A stretch of 64,000 nt of DNA, taken from Magnolia sinica. Its lineage: Eukaryota > Streptophyta > Magnoliopsida > Magnoliales > Magnoliaceae. Below the pieces are notes generated by a model that was not told where the DNA came from, ran no database searches, and saw only the letters and a list, made by a program, of their open reading frames with translations. A program made the translations under genes and the position numbers. How positions within the stretch are numbered: position 1 is the stretch's first letter; each line of letters starts with the position of its first letter. Shown here one piece after another: positions 1-64,000 of this stretch. The stretch covers positions 60,677,493 through 60,741,492 of the forward strand of contig NC_080575.1 of the NCBI RefSeq assembly GCF_029962835.1, in the 5' to 3' direction.

Positions 1-335
1 TGACCATTAAAAACGTTATGGGGGCCGTAAAAGTTTTAGATCAAGCTGATATTTATAGTTTCCCTTCATCCGGGTCTTTATGACCTAATCAACATATTAG
101 ATTTCAAATAAACAATACAGTGGGCCTTAGGAGGATTTTAATAGTGGATATCCAATCATTATTGATTTCCTGTGGTGTGGTCCACCTGTGACTTATATAC
201 CTATCAATTTTTCTATGAAGCCCTAAAATGATCTCTAAAAATAGATGAACAGAATGGATGACACACATACATCATGGTGGGGCCCACAGAGCACCCTCCA
301 CCAGTAGCCAATCCGTCTCCCAAATTTGGGCGCGC
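1..335 (+). mobile_element. Right arm of a foldback MITE (MULE-like)
   Basis: This stretch resembles one arm of the foldback element at 31565-32100: the same order of a centre ('atcaagctgatatttatag'), a 'gtggatatccaatcatta' block, and a tip reading 'acacatacatcatggtgggg'. The left arm would lie outside the window. The element is non-coding. No target duplication can be checked because one end is missing. The Mutator-like assignment rests on the long inverted arms and is uncertain. Confidence 0.5.
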
Positions 336-456
336 GCTCAAAACAGAGCCGCGCCCAAAGAGAGGTATTTCACTTTCTCTCTCTCTCTCTCGCTTTTATT
401 TTGCCTCGTAGCAAATATCGGGGTCTTAGATCGTAATTTCTGCTCTTGTCCAACAG

Positions 457-2136
457 CGATCTTTCTCGCAACTATCTCAATGGATCGATCCCTGCAGCAT
501 GGGCTTCCCTTCCTCTCACCGATTTGTAAGTCCTCTTCCATAATTGCATCTGGAATCTTCTATAACTAATCTACAAAACCCTCTCTTCCTCTCTCACTCT
601 CTGAGGGACATACCCGAAAAATTGTTTGAACATTGTAGGTCGCTTTTGGGAAATCACATTTCTAGAACAATTCCAAAGGAGCTAGGAAACATCATGACAC
701 TCAAGTCACTGTATGTGATTCACAACTTTCATTTGATTAGGCAGATGAAATTGCGTTTAGCTACTATTATTCATGCAATTCGTGAGTTTGCAGAGTCATT
801 GAAGTTAACGAGGTCGAAGGACCTCTTCCTCCAGAGCTTGGTAATTTGCGCAGCTTGGAGAGATTGTAAGATTCTCTGTTTTGCCACTGCAATTTTTATT
901 TTTTTATTTTTCAAATAGTGACCTAATACTCATTTCATAGTTATCTTTCCGGGAATTCATATCTTTACTCATCTTGATTGATATTTTCCATTAGCATCTT
1001 TTCTTTCTACTTTTGGTAATTCAGAAGTACAAATTTGTACTGTTGTATCACCAATGTTGAAAGAAGGTTGCCATTATCAATCAGGGCAGGTGCAAATAGT
1101 GTCACCCTTATCTTTATTACATTTGAGCAGCTGCTAAGATTTGTGACCTGAATTGAGAATCTCTAAAATTTAAATGTTATTTATTTATTTATTAGTTCTG
1201 GTTGCCTCCTATGTCCTAATTAAACAGAAAATGTGATTAATGTGTAAATATATGCTGGCCATTGTTAGGTTACATTGGTGAACAGAATGGCTGAGGGTCA
1301 ACCAATTGCGAAGTGTTTATGCTATTCAACACTATCAGTTGACGGTCAATATGTGGTGTTGAGAGGACTCCACGACCATTTTAAGGAGTGGAATGCCCCA
1401 CTGGGTCCACACCGTGTAGCAGGTGTGGGCCTCACTTATCACCACCATCTGATCATGATCAGTTGGTAGTGATTGGCATACAGCCTATGGTGATAATAAA
1501 CAATAGGTGTTTTTTTAAAAAAAAAAAAAAAAAAACTTTTTTCCTAACATAATCCAATATATTACTGGTGCAGCCTTGCTTGTTCGAATAACTTGACAGG
1601 AGAAATACCTATTACCTTCGGCAACTTGAGAAACTTGACGGACTTGTATATCAATTCTTCACTAGTCACTGGGGTTGTCTTTTCCATTTAGAAATTATAA
1701 CTTATTAAACTCCATTCATATTATTTCTGTAAGATCCCTGATTTCATCGGGAACTGGACACGACTCAAGAGGCCGCAACAACTTAAATTGCTATGTCTTC
1801 CATGTAAATTGCTTCTTGCTTCTATCGGAGAACATCTATATGAACCATGATTCTCAACCACTGCAGGCATATGCAAGGCACCTCTATGACGGGACCTATT
1901 CCTTCCAACATCTCTTTCTTGGTGAATCTAATTGAACTGTGAGGGCACATTCCATGTTCTTTTCTTGCTGCTTTATTACTTAGAATTTTCTTGGATTCAT
2001 ACCCAGCCTTGGAAGTGGTATGAAATGAATTACTTTATTGAATCCAATATATTTTGATTTTCAGGAGGATATCTGATTTGAATGGATCGAGCATGCCTTT
2101 CCCTGCATTGGGGGATATGACCAAAATGCAGAAATT
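457..2136 (+). pseudogene. LRR receptor kinase fragment (LRR-VIII type), seven LRR exons
   Basis: Six leucine-rich-repeat exons lie at 457-525, 639-710, 794-865, 1574-1645, 1867-1938 and 2065-2136. The first is 69 bp and the others are 72 bp. Each is bounded by AG and GT and ends inside a leucine codon, so they splice in one phase and one frame. Readable motifs include DLSRNYLNGSIP, EGPLPPELGNLRSLERL, NNLTGEIP and QGTSMTGPIPSNIS, typical of plasma-membrane LRR-VIII receptor kinases such as At1g53430. A seventh exon near 1690-1776 keeps IPDFIGNWTRLK but has lost a base and has no good acceptor. Signal peptide, malectin-like, transmembrane and kinase parts are absent; unrelated gene pieces follow. 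I read it as a captured or truncated fragment, not a working receptor. Confidence 0.8.
1268..1470. repeat. MITE-like insertion within an LRR intron
   Basis: The intron between the third and fourth LRR exons holds a segment with 'gggtccacaccgtgtagcag' and 'gtgggcctcacttatcacca', the composition of the short repeats found elsewhere in the window. Ends and target duplication could not be fixed. An A-rich run follows at 1517-1535. Confidence 0.35.
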
Positions 2137-2415
2137 GTGAGTTGAATGGATATACCCCTGATGGCATAAATATATCATTGTTCGTTACTTCTTTTGTTTC
2201 TAGTCTATATCCATTATATTATGAACTTACGTTTTGTGTTTGCTCTAATATAATAAGATGTCAATTTTAGATTTCTTCTCTTCCTCTCTATGCTTGAAAG
2301 AATGGGATTTTGGTTCAAATGCATAAGATGGACATTGAAATCATTGGTCTTCTTTGATTTTTTTTCTTTACCATTTCTTCTGTAAAGTGCTTCTAAGTTG
2401 TTTGAACTGATGCAG

Positions 2416-2465
2416 GTAAGAAGTTCTGGAATGTGTTTCATCTGCAGCCTATGCGTGATCAGAAG
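2416..2465 (+). pseudogene. Phototropin LOV2-region exon fragment
   Basis: A 50-bp exon-like piece sits between a good acceptor (gatgcag) and a donor (aag/gtacaa). It encodes KKFWNVFHLQPMRDQK, which matches the conserved end of the second LOV domain of plant phototropins (FWNLFHLQPMRDQK in the family), blue-light receptor kinases of the plasma membrane. No other phototropin exon is visible on either side. It lies 280 bp after the LRR piece and on the same strand, so it is a single captured exon. The short length limits certainty, but the motif is distinctive. Confidence 0.65.
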
Positions 2466-2559
2466 GTACAATTCCAAAAAAAATATCATCTAATTTCACA
2501 TTATTTCCATTGCTTTATGATTATACAATTCCAAAAAAATGAGAACCAGAGGTTAACAG

Positions 2560-2640
2560 TACACAGACTGCTGAAATTGATGTTTTACCAATAGATCACT
2601 ACTATGATGCCTTAGGAGGGCCTGAATTGGATACTCTCAG
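2560..2640 (+). pseudogene. Single exon of an unidentified host gene (possibly SLAC/SLAH-type)
   Basis: An 81-bp open segment between acceptor 'ttaacag' and donor 'ctcag/ggtaca' encodes TAEIDVLPIDHYYDALGGPE followed by LDTLR. The block YxALxGPELD is similar to what I remember upstream of the membrane domain of S-type anion channels (SLAC/SLAH), but this is recall only. No membrane segment follows. Splice-like borders and placement beside the phototropin exon suggest another captured exon. Confidence 0.3.
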
Positions 2641-3185
2641 GGTACATGGACTTTTGTTTTTTTTGTTTTTGCTGCTACTGTTGTTGTGCTCCATTTACTT
2701 CGTTCAGCTGACAGGATATCGTCTCTATAATTATAAATGTTGTTTCAAAGCAAGCGTGGAGTGCTACTAATTTGGAGAGATCCGACATAAATAAAGTCTT
2801 CTATTGATACGAGAGCATAATCAAGTTCTCAAATCTGCACTTGATTGAAAAAGATCTTAATGGCATTAGTGCTAACATGGAATGCATATGCAAAGTTAGT
2901 TATTTATGTGCAAAAAAAGAAAAAAAAAAGAAAAAAAAAGGAGAATGTGGTCCTGACCCAATTGAGGAAGTTATGCCCAAAGTGTAGTTAGCATAGTGTC
3001 CCAATGGGAATCAGAAGTTTAACTGGTAATGGTGTCATCTCTCCTTGATAGGGGCAATAGTAATGGATAGATGATTGAAAGGAGAAATAAAGTCAACCAT
3101 ATAGGGTACATTCAATTTATTTGGGTGCATTTTCAGTTAAATTGATACCTTTTTTTTAAAATTATTTTTCCTTTTCTTCAGATAC
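2641..3185. other. Non-coding spacer between captured fragments
   Basis: AT-rich sequence with A-rich runs near 2916-2940. I recognise no coding segment, repeat end or RNA here. Confidence 0.4.
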
Positions 3186-5165
3186 TGAATCTGCTAAGGC
3201 ATCTAGAAGACAACTGAAAGAGACAATCTACTCATTGTTGTTTGACATGAATGTTCCTGCTGTTTGTAGAAGAAGTGCAAGCATGGCAGCTGAGACCACT
3301 TCTCATCACATTATTGCTGAAGTGTGCAACATTCGCAGGAAGACAAATAAATCTTCTTAAAAAAAGGTGAAAGAGCGTGCTTCTTTCTCCCAAAGCAATT
3401 TATAACCTCTTGACAAGAGTGCATGATCTCATCCATGCTCCGCTCGAGTACTTTCAAGCGCATCTTATCAAGGTGAATGTGGCCAACAAGGCTTGTATCC
3501 GCTTGAACTTTCAGGTATTTGTCAATGCCTTTAAAGCGACTTTTTTCAAACGATTCTGAACTAAATATGCTGCATTCTCCTTGCAATGCATTTTCCCATA
3601 GAAGCACTCATTCAAATATAGAATAACTCTCCGATCTATAATATCATTCTTGAAGTTAACTTTTCACAAAAGTATTTCCTTCATCGACTCCAATGAAGAG
3701 TTGTTGCTCTGAGAAGAATCAATAACTGCTGTATATGCAGGATTTGATATTTCAGTAGTAGCTAATACACCAACCGGTTCACTAGCAAGAGACCTGCCAG
3801 GACTATTTTTGTCCACTGTCCATACTCAAATTGAATTATAGAATTGTTGCAGAGGTTTCTCACCGTCCCATCATAACAGATAACGACATCTCTAAGTGTG
3901 GCCATTAGATTTTTAAACAAAGTTCTGGAAGAACGGATCAACAAGAACGGTCAACACTTCCCTGGATGATATGGAATGGACCAACTCTTCATAGGGGTCA
4001 GACCTTGAAAAAAGGAGCTCTTAACTAACCCAAATGCCTTAGAAGGATAGTCAACACCATTAATAGAATACTTATTTTGGAAGTGGAAACTCATATCACC
4101 ATTAACAGAATACTTATTTTGGAAGTGGAAACTCATATCACCATTAACAGAATACTTATTTTGGAAGTGGAAACTCATATCCTCAACCAAACGCCTTGAA
4201 TAAAACTTCCCTTGGTCATAAAGTTGAAGCCCCAAAAAGCCAAGTTGTTAAACAACCTTACTGATAGCTGAATCATTTTTAGAATCTATCAAATTACCCA
4301 AAGCAGATAACTTTAGAATACGAGTCACGATTGGCAGTTTTATAGTTTTCAGGTAGCTTTCCACTAACAACTCTACAAGTTCATTGTAATTTGATCTCAA
4401 GAGAAGCAGGAAAGGTGATATGTCCTGAATTTTCTTCTTTATATCTTCAGTAACAGTCTTGGGAATGTCAAAATCATTCAGGCCAACATTATATCCTTCT
4501 AAAAAGAGAATGTCCTTCAGCAATGGCTGCAACATATTAAAGAACTTAACAGCCTCTTCTGTTCCCTTCTTGTCAAGAACAGAAGTAACAATCTCTGTGA
4601 ATGATGACTGCAGTAAATCTCTATTGAAATCAATCCTCACCATTTCACTTTTACTGATCAAATGCCTCTCCCCAAAGTAGTAAAAAAACGCAGGTAAAGC
4701 ACTCTGTACCATTTGCAAAACAGTCCACAGAGGACCTGTATGGTGAGCCTTAAGCAAAGCAGGTTCCAGTAAACTGGTGAAACACACATAGCCAACTGTT
4801 GCGCAGTCGCTTTGTTCAAGAAAAAAGTCCTAAACATGAGTTTAAGTGACAATAAAGAATCATGCACCAGTTGTAAATTCAGACTACCACTATGAGAACT
4901 ACGGATTTGCTTTTCAACACTAAACAGCTCCAAAACTTCTGCCTTTGCTGCTAGAGACTGGATAAAATATATGAACACAATCCCCATCAAAATCTGCACC
5001 TAGGGGAGCACAAATAAGGGGATTGATCTTAACAGTATGGTCGTCATGCACATAGACAGAAAATGTTTGTAATGAATGTTTATGAGTACTAGGTGGCCTA
5101 TTAATGAAAACAATGTCTCCATCCATAATCCGCCTATTTATGATTTGACTAACTTTCAAATCTGA
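3186..5165 (-). pseudogene. NRPE1: Pol V largest subunit (NRPE1) pseudogene fragment
   Basis: Read on the minus strand from 5159, the segment encodes the catalytic middle of the largest subunit of RNA polymerase V, the nuclear enzyme that makes scaffold transcripts for RNA-directed DNA methylation. Visible in order are IMDGDIVFINRPPSTHKHS, the metal-binding ADFDGD (4980-4997), QSLAAKAEVLELFSVEKQ, FLNKATAQQLAM, LKDILFLEGYNVGL, FLGLQLYDQGKFYSRRLVED, FKNLMATLRDVVICYDGTVRN, and near the end WSQLPCLHFFY. Frameshifts lie near 4960, 4790 and 3950. In-frame stops occur near 3680 and at 3312-3314, and an SEPG segment before FKNLM is missing. N- and C-terminal parts, including any Argonaute-binding repeats, are absent. 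No intron is evident over about 2 kb. A broken captured copy is most likely. Confidence 0.82.
4066..4181 (-). repeat. 42-bp in-frame tandem repeat inside NRPE1 fragment
   Basis: Units start at 4066, 4108 and 4150, exactly 42 bp apart, giving nearly three copies of a 14-residue block (DMSFHFQNKYSVNG). The family normally has this block once. The copies are nearly identical, so the expansion is young compared with the frameshifts around it, or was homogenised. Confidence 0.9.
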
Positions 5166-6660
5166 TTTAGTTTACTCTGATTCTCTTTTTTCCAATTTGG
5201 TTTTGAAAAATTTGAATGTTGGAGAAGTGCTACCGTGATTTGTCTGGATGTATTTAAGTGACTATTTTGTGTGTTCTCTACACCATAATGAAGGACCACA
5301 ATTGGTCACAGAAAGTTGTGAGGTGCATTGGACACAGAAAGGCTGAAGGAGATCTAATAGTCCAATGCTCCTGAGCTTTCACAAAGACCATTTTTCAGTG
5401 AAGCTATCATCTAGAAATGCAATAATCATTTCAGTGAAGCTGAAATGACCAATTTGAAACTATCATAGTATTTGTATTGTGTGATCATTACTCCAAGTTC
5501 AACTAGAAAGGAATGTAATTGCAATTTGTACTCCATTATGAATAACACTAACCGTCAATACAGTTCAATCGTTGCCACCTAATTGAACTGAGCAATTGCA
5601 ATCCAACTCAGGTGTGTTTCAAAATGCAGCGTAAAAGATGCATTTAGATCAATGGATTATTTCTAGCCTGGTGAACTGTGATTAGCTCTGTTTTGAGCTT
5701 GTAGATTATCTTTGCATTAAGTCGATGAAACTCAATCAGGCCTTGAAAGATTTAAATTTTATTCTGTATTGTGACTTGAATAAAAGATATGATGTCATTG
5801 AGAAAACCCAAAAGCCACAACTCAGTTTTTCATTTTTTCTTTTTGCAGTGGCTATAAGTACATGCCTTATCAACTTTTGGCTTGCCATGTCACGATGGAG
5901 GTGAGTTTCTTGGAAGATAACTTGTAGCTCTTTGTTGGAAAGTATTCTTCTTCATCATGGTTATCAAACAATTCCTGTTACAACAAAAGTGGCTGATGTG
6001 CCAGTCCATGTTGGCATTGAGTTGTAGTTTGACCACCAAGTGTGTCAGGTTTTTGGGTATCACTCTGTGATTAGAGTTCATAGAGAACCCACGGACATGT
6101 TATGGAGTCACAAATCATATGGCTGTTTCCAGTGACTAGTAGAAATGATGTCACATGATTTTCAGTTCAATTGGCAGGTGTATTACAGTGTAGGGAAGTG
6201 TGAAGCTAGAAAGAAGCATGATCTTCCATCTCTGGATGACCCTGCAATCTTTGAGCATATCTTCTTTAGTGAATACATGTATGATCCTTCCAAATGTTGG
6301 GTGGTGTAGATAAAAGAGAAAGATGGCGATGATGTTAAGATGCAAGGACAAGGAAACAAGTGTGCATGGCTATGGAACTTGACTAGAAAGTAGGTGGTAA
6401 GGAAGTTGTCGAAATAGGAAGAAGACGACGATTTTTTGTATATTTGTTTATTATGTTAAACTTATATGTATTTATGCGTGAATAAGTGTGATGCGGATAA
6501 GATTGTTTGTGTTTGGATGAATGTACTTTTATGTTTGGATGGATTTTCTTGTTTGGGTTTAGATGGATGTGAATGTGAATATGATGAAATATATTATATA
6601 ACAGGTGTATATCAGGATGAATATGATGAAATATATTGTTAACAGGTGTATATCAGGAAT
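5166..6660. other. Decayed region with exon-like pieces, unidentified
   Basis: No complete gene is seen. A 51-bp exon-like piece at about 5849-5900 has a pyrimidine-rich acceptor (tttttgcag) and a donor (gag/gtgagt). At about 6178-6400 a plus-strand frame reads KKHDLPSLDDPAIFEHIFF and, past one stop, KEKDGDDVKMQGQGNKCAWL. I cannot name either piece. Since a CACTA-like repeat array follows at 6700, the second could be a remnant of that element's own protein or another captured gene. Confidence 0.35.
6577..6660. repeat. 42-bp tandem duplication
   Basis: The block starting 'gaatatgatgaaatatatt' at 6577 recurs at 6619 with a few changes, including the shared 'aacaggtgtatatcagga'. It lies just before the hairpin array and is non-coding. 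Confidence 0.75.
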
Positions 6661-6704
6661 TTTGTGCGGAATTTTGAGCTAGAATAATTTTTTAAAAAGA
6701 GACT

Positions 6705-7217
6705 TTTAGCAACGAAAATTTTTGTAGCTATAAGTTTTGTAATTTACTTTTAGCTGCGAAAATTTTCGCTGCTAAAAGTCTTGTACAATTTTTTAGCGAC
6801 GAAAATTTTCGTCGCTAAAAGTAGAATAATTTTCGCTGCTAAAAGTCTTGTACAGTTTTTTTAACGACGAAAATTTTCGTCGATAAAAGTTTTCTAATTT
6901 ATTTTTAGCGACTACAATTTTCGTCGCTAAAAGTTTTGTAATTTTTGTTGGCAGCGAAAATTTTTGTAGCTAAAAGTTTTGTAATTTATTTTTGGCAACG
7001 AAAATTTTCGTTGCTAAAAGTCTTGTACAGTTTTTTTAGCGACGAAAATTTTCGTCGCTAAAAAGCTTGCATTTAGCGACGATTCAAAATTTTCGCTGAG
7101 AAAACGCTTCGACATCGGTCTTATAGCGACGAATTTAGCGACGAAAACTTTCGTCGCTAAAACGTTTTAGCTACGAAAATTTGACTTATAGCAACGAAAA
7201 TTTTCGTCGCTAAAAGT
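6705..7217. repeat. Hairpin repeat array, CACTA-like subterminal repeats
   Basis: About twelve copies of a palindromic unit, best form 'agcgacgaaaattttcgtcg' plus 'ctaaaag', are spaced about 40-45 bp apart. Several copies are perfect inverted repeats (about 6795-6820 and 7039-7063); others vary at the second codon-like triplet (gctgcg, gcaacg). Arrays of this kind are known as transposase-binding subterminal repeats of plant CACTA (En/Spm) transposons. I could not find the CACTA/TAGTG terminus on either side, so the element is truncated or the assignment is wrong. Confidence 0.6.
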
Positions 7218-7229
7218 GAAATTACCCTG

Positions 7230-8882
7230 GCCGTTGATCAGACTGATCTAAGGTCTAGGTGGGCTATACGGGTCGATTCCTAGCTTTAACGGTGGATTCT
7301 CGTTGATCTAATGGTCGAATGTCAATGGCTAAAATAGTCCCTGGAATTTACCAGATGATTGGGTCTATATGTTGTAGGGACATGGTGGTGGAAACTACCA
7401 TCATTTCCGGTTTCTTAATGTTTCTTTTCAAAATAGGTGGGGTCCACCTGTGATGATCTTTCAGAGAATTCACTCCATTCACCGTCTTTGGCACACTGTG
7501 CTAACCTATGGTCTAAATTTTGAAATAGATCCAAACTTCAGGTGGGCCGCACAATCTGTTAATGCATTAAATGTTATTTACCGTCAAACCCCCATGCACG
7601 TAGAAATTTGAATGAATTGAGATATTCTGTGAGAAGTTCACTTTACTACTTGTAGTTGTACGATCCGCTCTGTTCATTGTATTTAACATATCCTGTTAGG
7701 ATTAAGGTCCAAAAATGGGACAGATCTGTTGATCAGGTGGGCCGCACGGTATGTTTTAGTTTCAACGGTAGTATGTAATGACAATCATGAATATTTACGA
7801 TATTGCCCTTCATTTCTCAACCAGCTTCCGACGTCCATTACGTCAAAGTGCGCCGCCCGAATTTCTTAAATTTTGGCAAGCATTTTTCATTTTTCGTGCT
7901 CTTTCCCTTAGTCTAGTTTGGACCCCGATCTCCCAGAGATGTCCAAGATGCTCCTTTAGTGGCTTGCACACTCCGTAATTCAAAATAATATTTGTACACC
8001 TCCGATTGACAAGTTACCAGATGGTTGAAACTTAAACCCGAAGATCTTCACAATGACCGATTCATCCTGATATTCGGATGACCAATTTGGCGGATCCAAA
8101 CCTGATGGATGGTCAGGTGACTTGTTAAAAATAAGGAAGCTTTATAGTTAGCACTCTAACCATGCATATGGGTGGATGTATGGTCAGCTTTGTAAATAGG
8201 TAAACACAAAATGGGTTTCCGGAGTGATTGTGGGTAAGACTTATATAACGTTAGATTCAAGTGACTTTCTTATACATGAAAGTTTCTCATATTCTGATTC
8301 TAATGGTGGGTTAAGCATATTCATATGGTGTGAATAAGATGGACAGATCAAAATCTTGATTTGATAAGTATACGAATGGATGTAGAGGTCAAGTAGTTGA
8401 TTTACTGTGATCTAAGGCCTAAAATTCGACGTGTACGGTTAATTTATGATAATTAGGCCTGGTATAAAGTTTCACACAAAATGGATCATGAGAACCTTGT
8501 GAGTTGGAATTCAAGGAATATGTCGATGGCATTTTCATAATTATTGTTGATTTAAGAGTTTTGTGAAATCTAATGGTTCTAGATGATTATATGTCATTTT
8601 CTAAACAATTCTTACAAAAGGACTTATATTTAAATCATTATAAATAAAGACTTATTCATTGATTTAGTTAAAGGAAGGTACATATATCGAACTAAATGAG
8701 CAATGGTCGGACGACTTGATTTATGGATGAATATCATTCATAATCAGTCAGATTCATATTGGAGGATGGATGTAGGGTTAGGTTGACTAGATTGGTACCG
8801 TACACATATATATACTAAGTTAAATTTATGGTAACACTCGAGGACTTTCAATACTCGAGTATTGAAAAGTTCGGGGTGTTAC
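7230..8882 (-). mobile_element. LTR remnant of the TGTAAC-type retroelement
   Basis: The plus-strand end (8828-8882) 'cactcgagtattgaaaagtt'-like block followed by 'cggggtgttaca' matches the LTR ends at 28310 and 29498. Similarity is clear from about 8400 ('aaaattcgacgtgtacggtt' block); further left it is presumed. On the minus strand the LTR begins TGTAACACCCC, and the next bases (gcgcccacttaaac) resemble a decayed version of the polypurine tract seen at 29499. The other LTR end is not visible. Confidence 0.6.
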
Positions 8883-9149
8883 ATGCGCCCACTTAAACCT
8901 CACAATATATGGAACTTAACAGACACTTAAACACATCGTTAATTAGGAGGAGTATACTCATCCGTTCACACATTAGGTGTGTTTGAATTTTAGGGAGTTA
9001 AAATATAATGACCTGAGATTTTGGTGAACATTCATGCATCTACATACATGCAAACTTGCATCCATCTAAACATTCATGTAAAAATAGTCATGATATGTGT
9101 GATCAATTTTTATTTAGAGTTATCGTTGGTTTTAGTGTGTGTATGTGTC

Positions 9150-9182
<33 letters not shown>

Positions 9183-9480
9183 TTATACGTGTACTCTCCT
9201 TACTCATACACCCAAGATCAACCGTTCATTCATTAACCAACTCAAATCTAACCGTGGAACATACAATAAATCCAACCATTTATACGCCGTATATGGTATG
9301 CGATCACCCACTCATCCATCCATTTTCAGGATTATAATTTAATCATCTAAGCCCTTTATCCGACGATCCACATATTTGATCAACTAAAAATCCATCTCGC
9401 ACCTATCTAAATATGAAAGTAACCATGCATTAACCTTTATAAAGGATTAGACTCTTAATCATTTGATTATTTTACATATA
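8883..9480. other. Remnant between LTR pieces with tetranucleotide repeat
   Basis: Possible internal sequence of the preceding retroelement. It contains a (TATG)n microsatellite at about 9154-9182. No coding potential beyond repeat-derived frames. Confidence 0.4.
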
Positions 9481-10335
9481 TCCCACATCGAAAATGATAG
9501 GAGGAGTTTTGGGGTTTATATGAGGATGTGTGTGTAGTATTCTTATTTGGAGCTTTGGAGATTGAGATGCTCGGGTTGCATATTCCAGTGCGCATGGAAG
9601 CACGCGTACGAGCTCGGGCACTGGCACGGGTGTGGGCGTGGGCAGTGTGGTTGTATTGGCATAGTCGCGAGACGGTGCGACAGCGGTGCGAGTGGTTTAC
9701 TAGGAGCCTAGGTGCAATGGATTTGAAGCTAGGGTTTTATAGGTGACTGAGAACGATTAGATCTTTAATCCGAAGCGGTCAGCCTTTTTTTAAAACGGCT
9801 AGCTGCCTTGAAAGCCACAATGGTCTGAAAATGGATGGGCCATAATGATTCAACGGTCAGATCTTCCGATCTGATGACAAGAAATGGCTGAAATTAATGA
9901 TTGATGGTCAGAAACGTTTTTCAAATGTTCTGAACCATTGATGGCCACTTAGCAATGGTCCACTCCCTGGTGCCTATATAAACTGGACCATTCGGGTCCA
10001 AATTCAATCATCTCAAACACAAATCTCTCCCTTTCCATCAGATTCTCCAGATAGCATCTCCTTTATAGAATATTGTAATTACATCCACTGTTTGATTCTG
10101 CCAGAACATCTGCTGCATTGAATTGTTCTTAAGTGGACCCATCGTGATTGCTACATGCCGGATCTACACAGGCTTGTCTTATCTTATAAGTAATTTGCCT
10201 GTAACCCATCAACAATTGATAAGGGGGTGAATCATGCTTTAAGGACATCATATATTTTCACGTGATTAAGCCTAGTGAAACGATATAATTATACTTTGTT
10301 TTCTATTTTTCGGTATATTCAACATTTTTCTAACA
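9481..10335 (+). repeat. Copia 5' LTR (5'-truncated)
   Basis: It aligns with 29919-30799 from 'tcccacatcgaaaatgata' through the shared end 'tttttctaaca'. The first ~105 bp found in the 3' LTR (from 'tgttgacatttgtgg') are missing here. Confidence 0.88.
9974..9982 (+). promoter_or_regulatory. Putative TATA box of the copia LTR
   Basis: CTATATAAA in 'tggtgcctatataaactgg' about 360 bp before the LTR end is in the usual place for an LTR promoter. The 3' LTR copy (around 30437) reads ctatattaa, so it is damaged there. Confidence 0.5.
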
Positions 10336-10384
10336 ATCTTAAAGCGTGAATATGGATACCTAAAGTGTTGCATCAGTCAAACTG

Positions 10385-10591
10385 ATGAAACAAGATCTGA
10401 TCAAATTAGACCGGTTCGACGGTTCAAATTTCACTAGGTGGCAGTACAAGCTAAAATTCCTGTTAACTTCTCTGAAGATCTTCTACATCTTGGACCCGAA
10501 TCTACAACTTATGCCTGAAGCAACAGATGCTGACATTACAGAACAGGTCGTTGCAAGAATCAAGCGATAAGAAGATGAACTGCTATGTCAC
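10385..10591 (+). pseudogene. Copia gag, N-terminal part
   Basis: Frame from ATG 10385 encodes KLDRFDGSNFTRWQYKLKFL, the typical start of copia gag (UBN2/DUF4219-like), the capsid precursor. A stop at 10568 and a change of frame precede EDELLC, where the Athila-like element has inserted (after 10591). The sequence resumes at 14360 with the expected 'DHILNALS' region. Confidence 0.82.
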
Positions 10592-12505
10592 TGTTGAGGG
10601 TTAAATATTGCATATAGGACCCCAGTTATTACTTGGTTTTATGCACATGATTATGCTTAATGTTCTATGTTAATCATGATTGTGTTGCAAGGTGAATTCA
10701 AGAGCTTGGATTGAAAATGATGCTAAAAGCATGGATTTAATGCTCAAGAATCACCAAAGCTAGTGGATAGATCTACCATTAATAGTTTGGGGCCACTTGA
10801 TTTTTGGATATGCCTCAATTTTGAACTCAACCCCTTAAATTAGATGGGAAAACGATTAGACGGCGTGGACTTCTTTGAAACGACACCATGTACCCCACCT
10901 GTAAGGTGCGTGTGCACAAGATCACACGCACCTGTAATACACAACACCATGAGTCCGGTCAACACAAGGGGGACCCATGTGTTTCACGAAGAGAGAGAGA
11001 GAGAGAGCTCTCTCTCCAGCGGGCGTCCCGGTGTGAAATTCCTAAACAGGGACTCGCGGACGGTTCAGGTGGGCCATCATCCTGGCCCAAAACGTCCGAT
11101 CCGGACCGTCATTAGACTCCAAAGGGCCAGCTGATCAGGACCTAAAAGAAAAGCCTATAAAGAAGCGGCGAGAACTATTTCCACATGTTCAAGTGTAAGA
11201 TAAACGGCAACAAGAAAGTGCCCGCGGGCTACCACAGGGTCGATCTGTACCACACTTTCTAGGGCCGGGATTTCAAGCGGAACCTAATGAATGGAGTGGA
11301 TTTATAAGAAAACCGAAGAAGGTGGGCCCACAGATGCCATCGCAGTCTGTGTTACGCAGAGTACGAGTGTCCGATCGGTCTGGACGACCCGGTCTGATGA
11401 ACGGCTACAACAGAAATCCTAAGAGTAATCCAGACCATCCGGACTCCAGCAGAGGAGAGTTCAACCATTCCTATGTGGTCAGATTGATTGGATGGGAGGG
11501 TCTCTCCCTCCAAACTCGGGTAAAACGCGACAGCTTACGCATTTTCACGGTGTAGAACAGGGTAGTGCAAACCGACCTCCGCGAAAGGCTCTGCTAGAAA
11601 GATCTAGAAAGAAATACCGCACCCTATAAATCAGTGTGTTGCTGAATAGGAAGAAGAAGAAGAGGAGAGATATTGAAGGAGAGAAAGAGAGCAGGGAGCA
11701 AAAGCGTGGATAGGCCGTCATCAAGAGTTTTTTCTTCCCTTTCCTTTGTTGTTTTTCTTTATGCTTTTCTTAAGAGTTTTTAGTTCATGTCTATGGTTGG
11801 CTAAACCTCTTAACTAGGGCTAAGAGGTGAAACTTGTAGCGTGATGGGATGTTTTCTATTGTTTTGATTCATGTTTATATTGAACTCTCTTTGATTCTAG
11901 TTTGATTATAAGGAATACTTGCAGTTTTTAATGGTTTGTTGTGACTTGAATTGCAATGGATCTGCGATAGCTTTGAGTATGTTCTTTTCATTATTGAGAT
12001 TGTGAATTTAGGAAATCCTGTTGTTCACTATCATCCCTTGGACATGGTTGGATGATAGAATCCTTCCTAACTCTCACAATTCTCCCAGATTGGTTGTGGG
12101 TTGGCAATTTCTGTTGTTTGCTTTGTCTCATGGGCATGGTTTTCAGATGGAATCACTTTTAGTTCGCATACCTCTTATCTATTGAGAACTAGATCAAAGG
12201 AAGTTCAGATTGGATAAGATGGGACTCTGATTCCAGTTGTGTTCGTGAATTAAGCATAGATCTCCCTAATCTCTACAAGTGGATCCTTGGAAACCCTAGT
12301 TTCCTACCTTTGAATTTACAAGTTTTAGTTAAATAATTCACAATTACTCTCTTAAAATTTTCGGATTTAGATTTTTGTCTTCTTCTAGTTCTAGTTCTAG
12401 TTCTAGTTACTCTCAGAAGACACACAAGTTCAGTCCATGTGGATTCGACCTTGGTCTTACCGAGATTATTACTACATCGCGACCCTACACCTGGGGTTGT
12501 GAACA
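10592..12505 (+). repeat. Athila-like 5' LTR
   Basis: TG...CA ends. It contains a GA run meeting a CT run (about 10990-11018), a candidate TATA box (ctataaa, 11624-11630) and a short hexamer repeat (ttctag)n at about 12383-12407 whose copy number differs from the 3' LTR copy at about 14237-14254. Confidence 0.85.
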
Positions 12506-12511
12506 AGTTTT

Positions 12512-12530
12512 TGGCTCCATTGTCGGGGAC
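12512..12530 (+). promoter_or_regulatory. Primer-binding site, Athila type
   Basis: TGGCTCCATTGTCGGGGAC lies six bases after the LTR. It is close to the TGGCGCCGTTGCCGGGGA site reported for Athila-type elements (tRNA-Asp primed) with CpG-to-TpG-like changes, and it fixes plus-strand orientation. Confidence 0.75.
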
Positions 12531-13040
12531 TAACGGATGCGTTTTTCTAAGATTAGCTAGTTTTAGAATTAGATTAAGCTTAGGGTTTTTTACTATTAGG
12601 GTTTGTTTTCTGTTCTTAAAAACTTTCTAATTCTAAGTTTAAAAACTTTCCTAAATTGAGTTTAGAATCTAACTTTTTTAAGAAACTTTCTATTTTTAGA
12701 AACCGACTTATTTTGTTTTGTAGGATCTTAATTTAGGAACTTCTAATTTGGTAACTTCTTTCTAATTCTCTTTCTCTTTCTATTTTTAGATTTCTATTTC
12801 CTTTCTCTTTTAGGTTTAGGTTAGAATCTGAATTTAAGGGCTGAGAGTGTTTTATGCCCAAGTGAGTTCGTGATAACACTCGACGTCTTTTGAGTGAAGG
12901 AGGATTGGTTGAGGGCTTATCTATCCATCACAGGATTAAACACTATTCGAGATCCTTAGAGTTAATTGAAGTGATGGCTGTAAATCAACCGGTAAATTAA
13001 CAACTTCAATTTAGGGCTGAGGAAGTCAAGGATGAGAATG
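12531..13040 (+). other. Athila-like leader, non-coding
   Basis: T-rich leader with repeated 'actttcta' words. Its first part matches the reverse complement of about 63780-63870 in the element at the right end of the window. Confidence 0.6.
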
Positions 13041-13782
13041 AGGTGCATCAAGCACCCCGCCTCGTATTTTACGAGATTATTTACAACCAGCGAGGGTGAG
13101 TACACCCTCATGCATGGTTTTTCCCAAAAACATAGGACATATGGATATCAAGCCATAGGTAATCCAACTCCTTCCAAAATTCTATGGGCTTGAATTTGAA
13201 AATCCGTATCTACATCTAAAAGAGTTTGACGACATTATAGCCACTCTATACTTTCCAAACGTGTTCGATGACACGGTCAGGCCGAAACTCTTTCCTTTTT
13301 TTTGAAAGAGAAGGCTAAGACGTGGTTACATTCACTACGTCCTCGATCTATTGGTAGATGGAATGACATGACAAGGGAGTTCATAAAGAAAATTTTCCCA
13401 TACCATAAGACGAACACCCTTAGAAAGTCAATCATGAACTTCGTCCAAAAGGAAGATGAAACATTCTTCCAATGTTGGGAGCGGTTCAAGGATCTTGTCA
13501 GTTCATGCCCACAATACAGTTTTAAAACGTGGCGCATCACGAACTTTTTCTATGATGGACTGACATCTCCCATGCGCCAATTACTCGAGACATTGTGTAA
13601 TGGAAAATTTATGAATAAAAGTGTCGATGATGTGTGTGACTACTTTGATAAGCTTGTTGAAAACACACAATCATGGGAAGTCTCCCCAAAATCAAACACC
13701 ATGTCTAAGTCGACTCAATTCAAAGAGAGGAGTGGAATGTATCTCTTGAAAGAGGACGATGATGTCAATGCTAAAGTGGTCA
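13041..13782 (+). pseudogene. Athila-like gag fragment
   Basis: Plus-strand frames encode an LTR-retrotransposon gag (capsid precursor): PKFYGLEFENPYLHLKEFDD upstream, then after a frameshift near 13300 KEKAKTWLHSLRPRSIGRWN and REFIKKIFPYHKT, with KEDETFFQCWERFKDLVSSC and YFDKLVENTQSWE. This is the Retrotrans_gag domain as seen in Athila elements. The frame runs into LTR sequence at about 13783, so the C-terminus, nucleocapsid and pol are gone. Confidence 0.8.
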
Positions 13783-14359
13783 GATTGATTATAAGGAATA
13801 CTTCCAGTTTTTAATGGTTTGTTGTGACTGTGATAGCTTTGAGTATGTTCTTTTCATTATTGAGATTGTGAATTTAGGAAATCCTATTGTTCACCATTGT
13901 CCCTTGGACATGGTTGGATGATAGAATCCTCCCTAACTCTCACAATTTTCCCAGATTGGTTGTGGATTAGCAATTTCTATTGTTTGCTTTGTCCCAGATT
14001 GGTTTTGTGATGGAATCACTTCTAGTTCTCATGCCTCTCATCCATTGAGAACTAGATCAAAGGAAGTTCAGATTGGATAAGATGAGACTCTGATTCTAGT
14101 TGTGTTCATGAATCAAGCATAGATCTCCCTAATCTCTACAAGTAGATCCTTGAAAACCTTAGTTTTCCACCTTTGAATTTACAAGTTTTAGTTAAATAAT
14201 TCACAATTACTCTCTCGAATTTTCCAGATTTAGATTTTCGTCTTCTAGTTCTAGTTCTAGTTACTCTCAGAAGACACACAAGTTCAGTCTTTGTGGATTC
14301 GACCTCGGTCTTACCAAGATTATTACTGCATCGCGACCCTACACTTGGGGTTGTGAACA
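13783..14359 (+). repeat. Athila-like 3' LTR, 5'-truncated
   Basis: It matches about 11893-12505 of the 5' LTR from 'ttgattataaggaatact' to 'ggttgtgaaca', with small deletions near 13830 and 13990. The first two thirds of the LTR are absent. Confidence 0.85.
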
Positions 14360-14364
14360 GTCGC

Positions 14365-15040
14365 GACCATATTCTTAATGCTCTCTCTCTGATCGGTTGT
14401 GCGATCTGTACATGGGGAGCACATCAACGAAAGAAATCTGGAGCGCACTGGAATACAAATACAAGGCCGAAGAAGAAGGTACATGGAAATTTCTAATTAC
14501 CATGATTTCGACTTCACGATGATAGATAATAAGCTGCTGTTGACCCAAATCCATGAATTACAGTTAATTGTAAACAAGATAAAGGCTTTAAAAAATAGAC
14601 ACGCCCGAATCCTTTTAAGTAGGAGCTATTATTGCCAAATTGCCTCCGAGCTTGAAATACTACAGGAAGAAGCAACTGCTTAAATTTGAAGAATTCACCC
14701 TGGAACAAATTCAAAAGCATCTTCGTATTGAAGAAGAATCTCGTAACCGAGACAAGAAGGATAACACTAATAGTGCATCCTCATCCAAGGTGAATGCAGT
14801 AGAAAGAGCGTCCCAATACAATAATACTGAGAAAAATGATTCCTTAAAACCTAAAAAGATAAAGGAAAATTCAAGAAAACCCAAAAGAAGAAAAATGGCA
14901 AACCCAAAGGTCATTGCTTTGTCTGCAGCAAGACAAGACATTTCGCCCGAGTCTGTAGGGACCACAAAAAGCCTAAGAAAGAGGCTAATGCAGTAGACGA
15001 TGATATCGTAGCAATGGTCACTGAAGTGAACTTAGTTCAA
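14365..15040 (+). pseudogene. Copia gag, C-terminal part with zinc knuckle
   Basis: After the insertion the gag continues (DHILNAL; LTQIHELQLIVNKIK; FEEFTLEQIQKHLRIEEESR) in shifting frames. A CCHC knuckle, CFVCSKTRHFARVC, lies at about 14929-14970; it should bind zinc and genomic RNA in the virus-like particle. A basic linker follows. Frame changes near 14670 and 14930 disable the protein. Confidence 0.8.
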
Positions 15041-15150
15041 GAGAATATCCCCGGTTGGTGGTATGATATTGGTGCCACAGTCCATGTATGCAACGATAGA
15101 TCCGCCTTCAAAACCTATGAAGACGTGACTAATGGTTAAGAGGTTCAAAT
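15041..15150 (+). pseudogene. Copia protease remnant
   Basis: WWYDIGATVHVCND matches the copia aspartic protease site (normally DTGA/DSGA followed by H). The catalytic Asp is kept but the next residue is Ile. Stops follow at about 15139 and 15164. Confidence 0.7.
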
Positions 15151-15169
15151 GGAAAATGAATGACGATTA

Positions 15170-16430
15170 AAAGTCGTAGGCAAAGGAACCGTGGAATTAC
15201 CCTTTACCTCTATAAAGAAGGTAATCTTGACCAATGTACTACATGTCCCAGACATAAGGAGAAACTTAGTCTCAGGGGATCTCTTAAGCAAACCTGGGAT
15301 AAGGGTCGTGTTTGAGTTGGACAAGTTAATCTTGTTCAAGAATGATAACTTTGTAGGTAAGAGTTATGCTTGTAATGGGATGATCAAATTTTCTTTAAAT
15401 GAAAAGAATTCTTCTACTTACATAATTGAGCCTGTAACATTGTGGCATGGTAGACTAACACATATTGGCTACAGTACCATAAAACTCATGGCTAAGAACG
15501 GCCTAATATCATACAATGATAATGACAAAGATAAATGTGAAGTATGCATATGGTCTAAAATAACGAAGAAACCATTCCCAAGTGTTGAGAGATCATCTCA
15601 AATATTAGACCTAGTGCATACCGACATATGTGAACTAAATGGCGTTCTTACCCGATGAGGGAGTACTTCATAACATTTATCGATGATTGTTCAAGATATG
15701 TGTATATATATCTGTTAAAATCAAAAGATGAAGCATTTAATGCATTCAAGATTTATAAATCCGAAGTAGAAAATCAATTAGTTAAAAAGATTAAAATCCT
15801 TCATAGTAACAGAGGAGGAGAATATTTCTCTAATGAATTTTCTACCTATTGTGAGGAACACGACATAATACACCAGTGTACAACACCTTATATACCACAA
15901 CAAAATCGTGTAGTAGAAAGAAAATAGGACCTTAGTTGAAATGGTAAACTCAATGCTAATACAAGCAAAGTTGCCATTAAACTTATGGGGACAAGCGCCA
16001 TTGGCTGCATGCCATGTTCTGAATAGAATCTTATCTAAGAAAACTAAGACCTCTCCATACGAAATATAGAAAAAAGAAAATCAAACATAAGGTATCTTAG
16101 AGTGTGGGGGTGTCTCGTATATTATAGAACTCCAAAACTTAAAAGAACTAAGTTAAGACCAAGAGCTATCAGGTGTGTCTTTCTACGATATGCTTAAAAT
16201 AGTAAGGCCTACTAACTCCAATATAAACATAGAATCTAGAGATGTAGACTACTTTGAGAACTCTTTATTCATAGATAATAAGAATACTGAGATTCAATCT
16301 GCTAATGAAACTATAGAAGAAACACAACAAGAAGTCGAAATACCAAGTGAACTTCGTATGAGTCAAAGAACAAGAGTAAAGAAGAGTCTTAATCCTGATC
16401 AAGTAGGCTCTCAGTGTCTCTTTTTCATCT
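15170..16430 (+). pseudogene. Copia GAG-pre-integrase and integrase
   Basis: The frame 15191-15658 holds the pre-integrase zinc region (LWHGRLTHIGYSTIKLM ... CEVC) and the core start HTDICELNG. A stop at 15656 with a frameshift leads to 15655-15927: FITFIDDCSRYVYIYLLKSK, HSNRGGEYFSNEF and CTTPYIPQQNRVVERK. The usual second catalytic Asp (S-D-R-GGEY) is Asn here. A broken C-terminal integrase (about 15928-16430, LPLNLWGQAPLAACHVLNRI) follows. It would insert cDNA into the genome, but this copy cannot be functional. Confidence 0.82.
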
Positions 16431-16449
16431 AGTAGAGGGTGATAGAGAG

Positions 16450-17266
16450 AAGGTCATTAGGAAAATACCTATGATTTTAACTATAGAAGATGAACCTAAA
16501 ACCTTTAGTGAAGTTGTGACTTCAAGAGACTCTGCTTTTTAGAAAGATGTCATTAATGATGAAATGAATTCGATTATATTAAATCAAACATGGGAACTGG
16601 TGGATCTACCTCTAAGTTCTAAACAATAGGATGTAAGTGGATACTTAAGTATCACACTGATGGTACAATTGAAACCTTTAAAGCAAGATTAGTTGCTAAG
16701 GGTTTTTGACAGAAAGAATGAATTGATTATTTTGACACATATTCACTAGTGGTTAGAATAACATCAATTAGGATTTTATTCGCTCTAGCATCATACATCA
16801 TCTCATATCCATCAAATGGACGTGAAGACAATATTCATGAATGATGACCTCGATGAGGAGGTATACATGGAACAACCGAAAAGGTTTGTTCTACCAGGAA
16901 CTGAAAGGAAAGTGTGTAGACTTGTTAAGTCTTTGTATGGATTAAAAAAAGTATAAAAAAAGTGGCATGATAAATTTGATTCTAAAGTTGTCTTATGGTT
17001 TTGCACATAACATTACTGATAAATGCATATACTGAAAGGTATGTAATGATTATATTGTAATCAGATTCTTCTATGTAGATGATATGTTAATAATCAGTAA
17101 CAAAATGGAAGATGTAATTGTAACAAAGAAGTTTTTCTCTTCAGTTTTCAAAATGAAGGATTTTGGACAAGTGGAAATTATATTAGGTATCAAAGTTAAA
17201 AAATATATTGAGAATTATGCATTGTGCTAGTCTTATTATATTGAAAAAAATACTAAACAAGTTTAA
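16450..17266 (+). pseudogene. Copia reverse transcriptase, N-terminal part
   Basis: Pieces in several frames: DEMNSIILNQTWELVDLP, FDTYSPVVRITSIRILFALA in a shifted frame, EEVYMEQPKRFVLPGTERK, SLYGLKK, and the catalytic YVDDMLIIS at 17072-17098. Stops occur at about 16540, 16627, 16707 and 16953. A solo LTR has inserted at 17267 between the palm and the connection region; the protein resumes at 18557. Confidence 0.82.
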
Positions 17267-18551
17267 TGTTCACAACCCCAAGTGTAAGGTCGTGATGTAG
17301 TAATAATTCATGAGAACGAGGTCGAATCCATAGGGACTAAACTTGTACATATTCTGAAAAGAACTAGAGCTAGAGCTAGAACTAGAAGAAGATCTAAATC
17401 TGAATTCTGGAATAAAAGAGAGTAATTGTAAATAATTTTTAAACTATTAATTAAAGGTGGGAACTAGGGTACTAAGGATCCATTTGTAGCTATTAAGATG
17501 CTACCTTGCTTGATTCAATAAACACAATTGAAATTGGAGTCATATCCTATCCAATTAGAAGATAAAGCAATTTAAATCAAATCTGAACTTTTCATTGACC
17601 TAATTCTCAATGGAGGGGAATTGTGAACATTGGAAGGGATTCCATCACCCTACTATGCCCAGGAGACGATTGTGAACAATGTGATTTACCAACCTCATTA
17701 TTTCAAAACAGGAAAAAAAGATATCCAAAGCTATCACATCATCTATTATAATTTGAGTCACAATAAATCATAGAAAACTGAAAATATTTCTTTAATATCA
17801 AGCTAGAAATCAATGAAGTTTAACAAGAACAAGAATTAATGCAAAATAAACATTCCAATACGTTATAAGATTCACCTCTTTGCCTTAGCTAAGAGGTTTA
17901 GTCAACCATAAACATGATTGAAACCAAATCTCTTAAACAAAGCATAAAAATAAAGTAAGAAAGAAGAAAAACTCTTTGACGGATGCTCCACCCTTGTGCT
18001 ATGCTCCTTGAGACCTTTCCAAACTATAGAAGATGCTTTGGAGCATCCTAGGGAGTCCTATTTATAGTTGTGGAACTTCAACTTTCGGACCGAGTTGGAA
18101 AAATCTAGAAACCGCGTTCAATTTACGTACTCTACGCAGTTTTTCAAAGTAGACTTGGAGTTTAAACCACCTCAAATTTAACACTCTGTGTAGTTTTTCA
18201 AAATATACTTGGAGTTTTAGAATATACTTTTCAGAACAATTTCAGGAATATGTTTGTTTTCAGGACAATTTCAGGATTCATTTTCTTCACTTCAAATCTT
18301 TAATTATCTTCATTCCTCACTTGGTTTTCTTAGATATTTGGCATGCAAATTCTTCATTAATGACTTCTAAATCTCAAATCTTCATTTAGTAATCTTTTGA
18401 GCATCAATCTTCCTTTTGGCATCAATTTCACCTTAAGCTCTCGAAATCACCTCGCACATGAAAATATGCATAATTAAATTGATTAAGCATTATCATGTTT
18501 ATAAAACTAAGGTATAAATAGGGAGAAATATGCAATATTTCACACTCAACA
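17267..18551 (-). mobile_element. Solo LTR, Athila-like family
   Basis: A 1285-bp unit, TGTTCACAACCCC...CACTCAACA, sits between direct copies of TTTAA (17262-17266 and 18552-18556) in copia reverse transcriptase. Its reverse complement begins tgttgagtgtgaaatattgc, like the LTRs at 10592 and 57600. No internal domain remains, so it is a product of LTR-LTR recombination. Confidence 0.9.
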
Positions 18552-18556
18552 TTTAA

Positions 18557-19349
18557 CTATTTGAAAATCAAAGAGGCAAAAACCCCATTTGATCAAAGTA
18601 TCAAGTTGAAAGAAAACAGTGGAAGAGCGGTTGCACAACTAGAGTATGTTAGTGCTACAGGCAGTCTTATGTATGTGATGCAACGCACAAGACTGGATAT
18701 AGTATACGCTGTGAGTAAACTAAGTAAATTTATTAGTAATCCAAGTGTTAAACATTGGAAAGCTATAAATAGAGTTCTAGGTTATCTAAAAGAAACCAAA
18801 GAACTAGGGCTATTTTATTTAGAATTTTCAGCAGTGTTGGAAAGATATACCGATGCAAGTTGGATATTGAGTACAAGGGACAAAAAGTCCACTACAGAGT
18901 GGATATTCATCTTAGGAGGTACAGCTGTATCTTGGGGATCCAAGAAATAAAATTACATAATGCATTCAATAATGAAATCTGAGTTCATAGCTTTGGCTGC
19001 AATAGGCAAAGATGCTGAGTGGTTAAGGGATCTTCTGTTAGAATTTCCATTCTATGTGAAGCCTATACTAGCTATTTCACTTCATTGCAATAGTGAAGCC
19101 ACTCTAGCGAGAGTCTATAGTGGTATATATAATGGAAAGTCAAGACACATAAATTTAAGACATGATTATATAAGGCAATTGATTCAGGATGGAATCATTA
19201 CAATCTCATTTGTGAAGTCAAGTAATAACTCGATTGATCCTTTTACTAAACCTCTGACGAGAGAGGTAGTAAGGATAACATCTAGAGGGATGCAGTTGAA
19301 ACTCTTTTATCAAAGTTCCACCAATGATAGAAACCCAACCCAAACTTAG
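18557..19349 (+). pseudogene. Copia reverse transcriptase end and RNase H
   Basis: Frame 18561-18950 encodes EAKTPFDQSIKLKENSG, SLMYVMQRTRLDIVYAVSKL, HWKAINRVLGYLKETKELGL and the RNase H DASW motif. After a stop at 18948 the frame 18960-19349 encodes MKSEFIALAAIGKDAEWLRD, SRHINLRHDYIRQLIQDGII and FTKPLTRE. This is the classic copia C-terminus that copies RNA and removes the template strand. One in-frame stop separates the halves. Confidence 0.88.
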
Positions 19350-19724
19350 AAAATCTCTAAAGATTGGGTTCAATGGGTAACAATAAATTACTGATAAGTG
19401 AAAATTTTCAGCACTAAATCTAAATAACCTCATCCAGGATGAAAGTGCTGGCTATTATAAAAAGAGGATTGAGTCTTAGAACTCTTAATGAAATTCAATC
19501 AAATGAGACAAATGTTTTAAGTAACAAAAATATTGAAAAGATTTCACCTATGTGAACGTAGAAGTGGTGCCACTTCTCATGAGAGTTAGAGTTATCTCGG
19601 GATTGTTCATGAAAGAGGATAAGCACATGACTATTAAAAGTACTAAGCGAGTAATATGAAGGAACACATAACGCAGAAGCTATTATGTGTGTAGTATTTT
19701 CGGTTATGTCATTAAGGAATAACT
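19350..19724 (+). other. Copia 3' untranslated internal region
   Basis: Non-coding sequence after RNase H, interrupted at 19730. It continues after 29660 up to the polypurine tract at about 29793. Confidence 0.65.
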
Positions 19725-21604
19725 GGTTCTGTAACATCTTGAATTTTTGTTGCTCGAGTATATACTCGTGCCCGAGAATTTTGAGTGTTAATAATGTAAA
19801 AATTGGATGCTTCAAAATCACACATTGTCTTTTTTGTTCTTTTTAAATCACATCCAATTACATTCACGAAGGTAGCGCTTTATGAGAGTAAAATCAATTG
19901 TATTTATCATTTCATTAGAGTAAAGTAATTCAACAAATTATCAAATGCTCTCTCAATGGGAGCTTATTATATTATCAAAGTTTACAGCAAAAAATAAATC
20001 AACTAATCATGCACTACTCTTTCTCGATATTTGAACCCGTCTTCTATAGAACGATCGTCGTTCGTTACATCAACCTGTAATTCACCTGCAACATCTGTAT
20101 GGTTGGAGAGAGTTAATGGCTTACTCATAGTGATGGTTATTGTCACACCCCAAACTCAGAAACTGGACTCACAGAATTTCTGATCACCGAATCCGGTACC
20201 AACAGCCTCCGTAGTACCCCATTCTCGGCTCCCGGCGCCCATACAGCAGATTCTGATCTTGGGATCCTACAAGGAGGATTTTCCAATGTACATTTTTCTC
20301 GTAAGAAGCATAACCACAAGTTTATCCAAATCACAAAGGCAACATCAACATCATATATCCACTAATATAAACAGTTGAATACAGCGTTGAAAGGGAAATA
20401 CATATATCGAAAATCAAAGCTCCAGCAGACAGCTACACACTCCAAGCTCAACGTTGCTGCGACCTAACGCCACCTGTACACATCTATTGTGCATAAGCTT
20501 ATAGAAAGCTTAGAGGGTAGTGTAAGTGTGTGCGTAAGGTAAGTGCCAAGAATGAAATAACATAGTAATGCGGAAACATACTGGTAAGTACATAAATACC
20601 ATCAGCCTTATCCAGGTTATGTGATGTAAAAACATAATAAGCCAATATCATATACTGAGGAAGCAATATAGATCAGTTATGCAATGCGGAGACATAGTAA
20701 GCCAAATATCATATACTGAGGATGAAATGCAATATGCAAATCCTAAAGAGTCCACGAATACCATCAGCCGTATCTAGGCCATGCATCAAACCTGAGTGTA
20801 TCGCATGATCATGTGGGGGCAATTACGTCTTACAAGGAGTCCCATAAACATCTCAATCCAATGACATATACTTTAATCAATCATCCCTCACAACATGCAT
20901 ACGAATGATAGGGTCCACAGAAGGATGGCGGATCTAGTCAAAATATAACGATAGGCTCTAAACAGTGGATATACCAAACCTAATATTACATATCCTTCTG
21001 TCTACGACAAGGGGTGATATAGACTGCTTTGTCGAAGCTCATTGATTCAAAATATGTCACGACAATTAAGGAAGGAATCCAACTTATATCCACCACAATA
21101 TCGGACGATGCTTCCGATGTGGAACAAAGTTCCGCGTCACTGTGTGCATAGTAGCCTGCCAGCACAGTAGTCTGCTAATCACTGTTAGCTCACCCAGGCC
21201 CCTACGCCCCGCCCACATCAGTGTCCGCCCACATGTGCAACAGTGACGGAGCGTCGTAATATCCCTCACCGAGGGTAGAGCCGAGTCTAAGTACAATAAG
21301 TGGGCTTCCTTACCCTCTCTATCGTGCAATAAACTAATTTCCCTATGGGGCCCAATATATACACAAGGTGGGCTCCAAGGTGTGGGTAATTCTACAAGAC
21401 ATGATATAAGGCACCATCATCAATGGGGGCCCAACAGTTTGGGTAGCCTAAAGGGTATCACTAACATAAAGGTGGGCCCAACGGTTTGGGATAGCCCAAT
21501 AAAAGAAGATGGAAATGGGCTTGATAAAGGGCTCTAAGGAGGTTTGCAACGTGGACATTTAACCACCACTGCACATAGAGTACGATTCGCTATAGAATCT
21601 AACT

Positions 21605-22130
21605 TACAATGGGGAAAGGGCCTCATACAAATCACAATGGGCCTCATATAATCACAACGGGCCTCATACAATCACAATGGGCCACATACAATCTCAATGG
21701 GCCTCATACAATCATAATGGGCCTTATACAATCACAATGGGCCTTACGTAAGGGTCTCGTACATCACAATGGGTCTTATCACTTGGGCCTCACATACATT
21801 ACACTGGGCCTCATCATATGGGCCTCACATATTACAATGGGCCGCATCACATGGGCCTCATATACATTAAGTGGGTCGCATCACATGGGCTTAATACACA
21901 TCACAATGGGCCTCTCACACAGGCCTAATATACATCACAATAGGTCCCATCGCCTGGCCCTCAAATGCATCACAATGGGCCACTCACACGGGCCTAATAT
22001 ACATTACAATGGGCCGCTCACACGGGCCTTATATACATTACAATGGGCCTCTCACATGGGCCTAATATACTTCACAATGGGCCCCATCGCCTGGCCCTCA
22101 AATGCATCACAATGGGCCTCATCACTTGGG
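21605..22130. repeat. Minisatellite of 'acatcacaatgggcctcat' units
   Basis: Over 500 bp of short units of about 17-35 bp with the core 'cacaatgggcc', alternating with 'cacatgggcctaatat'. Apparent open frames here come from the repeat. Confidence 0.85.
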
Positions 22131-22139
22131 CTCTGCACA

Positions 22140-22225
22140 GCCAGCAAGTGGGCCCTGTACAACTAGCAGGTGGGCCCTGTATGTACAGCAGGTGGGCCCT
22201 GCGTGTACAACAGGTGGGTCCTGCG
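22140..22225. repeat. Short tandem repeat with 'aggtgggccctg' core
   Basis: Four to five units of about 21-23 bp ('gtacaacaggtgggccctg'), directly following the previous array. Confidence 0.8.
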
Positions 22226-22239
22226 TCCAACAATACGGA

Positions 22240-23045
22240 CGGATGTCGCGGATATGAAACACATACATCATTGCAGGCCTCACCGTCCAGGCTATCTGGA
22301 CGGTGTGGATAGAATACATGCATCAAGGGTCCTACGTGTGGGACGCTGTGAATAAGACATGTACTTCTTAGGTGGGCCCATGATTTGGACGATGTGAGTG
22401 AGACATATACATCAGGTGGGTCACACATCCCAGAAAAACGGACGGACAATGTTAATACAACACATGCCTCAAGGTGGGCCTCACCCCACACGTGCAGCAC
22501 ATGTGGATGGGTCCCACATCCAGAAAAAAATGGAAAGACAGCGTGGAGAAATACATACATCATGGTGCATGCCACAACGGTGCAGATGTAGAATATATAT
22601 ACATCAAGTTGGGTCCCACTTGCCCACACGTGCCACACATGTGGGGTGGGCCCATGTCTAAACAGATGGATGGCTTGGAGAAACACGTACATCATGGTGG
22701 CCCACAGAACTTGCTGACGTGATACAGCAGCTAATAACTGGTGTGAGGTACTCTAGCCAATCCGATTCCACCGTCCAGAATTTGGACGGTGTGGATCAAA
22801 GCACATATCATGGTGGGCTTCCACCATCCATAACTGGATAGTGGATGGGAGGGATGCAACGCATACATCTGGTGGGTCCACACGTGTGGCCCACCAGCTC
22901 GTATAAAGCTGATATTTGAGTTTTCCCTTCATCTGGGCCTGTCCATACGGACAGGCAGCAGGCCTGCCTGTTGGACAGGCAGTAATGAGGGCCCAATTCA
23001 AGGGTGGCATGGATAAAACACATGCATCATGATGGACCATACAAT
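22240..23045. repeat. Degenerate tandem field of MITE-tip kernel
   Basis: About ten irregular copies of a 60-90 bp kernel of the form 'ggacggtgtggat' ... 'acatacatcatggtgggccc' (for example near 22253, 22303, 22387, 22457, 22545, 22670, 22790). The same kernel forms the tips of the foldback MITE at 31565-32100. Confidence 0.6.
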
Positions 23046-23051
23046 CAGGGA

Positions 23052-23054
<3 letters not shown>

Positions 23055-23102
<48 letters not shown>
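23055..23102. repeat. (GA)n microsatellite
   Basis: About 24 uninterrupted GA units inside the solo LTR. Confidence 0.95.
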
Positions 23103-23103
<1 letters not shown>

Positions 23104-25033
23104 GTGTGAAGGGGAGGGACCCCGCCACTATGGGCCCTCCCTATACTCAATACAATGCATACATCAAGTGGGTCCCACCACAAGTGGGCCCACAAATAGA
23201 AATCAACGGTGGAAATCCCAAGATCACCCACCGATTGCACTCCTTGGTCCCTTGGCTTCCTTAGCTCATTGGTTTCAACTTTGATGGAAGATGATGGAGA
23301 TTGAAGGGATAAGATGAGAGATGAGAGGGGTAGAAAGTGGGCCACACGTGGCTCTCTTGGAAGAGCTTGGACGTCCTCTCCTTGGGAATTGCTTGAAATG
23401 GAGTGAGAAAATGAGAGAAAGAGAGGAGTGGTGTGTAAGAGATATGATATGGGAAGCATGGGTCTCATTGACTTTTGGGATGAGAGGAATGGGCTAAGCA
23501 TGAGTTGCTTTAACTAGTTGGTGGGAGAGGTATGGGTGAGTGATGGGTTGCACTTTGATTGATTGATGTGATGTTTAGGTAGAGATTCTCTCAGAATTCA
23601 CAATGCACGGCGTTTCCCTAAAGATGAATACGGGCCCACAACTCATGGCCTGCGTATCGCATCAGTGCATAAGACGCTGCGTTGGAACCGCGACGACGGC
23701 GCGGTCACAAGGGTACAGTCTTGGGTTGAGTTGACTCAGGTTGATAGGGTGCGACTCAGGGTCACGGGCAAATGCTATGCACATATTGCAGGTCACCGAA
23801 ATTCGACCGAGAGGACTGCGGGATCCTAAGGAACGGTACGAACTAGGTTACAGGCCTTACAGTTATCCTTTAAGATTAACAACAATTCAAGATATTCTTA
23901 AAAATAATGTGAGGGTTCTAATACATCTCATATTCCACCACTGCGAGTGGTATCAGTACGCGCAACCAATATATATATGAATGCATGCTTAACAAAGTGT
24001 GTGTAGTCCATCATACGTAGTGATTATCATAATGTGGAATTAATTTATAAAAAACCCGACTCGCCACACATTCTCATACAACGGAGATTCGTCGGCGTGT
24101 CCAACACTACCGTTGATTTATGTGAATACCTTGAGGCTGTACAACATATCAATCAGATGAATTACGTGACACGATTTGTTCATGGAGTGACTATTTGCGA
24201 CATCCAATCCCAAAAGTGATGTAACACGCATTGCGGGTTACTTACATTGATTTTTGCACCACTATTCAAAATCCCTTGAACTACGTGTCGACCAAGATGG
24301 TCACTACCTAGAGTGCATTACGTCGACGATAAAATATATGAATTACTAGATATGATACATCTAATACATCACTTGCGCCAAAGAGAAAATAAATTGAATT
24401 ATGGAAGTTTTGAAATTCCAAGACAGATGCCCAAGCCGTAAAGAGAGGTAGCACAGGCTAACTTAATAAAGGAGAAAAGTAGCATTAAGCTATCTCAATA
24501 AAAGAGAAAAGTAGCAAATAGGCTAACTCAATAAAAATAAGGAGAGAGGAGCAAAAGGCCAACTCAATATAGAGTAAAAACACGCATCGCTATCAAAATT
24601 GGCAATTGACAAAGCTTGTATCTATCACCCTACATAAATTCATGAAAATCATGTATAATTAAAATCATACCTTAACCATAATTTTCAAAAGGATAAATAA
24701 TTGAAATGGTAGATCAATCAATTGCATGAAAAATTATAGTAATATGAAAGTATGAAAAAATAAGATAAATCATACCAATTCAAATTAGTGTAAGCTTAAA
24801 GGAATCCCTCACCTTAGCCTTAGATCTAAACCCTAGGTAGATATCCATGTAGGAAAGCTTCTAGATGAATCACAACATCACTTGAGTAAGAGGGAGACAC
24901 CACATATGTGGAGAATGAAGAGGATGATGGGCGTCTAGGCTTCTCCTTCTCTTTCTCTTTCTCTTTCTTTCTCTCTCTCCCTCTCCTCCTTGGACATTGG
25001 GAGTGCTGGTGTGTGACTGGAGAAGGGTACGCA

Positions 25034-28000
25034 TGTAACATCCCAAATATTCATGGCCAGAGTTTATACTCATGCATGAGAAAAAATGAGGTTAATAATG
25101 TATAAATTGGATGCTTTGGAAATCGTACTTTTTTTCATTTAGATCACATCCAAATACATTCATGAAGGTAACATTTAAGAGATTAAAATAGACTGTTTGA
25201 TTATTTTAACAGAGTAAAAGAGTTCAATAAATAATCAAATGTCGTCTCAATAGGAGCTTATTATATTTATCGAGTTTACAGCGAAAGTATAAAACTAAAT
25301 CATAAAACTATCTTCTTATTCTTTTAGTATAATCTTTCATAAGGAGATTGTCCTCTAGGTCTTCAATCTGTACATCACCTGCATCATCTGTATGGTTGGA
25401 GAGGGTCAACACCCTATTCATAGTGATGGTTATCCTTTAAGATTAACAATAATTAAAGAGATTCATAAAAGTAATATAAAGGTTTTGATATGTCTCGTAT
25501 TCCACTATTACAAGGAGTATCAGTATGCGGAAACAACCTACATGAGATACATCCCTAACAAAGTGTGTGCGGCTCATCATACGTAGTTATTGTCACAATG
25601 TGGAATATGATTCACAGAAAACCTGACTCGACCCGCATCCCATAACTACGGATATTCGCCGGTATGGCCAACGCTACCGTGGATTTATGTGAATACCTCG
25701 AGGCGACACAACACATGAGTTTGATAAATCACGTGATACGATTTGTTTATGGAGCGACTATTTGCGACATCCAATCCCGAAAGTGATGTAATATATATTG
25801 CGAATTACTTGCATCGATTTATGTACCACTACATAAAAGCTTATGGAATTACGTGTTGACCAAGAGAGTCTCAACCTAGAGCGCATTATGTCTATGATTA
25901 AATATTTGAATCACTAATTGTGATACCCTTAACACATCACTTGCACTTATAGAGAACAACGGCCAAATTATGGGAGTTATGAAATATCAAGACACATGCC
26001 CAAGCCTTAAAGGTAAATAACACAAGGCTAGTAAAGTAAGGAAAGAGTAGCAATGACTAACTCACAAAGAGAAGAGTGACAATGGTCAATCAATAAAAGG
26101 AGAGTAGCAATAGCTAACTCAACAAATAGAAGAGTGGTAATGGCCAACTCAATAATAAGGAGAGTGGTAATGGCCAACTCAATAAAGAGAAGAGTAGTGG
26201 GGGCTAACTCAACAAATTGATGAAGATAATGGCAAGGCCTACATCCATCGCTCCACATAAATTCATAAAGATCACTTGTAATTAACATCATATCATAATT
26301 TTCAAAAGGGTAGATAATTATTGATGATAAAATAATTGTAGGAAGAAAATCATAACAACATGAAAACATAGTATGTAACAGGTAAGATAAAGCATATCAA
26401 CTTAAATTACCACAAGCTTAAAGGATAAAACTCTCACCTTGGTTTCTTGGATGTCTTTTAAGGTTTAACGTTCGGGTAGCTTTTAGAATATTGATTCACC
26501 AACTGATGAGTTCAGCCTGACCTGAATTGCGGCTGGCGTCCGATGGAACTCGACGTACAGTGAGCGCTTCTTCTTTCTTTCTTTCTTTCTCTTTCTCTCT
26601 CTTTCTCTTTCTTTTCTCTTTCCTTTTCCTTTCCTTTCTTTTCCTTTCTTTCTTCCTTTCTTTTCTTTTCCTTTCTTTTCCTTTCTTTTCTTTTCCTTTC
26701 TTTTCTTTCTTCCTCTGTCTTTCTTTCTCTCTTATTGTTAGCGTGCTTCCTAGCGTAGGAGGTACATATTTGTAAGATTCTGGGTTTTCAGAACTTTCTG
26801 TGTACGTGGAATATACCCATGCGATTGGTCCTACATATTTTGCACGTGGAGGAAACTTTGTGGGAACGGCTGCATAAACCGGAGGTTGTTTCCAGGTAAA
26901 CTTCCTATTCTCTCCTCCTTTCTTTTTTATCAGATTTGGGTCGATTTGGATGGGCCCTAAGAGACTCGTGGGCCCTACATGGTGAACGTCCCAGATATTG
27001 AATCGCAGTGTGGTGATTTTTCCGTGGCTCGTGAACGTCCGGACTATCCAGAACTTCCCAAAAGGCAGAATCTCCTTTCCGACGTCTCTGGGACCATTGG
27101 AACCCCTTCTCTTTTATTCTAGATGGTCCATATTGGAATCTGGTCTTCAAGTTCGGTTGTGTTGAGGTCTTGAAAATAGCTGATTTCTCGCTGGAAACCG
27201 TTCGTGGAGAGATTCCTTGATTCGTGGGGATTTTCCAGATGTTTTCGGCCTCTTAGTTGTGGTCGGATCTCTCTCTAGCAAAGATAGAACGGTTGAGATA
27301 TAGGGTAGTGGCTGTGTGTGTAAGTGCAAGAAGAGAAGGATTCGAGGTTCTTTCCACTTTCGAAGGAGAAGTAGCCGCACGCAATCTGGTTCTTACATGA
27401 GCCTGTGTGCACTCGTGTGTGATCCAATGGTTGGAAATAGGTAAGGGTTGATCGGTGGTGGCCTATGGATGGCTCGGATCATCAAGGGAGTCTTTGATGA
27501 TGGCTCCCATCTCTGTCCGAAACCGCGGCCGGTTTTAAAACCTCTTAGCACAAGAGCATGCGTAAAAATAGGAAGGAGTCGGGTTTGGTCTAGTCAAATG
27601 TCGTTTGACCGGGCCTTAGGTTTCGGTGCGGTGTGGGAGAGTATTCCCTGTGCACACACAGTTGAGATGTGGAGCCCACATGAGATTTATGTTAAATCTA
27701 CTCTATTCATTTGCCTTGTTGGTCCTAGTCACGGCCTATCTTAAGGTATCAGGCGGTCATGATCTTTAAGCGGTCCATGTTAAGTGCATTTTTGTTTTAA
27801 TTATAGATCTCGCTGATCTAGGGGTTGAAATTTGACATGTACGGTTAATTCATAATATATAGGCATGATATAAATTTTCTCATCAAGCGGATCACGGGAA
27901 CTATGTGATCTAAGATTCAGGGGTCTAGGTTAATGGCATTTTTGTAATTATTGTTGATATAGGAGCCTTATGAAATATAATGGTTCTACATAGTTGTATG

Positions 28001-28310
28001 CACCTTTCTAAATAATTCTTACAAATGAACTTACATCTAACCATTATGGATGGAGAGTTATTCGTCAATTCTTTTAAGGAAAGGTACATATGTTAAATCA
28101 TCTAATGGATGGACTTGTCTTAGAATCAATGGTCAGATGACTTGATCTATTGAATAGAGGTTATTCCCAACAGTTGGATTCATGTCAGGGAATAAATGTA
28201 AGGTTAAAATAGTTAGATTGGTATCATACACATATACATGTCACGTTAAATTTCATGGTAACACTCGAAAACTTTTAATACTCGGATATTGAAAAGTTCG
28301 GGGTGTTACA
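25034..28310 (-). mobile_element. Solo LTR of the TGTAAC family
   Basis: A 3277-bp unit, TGTAACATCCC...GGGGTGTTACA, between direct ACGCA copies (25029-25033 and 28311-28315). It is homologous to the LTR it is inserted into (compare 23866-24470 with 25430-26030). Minus orientation is inferred from the host LTR, whose polypurine tract is visible. No coding capacity. Confidence 0.88.
26567..26735. repeat. Polypyrimidine tract (TTTC/TTTTCC)n
   Basis: About 170 bp of almost pure C/T with tttc and cctttt units inside the solo LTR. The frame over it is repeat-derived. Confidence 0.95.
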
Positions 28311-29792
28311 ACGCACTCCTCCTTTTATAAAGGAGTGGGCATATGAGAGGGGGTGTGTTTCACATCTCACTTGGATTAGATTTTTTCAATTTGACCTTTT
28401 ATACTAATATTTATTTAAATCTAATTCATCAAGTGTGTCAGGGTCGTCGAATAGGACTGTGGTATATGATTTTCTTGGTGATCTGAAATTTAGATTGATC
28501 TATTTTAAAAATTCTCCTAACGGGTGCCAAAATGAACTTGATCTCAATTAATGATCCACACTTAATGATCAAGGCCCAATTTTTAGAGAAATGTGTAGTC
28601 AGGATAGGCAAAAGGTTGGACAAATTTTGTGGTTGATCGATAGTGGAAAACGCTTAAATATAAAATTTCACTTTTTGTACCGAAAGTAAGGAACTGGCTT
28701 TAACATTCAATGGTGTAGGATCATAGATCGGGGTCTGAATTTTGTATAATTTTGTAGTCATATGAGACCAAAGTGTGGTCCAAATTCGAGTTGCAATGGA
28801 CGACAGAAAGTGGTTAAATTGGAAGATCCAGATTTATAAGGAGTTAGTAAGCCTCAAAATGATAACTTCGCGCCTAAGAAAAAGCCTACCAATGTGGGGT
28901 CTTCATATTTGACACTTGGTCCATATTATGGGTAATCTAAGTCATTTATATGAATGAAAATATCTTACTACAACTACCCACGAGGTTTCTTCACTCGATG
29001 GACACCAAAATCAACAGTTAAGGTGCTGACTTGTCAATTAGGTCACTTTTAAAATGATTCAAGGGATGAAATTTGACATGTATAGTTAATTTATGATAAA
29101 TAGGCACAATATAAAATTTCACATGAAACGGATCATGAGAACTATATGATCTAGAATTCAATGGTATAAGTTAATTCCATTTTTGTAATTATTACTGATC
29201 TAAGAGTTTTGTAAAATCTAATGGTTTTATATGGTTATATAGACATTTCTAAATAATTCTTACAAAAGAATTTACATTTAAATCATTATTGATAAAGAGT
29301 TATTCACCAATTTAATTAAGGGAAGGCACGTATATCAAATCACATGATGGATGGTCTTATCTTAAAATCAACAGTCGGATGACTTGATCTATGGATAAAG
29401 ATCATTCTTAACTCGTTATCGTACATATGAAAAGTTAAACTTCATGGTAACACTCGAGAACTTTCAATACTCGGGTATTGAAAAGTTCGGGGTGCTACAA
29501 TCTACCCCCCTTAAACAAAATTTCATCCCCCAAATTTAATTACTTCTACCATTTATGCCGATTCATTATGTTTAATTTTTTAATGTATTCCTTATTATGT
29601 GGATATATATGTCTACGTGTGCGAATAATTAACTACACGAAAGCGGGGCGCTACAGGTTCAATGCTGCGACAACCAGAAATTTTGAAATAACTTTTAAAT
29701 ACTTGCATTAAGGAAAGATTCAAATAATAAAATATCTTTCTTTATGCATAATAACTATTCTTCTATCTCTGGAAGATATTTTTCTATTGTTT

Positions 29793-29812
29793 TAAAAAAA
29801 CCAGTAGGGGAT
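29793..29812 (+). promoter_or_regulatory. Copia polypurine tract
   Basis: 'aaaaaaaccagtaggggat' immediately precedes the 3' LTR start TGTTGACA, as expected for the plus-strand primer of reverse transcription. Confidence 0.7.
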
Positions 29813-30799
29813 TGTTGACATTTGTGGTTTTTAAAAAAATAATTCAAAATTTCAGAATTTTGCCGCCAAAATGATTTTTGGAAATTTCAAATAAGAAAAG
29901 TGCGGTGTGTGCTTTTGTCCCACATCGAAAATGATAAAAAGAGTTTTGGGGTTTATATAAGGATGTGTGTGTAGTATTATTACTTAGAGCTTTGTAGATT
30001 GAGATGCTTGGGTGCGTGGGCGTGGGTGAGGGTGAGGGCATGGTGGTTGTAGTGGTTACAGTGACATACTTTGCACTTCGTACGTGCGCATCGTGTCGCA
30101 GAGTGGTCGCTCCCTTGCGAACTGTCGCGAGACGGTGTGATCGTAGTGCGGGTGGTCTAGTATGAGCCTAGGTGCCATGAATTTGAAATGAGCTAGGGTT
30201 TTATAAGCGACTGAAAATGGTTAGATATTTTATTTGAAACGATCGGTCATTTCTGAAAACGGCTAGTTGCCTTAAAAGCCACAATGGTCCGAAAATGGAC
30301 GGGCCATGATGATCCAACGGTCAGATTTTTCGATTCGACGACCAGAAACGGATAAAATTAATGATTAACGGTCAGAAAAGTTTTTCAAACGTTTTGAACT
30401 ATTGATTACCACCTAGCAATGGTTCACTCCTTGGTGCCTATATTAATTGGACCATTCCGGTCCAAATTCAATCATCTCAAAAACAAATCTCTCTATTTCC
30501 ATCAGATTCTCTAGATAGAATTTCCTTCATAGAATATTGTAATCACATCCATTAGTTGATTCTGCCAGAAGATTTGCTATGTTGATTTGTTCCTAAGTAG
30601 ACCTATCGTGATTGCTGCATGCTGGATCCAGACAGACTTATTTTATCTTGGAAGTAATTGACCATTAATCCATCAGCAATTGATAAGGAGGCGAATTACG
30701 CTTTAAGGACAGCATATATTTATACGTGATTCAGCCTAGTGAAACAATATAATTAAACTTTGTTTTTTATTTTTCGGTATATCCAATATTTTTCTAACA
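29813..30799 (+). repeat. Copia 3' LTR
   Basis: A 987-bp LTR, TGTTGACATTTG...TTTTCTAACA. From 29919 it aligns with the truncated 5' LTR at 9481. Confidence 0.88.
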
Positions 30800-31560
30800 A
30801 TCTCTACCACTGAGCCATGGGTTGAAACTTAGACGCATGAATAACCATGAAAAAACTCATCATGATAGGAGAATGCTACCAGTAGGTTTTTCAAGCCACC
30901 AATTAGAGGATTATAGTTACTGATCACAAGATTTCTTGGAGGCATACGTAGTCCATCCATTCGACAACTCATATTATAATGGGACCTTTTTTTTATCCAC
31001 ATCGTCCATTTTTATAGCTTTGATCGGACGAAGAAATACCTTCAATCAGTGTGTAATCTCCAGTCTATGATGAAAAGTATGGTTGAACCTAGTGGATGGT
31101 CTAGATCTATCATTTGACTGTCACCACGCATCTATATCACCAGCATTCAACAACTCTGGGGAGTGAAAAGGAGCCTCGACCATTAAAAAGAGAAAGAGAA
31201 GAAAAAAAAAAAATTGTATGAAAATGCCTTCCAACTATAATGTATTAGCAGCTAAGCTGGATTTGTTTGGTCAGCCGCCAAATGCCGGTCTTTGAAAATG
31301 ACTGGTAAACAATAGTTTTGTACAAAATATCACTTTGGTTGGACGGGAAGCTACAACACTTGTTGTAGAAAAGAGCGTGCAACATCCCAGCTGTGTTGAG
31401 TCCACTGTAGTGTTTACGTAAAATCCAGTCCATCCATCAGTTGAGGCACCTCATGTAATCGTACATAATAAATGTCAGTTAGATCCAAAACTCATGTACT
31501 TTTCACCATTTGAAAAACGTAATTATCACAAGTAAAACCCTTAATTCAGGTCGAGGTTTG
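30800..31560. other. Unclassified intergenic sequence
   Basis: No gene, repeat end or RNA recognised. An A-rich run lies at about 31201-31213. Confidence 0.4.
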
Positions 31561-31564
31561 GCTA

Positions 31565-31830
31565 GTCACGCCGCCAGCAGCCAGGTGGCTAGTGGTAGGT
31601 GCTTTGTGGACCCCACCATGATGTATGTGTTTTATCCACGCCCTCCATCCATTTTGAAAGATAATTTTAGGGCTAGAACCTAAAAATGAGGTAGATCTAA
31701 ATCTCAGGTGGATCACACCATGAGAAAACAGTAGTGATTGGATGTCTACCATTAAAAACCTCCTAGGGCCCACTGTAATGGTTATTTGACATCTAACCTG
31801 TTGATTAGGTAATACAGACTTGGATGAAGG

Positions 31831-31870
<40 letters not shown>

Positions 31871-32100
31871 GCTTGATCCAAAACTTTTGTGCCCCAAGGA
31901 AGTTTTTAATATGGTGGGCGTTAAATTAATACTGTGCCGTGAGATTTGGATCAACCTCATTTTTGGGATCATACCATAAAATGATTGGGAAGAATGGGTG
32001 GACGGAATGGATGAAACACATACATCATGATGGGGCCCATAGAGTACCGACTACTAGCCAATGGATGGTGGCGGGGGGAGTAGCGTGTCTAAGTTTTGTG
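31565..32100. mobile_element. Foldback MITE with long inverted arms
   Basis: The left arm ('gtggctagtggtaggtgctt', 'ccatgatgtatgtgttttat', 'aatgaggtagatctaaatct') is the reverse complement of the right arm ('gagatttggatcaacctcat', 'atgaaacacatacatcatga', 'gtaccgactactagcc'). The centre is a (TA)n run at 31832-31868. Exact ends and target duplication were not resolved; a Mutator-like origin is a guess from arm length. Confidence 0.65.
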
Positions 32101-33300
32101 TCAGGATTATCTCTTAGATATCTTTTCGTCTTGATGGGACTCACCTGATGAACGGGTTGGATGGCATATAAACAACAAGCTGACTCCAGAAAAGTTTCTA
32201 TGGTGTGCGTCCCCATTCACACTATTGCCATATTGTGGCTCACAAGAGTCATGGATCAGACTCATTTTCAGGTTCAATCCTAAATTAAGGCTTCAAAACT
32301 GATGGACGGAGTGGATGAAACACGTATCATGGTGGGCCCACAGAGCTGGGGTGCTGCACGCTCTTCCTATTTCGGTACACTTTGATTAGCTCAATAGCGC
32401 TATCATTTAAGGGAATTTTTAGTCAAAGTCTACTTGCTTGAGGATTAGATTCCCAAAAGAAGATTCATTGCTTGTGAGTGAAGGGAAGTCAAATTCAATT
32501 ATCACATAACAATAAAACAATGATAACGGAGAAATGCTACGTTAATATCTGCCGTGAGAACTGGAGTTTCCTTTGTCGGATACTTACACATGTAGCATAC
32601 TCACGCGAGATCTGGACCATTCATCTGGCAGTAAACCGCAAACATGCATTGACCCAAACACGAGGCATGTAATTCATCATCTAACATGATCTATCATTGC
32701 ACGTTTATGTTGGATATGGACCAATGGTCATTGCACTCTAACATCAACTTTTCTCATAATTTCGTGGCCCACCTGATGAGACAACCATTTCCTTTCATCC
32801 AGGGCATGCTTGGTGTGAGCCCTACGTTATAAATAGCATGATCTTGCCAACACGTGCCTTATGGTCATGCTTGGGGAGAGTAGAAACTTATGACTGCTGG
32901 TTTACTGCATGTCTGATGTAATATGCATGAAGTGCCGCCCCACATGCAGGATGATCTGTCGCTTTCTAAAAGGGTGCATTTGGCTTACCCATGTGAGGAT
33001 CTGACCAACTAAATCTGCACGTGGAACGATTCTACGATGACCTTGGCCAAGTGGGCCGCAATATAACGGTCTTGATAATAGATTCCCTAACACCTGAATG
33101 CGAACCATTGCATGGTTTCTACCGCCTGGTTGCAGCCACCGACCAGATAATTCCACGCTCTTCCAATGTTGTCTGAGAATGATGAAATACAGCTTTCAGT
33201 ACCACAGGCATACCGTACTCTACCTTTTTTTTTTCGGAATTTTACAAAACAACTACCTAATTAGAATGGAGTTTACGTTACCATACCCTTTAAATTTTCA
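32101..33300. other. Non-coding; second partial MITE tip
   Basis: At 32300-32345 another 'gatggacggagtggatgaaa' kernel occurs. The remainder shows nothing I can name. Confidence 0.4.
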
Positions 33301-33312
33301 AGAAGCTACTTT

Positions 33313-33406
33313 ATTAATGGATATAATTATCATTTAACTACCTTTCATTGTATTTCTTTAATAGATATAATTATCATTTAACTACCCTCGGTTACATTTC
33401 TTTAAC
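33313..33406. repeat. 48-bp tandem duplication
   Basis: 'ggatataattatcatttaac' through 'atttcttta' at 33318 recurs from about 33362. Confidence 0.75.
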
Positions 33407-34139
33407 GGTGATTGGGTGGGTGTGGGAGCAAATGGGTCAGCTGCATAGGTGGGTCCCACTATAATGTTTATATAAAATCCGCTTAAACCACTAAGTGCAT
33501 CACCTCATGTTACAACAAGATCCAAAAATCAGCTCTATTCCTTCACGTTATAACAAGGATCTAAAAATCAGCTCCATCTATAATTCTGATGGATGACATT
33601 ATCAGGAACAGTGTAGGACCTTCAAACTGTCCCACGAGAACCAACCAAAAGCATGGATGGGCCTATTTTTATGCCCCATGCATAAACTTTGGTGTTGCAT
33701 CTAATGGGTGGCATGGATTTCATATAATCATTAGAGTGGACCTTGTAAAATTAAGGGTGGACGTCTCTCTCCCACATAAATATATTTTTTTGGTGTGGCC
33801 CACCTTAATCAAGAGTTAGCCTTTCTTTTTTAGGCTTTCGGCCTAAATTGGGATTATACATCTATTGGTCGGAGTGGATCTCTCATACACATCTAGTGGG
33901 CCCTGCTAAAAATCAAGTCTTGGCATCCCTCTATCGCTCTACAGAGATCATTCATGAGAAAATGTGAATTGTACGGACACCCTCTTAATTTTGGGAGGGC
34001 CGACCATAAGGTTTATGTAGTGCACTCCGACCATTAAATATTTAGTCTTATATTAGGCCCTGGATATTTAAAAAACAATGAGGATAACCGGTGATTATGG
34101 TAGGTCATACTAGAGAAACAGTCAGGAGAGATGTCTACA
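33407..34139. other. Non-coding sequence with MITE-like words
   Basis: Words such as 'gtgggtcccactataatg' (33448) and 'tagtgggccctgc' (33894) suggest old MITE remnants. No gene is seen. Confidence 0.35.
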
Positions 34140-34855
34140 TTAGGGATGGACGTGATGATCACCATCTTCCTCAAGGGGATAACTTATCTGAATCTATGGA
34201 GCTTCTCTAGACTCCTCACAGATATACCTCGAATCCACGGAGGAAAAAAAAAAAAGAAATAAATTCTAGAAATTTAAAATTTGATTGATGGATGATAAAA
34301 ATGAATTTACAACCCTTTAAATGGTGATACCAAACCTTGGAATAAGTTTCATAATCAAACTCCAACTTAAACTCCCTAAAATTCGTGACTTACTATAAAT
34401 AGTAAACTTACTATTTATAGATGGCCATGATTCCTACTAGAATTCATGGTTTTCGACCAAAAATAGAAAGTGTCCTATTTGGCTTAACAATGTTATTTTT
34501 CTATTTTTTTTTAAAGCACTTTTCATGTTGGACACAACTCCTAAAGCTCAAAGGATGAAGAGTTACAATCAAATTAAAACTTTTTATAAATAGTAAAAAT
34601 GAAATTAAAAAAGGATTTTTGACCGTCGATTTGATGGAATCTTGCAAATTCGGCATGGGCAACTCGGCGTAGTAGGTTGGGTGGCTAAAATAGCTTCTCC
34701 TATGCCAAAATCATATATGGTGCATCGAATAACTCATTCCAGTTTGCGAGATATGCATATTTTAGTGTTCTAATGGTCTTGATCACTTTCGACTTCGATC
34801 GGGCCTTCTCTAGTCTATCTTAGACATGAAAGTGTCTGTGACCCGCTCAACATCA
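34140..34855 (-). repeat. Gypsy 3' LTR
   Basis: It aligns with the 5' LTR pieces 50261-50343 and 52280-52924. On the minus strand it begins TGATGTTGAGCGGGTC. The purine-rich 'aaagtggagggaac' just before it (34856-34870) fits a polypurine tract. The left border is approximate by a few bases. Confidence 0.8.
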
Positions 34856-35930
34856 GTTCCCTCCACTTTAAAAAAACTCGTACTTGAGTTTTCGTCCCGC
34901 TTCGGTTCATGATACTCAGTCAGGTCCGCGACGTTGGAAGTATACGAAATTTTCATGTCATTCGGAAGATCAACAACGTAAGCGTTATCATTGATCTTTC
35001 GGAGGATCGGTATTGGCTCAATCTTCTTGTTCTTCAACTTGTTGTAAGTCCCAGTTAGAAATCTCTCCTTACGTAGATGGACCATAACTTGGTCGCCCAC
35101 CTCGAACACCTTTTGTCGCCGATACTTGTTGGCTTGCTCCTTGTATTTGTCGTTTGAGGCATGCAACTTGGCTTGCATCTTTGCATAAATACCCATAATT
35201 CGGTCCGCCATGTTTTTTATTACAATGCTCATGCCCAGAAGCTTGGGTAAATGGACTAAGTCAAGTGTGTGACGAGGCATACGACCATAAACAATCTCTA
35301 ATGAAGACTTCCCTATCGAGCGGTTCACCATGTTGTTGAATGAAAACTCCGCTTGAGACAAGCTAAATCCCACTACTTCAGTTTTTCACTTGAAATACAT
35401 TGAATGAGGTTTCCTAACGTGTGATTCATAATTTTAGTCTTCCCACCAGTATGTGAGTGGTAGGCACCATTGAACTAAATTGTGTACCGAACTGACTCTA
35501 CAACGTCCACTAGAAGTGGCTAATGAATTTCATGTCACAGTTAAAAGTAACAGTTTTGGAAACCCCGTGTAGCTGTATGACCTCTCTAAAGAAAAGGTTC
35601 GCCACATGTGTTGAACCGAGGGTCTTCTTACATAAGATAAAGTGCGCAATCTTTGAGAAATAATCTACCACCACGAACACGTAATTCATGCCACATTGTG
35701 TTCATGGGAGACCAAGCATGAAGTCTATAAATAAATCCTCCTAAGGGCTGTCAGACACAGGTAATGGGATTTAGAGGCCCATATTCTGAGACTACCCCTT
35801 GGAGGTCTGAGGAATGTTACATTGCTGCACTGCTTTACCCATGTCATATACCAATTGTGGTTAGTAATACCACTCCACAAGAGCTCACGACTTGTGTGGC
35901 CCAAGGTGTCCACCAAGGCCCCTCTATGTA
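34810..35930 (-). pseudogene. Gypsy integrase
   Basis: From about 35930 down: VYDMGKAVQQC zinc-region remnants, then MNYVFVVVDYFSKIAHFI (first catalytic Asp), VANLFFREVIQLHGV and a damaged second site (CDMKFISHF). The intact frame 35373-34810 encodes AEFSFNNMVNRSIGKSSLEI, VFEVGDQVMVHLRKERF, VVDLPNDMKIS and NVADLTEYHEP. The frame ends 46 bases inside the LTR (VTDTFMSKID), so pol overlaps the 3' LTR. Several stops lie between 35374 and 35930. Confidence 0.85.
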
Positions 35931-36414
35931 GCTCCTGAATAATCTACTCACTCAGAGAACTTTGAGGGATGCATAATCGATTTCCTTTGAAGAATAAATC
36001 ATCTTGCATATGTAGGTCACTAGGATGACCTTCTTGACACCTCATTCATTCATCCTTGAAGTCCTCGTCTTCGGCATACAACTCCTTGAGATAGTCGAAG
36101 CCGATTATCTCATTGCTCATTGTAACAAATAGTGATCCATGATGGCTATGTGCATCAGCCACCTTATTCTGTTGCCCTGACTTGTACTTCAAAACGAACG
36201 TGAATTTTTACAAAAATACAGCCCATCTAACACACACACGATTCATGTTAGCCTGACTATTAATAAACTTTAAGGCTTGATGGTTTGTGTAGAGAACAAA
36301 TTCTCTGAATCAAATAATGTTGCCAATGTCGTAGCGCTTGAACAATTGCATACAGCTCAAGCTCATATATCAACCACTTCTTTTGGGCTTCGCTAAGCTT
36401 CTCGCTGTAAAAGG
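35931..36414 (-). pseudogene. Gypsy RNase H, decayed
   Basis: Follows the frame 37014-36415 through [20 protein letters not shown] and ALRHWQHYL in shifting frames, then stops. This joins reverse transcriptase to integrase in the usual order. Confidence 0.65.
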
Positions 36415-37371
36415 CTATCGGCATGCCTCCTGTGATAAGATTTGTCCAATTCCGACATATGAGGCGTCACACTCGACCTTAAACAGGTTGTCAAAAATAG
36501 GAAGAACCAAGATGAGTGTTGTGGACAACTGATGCTTGATTTCAGCAAAGCTTTTGTCAGCCTCATTGGTCCACGGAAACGGCCCATTTTTCATGCAATC
36601 TATAATAGGTGCGACTATCGTACTGAAATTTCGAAGGAATCGATGATAAAAGGTCGTCAACCCATGGAAACTCCTCACTTCATGAATGTTCATCAAGATC
36701 GGCCATTCCCTAATGCCTCTCACCTTTTCATCATCCACACGAATGCCTATGGATGCCACAATAAATCCTAAGAACAACAGTTTGTCCGTTAAAAAATTAC
36801 ACTTCTTCAAGTTGAGGTACAATTTGTTAACTTGCAGGACTTGTAACACCAACTTAATATATTTCATGTGCTCCATCTCATTCTCTCTATATATCAGGAT
36901 GTCATCAAAATATACTACCACAAATAGGCCAATGAACGACTTTGACACTTGATTCATCAAATGCATAAGTGGTTTGTGCATTTGATAGACCGAAGGGCAT
37001 GACCAATGACTCATATAACCCTTTCTTGGTCTTGAATGTCATTTTTCACTCATCACCCGGACAGATACGAATCTGATGGTACCTACTCCTCTGATCTAGT
37101 TTAGAGAACACATTGACACTTTCTAACATATCGAACATGTGGTCGAACTGTGGTAATGAGAAATGATATTTAATGGTAATCTTGTTAATTAACCAGCTAT
37201 CGATACACATGCGCCAACTCCCATCTTTCTTAGGCGTTAAAAACACTATCACGGCACATGGGCTCATGCTCTCTCCCAAAAAACCCTTACCGATTAATTC
37301 CCGCACCTGCCCCAAAAGTATCTCACACTCTTTTGGACTCATCCAATAGTGAGGGCGGTTGGGTAGGCTAT
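36415..37371 (-). pseudogene. Gypsy reverse transcriptase
   Basis: Minus-strand frames encode RPHYWMSPKECEILLGQVRE, TPKKDGSWRMCIDSWLINKI, FSKLDQRSRYHQIRICPGDE and, after a frameshift near 37030, the catalytic [30 protein letters not shown] and [16 protein letters not shown]. The RNase H start ([15 protein letters not shown]) closes the frame. The LARD sits at 37372, within the N-terminal part; the upstream half is at 48194. Joining the flanks after removing one GCTAT keeps the reading frame (...HVPGN/SLPNRPHYW...). Confidence 0.88.
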
Positions 37372-40300
37372 TGTAACGCCCTGGAAATCGAGGGTCGTGC
37401 ATACACTCGACTCTCGAGTTCCTGAGTGTTACTGATAACCGATTTTCATTAATGCATTTGATCAGGTTCAAATGCGGAGCCTAAAATTTCCTGGAACTGA
37501 AGCACAACCACACAAGTCTACTGAAATGAAAGAAATCTATCATATATACAGGTCCAAAAGAATACGGATGGGTCGCCCGAGGCGTTGCCTAACAAAAATC
37601 ACAAAAATATCATGCCCAAAGGAATAAGACTGAGTCTGCTACTCAGAAATCCAACGTCCCGCCTATTGATCCGATGAGGTCCCGCTCATTGGCTGGAAGT
37701 AAGAGAACTCGTCCTCCTCTTCGAGGCTCACCTCACCAGGATCCTCCAACCCTGAGTCATCTGCATCTATGAACGGGTCTGGTCGGTGTTTTAAAACACC
37801 GTCCCAGATGGGAGTGAGTGATCAACTCAGTGGCTGCTATTACTCTTAAGTTATCACAGGCATCAATTGTAATATGATCCTAATGAAAATCAGTCAACCA
37901 TAAACATCTAAATAGTCTTATTAATATACATGCATGTAGGATGATATGATGCATGCCCTCACCACAACGCTCCCTCGAGCGACTCCATCTAACGATCGCG
38001 TATGACAACACTCCCTCAGTGCGACCTCGACTGCCAAGCCACCACCCTAACTAGTGCGATGCAATACGATCGTGTTAGTTGAGTTATTAGTTAGGTCCAT
38101 TCATCTAGTAGATTGGAGAATCTGGCACACCCCACGTATTAATGCCCTAAATTGGGTGCGAGGCCAAGACCCCCCAATGCGTGAGGCCGAGACCCCGCGG
38201 TCCGTGATCCCGTCGGGTTCCTCATCCCCGACTTCAAGCACATGAGGAGTGCCAAGAGAAAGCGATCGCTTACAGTCACTATGGGGAGGCGCGGTACCCC
38301 AGCATAGGCCGACAGCTCGGACACAGTGTCTCATTCCACCATGCCCGGCTCATGAAGCTGTGGACCAATTTTAAGTGGGTTATTGATGGGCTACAATGAT
38401 TGTAGGGTGTTTCAGGTTTCATACATGTGTGAGCAAACAGAGTTAACAAATAAGGTTGGTCAGATAAGAGGCTAGACCGCACGAGTCCAGGCAAGTACGT
38501 GGGAGAACGACATCAGATGCAAGTGACCCATGTAGTCTAACTACTGTCGCCCACCCGCACTCGCCCACATCCATGGGTTTAGCTTCAAGGTGGTCATACC
38601 AACGGGGCTGCCTTTGCTCTCCTCATATTCCTGACCAACCCAAGGGTTTGGGTGGTGATTCATAACATGTCAACTATCAATGTATCTCTTGCATAAACAA
38701 CATCATTTTCTCATACTTCTTAATATTCAATTCCAAATTTCTACCAACAAGTAAAGCTAATAATATCATGAACAAGGTGCGTGTGTGTTGTGTGGGTTGG
38801 TGAGGAAGTTAAGCACTTCTCACCTCCCTTAGAACTAAAATGCACAAAAATCAATGAATCATACATGTTATAGGGCACATCATATGAGAAAATCAAACAA
38901 GGCATGAGCATGTAATCATCCATACACAATCATGTGAGAGGCAGGAACAACATCATATGAGAGCCAAACATACAATTCCATACAATCCCAACATACATGC
39001 AATTCCTAGGGTTTCTCTAGATTCTTCAAGTATAGCATTTAAGCAATTAAAATCATTAAACTCATACTAGAATTGGTGCTAGGCCACCTAAGAACAATAG
39101 TCCGCACTTATAGATTGTTGAAGACTTGGAAAACGACCTAGAAGCGCTGAACTTGGTGTCGATCGGCCGGAATCTTAAAACAATGTACTTACATATTAGG
39201 GTTACATGCATTTCCTAGCTCAACCCCAAAGATTACCAAAAATGATGGGTGCTTACCTCTCCATTCGGATTAAAGTGGCTTATAGTTGTGGATATGGGAG
39301 GGGGAAGATATTTCTCTAAGGTTCCAAGCTTCCTTGGGCCCCACCTCCTACCACACACTCATTTCCTTCCTTCTTCCTCTTTCTCCTCCTTTCTCCTCTT
39401 TCTCTTCTCCCTTTTCTCTCTTCTCTCTTTCCTTCTCTAGGGCAAAATCGTATGGGGAGAGGGGTGCCCAAAAGAAGCCCCTTTTATAATGCTAGATTTG
39501 GTGCAAATGGCCCCAAGTGTTGGGTTTTTACTATACTAGACCTATGGGAGGGTCTTTCTAAGCTCTAGGGCCCACTATGGGGTGTACAAGTTGATATACA
39601 CCGTAGGATGGTTAGCCTTAATGATGATCTTCGTATGGATACGATTGGCCCGCCATTTGGATGCGCCGATCAACAGATACGATTAGAAGTTTGTTCAACG
39701 GTCACCGATAGTCGATCGGGGCCGCGGCTATACGGATATGAGTAGAGAAATATTCTTACTTCACGGGTAAAGTTTGGTCGTAAACCGACGGTCCGAAATC
39801 CTCAACTTTGCATAAGAGTGGACGACCCAATTCACTTAAGTTTCAATTCATTCTTTTAGGGTATTTGCACTTCTCATGCACTCGCCCTTTAACTCAAGTT
39901 GAGCGGTTCTGGACAGCACCCAGGTCCGACTCCCGCAATGGAAGTCAAGCCCAGTAAGACGGATATTATTCTATAGTTTTGGAACTAGTGGCCCACCAAC
40001 GAGCGGTCTAGATCTTGTTTGGAAATTCAGGGCATTTCTGAAATGAATTAGGTATTGAGATTTCTCAGGGGCAATTATTAGGGTTTAGATTAACTATGTC
40101 CATAGTGTGGCCTATTTATAACTAGTGAAAGTGGAGATTTGGTCATGCTTACTCTAAACCATCAGTTTTAGGCTAAAAGAGTAACGGTGTTGATTTAGTC
40201 TATTATTCAAGATCCGGGCCTTATCTGACTTGGCTTAGGTTAGATATTCAATTTCGTCATGATTTTCTTAATTAGTTAGCGATGGGTCGGTTAGATTTGG

Positions 40301-40525
40301 GTCCTATATGAGTAAATCATGGGGCTAAACCTGTTGTTCAAATAATCGGGTGGATTCGTTGGCTTCCTACGGTTGATTAAACGAACTTGTGCGGACCTTT
40401 ACTGGTACTACTCCTGTATAAACTAACACTGAGTGCCAATAGTCATTAAGTGGTATTATAAGTTAATTAATGAAAAAAATTCAAGGATTTGAAAATTCAA
40501 AACAGTGAAAATCCAGGATGTTACA
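37372..40525 (-). repeat. LARD 3' LTR
   Basis: It matches 45031-48193 throughout, mostly with single transitions. In the first ~130 bp I count about eight substitutions and one indel, and fewer beyond. It contains a pyrimidine tract (39360-39440). A minus-strand TATA candidate (ttataaaag, 39481-39489) lies upstream of it. No gene. Confidence 0.92.
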
Positions 40526-40542
40526 ATCTACCCCCCTTAAAA
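40526..40542 (-). promoter_or_regulatory. LARD polypurine tract
   Basis: On the minus strand TTTTAAGGGGGGTAGAT abuts the LTR start TGTAACATCC. It is nearly identical to the tract at 29499-29514 of the TGTAAC element. A second similar motif occurs at 40674-40690. Confidence 0.8.
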
Positions 40543-42180
40543 ATAATTTCATCCCCGAAATTGCCTAAGGGTAGTAAGTAAAGGTTTCATTACTTCATTT
40601 GCCTAGGCTTGTTGATTTTAAGTTTATATGCATGGTAGGGTATATACTATCTATGATAGGCTGGCTCATTTTAGTCTACCCCCCTTAAAACTTTTTCACC
40701 CTGATGGTTTACTAAAATTTATCTATAAAGATTTAGATTCATGGCGACGGTTTTCCTCTATCTAGAGTAAAAATATTTATTTTCAATGGTAAACCAATAC
40801 AAAGAGATGGTTGTAGTGGGCTTTAACCCAATACGTCGATTATCTACCTGACCAGGGTAGAAGACTCATCGTATCCCTTCTTCATCCTGGTGGATCCTAG
40901 TCTTCTGCTTGGTTAAAGCAGTGAGTCCATTGGTAGTGGCCCAGGATTGAGAATTGAGTCAAGCTGCGAATGCTTCGTAGGTGTATACTTCCGTAATTCC
41001 GTAGTCCGATCAATATAAATGTTTAGGGAACAACCATTATTGGAAAGTTTAAATCTCTTATTTATAAGGTTGTCCTTTGGGTCTTGGTTCGAGAGAGTTC
41101 TCATTTTAATTCTTGTTTAACTTAGTGATTTAAATCTCCCATGGTGCTTATGGTCAAATGATTATCCTAAAAAGGTTTCTAATAGTATAAAATCTTACAT
41201 GTATATCACCATTTCGATCTCATGTCTAGTGGGTTAGGAGCAGACTGCACTTCAGTTTCCTAAACTTCGAAAGGGAAGGAAGAATCGAAAGTTCTAAGGT
41301 ATTTCAGAGGTTTGAAGTGCTAATAACGCTAAGAAGGATGCAGAAAAGGAGAGACGAAGAATGTTGTCTTCTTAATGTGGTACAAACCTTAATTCTTTAA
41401 CAGAATAGGAAAACTTGACATATTTTACCATAGTACGCCTTCAATACGAACTTTCGAAGCCTTAAACTGTGAAACACAATCCTACTCAAGGGTCTTAATT
41501 CGATTGCGTTGAAAACTACTTAAAATAGAAAAACATATATAAAAATTAGTCTATTCATAGGATGATTCCTTGCATTATTAGAAATAAACATTCTTATCTT
41601 TCACTGTATATTTGGTTTCTACTGCAGACCTATTTAAATTCAATCCATTATAACCTATTTTGCGTTTGTAACAAAACCCATTAATAGATTCAGCTTGTTG
41701 TTTAGTTTTTGCTTCTAGAACTGTTTCTAACACCCATAGCCTGTCCTGGAACTTGCTTATCAGCTCCTAATTTAGCAAAGTCTTCACCAGTCAACCATCT
41801 GTCTTCATGACTAATCTGTTTCCTAGCCACTTCCACACCCAACATTAGTACCAAAATCTAGCATTGAATGTCCATGGCTACAAAGTATCTTTAATTGTGG
41901 ACAACACAATATCCAGATGGGGATGTGTATATGGAATCACAGTTTATTTATTTTCATTTAGAGCAACCTCGCCTATCTGTGATGAGGCACATTAGATGAA
42001 TGGATTGGGTAGCAGATAAAGACCATGGTAGGCCCCGTATATAACTAACAGTGGATGTTCCTTCTCAACTATTCCATGAGATGGCCCATTTGAGTTTTAG
42101 ATGATCATATTCTAGTTCAATGGTTGCCTTTGGAAGAAAGAAAAGAAGAAGAAAGGATTGAAGTAATGGGTTTTTGATGA
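40543..42180 (-). other. LARD internal region, non-coding part
   Basis: AT-rich sequence without a recognisable protein in any frame and without tandem structure, apart from a second polypurine-like motif near its left end. Confidence 0.5.
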
Positions 42181-43880
42181 TAGGTTTGGAGAAGAAGAAA
42201 AGAAGAAGAAGGAGGAGGAGATGGGTTTAAGGATGGGAGAGTGAGAGTGATGGAGTGGGAGTAGAGGGAAATGGGTTTAGGAGACAAGTTTGGGAAAGGA
42301 TTTGAGAATGGGATTGAAAAATGTGGGTTGGATATGAATTTAAAATGGGGTTTGAAGTTTGGGTTTTAAGATGGGTGTTGGGAATGTATTTTGAATTGGG
42401 TTTGATAATGGGTTTGGAGAAGATGAAGAGGAATGGGTAGAGGCTGGATGCTCTTGGATGAGTCTCTTGAAAATGGGTTTGAGGTTGGTTTTCATGAATG
42501 AGTTTAGAAAAGAAAGTTGAGAATGAGATGAAAATAAATGTTGAGAGTGGGTTTTAGGAGAGGAAAGATGAAGAGAATGAAGGAGTGTTGAAGGTGAGGA
42601 GGTTTGGAGAGAGGGTGTAGAAAATGAGGGTGGTTTGGAAAGAGCTAATGGAATCAATCAAGACTCAACTTCTGCTACAGCTCCAACAGGACAACAAAGG
42701 CAACTTATCGGATGAAATACCTAGCCCAAGTTGTTGAAGGGTCAGATCACATCATCTAGGTCGATGTGTTAGATCTTAAAGGCAACTTAAATCCCATTGA
42801 TTAGGTGGACTACATAGCATCCTTAGCAACTTTCTTTATCTAGAAAGCTTGGAAGAATAGAAAGAAATTAAGGTTTGTGGCCGTAAAACTCAAAGGGTGT
42901 GCTCGTTTGGTGGCAACAACACCAATTGACCTATGAAAGGAAGGGAATAGAAAAGATTAATAATTGGGCTAAAATTAAGTGGAAAATGGACAGTAAATTG
43001 TTGCCTCTTAATTATTATCAAACCTTATATAAAAATTTTCAATTGCAACAATCTAATGATCAATGTATGCTAAAGTATATAAAATCAATTTTTACAAATC
43101 GTTGGGTTTTGTGAATGAGCTTATAAGAGTGAATGAGTGGATAGTTTTGAATGGGTTTTGTTGAAGGGGTTTTGGGAAATGAGAATGTAATGGGTTTTGA
43201 AAGTGAGATTAGAATGGGGGTTGGAAAATGAAGTTGAGGATGGTCTTGAAATGGGGAGGAATGGGTTGAATGTGGATGGTTGAGGTTAGGTTTTGTGAAT
43301 GAGGGATTTAAGTGGAAATGGATATTGGGTGTTAGAGGGGATTTTTGGAAATGAGAGAGTGGAGATGGGTTAGGGAGATGGAAGTGAAAATGGGAGAAGG
43401 ATGGTTTTTTTTTTTTTTTTTTTTTTTTAAGGAAGATGGACTTTAAAGATGTGATTTGGGGGAAATGGGTTGAGTGTGGCTTGAAGAAATGAACTTGAAG
43501 ATGGGTTGAAGGTATGGGATTTGAGAAGGGTTTTGAGATGGGTTTGATGAGAAATGGAGTTGGAGAATGGGAGTTGAGATGTGGGTTTGAAGAAATGGCT
43601 AAGAAGGGTTTTGAGATGGGTTTTGGGAAATGAAAGTTTGAAATGGGGAAGAAGAGAGTGAAAGGAGTGGGGTTTTGGTGAATGAGTATTGAAAGAAATA
43701 TGGGTGGTGAGAGAGGATGGGAAATGTGCAAGAGATGAAGGTGGGTTTGATGTTGAATGGGTGGAACAAGAAGGAATGGGTTTTGTGAAAGAGAAGAAAA
43801 TGGTTTGGAGGAATGGGTTTTGGGAATGGAGTTTGGAGATGAGGGAGGGGAGAGGGTTTTTTTTCTAAGTATTTGAGAGC
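42181..43880 (-). repeat. Strand-asymmetric low-complexity region
   Basis: The plus strand is almost free of C and is built from words such as 'gggttttgagatgggttt' and 'gggaatgagttt'; the transcript strand is therefore C/T-rich. A gag fragment interrupts it at about 42660-43112 and a T24 run lies at 43405-43428. Long minus-strand frames here (up to 223 codons) are Pro/Ser/His-rich low complexity. Confidence 0.75.
42690..43085 (+). pseudogene. Gypsy-type gag fragment inside the LARD
   Basis: Plus-strand frames encode KLRFVAVKLKGCARL, then after a shift WWQQHQLTYERKGIEKIN and NYYQTLYKNFQLQQSNDQ, matching the Retrotrans_gag core (VALKLKG-A--WW-QLQL-R, NY-QTLY-). It runs against the LARD's orientation and splits the low-complexity region, so it is a captured or inserted piece, not the LARD's own gag. 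Upstream stops are frequent. Confidence 0.65.
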
Positions 43881-44320
43881 AATGTAGAGGAAGGAAATGA
43901 AAGTAAATGAAGTGGTTTGAGTCTTATTTGCAAGGAGAGGGGACCTCACTCGTGTGTATAATGAAAGGGAGGAGGGGACCTATCTTGTTACGTTTCTTAT
44001 ACATTAGTAACTGAATTATTTTTAAAATTTTTATAATGTTTTATTATTAAGTTTAAAGTTATACCACAAAATTTCATCTCATTTGAAGTTGTAGACAAAT
44101 TATTAAAATTCTAGGAGCGACAGCCGTCTGAAATTAACAATTTTTGGACAGTTGGTAAAATATTCTAATTTTAACTATATTATAATTATTATTTTATTTT
44201 TTTTCTTATTTTTATACAAAACTATACTCATCAAGCTTAAACTTGGCTTTTGAATCACCTAAATCGGAGTTGTAACGAAGGAGATATGAATTTTTGAAGT
44301 CAATCAAATTTTGCAGAAAA
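43881..44320. other. LARD internal region, AT-rich
   Basis: Nothing recognised. Base composition changes sharply at 44325 to a GC-rich repeat. Confidence 0.4.
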
Positions 44321-44324
44321 TTCC

Positions 44325-44475
44325 GGCGTGGGCACGCCGGGCCCCTGGAGATTTGGATGTGGGGACGCCCGGTGGGCGGCCACACTGGCTCACTGTATAT
44401 TTTGGGTGTGGGGATGCCCGGTGGGCGTGGGCACGCCGGCCCACTGTGTATTTTGGGCGTGGGCACGCCGGGGTC
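44325..44475. repeat. GC-rich palindromic minisatellite
   Basis: About three copies of 'gcgtgggcacgccgg' plus 'cactgtgtattttgg' spacers, with variants 'gtggggacgcccggtgggc'. Cores are near-palindromes (ggcgtgggcacgcc) and could fold in RNA. It lies about 550-700 bases from the primer-binding site, in the LARD's 5' leader. Confidence 0.75.
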
Positions 44476-45007
44476 CTACTTGGGACTCCTACTTTTTCGA
44501 TTTCTTGGGCGCCGGTAAGGCCCCCGGGAAAGTACTATATATGATTTTGGGGTAGAATGACCTAATCTACGCAATGGGCCTATCATTTTTGGAAGATTAT
44601 TTCTGGTTAGGGGACAAAAACTTATTTTTCTCCCATTCCACTATGTTCGGTAAAATCTCGTTCACCCCTAAGTCCCTATCCTCAAACGGGCTGGAACTAT
44701 CAAATTCAGCCCAAAACTAACTCATTCGTACGTGGATGTTGCCTTTGACCGTCCAATCATTCAGTCTCTAACTCGTTTCTATTGATGGGTTGAGATTTGG
44801 TACGACTCTTGGACCCATTCTCTAGCATCGCTACCTCCTCTTGCTACCAAATCTCAATTCCTAGGAAGTCTAACCGTCCATCCGAGATTGTCGGTTCGGG
44901 GTCTAGGATGGATCTTAACATCCTTAATCTCTGTTGTATTTTCTAATACATATCCTCTCAAGTCAGCGGACGCGTAGTGAGTTCATAACCCATGGCCCAA
45001 TTAATTC
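44476..45007 (-). other. LARD 5' leader
   Basis: Non-coding sequence between the minisatellite and the primer-binding site. Nothing else recognised. Confidence 0.45.
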
Positions 45008-45016
45008 CAAACCATG

Positions 45017-45028
45017 CTCTGATACCAT
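45017..45028 (-). promoter_or_regulatory. LARD primer-binding site (tRNA-iMet)
   Basis: Minus strand TGGTATCAGAGC, complementary to the 3' end of plant initiator Met-tRNA, two bases from the 5' LTR. Confidence 0.92.
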
Positions 45029-45030
45029 CT

Positions 45031-48000
45031 TGTAACGCCCTGAAAATCGGGGGTCGTGCATACACTCGACTCCTGAGTTCCTGAGTGTCACTGATAACCG
45101 ATTTTCATTAATGCATTTGATCAGGTTCAAATGCAGAGCTTGAAATTTCCTGGAACATGAAGCACAACCACACAAGTTTACTGAAATGAAAGAAATCTAT
45201 CATATATACAGGTCCAAAAGAATACGGATGGGTCGCCCGAGGCGTTGCCCAACAAAAATCACAAAAATATCATGCCTAAAGGAATAGGATTGAGTCTGCT
45301 ACTCAGAAATCCAACGTCCCGCCTACTGATCCGATGAGGTCCAGCTCATTGGCTGGAAGTAGGAGAACTCGTCCTCCTCCTCGAGGCTCACCTCACCAGG
45401 CTCCTCCAGTCCTAAGTCACCTGCATCTATGAACGGGTCTGGTTGGTATTTTAAAACACCGTCCCAGAGTGGGAGTGAGTGATTAACTCAGTGGGTGCTA
45501 TTACTCTTAAGTTATCACAGGCATCAATTATAATATGATCTTAATGAAAAGCAGTCAACCATAAACATCTAAATAGTCTTATTAATGTACATGCATGCAG
45601 GATGATATGATGCATGCCCTCACCACAACGCTCCCTCGAGCAACTCCATCTAACGATTGCGTATGACAACACTCTCTCAGTGTGACCTTGACTGCCGAGT
45701 CGCCACCCTAACTAATGCGATGCAATGCGATCGTGTTAGTAGAGTTATTAGTTAGGTCCATTCATCCAGCAGATTGGGAAATTTGGTACACCCCATGTAT
45801 TAATGCCCTAAACTGGGTGCGAGGCCAAGACCCCCCAATGCGTGAGGCCGAGACCCCGCGGTCCGTGATCCCGTCGCATTCCTCATCCCTGACTTTAAGC
45901 ACATGAGGAGTGCCAAGAGAAAGGGATCGCTCACGGTCACTACGGGGAGGCGCGGTACCCCAGCGTAGGCCGACAACTCGGATACAGTATCCCATTCCAC
46001 CATGCCCGGCTCATGAGGCTGTGGACTAATTTCAAGTGGGTTATTAATGGGCTACAATGGTTGTAGGGTATTTCAAGTTCCATACATGTGTGAGCAAACA
46101 GGGTTAACAAATAAGGTTGGTCAGATAAGAGGCTAGACCGCACGAGTCCAGGCAAGTACGTGGGAGAACGACATCGGATGCAAGTGACCCATGTAGTCTA
46201 ACTACTGTCGCCCACCCGCACTCACCCACATCCATGGGTTTAGCTTCAAGGTGGTCCTACCAACGGGGCCGCCTTCGCTCTCCTCGTATTCCTGACCAAC
46301 CCAAGGGTTTGGGTGGTGATTCATAACATGTCAACTATCAATGTATCATCTTGCATAAACAACATCATGTTCTCATATTTCTTAACATTCAATTCCAAAT
46401 TTCTACCAACAAGTAAAGCTAATAATATCATGAACAAGGTGCGTGTGTGTTGTGTGGGTTGGTGAGGAAGTTAAACACTTCTCACCTCCCTTAGAACCAA
46501 AATGCACAAAAATAAATGAATCATGCATGTTATAGGGCACATCATATGAGAAAATCAAACAAGGCATGAGCATGTAATCATCCATACACAAAATCATGTG
46601 AGAGGCAGGAACAACATCATATGAGAGCCAAATATACAATTCCATACAAACCCAACAAATATGCAATTCCTAGGGTTTCTCTAGATTCTTCAAGTATAGC
46701 ATCTAAGCAATTAAAATCATTAAACTCATACTAGAATTGGTGCTAGGCCACCTAAGAACAATAGTCTGTACCTATGGATCGTTGAAGACTTGGAAAACGA
46801 CCTAGAAGCGCCGAACTTGGTGTCGATTGGCCGGAATCTTAAAGCAATGTCCTTGCATGTTAGGGTTACATGCATTTCCTAGATCAACCCCAAAGATTAC
46901 TAAAAATGATGGGTGCTTACCTCTCCATTCGGATGAAAGTGGCTTATAGTTGTGGATATGGGAGGGGGAAGATATTTCTCTAAGGTTCCAAGCTTCCTTG
47001 GGCCCTACCTCCTACCTCACACTCATTTCCTTCCTTCTTCCTCTCTCTTTCTCCTCCTTTCTCCTCTTTCTCTTCTCCCTTTTCTCTCTTCTCTCTTTCC
47101 TTCTCTAGGGCAAAATCGTATGGGGAGAGGGGTGCCCAAAAGAAGCCCCTTTTATAATGCCAGATTTGGTGCAAATGACCCCAAGTGTTGGGTTTTTACT
47201 ATACTAGACCTATGAGAGGGTCTTTCTAAGCTCTAGAGCTCACTATGGGGTGTACAAGTCGATATACACCATAGGATGGCTAGCCTTAATGATGATCTTC
47301 GTATGGATACGATCGGCCCGCCATTTGGATGCGCCGATCAACAGATACGATTAGAAGTTTGTTCAACGGTCACCGATAGTCGATCGGGGCCGTGGCTATA
47401 CGGATATGAGCAGGGAAATATTCTTACTCCACGGGTAAAGTTTGGTCGTAAACCGACCGTCCGAAATCCTCAACTTTGCATAAGAGTGGACGACCCAATT
47501 CACTTAAGTTTCAATTCATTCTTTTAGGGTATTTGCACTTCTCATGCACTTGCCCTTTAACTCAAGTTGAGCGGTTCTGGATAGCACCCAGGTCCGACTC
47601 CCGCGATGGAAGTCAAGCCTAGTAAGATGGATATTATTCTATAATTTTGAAACTAGTGGCCCACCAACGAGCGGTCTAGATCTTGTTTGGAAATTCAGGG
47701 CATTTCTGAAATGAATTAGGTATTGAGATTTCTTAGGGGCAATTATTAGGGTTTAGATTAACTATGTCCATAGTGTGGCCTATTTATAACTAGTGAAAGT
47801 GGAGATTTGGTCATGCTTAATCTAAACCATCGGTTTTAGGCTAAAAGAGTAACGGTGTTGATTTAGTCTATTATTCAAGATCCGAGCCTTTTCTGACTCG
47901 GCTTTTGTTAGATATTCAATTTAGTCTTGATTGTCTTAATTAGTTAGCAATGGGTCGGTTAGATTTGGGTCCTATATGAGTAAATCATGGGGCTAAACTT

Positions 48001-48193
48001 GTTGTTCAAATGATCGGGTGGATTCGTTGGCTTCCTACAGTTGATTAAACGAACTTGTGCGATCTTTTACTAGTACCACTCCTGTATAAACTAACACTGA
48101 GTGCCAATAGTCATTAAGTGGTATTATAAGTTAATTAATAAAAAAAATTTAAGGATTTGAAAATCTAAAACAGTGAAAATTCAGGATGTTACA
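45031..48193 (-). repeat. LARD 5' LTR
   Basis: Direct copy of 37372-40525. It carries the same pyrimidine tract (about 47025-47106) and the same minus-strand TATA candidate (47149-47157). Paired short frames in both LTRs are duplicated non-coding sequence. Confidence 0.92.
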
Positions 48194-48198
48194 GCTAT

Positions 48199-49035
48199 TC
48201 CCAGGGACGTGGTCTATGTGATGTTGGATATGCCGCATGAGGGGTAATTCATCGGGTAACTCTTCAGGCCAAATCTCCTTTAACTCATTCAGTGATTGCT
48301 TTAAACTTGGGGGAATGTTTTAGGGCTCTGATTCCTCACCCTTTACCACTGCGACGTATACCTCGCCAGTTTCCTTAGATTCTTACATGAAATTTTAAAT
48401 GGTCAGGAGGAAACTCCCCTCAGCTTTAGAAACTTCAGGGTAGTTTTTCGGTGCCTTAGGGGCAAGGACCATATTTCAACCGTCCTTGATGAAGACGTAA
48501 ACATTGTCTCATCCTCGGTGGGTTGCATCATGGTCCGATTGTCATGGTCGAACGAGTAACATATCGCATGCTTCCATGTTGACCACATCATAAAGTACTT
48601 GATCATTATAATTTTTACTAATTGAAAATGAGATAGGGCATTATACAGTTACCTTGGTCTCGTTTACCTTTTTTATCCACCCAATCAAGTAAGAGGAATG
48701 ATGTTTTGTCATAGGTAGCCACAACTTATCCACCATCACTTTTAAAACGATGTTCTCACTACTACCATTGTCTATGATTACATAACAGACCCTGCCATTG
48801 ACGGTACATCGTGTACAGAATATATTATGCTGATGTGGATGTAACTCCTTCTATGAGGTGTATAGTAATTGCCACATGACTAAGGATTCTCTATGATCAT
48901 CATTCGTCTATTCTTCGACACCAACTCCTTCTTCAATGGCTTGTTTATCTTCATCAAAGTTAAGGTCTTCTTCTTCTTCATCACCTTCAGTACCCCTTTC
49001 ATTAATGGTCAATTGCCTATGGGACGTTGAGGGCA
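48199..49035 (-). pseudogene. Gypsy protease and start of reverse transcriptase
   Basis: On the minus strand, VIIDNGSSENIVLKVMVDKL (about 48730-48785) carries the aspartic protease DxG(S) site. It is followed by HHSSYLIGWIKKVNETKVTV, NYNDQVLYDVVNMEACDMLL and RPW, the usual order in plant gypsy protease. The lower part (48199-48400) reads into the reverse transcriptase N-terminus (HIQHHIDHVPGN) cut by the LARD. Stops and shifts interrupt all frames. Confidence 0.78.
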
Positions 49036-49190
49036 GGTGTTTGATAAGTGGCCCGATTGGCCATAGTGGTAACAAGTGTTTGGCCTTGGCCAACTATAAG
49101 GATTTGAAATCTTATAAGTAGCCCCGTTGGCCACAATGGTAACAAGTGTTTCGGCCTTGGCCGATTATAAGGATTTTAAATCTTACTCAG
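49036..49190 (-). repeat. Duplicated zinc-knuckle segment of gypsy gag
   Basis: A ~70-bp block ('aagtggcccgattggccata' at 49046) recurs at 49116 ('aagtagccccgttggccaca'). On the minus strand each copy encodes a CCHC-like nucleocapsid start (CYHCGQRG / CYHYGQSGHLSNTC). The one-base length difference puts the copies in different frames. Confidence 0.7.
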
Positions 49191-50218
49191 ACCCGCTGTT
49201 ATGAGTGTTACACGTTGAGGCTTAGATGAGTCGCTCATCGTATCATGGTTTGCGGTTGCAGGTGGTTAAGAACATCCTCTTATTGGTTCTTTTCCTCATG
49301 TCACCACTGAATCCTGTGTGGGACTTGTCATGGGGGGCCGAGTTGAAGGGTAAGGCTGAGTAGGGGCTCTTACAAGCTATGTTTCTTCCCTACCTACCAA
49401 CTTAACTGCTTCATCCGCAATCCTGAACGGGTGCATCTGAACTCGGTCCTGAATCATCGATCGTAATCCACCTCTGAATCATGCTACCTTCTGCGATTTG
49501 ATTTCTGACATGTCATTTCGTATTGCTAAGCTTTGGAATTCTTCGGTGTAATCTGTGGCGGTTTGATTCCCCTATCAGCAATTTTGGTATTGCTGGAACA
49601 ATACTTTCTCATAATCATTAAGGAGGAATCATGATCGAAGAAGGCATCTCATTCGTGGCCAGGATCTGATGGGTGCCTTGTTCTCTCAGGCACGTGAGAG
49701 TTATAATTGCTCCCAACATACAGAAGCACAATATTTTAATTTAAATGTTTTTAATTTTATCTTTTTATGCCCCGGCACGTCCATGTAATCAAAATATCTT
49801 CTACTTTGGCTAGTCAGGCGAGGAAATCTTCTATAAGTGATAAGCCATTAAAACTAGAAAGTTCGGCCTTACCTCGATAATTTCTTTTAGTGCGATCTAG
49901 ACGATCATCTCCATGGACTGGTCGTCTAATAAAGTCATCATCGAGGTCCTCGTCGCTAGAGCTCGAATCATTTGGGATAGCCATGTGATTCACCATTGGT
50001 AGTGTTCTACGGAAATCAGGGTTATGACATAAAACAACCGTGGGTGGTTGAGCATCACGTTGGACTCGGGGTGGAATTAGTGTATTATCAAGATGGTCGA
50101 GGGTTGCCTATAGCCCTTGCATGATCAACTGACTCTCCTAGTGGAAAGCTTCCATTCTTTCCAAAAGATAACGAATTCATGAATCACTGTTCACAGGATT
50201 TTGGTCCATACCTTCGTT
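49191..50218 (-). pseudogene. Gypsy gag
   Basis: It begins with ATG at 50216 (MTNNEGMDQNPVNSDS, then a stop). Recognisable pieces are IPNDSSSSDEDLDDDFIRRP, YRGKAELSSFNGLSLIEDFL and AKVEDILITW, a damaged WW/capsid core near 49700, QGLR-like FRGGLRSMIQDRVQMHPFRI and ADEAVKLVGRE. This is the typical plant gypsy capsid precursor. Many stops and shifts. It starts about 30 bases after the primer-binding site. Confidence 0.78.
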
Positions 50219-50246
50219 ATTTGTCATCGGTCCAATGGGAGTCCTC

Positions 50247-50258
50247 GCTCTGATACCA
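50247..50258 (-). promoter_or_regulatory. Gypsy primer-binding site (tRNA-iMet)
   Basis: Minus strand TGGTATCAGAGC, two bases from the LTR end TGACG (50261). Confidence 0.9.
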
Positions 50259-50343
50259 ATTGACGCAAGGATGGATGTGATGAGTCGATCACCATCGTTC
50301 TTAAGGGAATAAGTACTCTGAATCCACTAACTTATCTAGACTC

Positions 50344-52279
50344 TGAAATTGTGGTAATGAGCTACAATGCGTCCGAGTACGGAATATGACGGAGCTTATA
50401 GAATGCAGACTAAGTCCTAGAAAGGGGGGGGGGGGGGGTGATTAGGACCAATTCAAAATTATGCCAATTTAAAATTCTGATTACCTAACTTAAACTAATT
50501 TGCAATTAAACTAAGCAAGACAATATAATTCTAAAGGCTTCCATGCCAATTGAGGGTCCAATCACATAGGCTACACAAAATATGCAAGTTAAGCAACTAG
50601 CCTAAATAAGATAGTATATATGAGTGTGTGGGATGTGATTCGAGTCAATCCTAAACATTCATCTAATCATGCATCATATTTAAACATCCAAGATACATAA
50701 ACATAATTAAATAAATGCGTAAATAGCAATCCCAAATATGATCATATATAGTGGTTTGGCTACGTGCCTACTCTACTCCCGGTGGACGCACTCAACCCAT
50801 GAGTATATCGGATTTCACTATCGGAGGTTTCAAATCAGGTTCACCTCAAACCTTTACAACCCGACACAATGACTCAAATTTATGCTCTCTGCAAGAGAAA
50901 AAGCCCTACACTTAGAACCCACATTTAGGCCCACCGGCCAAGGTCCTAATCCCAAACTTAAGATTTATGCTCTTCACAAGAGCAAGAGTCCTACTCCCGA
51001 ACCTAAAAATTTAGGCCATACAGGCCAAGGTCCTAATCCCGAACCTAAGATTTATACTCTACTCAAGAGTAAGGGTCTTACTCCCGAACCCAATAATTTA
51101 GGCCACACAGGCCAAGGTCTAAATCCCTAACCTAAGATTTATGTTCTTCACAAGAGCCAGGGTCCTACTTCTAAACCCAACAATTTAGGCCACACAAACT
51201 AATGTCTTAATCCCAAACCTAGTCGAGTTTGTGGATAGCAAACTCTTAGCCTCAATCCTTCATAAGGAAGGAGGCTAACTTTTAGACTCCTAACAATGAC
51301 ACTTATTTGTCAAATTGAGTCCCTTTTTGTAGCTCTTCTTGGGTTGCTTGATCTTTGCTCTCTCATGCTTCAATCAGCTCCCCAATGCTCCCCCAATCAT
51401 GTTGTCGCTGCTTCACCAAGGCTTCAGCTCCACGATCAATCTCTTTACATTTGATTCTTCAAGATGACTAAGGTGATGGGAGTAGGTTGAATCTCCTACA
51501 ACTAATGGGAAGTTGTTTATCCTAGGTAATTCAACCGACGGACACTCTAGAGTATCATAGAGACTATAGATATATCTAAACGGTTGGTCTCAATACTCTA
51601 GAGAAGGCATGAGATCATGTTCTTCCTTACTAGAAGCATGGAATGCTTGTTGAGTGATAAATTACAAGGAAGAGGATATGAATCTTAATGGAAAAGAGTT
51701 CTAGGCTATAGATTAGGCTTGGGATGCATTAGAGTCTCTAAAATGCCTTAATCCATCATTTTTACATGTTTCTACAAGCCGCTTTTATAAAGAGAAAGAT
51801 CTAACAGATAGAAAATGGCTAGTTCTCAATGTTACTGAAGATACGTTTGGTATCATCGAACTTGCTTCAGTGGTACCAAATTATATCCTGAAGTTGCTGG
51901 ACAAAAACAGTCACTTTCGGTGGAATATTCTGCTACCTAATTGGATAGATTTTCCTGTTTAAATTCTTTGTCCTTTAAATCTTTAACAACTTCATTCTTC
52001 CTTAAGCCAACTCTAGAATGATGGAAAATATGAAGTTAGAATGGCTTGAATAGATGATCTAAGTGAGTTTTCCCATTTGGGTCCAAATCATATAGAGGTT
52101 AATGAGTTGTTTTGGGACAAGGGTTAGGATCACCAAGGCCACTTGTTTACCTATTCTTGCCACCTTGATGCTTTTGCTCTGCTATGTCTTTGGTCTTCAC
52201 ATTCTAAGAGCTCAACCGACTTTACGACACAACGACTCACGTGATTGACAAACCAGGGTGCAAAATGAGTGCACTAACA
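50344..52279. mobile_element. Solo LTR in gypsy 5' LTR
   Basis: A 1936-bp unit, TGAAATTGTGG...GCACTAACA, between direct GACTC copies (50339-50343 and 52280-52284). It contains 'cctagaaa' with a G15 run and 'tgattagg' (50414-50445), like the 'cctagaggggggtgaatagg' motif I associate with SIRE-type copia LTRs. It also holds a tandem repeat at 50880-51220. No internal domain. Confidence 0.85.
50885..51220. repeat. Tandem repeat, ~80-bp units
   Basis: About four copies of a unit containing 'aggccaaggtcctaatccc' and 'aagatttatgctcttcacaa', with period near 80 bp. The open frame across it is repeat-derived. Confidence 0.8.
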
Positions 52280-52924
52280 GACTCCTCACAGAGATACCTT
52301 GAATCCACGTGGGAAAAATAAGAAAATAGAAATAAATTCTAGAAACATCAAATTTGATTGATGAATGATAAAAACAAATTTACAACCCTTTAAATAGTGA
52401 TACCAAACCTTGCAAGAAAATTTCAGAATCAAACTCGAACTCAAAATCCCTAAAATTCATGACTTACTATAAATAGTAAACTTTAAATTTATAGACGGTC
52501 ATGATTCCTCTAGACTTCATGGTTTTCGGCCTAAAATAGTAAGTGTCCTATTTGGCTTAACCATGTTATTCTTCTAATTTTCTAAGTACTTTTCATGTTA
52601 GACACAACTCCTAAAGCTCAAAGGATGAAGAACTATACTCAAACTAAAACTTACAATAAATAGTAAAAACAAAATTAAAAAGGATTTTCGATCATCGATC
52701 TGATGGAATCTCACAAATTTGGTATGGGAAACCTGTTGTAATAGGTTAGGTAGCTAAAGTAGCTTCTCCTACCCCAAAATCATATATGGTACATCGAATA
52801 AATCATTCCAAATTGTGAGATGTGCTTGTTTTAATGTTCTAACGATCCTGATCACTTTCACCTTCGATCGGGCCTTCTTTGGTCCGTCTTGGACATGAAA
52901 GTGTCCACGACCCACTCTACATCA

Positions 52925-53925
52925 CTACCCTTGATTTTTATAGGGCCCACTGTGATAATGATATGAAATCCACTCCAACAGTTAGATTCCACATAAGAAT
53001 TTACATCTATGGCCCAAAATCATACCCATATGTGATTCAGTTGGGCCATATTAATGGGAACAATTTGGAGGGCGAGTGTTGCCCTATACACTATATACAT
53101 AGTTTCCAATCATATGGCCCACCCAAATCATAGATGAAGCTAATTTTTTAGTTCTTGGCCAAACATGGGGTGAAGCACCAGTGGTCAGGGTGGATTTTAT
53201 GTAAACATCATGGTGAGGCCCACCCAAGCCATAGACCCATTTGCTTGTACACCAACTATTGATGAAAGGTATTGGCTTGGTTATTATCTCAATTATTGGA
53301 AAACCATTTTTAAAAAGGTATGGAATGTAAATTCTATATTAATAAGTAGTCTTTTGTAAAAAAAAATTCTTTTTTCTAACACGTCACATGTCTAAGGCAT
53401 CCAAGCCATTCACTCGGTCACACTAATAAAATTAATGGACAGTAAATTATCTAACTTATGTGATGTTTAGGCTATTATCCATTGTTCAAGCATGGCCATC
53501 AAAGGAGAGAAATCACGTGCTTGCATGACCATACTCTAACAAAGATAACCTTTCATCAAGTCTCAAACAGAGTCTTTTGGTTACATGCAAGATTCAGTTC
53601 TTGGTAAGCTATTTGTTCATGATAATCTATTCCTACCATATGCTAACCTAAAACCAAGCTACCTCACATAACTAACATTGACTAGCTATTTTGGAGTGGT
53701 TTATTAAGCACTTTGGAGTAAGAGCATTGATAAAATTATAATATTACATTTGTATGGTGCTTGAAAATGCATAGTACTACATATGACCCATGAGGGTGCT
53801 TAAAAATGTTGTGAGGCAACTAACCATGTACGGTAGCACATGAAACACATAACTTAGTGCATATAAAATATGATGAACACTTAAAAGTTATGTCGCATAT
53901 TTAAATGCTTTTAATTCCATGTGAT
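52925..53925. other. Non-coding sequence with MITE-like words
   Basis: 'tagggcccactgtgataatg' (52941) and 'aaacatcatggtgaggccca' (53203) point to an old MITE of the kernel type. The rest is unremarkable AT-rich sequence. Confidence 0.4.
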
Positions 53926-54275
53926 TGAGATCCGAGTGCTTCATGAGAGAATCGCTCAATTGAATTCATATTCATATTAGTGTTGATGATTGGTTTAATA
54001 GAATTATCTTCCGATTGAATATGATAGGACTTCAATTCCAATTGAGTTATACATTGAATCAATAAATGAAATATTGTGATTGTTATAAGGGGACTCCTGG
54101 ATCCTTAAGCCTTTTATTTTTATTATTTTAAAACCCTTTTTACCTTACTGGATTAAAAACTCAGACATCCTTTACCTTTAGATTAGTTCTAGGTTGTGTT
54201 CTCAATTCCCTGAAGATTCGACCTTGGTCTCATCGAGTTATTACTACATTGCAGCCATGCACTTGGGGTTGTCAA
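53926..54275 (+). mobile_element. Athila-like LTR end fragment
   Basis: 'agattcgaccttggtctcat' and 'tattactacattgcagccat' with 'cttggggttgt' (54215-54270) match the ends of the Athila-like LTRs at 12505 and 14359. The expected primer-binding site does not follow. The left limit is a guess. Confidence 0.55.
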
Positions 54276-54289
54276 CTTTTGGGTTCGAT

Positions 54290-55253
54290 CAGTTACATCA
54301 CGACAAAAGTAATTAGACGTAATTTCGATGGCATCTATAATGCCTATCTTGATCAGGGTCTCAGAATGCCTCTTGATGATCGTCTTTGCCCAAGCATTGT
54401 ATTATGTGGGTAGCCCAAGAAAGCCATGGTTATGAAACTCTTAGGTGCCCCCAGAGGGTAGGAATGTCATAAGTACGGTATTGCTACTTCAAGGTATTGA
54501 AGTAATGTGTCGCGAAGAGGTGGTGAGGGTTGCAGCTTGGCATAAAAAACCTCATTGAAGAAGTCTTTCTGGTTCGCTGTCTAGAACCTTTTTCAACCAA
54601 TGAGGCCTCCAAAATGTTGTGTTCCTTGATGACCCAATGGGCTATGAAAAGAATCCTGTTGCGGGACATTCTATTTGTCAGCTTGCTCTGAAGGATAGAT
54701 AGACAAGTGGTGGAAAAGATTTATGGGAATCATAATCATCTTGTCCTTGAACAGACTGTTGAACTTGATCATACTTTAGGATACTTTGACGTTATCAGAA
54801 GAATTCAACAGGCTTTGCTTATTGAATTCTTTGATTTTATCTTGCAGTTGTTGATCTTTACTCTTCTTTTGCTTCTTCCACAAGAGATTTAGAGGTGGGA
54901 TATCTTCCCTGGCTGGTGGTTTGGTGCTAACAGTGTGAATATTAGAAGTGTTCTTCAACCACTCTTCCCAGTTAGACTTGAGACGCTTCTTGGGTGGTCT
55001 TTCTATGTCACTGATAATGATGGCTTTCCAAATCAGACTTGGCAAATGATCGACCTGTTCTAAAAAATTTATCTCCTGCGCTGCCAGATTTTGAATAAAG
55101 TCGGGTTGCTAATTGTAGTCTTGGCCCTTTTAATAGGGCGTTCTGATGGAGAAGGTGACTAGGAGGGCTAAGAAGCTCCGGGTGAAGGTTGTGCTTGGCT
55201 CCTTGTTTGGGTAGAAGAGTTGGAGATCCTGAAGTAGCTCTAGGGGTGTTCAT
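54290..55253 (-). pseudogene. Unidentified retroelement-type ORF remnant
   Basis: Minus-strand frames 55253-55008, 55045-54776 and 54669-54484 follow each other: MNTPRATSGSPTLLPKQG, then PPKKRLKSNWEEWLKNT and LLWKKQKKSKDQQLQDKIKE, then NRILFIAHWVIKEHNILEAS, and below that an imperfect frame with NAWAKTIIKRHSETLIKIG. They overlap or sit close together, as if one ancestral protein had been broken by frameshifts. I do not recognise a domain. It lies just after an Athila-like LTR fragment, which suggests a retroelement protein. Confidence 0.35.
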
Positions 55254-56460
55254 GGTTTTGTTTTTTTTTTTTTTGGTTTGAAACAGGAAGGGAGAGAAAG
55301 TTAAGAAGTTAAAAACTTTTAAAAGAGGAAAGTAAGCTTTAGAGAAGATTAAGAAGGGATAATTTCTTAGAAGAAATAAGGGAGGAATGCTAAAGAATGG
55401 GGATTGTGCGAGTTCATAGAGGAATTACACGAGAATAGAGGACTTGCACGAAATGAAGGAGTTGCGCTAGTTTACGAAGTCAGTTGCACGGAGTTCTGAT
55501 ACTTAATTTTTTTTTTTTTGCCAAAGCGAAGGGAAGTTGCGCGGTAGCACAACTATATCAACGAAAGATGGAATAACAGGAAATATGACGAATGAATGCA
55601 AACTAAATGGCAAAGGGCATTTATATAGGCACTGGACCTAATAAAGTTACACGGACCTGACTATGCAACTGTGTTAGCTACACAACTGTGTCAACCGTGC
55701 AACTATGTTAGCCTCGCAATAGTAAAGGTCGCCTGACAGACACTTAGCATGACATTTTGCACTTCTAATCAAAGTGATTGATGAGAAATTGATCGACCTC
55801 TGATTCCATCTTCGAAGAGATCAAAGGGGATCGAGGGGGCATATGTTAAGGCATAAAAAATCATCAGGGTCATGTTAAGTGGCCGCACAACAAGGCAATG
55901 TTGTGTGGCCGTGCAAAGAAATTAGTGACTATGCAGAAATAGAATGGTCAAAAGACAAGTCAGGCTATGTTCATTATTTTAGTCATGTTGTGCGACTGCA
56001 CAACAAAGAAAAGTTGCATGACTGCCCAATAATTTTAATTCATTTTTTTTTTCTTTATGAGAAACAATATCGAGTTGTGCAAAAATTGGGTTTCACATGT
56101 GTGAATGGTTATAAATACCCCCCAACCCTTTCATTTGGGAACTTTTGAGAATCCAGAGCTTCCTCAAAGATTCTATCTAAACAATTGAAAGGTACCAAGG
56201 AATAATTGCATAATAAGTCCTTCCTCAGAGTTCATGCACTTACCAATTCAGTTGTACCTCACGAAGGAATAAGGAGAAGGCATAAAGTCCTAAGGAGTTG
56301 CACAGCTGCGAACTCGGTTGTTTTATGTGACCACGCAACTGCCCCTAGTTTTACTAGGTCAAGTGTTGACTATATACTGGGTCAAGTGTTGAGTATGTTT
56401 CCAGCCTAGGACAATTCAATCGCATTTTTAAAGCATGAAGATGGGGTTCTAAACCCACGC
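55254..56460. other. Non-coding region rich in 'ttgcacgg/caactgtg' words
   Basis: Words such as 'gttgcacgg', 'cacaactgtgt', 'gttgtgtggccgtgc' recur irregularly between about 55400 and 56340, on both strands. T-rich runs lie at about 55259-55275 and 55507-55520. Probably retroelement untranslated or LTR sequence; no gene. Confidence 0.45.
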
Positions 56461-57599
56461 AACACTTCCATCACTTTGGTGGACTGCAAACAGGGGCCAA
56501 AATGCTACTGGAATTGCTTTCTAGCTTTCATTTAATGATGCATATTTAAATATATCTTGTTTTAGAATCAAGGAACTTCTGAAAGGGATGTAATTAAAGT
56601 ATAGAACTCAGATAAATGAAAATTTTAATGATGAACGTTCTTCCGTCTGAAATTTATTTGTTATTTATTAGAGCACATGTATCTCAATCCCTCATATGAA
56701 ATTTTGACATAACAACCATCTTGTACGTTATCTGTCTTTCATCCCAATCTAATTGGTAAGATTTTGAATTTTAAATTTAATTTGAATTCATGAGAGAAAT
56801 TTAAAAAAGGAATTTTTGATATATGAACATGTGGGACCCACCTACTAGTGGTTGCCCATAAGTGAGTCATATGGGTTTATTTCCAATAGAGTCAACCTAG
56901 ACATGAGACATGCACGAGCTAGATTGAAACCATTCATTTCAGAGGTCAAATGATGGACATGTCGTCTTTCAAAAATTAACATTGTTTTTGGCATAAAAAT
57001 AAATGCTACATAAAATATGAAGATCAGTAATGGTTGGCATTCAGTGTGAAAACATCCAAATTGTTAGTTTCGAATTCAGTCGCACATGTTACATACATGT
57101 GCATATGTGCTAGCTAGGTGTTCCAAAGCCAATGTTAGCTCAACTCCAACTGAAGCCTTGTGACCCAGATGCTAAAGAGACCAAGTGATTGGGCTTGGGT
57201 GAACAAGATCGTCTATTCAACTACCAATCGTGAAGGATAAGGAAATTGGCAAAGGGGAGAAATTGTCCTTCTAGTGAGTTATTTTTGCCTTGGAGCAATG
57301 ATTTTCAATTAAGCACACGTGATAGCTAACTTAGTTTGATAATGATTTCATATTAATAAAAGAAATACTTTGTCCACAGTCAATAAAACAATATATATGT
57401 CATTGTTATTTGCTTATAAAAGTATAATAATAATAAATGAAAATTATGATTAGCATCTGTTTTGTTTGGAGGCAAAACTGTTGTTGAACACGATCATCTC
57501 ATTTACACTTTGGTAGCTTCGTAGGCAAGACGATCATTGCGAAATAGTCAAATGTTTGTATAGCCGATGTGTTTTGTAAGTGAGATGGTTATGGATAAT
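56461..57599. other. Unclassified AT-rich sequence
   Basis: Nothing recognised except one MITE-like word ('gtgggacccacctactagtg', 56831). The last five bases (ATAAT, 57595-57599) are the expected left target duplication of the next element. Confidence 0.4.
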
Positions 57600-60258
57600 T
57601 GTTCACACCCCAAGTATAGAGTTGTGATGTAGTAACAATCTCGGTAAGACCAAGGTCGAATCCTCAGGGACTGAACCTTATACGTAATCTGAAAGTAACT
57701 TGAACTAGAACTAGATGAAGATGAAATCTAAATCAGAGGCTTTTAAGAGAGTAATGGTGAAATATTAAACTAAAACTTAGAAAATTCAAAGGTGGGAAAC
57801 TAGGGTGCCAAAGATCCGCTTGTAGCAATTGGGAAGTTACCATGCAATGATTCAAGGACACAATTGGAATCAGCGTCCTATCCTATCCAATTAATAAGAA
57901 GAGATTTGTCAGATCTCTAAACTTCCCATGGATCTAATCATCAACAGATAAGATTGCTGAAGATTTGGAAGTGATCCCGTCACCTAACCATGCCCAAGAG
58001 ACGATGGTAAACAACAACAATTTACCAATCTCACAGCCAATCATAAGAGAAAAGGTTAGGAAGGATTCCGTCACCCTACCATGCCTATGGGACGTTGGTG
58101 AACAACATGTCCTACTAATTTAACAATCTCAATAATGGAAAAAACATACTTAAAGCTATCACAGATCAATTGTAATTTAGGTCATAACAAACCATTAAAA
58201 ACTAAAAGTAAACCTTCATAATCAAACTAGAATCCAAAAGAATTCAACAAAACATGAATAAAAACCAAACAAACATCCTAATCACGCTACAAGCTTCACC
58301 TCTTAGCCCTAGCTAAGAGGTTTAGCCTGACATAATCAAGATAAATACCTAGCAAGACATGAAAAGAAAGAAGAAACTAAAGAAGAAAAAGAGGAGGAAG
58401 ACTCCTCTCGTGCTCCCATGCTCCACCCTTGCCTCCACGGCTGCTTGAATGATCTCTACATCTAAGGGATCCCCTCCATGTCCAAATCTGATCTCCTTTT
58501 ATAGGCTTCATGAGTCGGTCGAGAGCCAGAGGCTGTGTGAAGAAGTGTGTAAATTTTCTTTATGCGGCAGAAAATGATCGCAGTGCGCAAGAAGAGAAAT
58601 CGTCTTGCGTTGATGCTTGGTGGGGCCCATCTTCTCTAGTTATTGAAGAATCAGGTCTGTTCACTAGTTTCGTGGTGTCAATTAGGCACTCTTCCAAGAT
58701 TGAAGTAGATTCAAGTTCTAGGTGGACCACACCACCAAGGGCCCATTTGGCCGGTCGGATTAGAAGCGATTGGATGGTATTGGAAGGGATTTGAAGTTAA
58801 ATCCCGGGATTGGCTGGGCGTGCCAAACAGAGTCGGTGATCTTATCCCAATCCCATGGGTCTCAAGACAATCCACTGACAACACCATCATTACCTTTAAA
58901 TCCCATTCAATCCACCTTAATCTAGTCAAATTTGCCTGAGACATGTTTGGTTCAATGGGATTGGAAGGGATGGCAAGGTTTAATCCCGGATTAGTCGGGC
59001 GTGCCAAACAGACTGGATATAGCAATCCCATGGATCTCAAGACAATCCACTGACAACACCATCATTACCTAGAAATCCATGCCATCCACCCTAATACCAA
59101 TCAATCCATTTCAAACCACCCAGCCAAACGGGCCCTAATAGACGTGGCAACTTGTTCCTTGCTTTGTAATCTCGTTCTTGTGGATGGTTGCATAAGAACA
59201 AAAGGGTTTTGGTTAGCGCCCTCCCCTGGACATGATGGACGTCTCGGATCATCCATTGGGTGATCGTGATGGGCCACCTCAACTCCCAGTGGACGGACGT
59301 GTGAACGTCCTACACTAGGAGATTGGTGGGGTCCACATTCGAGGCCTAACAGGAAATCCACTCCGTTCACTGAGTTCACCCCGAAAAATCGGTCGGACAT
59401 GGGCGGTTTTGGATTAGTTTCGATGTGGCCCACGGGACTTATGCTTCTACCGTCCATCTTGCATTTGAGTCTTCATGTACGTGCAATGTTTTCATGGGGC
59501 CAAACAACCACCTAGGTGACCCCCCCCCCCCTCTGGTCATAATGGACGACTCTGATTGTCCATATGGACGATGGGTGGGGCCCACAATCGAAAACCCAAT
59601 CGGAGAGGGGCGTCCGCTGGGCGTTCTGCGTAAATAAGAGAGAGAGTGACGGGTCAGCCCAGGTTTGACCGAGCTGACCATCTAGTGTGGCGGGGGAGCT
59701 GTATGCGTTGTGTACACACGCATCATGTGTGTAGTTCATTGAGATGTTTATGAGAAATCCGTTCCGTCCATTCATTGTGTCACCTCTTTTAAGGGGTTGA
59801 GACCAAAATTGAAGCATATCCAGATATCAGGTGGGCCTTAAATTGTGATTTAAGGGGTTGATCTGTCCGTTGGCCCACTTCTACAAGGATCCAATGGCTG
59901 AAATCTGACGTGTGCAGTTAACTTATGGTCCTCAAGCCATATATAAAGTTTCAAGCCAATCGGATGGTGAAAACCCTGTGATCTTATATTCTATATGATT
60001 TTCAGGCCTCTTTAATGTGACTGACTTGATTTTCTCGGATCGCTGGCATGTAAATTCTTCAATCTCGGTCCCCTGGGGTCCATTCCTTGCCTTGGTGATT
60101 TATGAGCATTAAATCCATGCTTTTAGTACCCTTTTCCAGTCCAAGCTCCTAAATACACCCTGTATCACAAACACGATTAAAATAGGGCGTTAAACGGTAT
60201 CATGCTCGTAAAATTAGGTAATAACTAGGGTCTAATATGCAATATTTGACCCTTAACA
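57600..60258 (-). repeat. Athila-like 3' LTR with nested MITE
   Basis: A 2659-bp LTR, TGTTCACACCCCAAG...CCCTTAACA. It contains a MITE at 58739-59135 and MITE-kernel-like sequence at about 59200-59780, with a C12 run at 59520-59531. No gene; short frames are non-coding. Confidence 0.85.
58739..59135. mobile_element. Harbinger-like MITE
   Basis: A 397-bp unit with terminal inverted repeats GGGCCCATTTGGCC / GGCCAAACGGGCCC form (right end read on the opposite strand: GGGCCCGTTTGGCT). It is flanked by caa and taa, compatible with a decayed TWA target duplication of PIF/Harbinger elements. A block of about 110 bp ('gcgtgccaaacag' to 'accatcattacct') is duplicated inside. Confidence 0.65.
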
Positions 60259-61640
60259 CAACTTCCAACCAACATTTTGCTAGTCCCGAGGAAAGTATGT
60301 GAAAAATAAGTTGAGAATTATAGGACAATTTCTATAAACTCGAGTGTTTTTTGAAAACAATATAGATACTAGAAGTCTAAGATTCATGAATGTTGCTCAT
60401 TACTTTCTCCTGGACTCAAGCACATGGTAAACTTCATAATTAAGTTCAATGTATTAATCCTTCAATTAGAAAAAAATTCTAAACATTGAGTTCCATGGGT
60501 GTATAGTGTAATCTCGGCTTATCATCATTAAGAGATCCTTTCATTCTACTAACCTTTTATTTTTCCATTAAAAATAATGCCAAGGAGGGGAATTAAATCC
60601 TCACCTATAGGGAGCAAACCTATGGTGAAGACCATTTGCCCAACCCCTTTTCGAATGTCAACCTTGGGGAATCAAATCATCACCTATAGGGAGCAAACCT
60701 ATGGTGAAGACCATTTGCTCAACCCTTTCTGTTCTTTTTTATAAGCTGATGGTAAAATTTCTTAGGTTGGTTCCTTTAATGCTTAATGATTACCAAGTTA
60801 ATCCTTCAATATCGAATTGAAACCTTAATGTGTAAGCAAGATGTGACATGTGAAATCATGATTCAATCAATGTTTAAAACTTCTAATCATGGATTGATAA
60901 TTCGAACTTAACTATGGAATCTATTAGATAGCTAAATCCAAGAGACGTAAATCCCCAACACTCCGTATCTTATAATTTTAAATCAACGATGGTCGTCAAA
61001 ATCACTTTGAATTCACAAGAATTTTCAAAAAAATTTAAAAATTTCCACAATTTTTTGCTCAAGATCGAGAAAACACCTATTAGGTGACCTAATTGCCTAA
61101 TTGCCCACTACCAACCTAAAATCTACATTGTCCTCAATATAAAAGAAATAAGCATGCAATACACATGGAACAACGGAAGTAAAAGGGGAGTGATGGAAAG
61201 ATAGTACCTGGATGAAAGAATCAAGAGGCTTTCCAAAGATATCAGCGTGAGAGTGGGTTAGCACAAGCGTGAAACCAACAAAAGTAAAATATCCTAAAAC
61301 AACGGGAAAACAAACTAACCTAATAACATAAAACCAACTAACCTAGAACGACATTAAGCAAACTATCCTAGTCCTATGGAAGCAAGGGAAAAACTACTCA
61401 GTCATGCCGCATGATTCCTCTTCCGGCCAATATCGTGATAAATTTCTCAGTAGGTTTGTCAATAAGATCATCCAAAAGCCCTTTTTGCAATAGGCTTAGA
61501 TGCCCTAGAGCATAAAGTTCTAAAGAAATCTATAGACCTTATCAAAAAATTGTCATTGCATCGCCTGAGGTATCGAAAGTATATATGATTCACCTGTGTC
61601 AGAAAAAGTTTCAAAGTTAGTATTCCATAGTGAATCAGAG
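60259..61640 (-). other. Non-coding 3' interior of the element
   Basis: No protein recognised. A direct duplication with period 79 bp ('cctatagggagcaaacctat' at 60604 and 60683) is present. Confidence 0.55.
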
Positions 61641-61658
61641 ATTACAGGTAGATAAATT

Positions 61659-63331
61659 TCAAAAAAAAATTTCAGGAAGTGATGTAGTCTCAATACATTC
61701 CGAAGTTCCAGACTTCGGTTCCATTGTCAGCTCCTCCTTTAATGGTAAATATTCAATATCTGGGGAAAGAGGGGCTTCAGAATAAGGGTTTTCTCGGTCC
61801 GTGACAACTACCGAGATATTGTCTTGTAAGGCATTCACTATGTCTTTTATCATGAGATCGTTTGAATCTGCAAAGTGTGCTAAGCAATTATCCAAAGAGC
61901 TGGGAAATTCAGCTGAGGGTGACTTATTTTCCATATTGAAGCTCGTGACGATCTGCTCAAGGATTCCATCGTCTCTGAAAATGGATGGACGCATGCTCTC
62001 TTGCTCTTGCCCTACACAAATAGATTGAAGATCAACAAGGGAAGCATTGATGTGAACACTCTATTCATTGAAACTACTCAGTCTAGGCATTGAATCATCA
62101 AATGTATACAGCTCAGATGATAGCCTCAATTGGGTGGTTTCAAATTCCAGAGTCGTATCGAGCAACTCGTCCCTTTCCCAAATCATATCATTATTCAATT
62201 CAGAAAAGTGATCCAAACATGTCTCACAAAAGTTAGAAGGGTCGGTTGTAAGGAGCTCATCCTCCACATTTAAATCAGGCAGGTTAGATGAGTGGGATAG
62301 ATCCTTATGACCGATCACTTCGTATACTTCTTGATCATTGACCTGGACCATACTTGAGATTGATTCTAGGGGAATTTGGCTGCACATTCATGATTGTCAT
62401 CCCAATACTCATGATCGTCTAATTCTGTGCAGTGCACAATTGGGATGGGATCACATTCCTCATATTCTATTCCTAGATTAGGTTGAGGTTTGGATAAACT
62501 AACCTCTTCCTCATCATTGAAATCAAGTGTGTCATGTGAGTGAAGTGTGTCATTATCATTGTATTTGAAAGACACTCACATATCTTGGTCATGCCTTTGG
62601 ACAGTCATCGAGATCAACTCATCGAGAAATTGAACCATATGCTCATTAATGGAATCCAACTCCTCATTCGTAATTTCAGTTTCTTCCACAAGCGAGTTAT
62701 GATCACTTTCTTCACATTGTGTTTCTAGATTAGGTTGAGGCTGGGATAACCTAGCCTCTTCCTCCTTCGTAAGGTGTGACTGAATTCTTTGAATTGAGGA
62801 TTTGAGCAATTCACATGATTGTATGACAATTTGATTGAACTGCTCTTGTGCATTCATGAGTTTCTGAAGTTAATCCTCTTGGATTGTTTCTGATTAAGTT
62901 TCAAAGGTAAAGGACCCAAGAGAATTATCACTATGATATATTGCTGGTTCATCTTCCCAACATTGATATTTCCACTGATTATAGTTATACAGATCATAGA
63001 TGGGAGAATCTAATGGTTGGTAATATATATTATCATTCATAATATATTCACGCATTGTTTTCTTTTTATCAGATGGGTGATAATAATTCTCACTCCCATA
63101 GTTATGATAACCCCAACACTCACGTACTGTCTGTGGGGTGTAATTGTTCTCCCATATATGATCGTGTAAGGACTTCTTAACCAATGGTGCGTTATACTCT
63201 AGTTGGTTATCGATGATTGTTTCAGGAAAATTCTGAGACATAGGTTGATTTCTATCATAATCATCATACATCCCTTCCCAGTGTCTCTTAGCTATCTTAG
63301 CATATTGATGTTCCCATTCTTGCATATACAT
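61659..63331 (-). pseudogene. Acidic ORF of the non-autonomous element
   Basis: From ATG 63331 (MYMQEWEHQYAKIAKRHWEG) the frame is readable to 62366 with stops at about 62894 and 62576. A shift near 62380 leads to 62387-62061 and 61994-61659 in one further frame. Together about 550 codons. The first part is Tyr/Trp/Asn-rich, the rest very acidic, with a repeated phrase (LSQPQPNLETQCEES / LSKPQPNLGIEYEEC) about 95 residues apart. No gag, zinc knuckle or enzyme motif is visible. Function unknown; it occupies the place of gag after the leader. Confidence 0.55.
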
Positions 63332-63870
63332 GGTGAAACCCTAACTCTAAATCTAATTCTAAAAGAAAATAAAAGAAAAATCCTATAGCAATATGGAAAG
63401 TTGGTAGAGGAGAAGTTAGAAAGAAGTTATCAGATTGGAGTTCTATGTTAAGGTCCTACACAAGAAAATAAAACAAGTCAGTTTCTAAAAATAGAAAGTT
63501 TCTAAAACTTAAAATAGAAAGTAAACTACTTTTTAAAAAAAGAAAAATTTCTAAAAAGGAAAATAGAAAGTTTCTAAAAACAAATTAGGAAAGTGCTAAA
63601 TTTAAATTAGAAAGTAAGTTAGTTTCTAAAGATAAAAGAGATCCCAGAATTAGAAATTTTCTAAAAATACAAAAAAAAGTCAAACAAAATCCTAAAAATA
63701 GCAAAATAGAGAGATCAGAAAGAGATTACCCATTTAGGAAGTTATATCAAAATCCTACAAAACAAGAAAGTTAGGTTAGTTTATAAAAATCAAATAGAAA
63801 AACCTAAACCTAGAAAAACCCTAATCTTAACCTAATTCTAAAACTAGCTAATCCTAGAAAAACGTAACTG
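63332..63870 (-). other. Leader of the non-autonomous element
   Basis: A-rich on the plus strand with repeated 'agaaagtttctaaaa' words. Its right part matches the leader after 12531 of the other Athila-like element. Confidence 0.65.
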
Positions 63871-63873
63871 TCA

Positions 63874-63892
63874 ATCCCCAGCAACGACGCCA
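63874..63892 (-). promoter_or_regulatory. Primer-binding site, Athila type
   Basis: Minus strand TGGCGTCGTTGCTGGGGAT, six bases from the 5' LTR end; same type as 12512-12530 and less decayed. Confidence 0.8.
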
Positions 63893-63898
63893 AAAACT

Positions 63899-64000
63899 TG
63901 TTCACACCTCAAGTTGCGATGTAGTAATAATCTCGGTAAGACCGAGGTCAAAAACTCAGGGACTGAACCTTGTGCGTAATCTGAAAGTAACTTGAACTAG
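63899..64000 (-). repeat. Athila-like 5' LTR, partial
   Basis: TGTTCACACCTCAAG at 63899 matches the start at 57600 and continues to the window end. Confidence 0.88.

Follow-up and report, generated by a model that had tools for sequence, protein, structure and literature searches.

CACTA transposons with pieces of host genes have been described in several plants. Pack-CACTA elements of Arabidopsis, rice and maize combine CACTA repeats, target duplications and pieces of several genes, and occur in several copies (PMC8903248). Soybean Tgm-Express is a CACTA element with host gene fragments (PMC1947982), CACTA elements of Chenopodium contain captured gene fragments and a tandem satellite (PMC8978399), and in rice a CACTA-borne microRNA, miR820, acts against OsDRM2 (DRM2), and a piece derived from this host DNA-methylation gene is multiplied with the element (PMC3459959).

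The left edge of the window analysed here, 64,000 nucleotides of Magnolia sinica DNA, very probably belongs to a non-autonomous CACTA transposon (Pack-CACTA) of about 21 kb with captured gene pieces. It shares with the known Pack-CACTA elements the CACTA repeats, target duplications, multi-gene pieces and several copies, but differs in its length of 21 kb, in a long telomere-like tandem array inside it and in one spliced, cDNA-derived passenger, of which no counterpart was seen for Arabidopsis, rice or maize in the accessible part of PMC8903248. Like Tgm-Express it contains host gene fragments, although of different genes, and like the Chenopodium elements it combines them with an internal tandem array, although with other passengers and in another plant group. 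As with the miR820 element, pieces of host genes for DNA methylation are multiplied with it; here, however, the pieces come from NRPE1 and MET1, and the one from NRPE1 is long and spliced. The features in window coordinates are:

1-7223 (+), right-hand third of the 21.0-kb CACTA element; nine other copies align throughout and have a common end point
49-312 (no strand), piece of a dispersed repeat whose ends are inverted, nested within the element; alignment blocks of other copies continue through it
457-525 (+), LRR exon 1, from an LRR receptor-kinase gene; borders caacag and gtaagt, Pfam LRR_14, tblastn
639-710 (+), LRR exon 2, 72 bp; sequence borders, tblastn
794-865 (+), LRR exon 3, 72 bp; sequence borders, tblastn
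1574-1645 (+), LRR exon 4, 72 bp; sequence borders, tblastn
1649-1772 (+), broken LRR exon (SSLVTG ... KIPDFIGNWTRLKR, interrupted); sequence, tblastn
1867-1938 (+), LRR exon 6, 72 bp; sequence borders, tblastn
2065-2136 (+), LRR exon 7, 72 bp; sequence borders, tblastn
2195-2198 (no strand), internal-deletion junction; 4 bp common at the joint, split matches 1-1742 and 1739-2544
2416-2465 (+), phototropin LOV2 exon with AG/GT borders; PDB 4hhd, E 1e-8
2550-2641 (+), SLAH3 (S-type anion channel) exon with AG/GT borders; PDB 9m7r, E 6e-4
3206-5164 (-), spliced segment of NRPE1 (Pol V largest subunit), antisense to the element; PDB 8hyj residues 398-1020, E 2e-174
4055-4181 (no strand), 42-bp triplication within the NRPE1 segment; sequence repeat
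5403 (no strand), subfamily junction; matches beginning at query position 404
6165-6294 (+), MET1 (DNMT1) BAH2 exon piece with splice acceptor; PDB DNMT1, E 3e-5, about 34 bp missing inside
6702-7215 (no strand, start approximate), right subterminal hairpin array of TTTTAGCGACGAAAATTTTCGTCGCTAAAA units
7216-7223 (-), remnant GTGAAATT of the right terminal repeat; the final TCTTGTAGTG of the nine other copies is gone

At least five ordinary plant genes contributed to the mosaic. Six LRR exons of 69-72 bp, bordered by AG/GT, lie at 457-2136 together with a broken one; joined, the exons match Pfam LRR_14 (E 1e-11), and they were also matched by tblastn using an LRR-VIII sequence. The SLAH3 exon had 9m7r as its sole PDB match at E up to 10, and all seven PDB matches of the MET1 piece at that threshold were DNMT1. 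Compared with the native MET1 exon of this genome, the piece shows 97.1% identity over 6192-6294 and 92% over 6165-6190. An assignment of 5900-6300 to CACTA transposase remnants (DUF4216) was rejected: Pfam gave only weak matches, including BAH, and PDB led to DNMT1/MET1. An exon-like stretch is also present at 5849-5900. The other reading frames of 2140-3200 and 5165-6705, outside the MET1 exon, gave no PDB match at E up to 10 (segments of at least 18 amino acids, some one-letter runs removed), a useful negative control. The initial annotation had read this region as a mosaic of LRR-kinase exons, one phototropin exon and one unnamed exon on the plus strand, an NRPE1 piece on the minus strand and a hairpin array of the CACTA subterminal type. 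Each of these pieces was recovered, the unnamed exon being that of SLAH3, whereas the MET1 piece had been missed. It also needs correction in that the pieces are not all genomic, the one from NRPE1 being spliced.

The LRR, phototropin, SLAH3, MET1 and PPR pieces, the last found in a longer copy (L036; Pfam E_motif, 1.8e-11), look genomic in origin, with NRPE1 the exception. A native-like NRPE1 gene at C7:95.746 Mb retains a 126-bp intron that has been removed precisely from the segment in the window, where the exons meet between 3678 and 3679, and this junction is spliced in 10/10 copies. Genome-wide, the exon junction was found spliced at 71 sites and unspliced at one, with none in reversed controls. 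As introns are missing, the NRPE1 segment passed through spliced RNA and reverse transcription. Over NRPE1, the ten copies show 95.4-97.3% identity to the C7 gene; counting MET1, native genes were located elsewhere in the genome for two pieces. A further locus, at C14:59.632 Mb, has the same flank as the element and extends further into NRPE1. CACTA gene capture is already known; in the present case, one passenger of a DNA transposon must have gone through an RNA stage, and its source is the very machinery by which transposons are silenced. A literature search found no paper that reports transposons capturing NRPE1 or MET1 within the library and terms searched, and a search for the subterminal motif gave nothing useful.

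The carrier is identified by its copies and ends. In the species' own genome (1.84 Gb), 457-3000 was found full length at ten places with 98-100% identity, and the fragment order is identical in these ten full-length copies, spread over six contigs. The hairpin array terminates in GTGAAATTTCTTGTAGTG, a CACTA terminal repeat, in 9/9 other copies, and the same nine have the right terminus TTTCTTGTAGTG. It is invisible in the window because this copy has lost its last 10 bases, beyond 7223. The left terminus CACTACAAGAAA was located 13.8 kb beyond the left edge of the window; its pattern has 380 matches in the genome versus none in reversed controls, and among the first 100 or so matches listed at least six of the ten copies have it at the expected position. 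The element ends read CACTACAAGAAAGAGGG, and CACTA terminal inverted repeats were found at both ends, the right one from the other copies. A left subterminal array, counterpart of the right one, occupies window positions of about -13668 to -12767. The whole element therefore spans window -13793 to 7223 (G000:C3:60663699-60684715) and begins 13.8 kb before the first base of the window, not at 457 as in the initial annotation (457..7217). The six copies with the left terminus at the expected position measure 19.2-21.5 kb, with 7225 taken as the right end of the window's own copy. Exact 3-bp target duplications (AAT, AGA, GCG, CAT) flank four of eight testable copies (chance of at least four, 4e-6, assuming uniform bases), whereas C8, C6 and C11b lack one and C5 has 4 bp. 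Flanks are shared by the window's copy and C8 (the 12 bases shown on the left), by C8 and C9c (right) and by C9a and C9b, which indicates that some copies multiplied through duplication or recombination and not by transposition.

Helitrons and Pack-MULEs both produce gene-fragment mosaics. The ends found are those of CACTA, with 3-bp duplications, and within 1-9000 no long inverted pair encloses the mosaic, as one would for a Pack-MULE, which has long inverted repeats at its termini and a duplication of 9 bp. Such a carrier is therefore highly improbable and refuted for the whole mosaic, although a nested Helitron is possible for single pieces. A native LRR-kinase gene disrupted by insertion of unrelated DNA would fit the ordered LRR exons with good borders and the nearby window edge, and so would an assembly error. 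However, plant sequences used as probes gave no convincing match to kinase or malectin parts in the window, and the same order at ten places on six contigs rules out a single-place assembly error and refutes a native gene in place, leaving this reading virtually no probability. Together, the termini, subterminal repeats at both ends, duplications, near-identical same-order copies and native NRPE1 and MET1 bear out the proposal of a CACTA-type gene-capturing element; its refutation by a lack of second copies and termini did not materialize.

A passive Pack-CACTA is the most likely form of this element. It would move by cut-and-paste with transposase from a related element; in the element itself, the ORFs read between -6000 and 450 included no long coding-like one. 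The 3' end from 5403, where 16 of 40 scored places start, is a module common to other family members that already contains the MET1 exon piece; left of the junction, the DNA of the one relative examined (L051) is unrelated, with no Pfam match in the segments tried. One branch also carries genomic pieces of LRR-kinase, phototropin, SLAH3 and PPR genes together with the antisense spliced NRPE1 segment, which was first reverse transcribed from spliced RNA and would have entered the CACTA element either by retroposition or by capture of a nearby retrocopy. L036 has an additional 4.9 kb at the 2195-2198 junction, including an extra LRR exon and the PPR E-motif piece. Judging from such longer copies, a 4.9-kb internal deletion at 4 bp of shared sequence then gave rise to the ten-copy branch that includes the window. 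The copies would now be decaying as methylated, mostly passive passengers: stops and frameshifts differ from copy to copy, and a pooled dN/dS of 0.61 points to near-neutral evolution, with weak constraint possible as the value is below 1. Rare C-to-T changes favour CG and CHG sites, taken together, relative to CHH sites, at odds ratios of 6.2 and 4.9, a methylation signature that suggests the copies are silenced.

Passengers from silencing genes could also serve the element. RNA antisense to NRPE1, together with the MET1 piece, might give rise to small RNAs that reduce Pol V and MET1 and so weaken silencing by the host, as CACTA-borne miR820 does with DRM2 (PMC3459959). NRPE1 is antisense in 33/33 family loci, but these probably descend from one insertion and are not independent cases; near-neutral evolution and the signature of silenced copies also argue against this reading, which we consider rather unlikely. 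Dozens of dispersed pieces were found for three of three silencing-gene families tried, two of them chosen because the window pointed to them: besides the 71 spliced NRPE1 sites, the MET1 BAH2 exon occurs at at least 23 sites beyond the native gene (78 scored of 185 candidates) and RdRP pieces at 40 single-match loci. The three controls gave 0 for PRP8, 0 for CPSF_A and 2 for MCM, although they were searched by family profile rather than protein probe, and the RdRP and most MET1 pieces were counted irrespective of any link to CACTA elements. It is similarly doubtful that the genome's transposons repeatedly took up and multiplied NRPE1, MET1 and RdRP pieces and that CACTA RNA dampens Pol V and CG methylation in a counter-attack on RNA-directed DNA methylation. 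Pieces of essential genes might instead act as camouflage, in that silencing the element would come at a cost to the host, a model of epigenetic conflict described in PMC8978399 and PMC13317346. Gene passengers in many copies agree with this, but the copies look methylated already, and we regard it as unlikely. As spliced NRPE1 junctions number 71 and MET1 and RdRP pieces run to dozens, against almost none in the controls, whether transposons profit from silencing-gene pieces is directly testable. The pieces also call for caution when NRPE1 and MET1 of Magnolia sinica are annotated or measured by qPCR. Elsewhere in the window, a second copy of the dispersed repeat nested at 49-312 lies at 31561-32084.

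An own-genome search placed window positions 457-3000 at full length at ten places on six contigs, with 98-100% identity (43 matches altogether, partial copies included). We retrieved the flanks of the nine other copies and aligned them to the window copy. Directly past the hairpin array, all nine end in GTGAAATTTCTTGTAGTG, the reverse complement of the CACTA terminus. The window copy has GTGAAATT at 7216-7223, followed by unrelated DNA; it lacks its final ten bases, which is why no right terminus is visible in the window. The left end lies left of the window, at -13793, where CACTACAAGAAAG precedes a TTTTAGCGACG array. This left-end pattern had 380 genomic matches versus none for the reversed control, and among approximately the first 100 places listed, six of the ten copies were present at the expected positions. 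These six elements are 19.2-21.5 kb long (with the window copy's right end set at 7225; the actual end is 7223). The initial annotation had proposed a gene-capturing element, to be checked through further copies and CACTA or Helitron ends, and had found no terminal inverted repeats; the copies and CACTA ends exist, and its remark holds for the right terminus of the window copy but not for the left end or the nine other copies. The mosaic is thus part of a CACTA element that exists in multiple copies and has captured gene pieces, including one derived from cDNA; we class it as a Pack-CACTA.

Ten elements were inspected for target duplications, and both termini were readable in eight. Four of these eight have 3-bp duplications (AAT, AGA, GCG and CAT; probability of at least four by chance 4e-6, assuming uniform bases), one is flanked by ACCG on each side, and in three no target duplication was found. 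The window copy and the copy on contig 8 (C8) have left-flank bases in common, C8 shares its right flank with one contig 9 copy (C9c), and two others there (C9a and C9b) share flanks with each other, indicating that some copies were also spread by recombination or segmental duplication. On contig 9, two pairs of copies ∼16.6-16.7 kb apart look like tandem duplications. They may stem from unequal exchange in a degenerate telomere-like tandem array of ∼6.5 kb (repeat GTTTAGGTTTAGG) left of the mosaic, at about -12393 to -5830.

Window positions 1-9000 were read directly, and reading frames were searched against Pfam and PDB, which gave the following features.

457-2136, plus strand: seven LRR exons, six of them with intact AG/GT borders; joined, they match Pfam LRR_14
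2416-2465, plus strand: phototropin LOV2 exon, both borders kept
2550-2641, plus strand: exon of the S-type anion channel SLAH3, both borders kept
∼5164-3206, minus strand: segment of NRPE1 (Pol V largest subunit), spanning residues 398-1020 of the solved subunit
Within the NRPE1 segment: 42-bp triplication
5849-5900, plus strand: exon-like stretch bordered by AG and GT (GYKYMPYQLLACHVTME), part of the shared 3' module
6165-6294: exon piece of MET1 (plant DNMT1), splice acceptor retained
∼6702-7215: hairpin array

The LRR, phototropin and NRPE1 pieces and the hairpin array of the initial annotation were all recovered. Its list had overlooked the MET1 piece, which has seven PDB matches at E up to 10, every one of them to DNMT1. 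In the rest of 2140-3200 and 5165-6705, reading frames had no PDB match, indicating that the gene-piece matches are not noise; the exon-like stretch at 5849-5900 likewise matched nothing in PDB. The interval separating the phototropin and SLAH3 exons (2467-2539) contains a 16-base direct repeat, TACAATTCCAAAAAAA, which may have been left when the two were joined.

NRPE1 was found with an intron at one locus only, C7:95.746 Mb. There, a 591-aa open exon is followed by a 126-bp GT...AG intron and then by a further exon with a second GT donor after it; we term the locus native-like on this exon-intron part. In each of the ten element copies these two exons meet exactly, with no intron between them. 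In the C7, C5 and C11b copies, the sequence switches precisely at the second donor and continues into NRPE1 coding sequence, from which we infer a second splice, the native following exon lying outside the DNA compared; the seven remaining copies miss 35 bp at this donor. A genome-wide junction search (23 bases, up to two mismatches) found the spliced form at 71 places versus one for the unspliced form, and none with reversed controls. Of the 71, 33 are no more than 6 kb from a window-family flank among those listed in the copy searches, with NRPE1 antisense to the element in all 33, and 38 lie elsewhere; a separate tally with one row per place gave 33 near and 33 elsewhere (66 given of 108 matches). 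That the native gene gained an intron, rather than the copies losing one, is unlikely, as copies and native-like exons are 95.4-97.3% identical. The NRPE1 segment differs in this from the MET1 piece with its retained splice acceptor, and from the LRR, phototropin and SLAH3 exons with both borders kept. One of the loci elsewhere, C14:59.632 Mb, may be nearer the original retrocopy: it has the element's flank outside NRPE1 (window 5117-5341, 93%) and extends further into NRPE1. Another NRPE1-like segment, just upstream (probe ∼278-421), was counted at some 90 places after 99 of 582 candidates had been scored. One group of copies terminates at a single residue (475 of the composite), which hints at additional carriers, possibly retrotransposons.

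Two joints mark layers in the mosaic. At 2195-2198, longer copies have ∼3.2-4.9 kb extra, which in the one read (L036) includes a PPR E-motif and one more LRR exon. The ten-copy branch is best explained as the product of an internal deletion whose ends shared 4 bp at the joint. Alternatively, the longer copies could have gained an insertion flanked by a 4-bp duplication, but the LRR gene runs on in the extra DNA, making this less likely. In a search with 5000-7223 (40 places scored of 3,090 candidates), 16 of the 40 start at 5403, and the one relative read among these has unrelated DNA from exactly that point leftward. NRPE1 matches lie near three of the 16 (C11:36.99, C1:102.85 and C11:78.29 Mb), where the split may have another cause. 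Lying right of 5403, the MET1 piece is part of the wider 3' module.

Stops and frameshifts in NRPE1 (567 codons) vary from copy to copy. Pooled over pairs, dN/dS was 0.61 (codons with stop or gap skipped), and variants from the commonest codon were 33.5 synonymous versus 85.5 non-synonymous (1:3.7 predicted from site numbers; gapped codons skipped). As transition bias is uncorrected, we take this to suggest near-neutral evolution, with weak constraint possible. Rare C-to-T changes affected 7/44 CG, 23/179 CHG and 16/653 CHH sites in NRPE1 (singletons), and, counting variants carried by one or two copies, 8/78, 8/162 and 11/764 in the LRR part, a pattern as expected of methylated copies.

The element would have transposed in trans, its genomic pieces taken up via the tandem-insertion route proposed for Pack-CACTA in PMC8903248 and PMC13317346, and the NRPE1 piece through a separate reverse-transcription step. 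What sets this Pack-CACTA apart is that its silencing-gene passenger is spliced and has spread. An anti-silencing role would have a precedent in the rice CACTA with miR820, which acts against DRM2 according to PMC3459959.

We compared silencing and control genes, searching NRPE1 and MET1 with protein probes but RdRP and the controls with family profiles. MET1 has one native-like gene, at C2:24.404 Mb with eight exon matches; its BAH2 exon occurs at 23 further places among 78 scored of 185 candidates, four of them in window-family matches. RdRP, picked as an independent test of dispersal and counted regardless of carrier, had 78 matches at 52 loci, 40 with one match each. These single pieces mostly contain stops and are mostly short, within one profile segment (∼379-450); a gene cluster includes at least one of the 40 loci. 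Among controls, PRP8 has one locus, CPSF_A three gene loci and no other matches, and MCM two single pieces besides its eight multi-exon loci. With six families, two chosen because of the window, two kinds of query, and dispersed pieces counted in or out of CACTA elements alike, preferential dispersal of silencing genes is suggestive only. Several RDR genes cluster at C15:63.0-64.3 Mb. Two further MET1 segments are dispersed, one (probe 289-388) at ∼20 places, some with neighbouring exons and possibly gene copies, the other (probe 441-498) at 16, with TGA in nearly all.

Elsewhere in the window, 3.16-kb direct repeats at 37371-40525 and 45030-48193 (94.9% identical, 4.5 kb apart) could be long terminal repeats of a retrotransposon. 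Retrotransposon pieces occur at 13272-13814 (plus strand; gag, Pfam 1e-17) and 34810-35385 (minus strand; Tf2-1-like SH3 domain, Pfam 1e-15).
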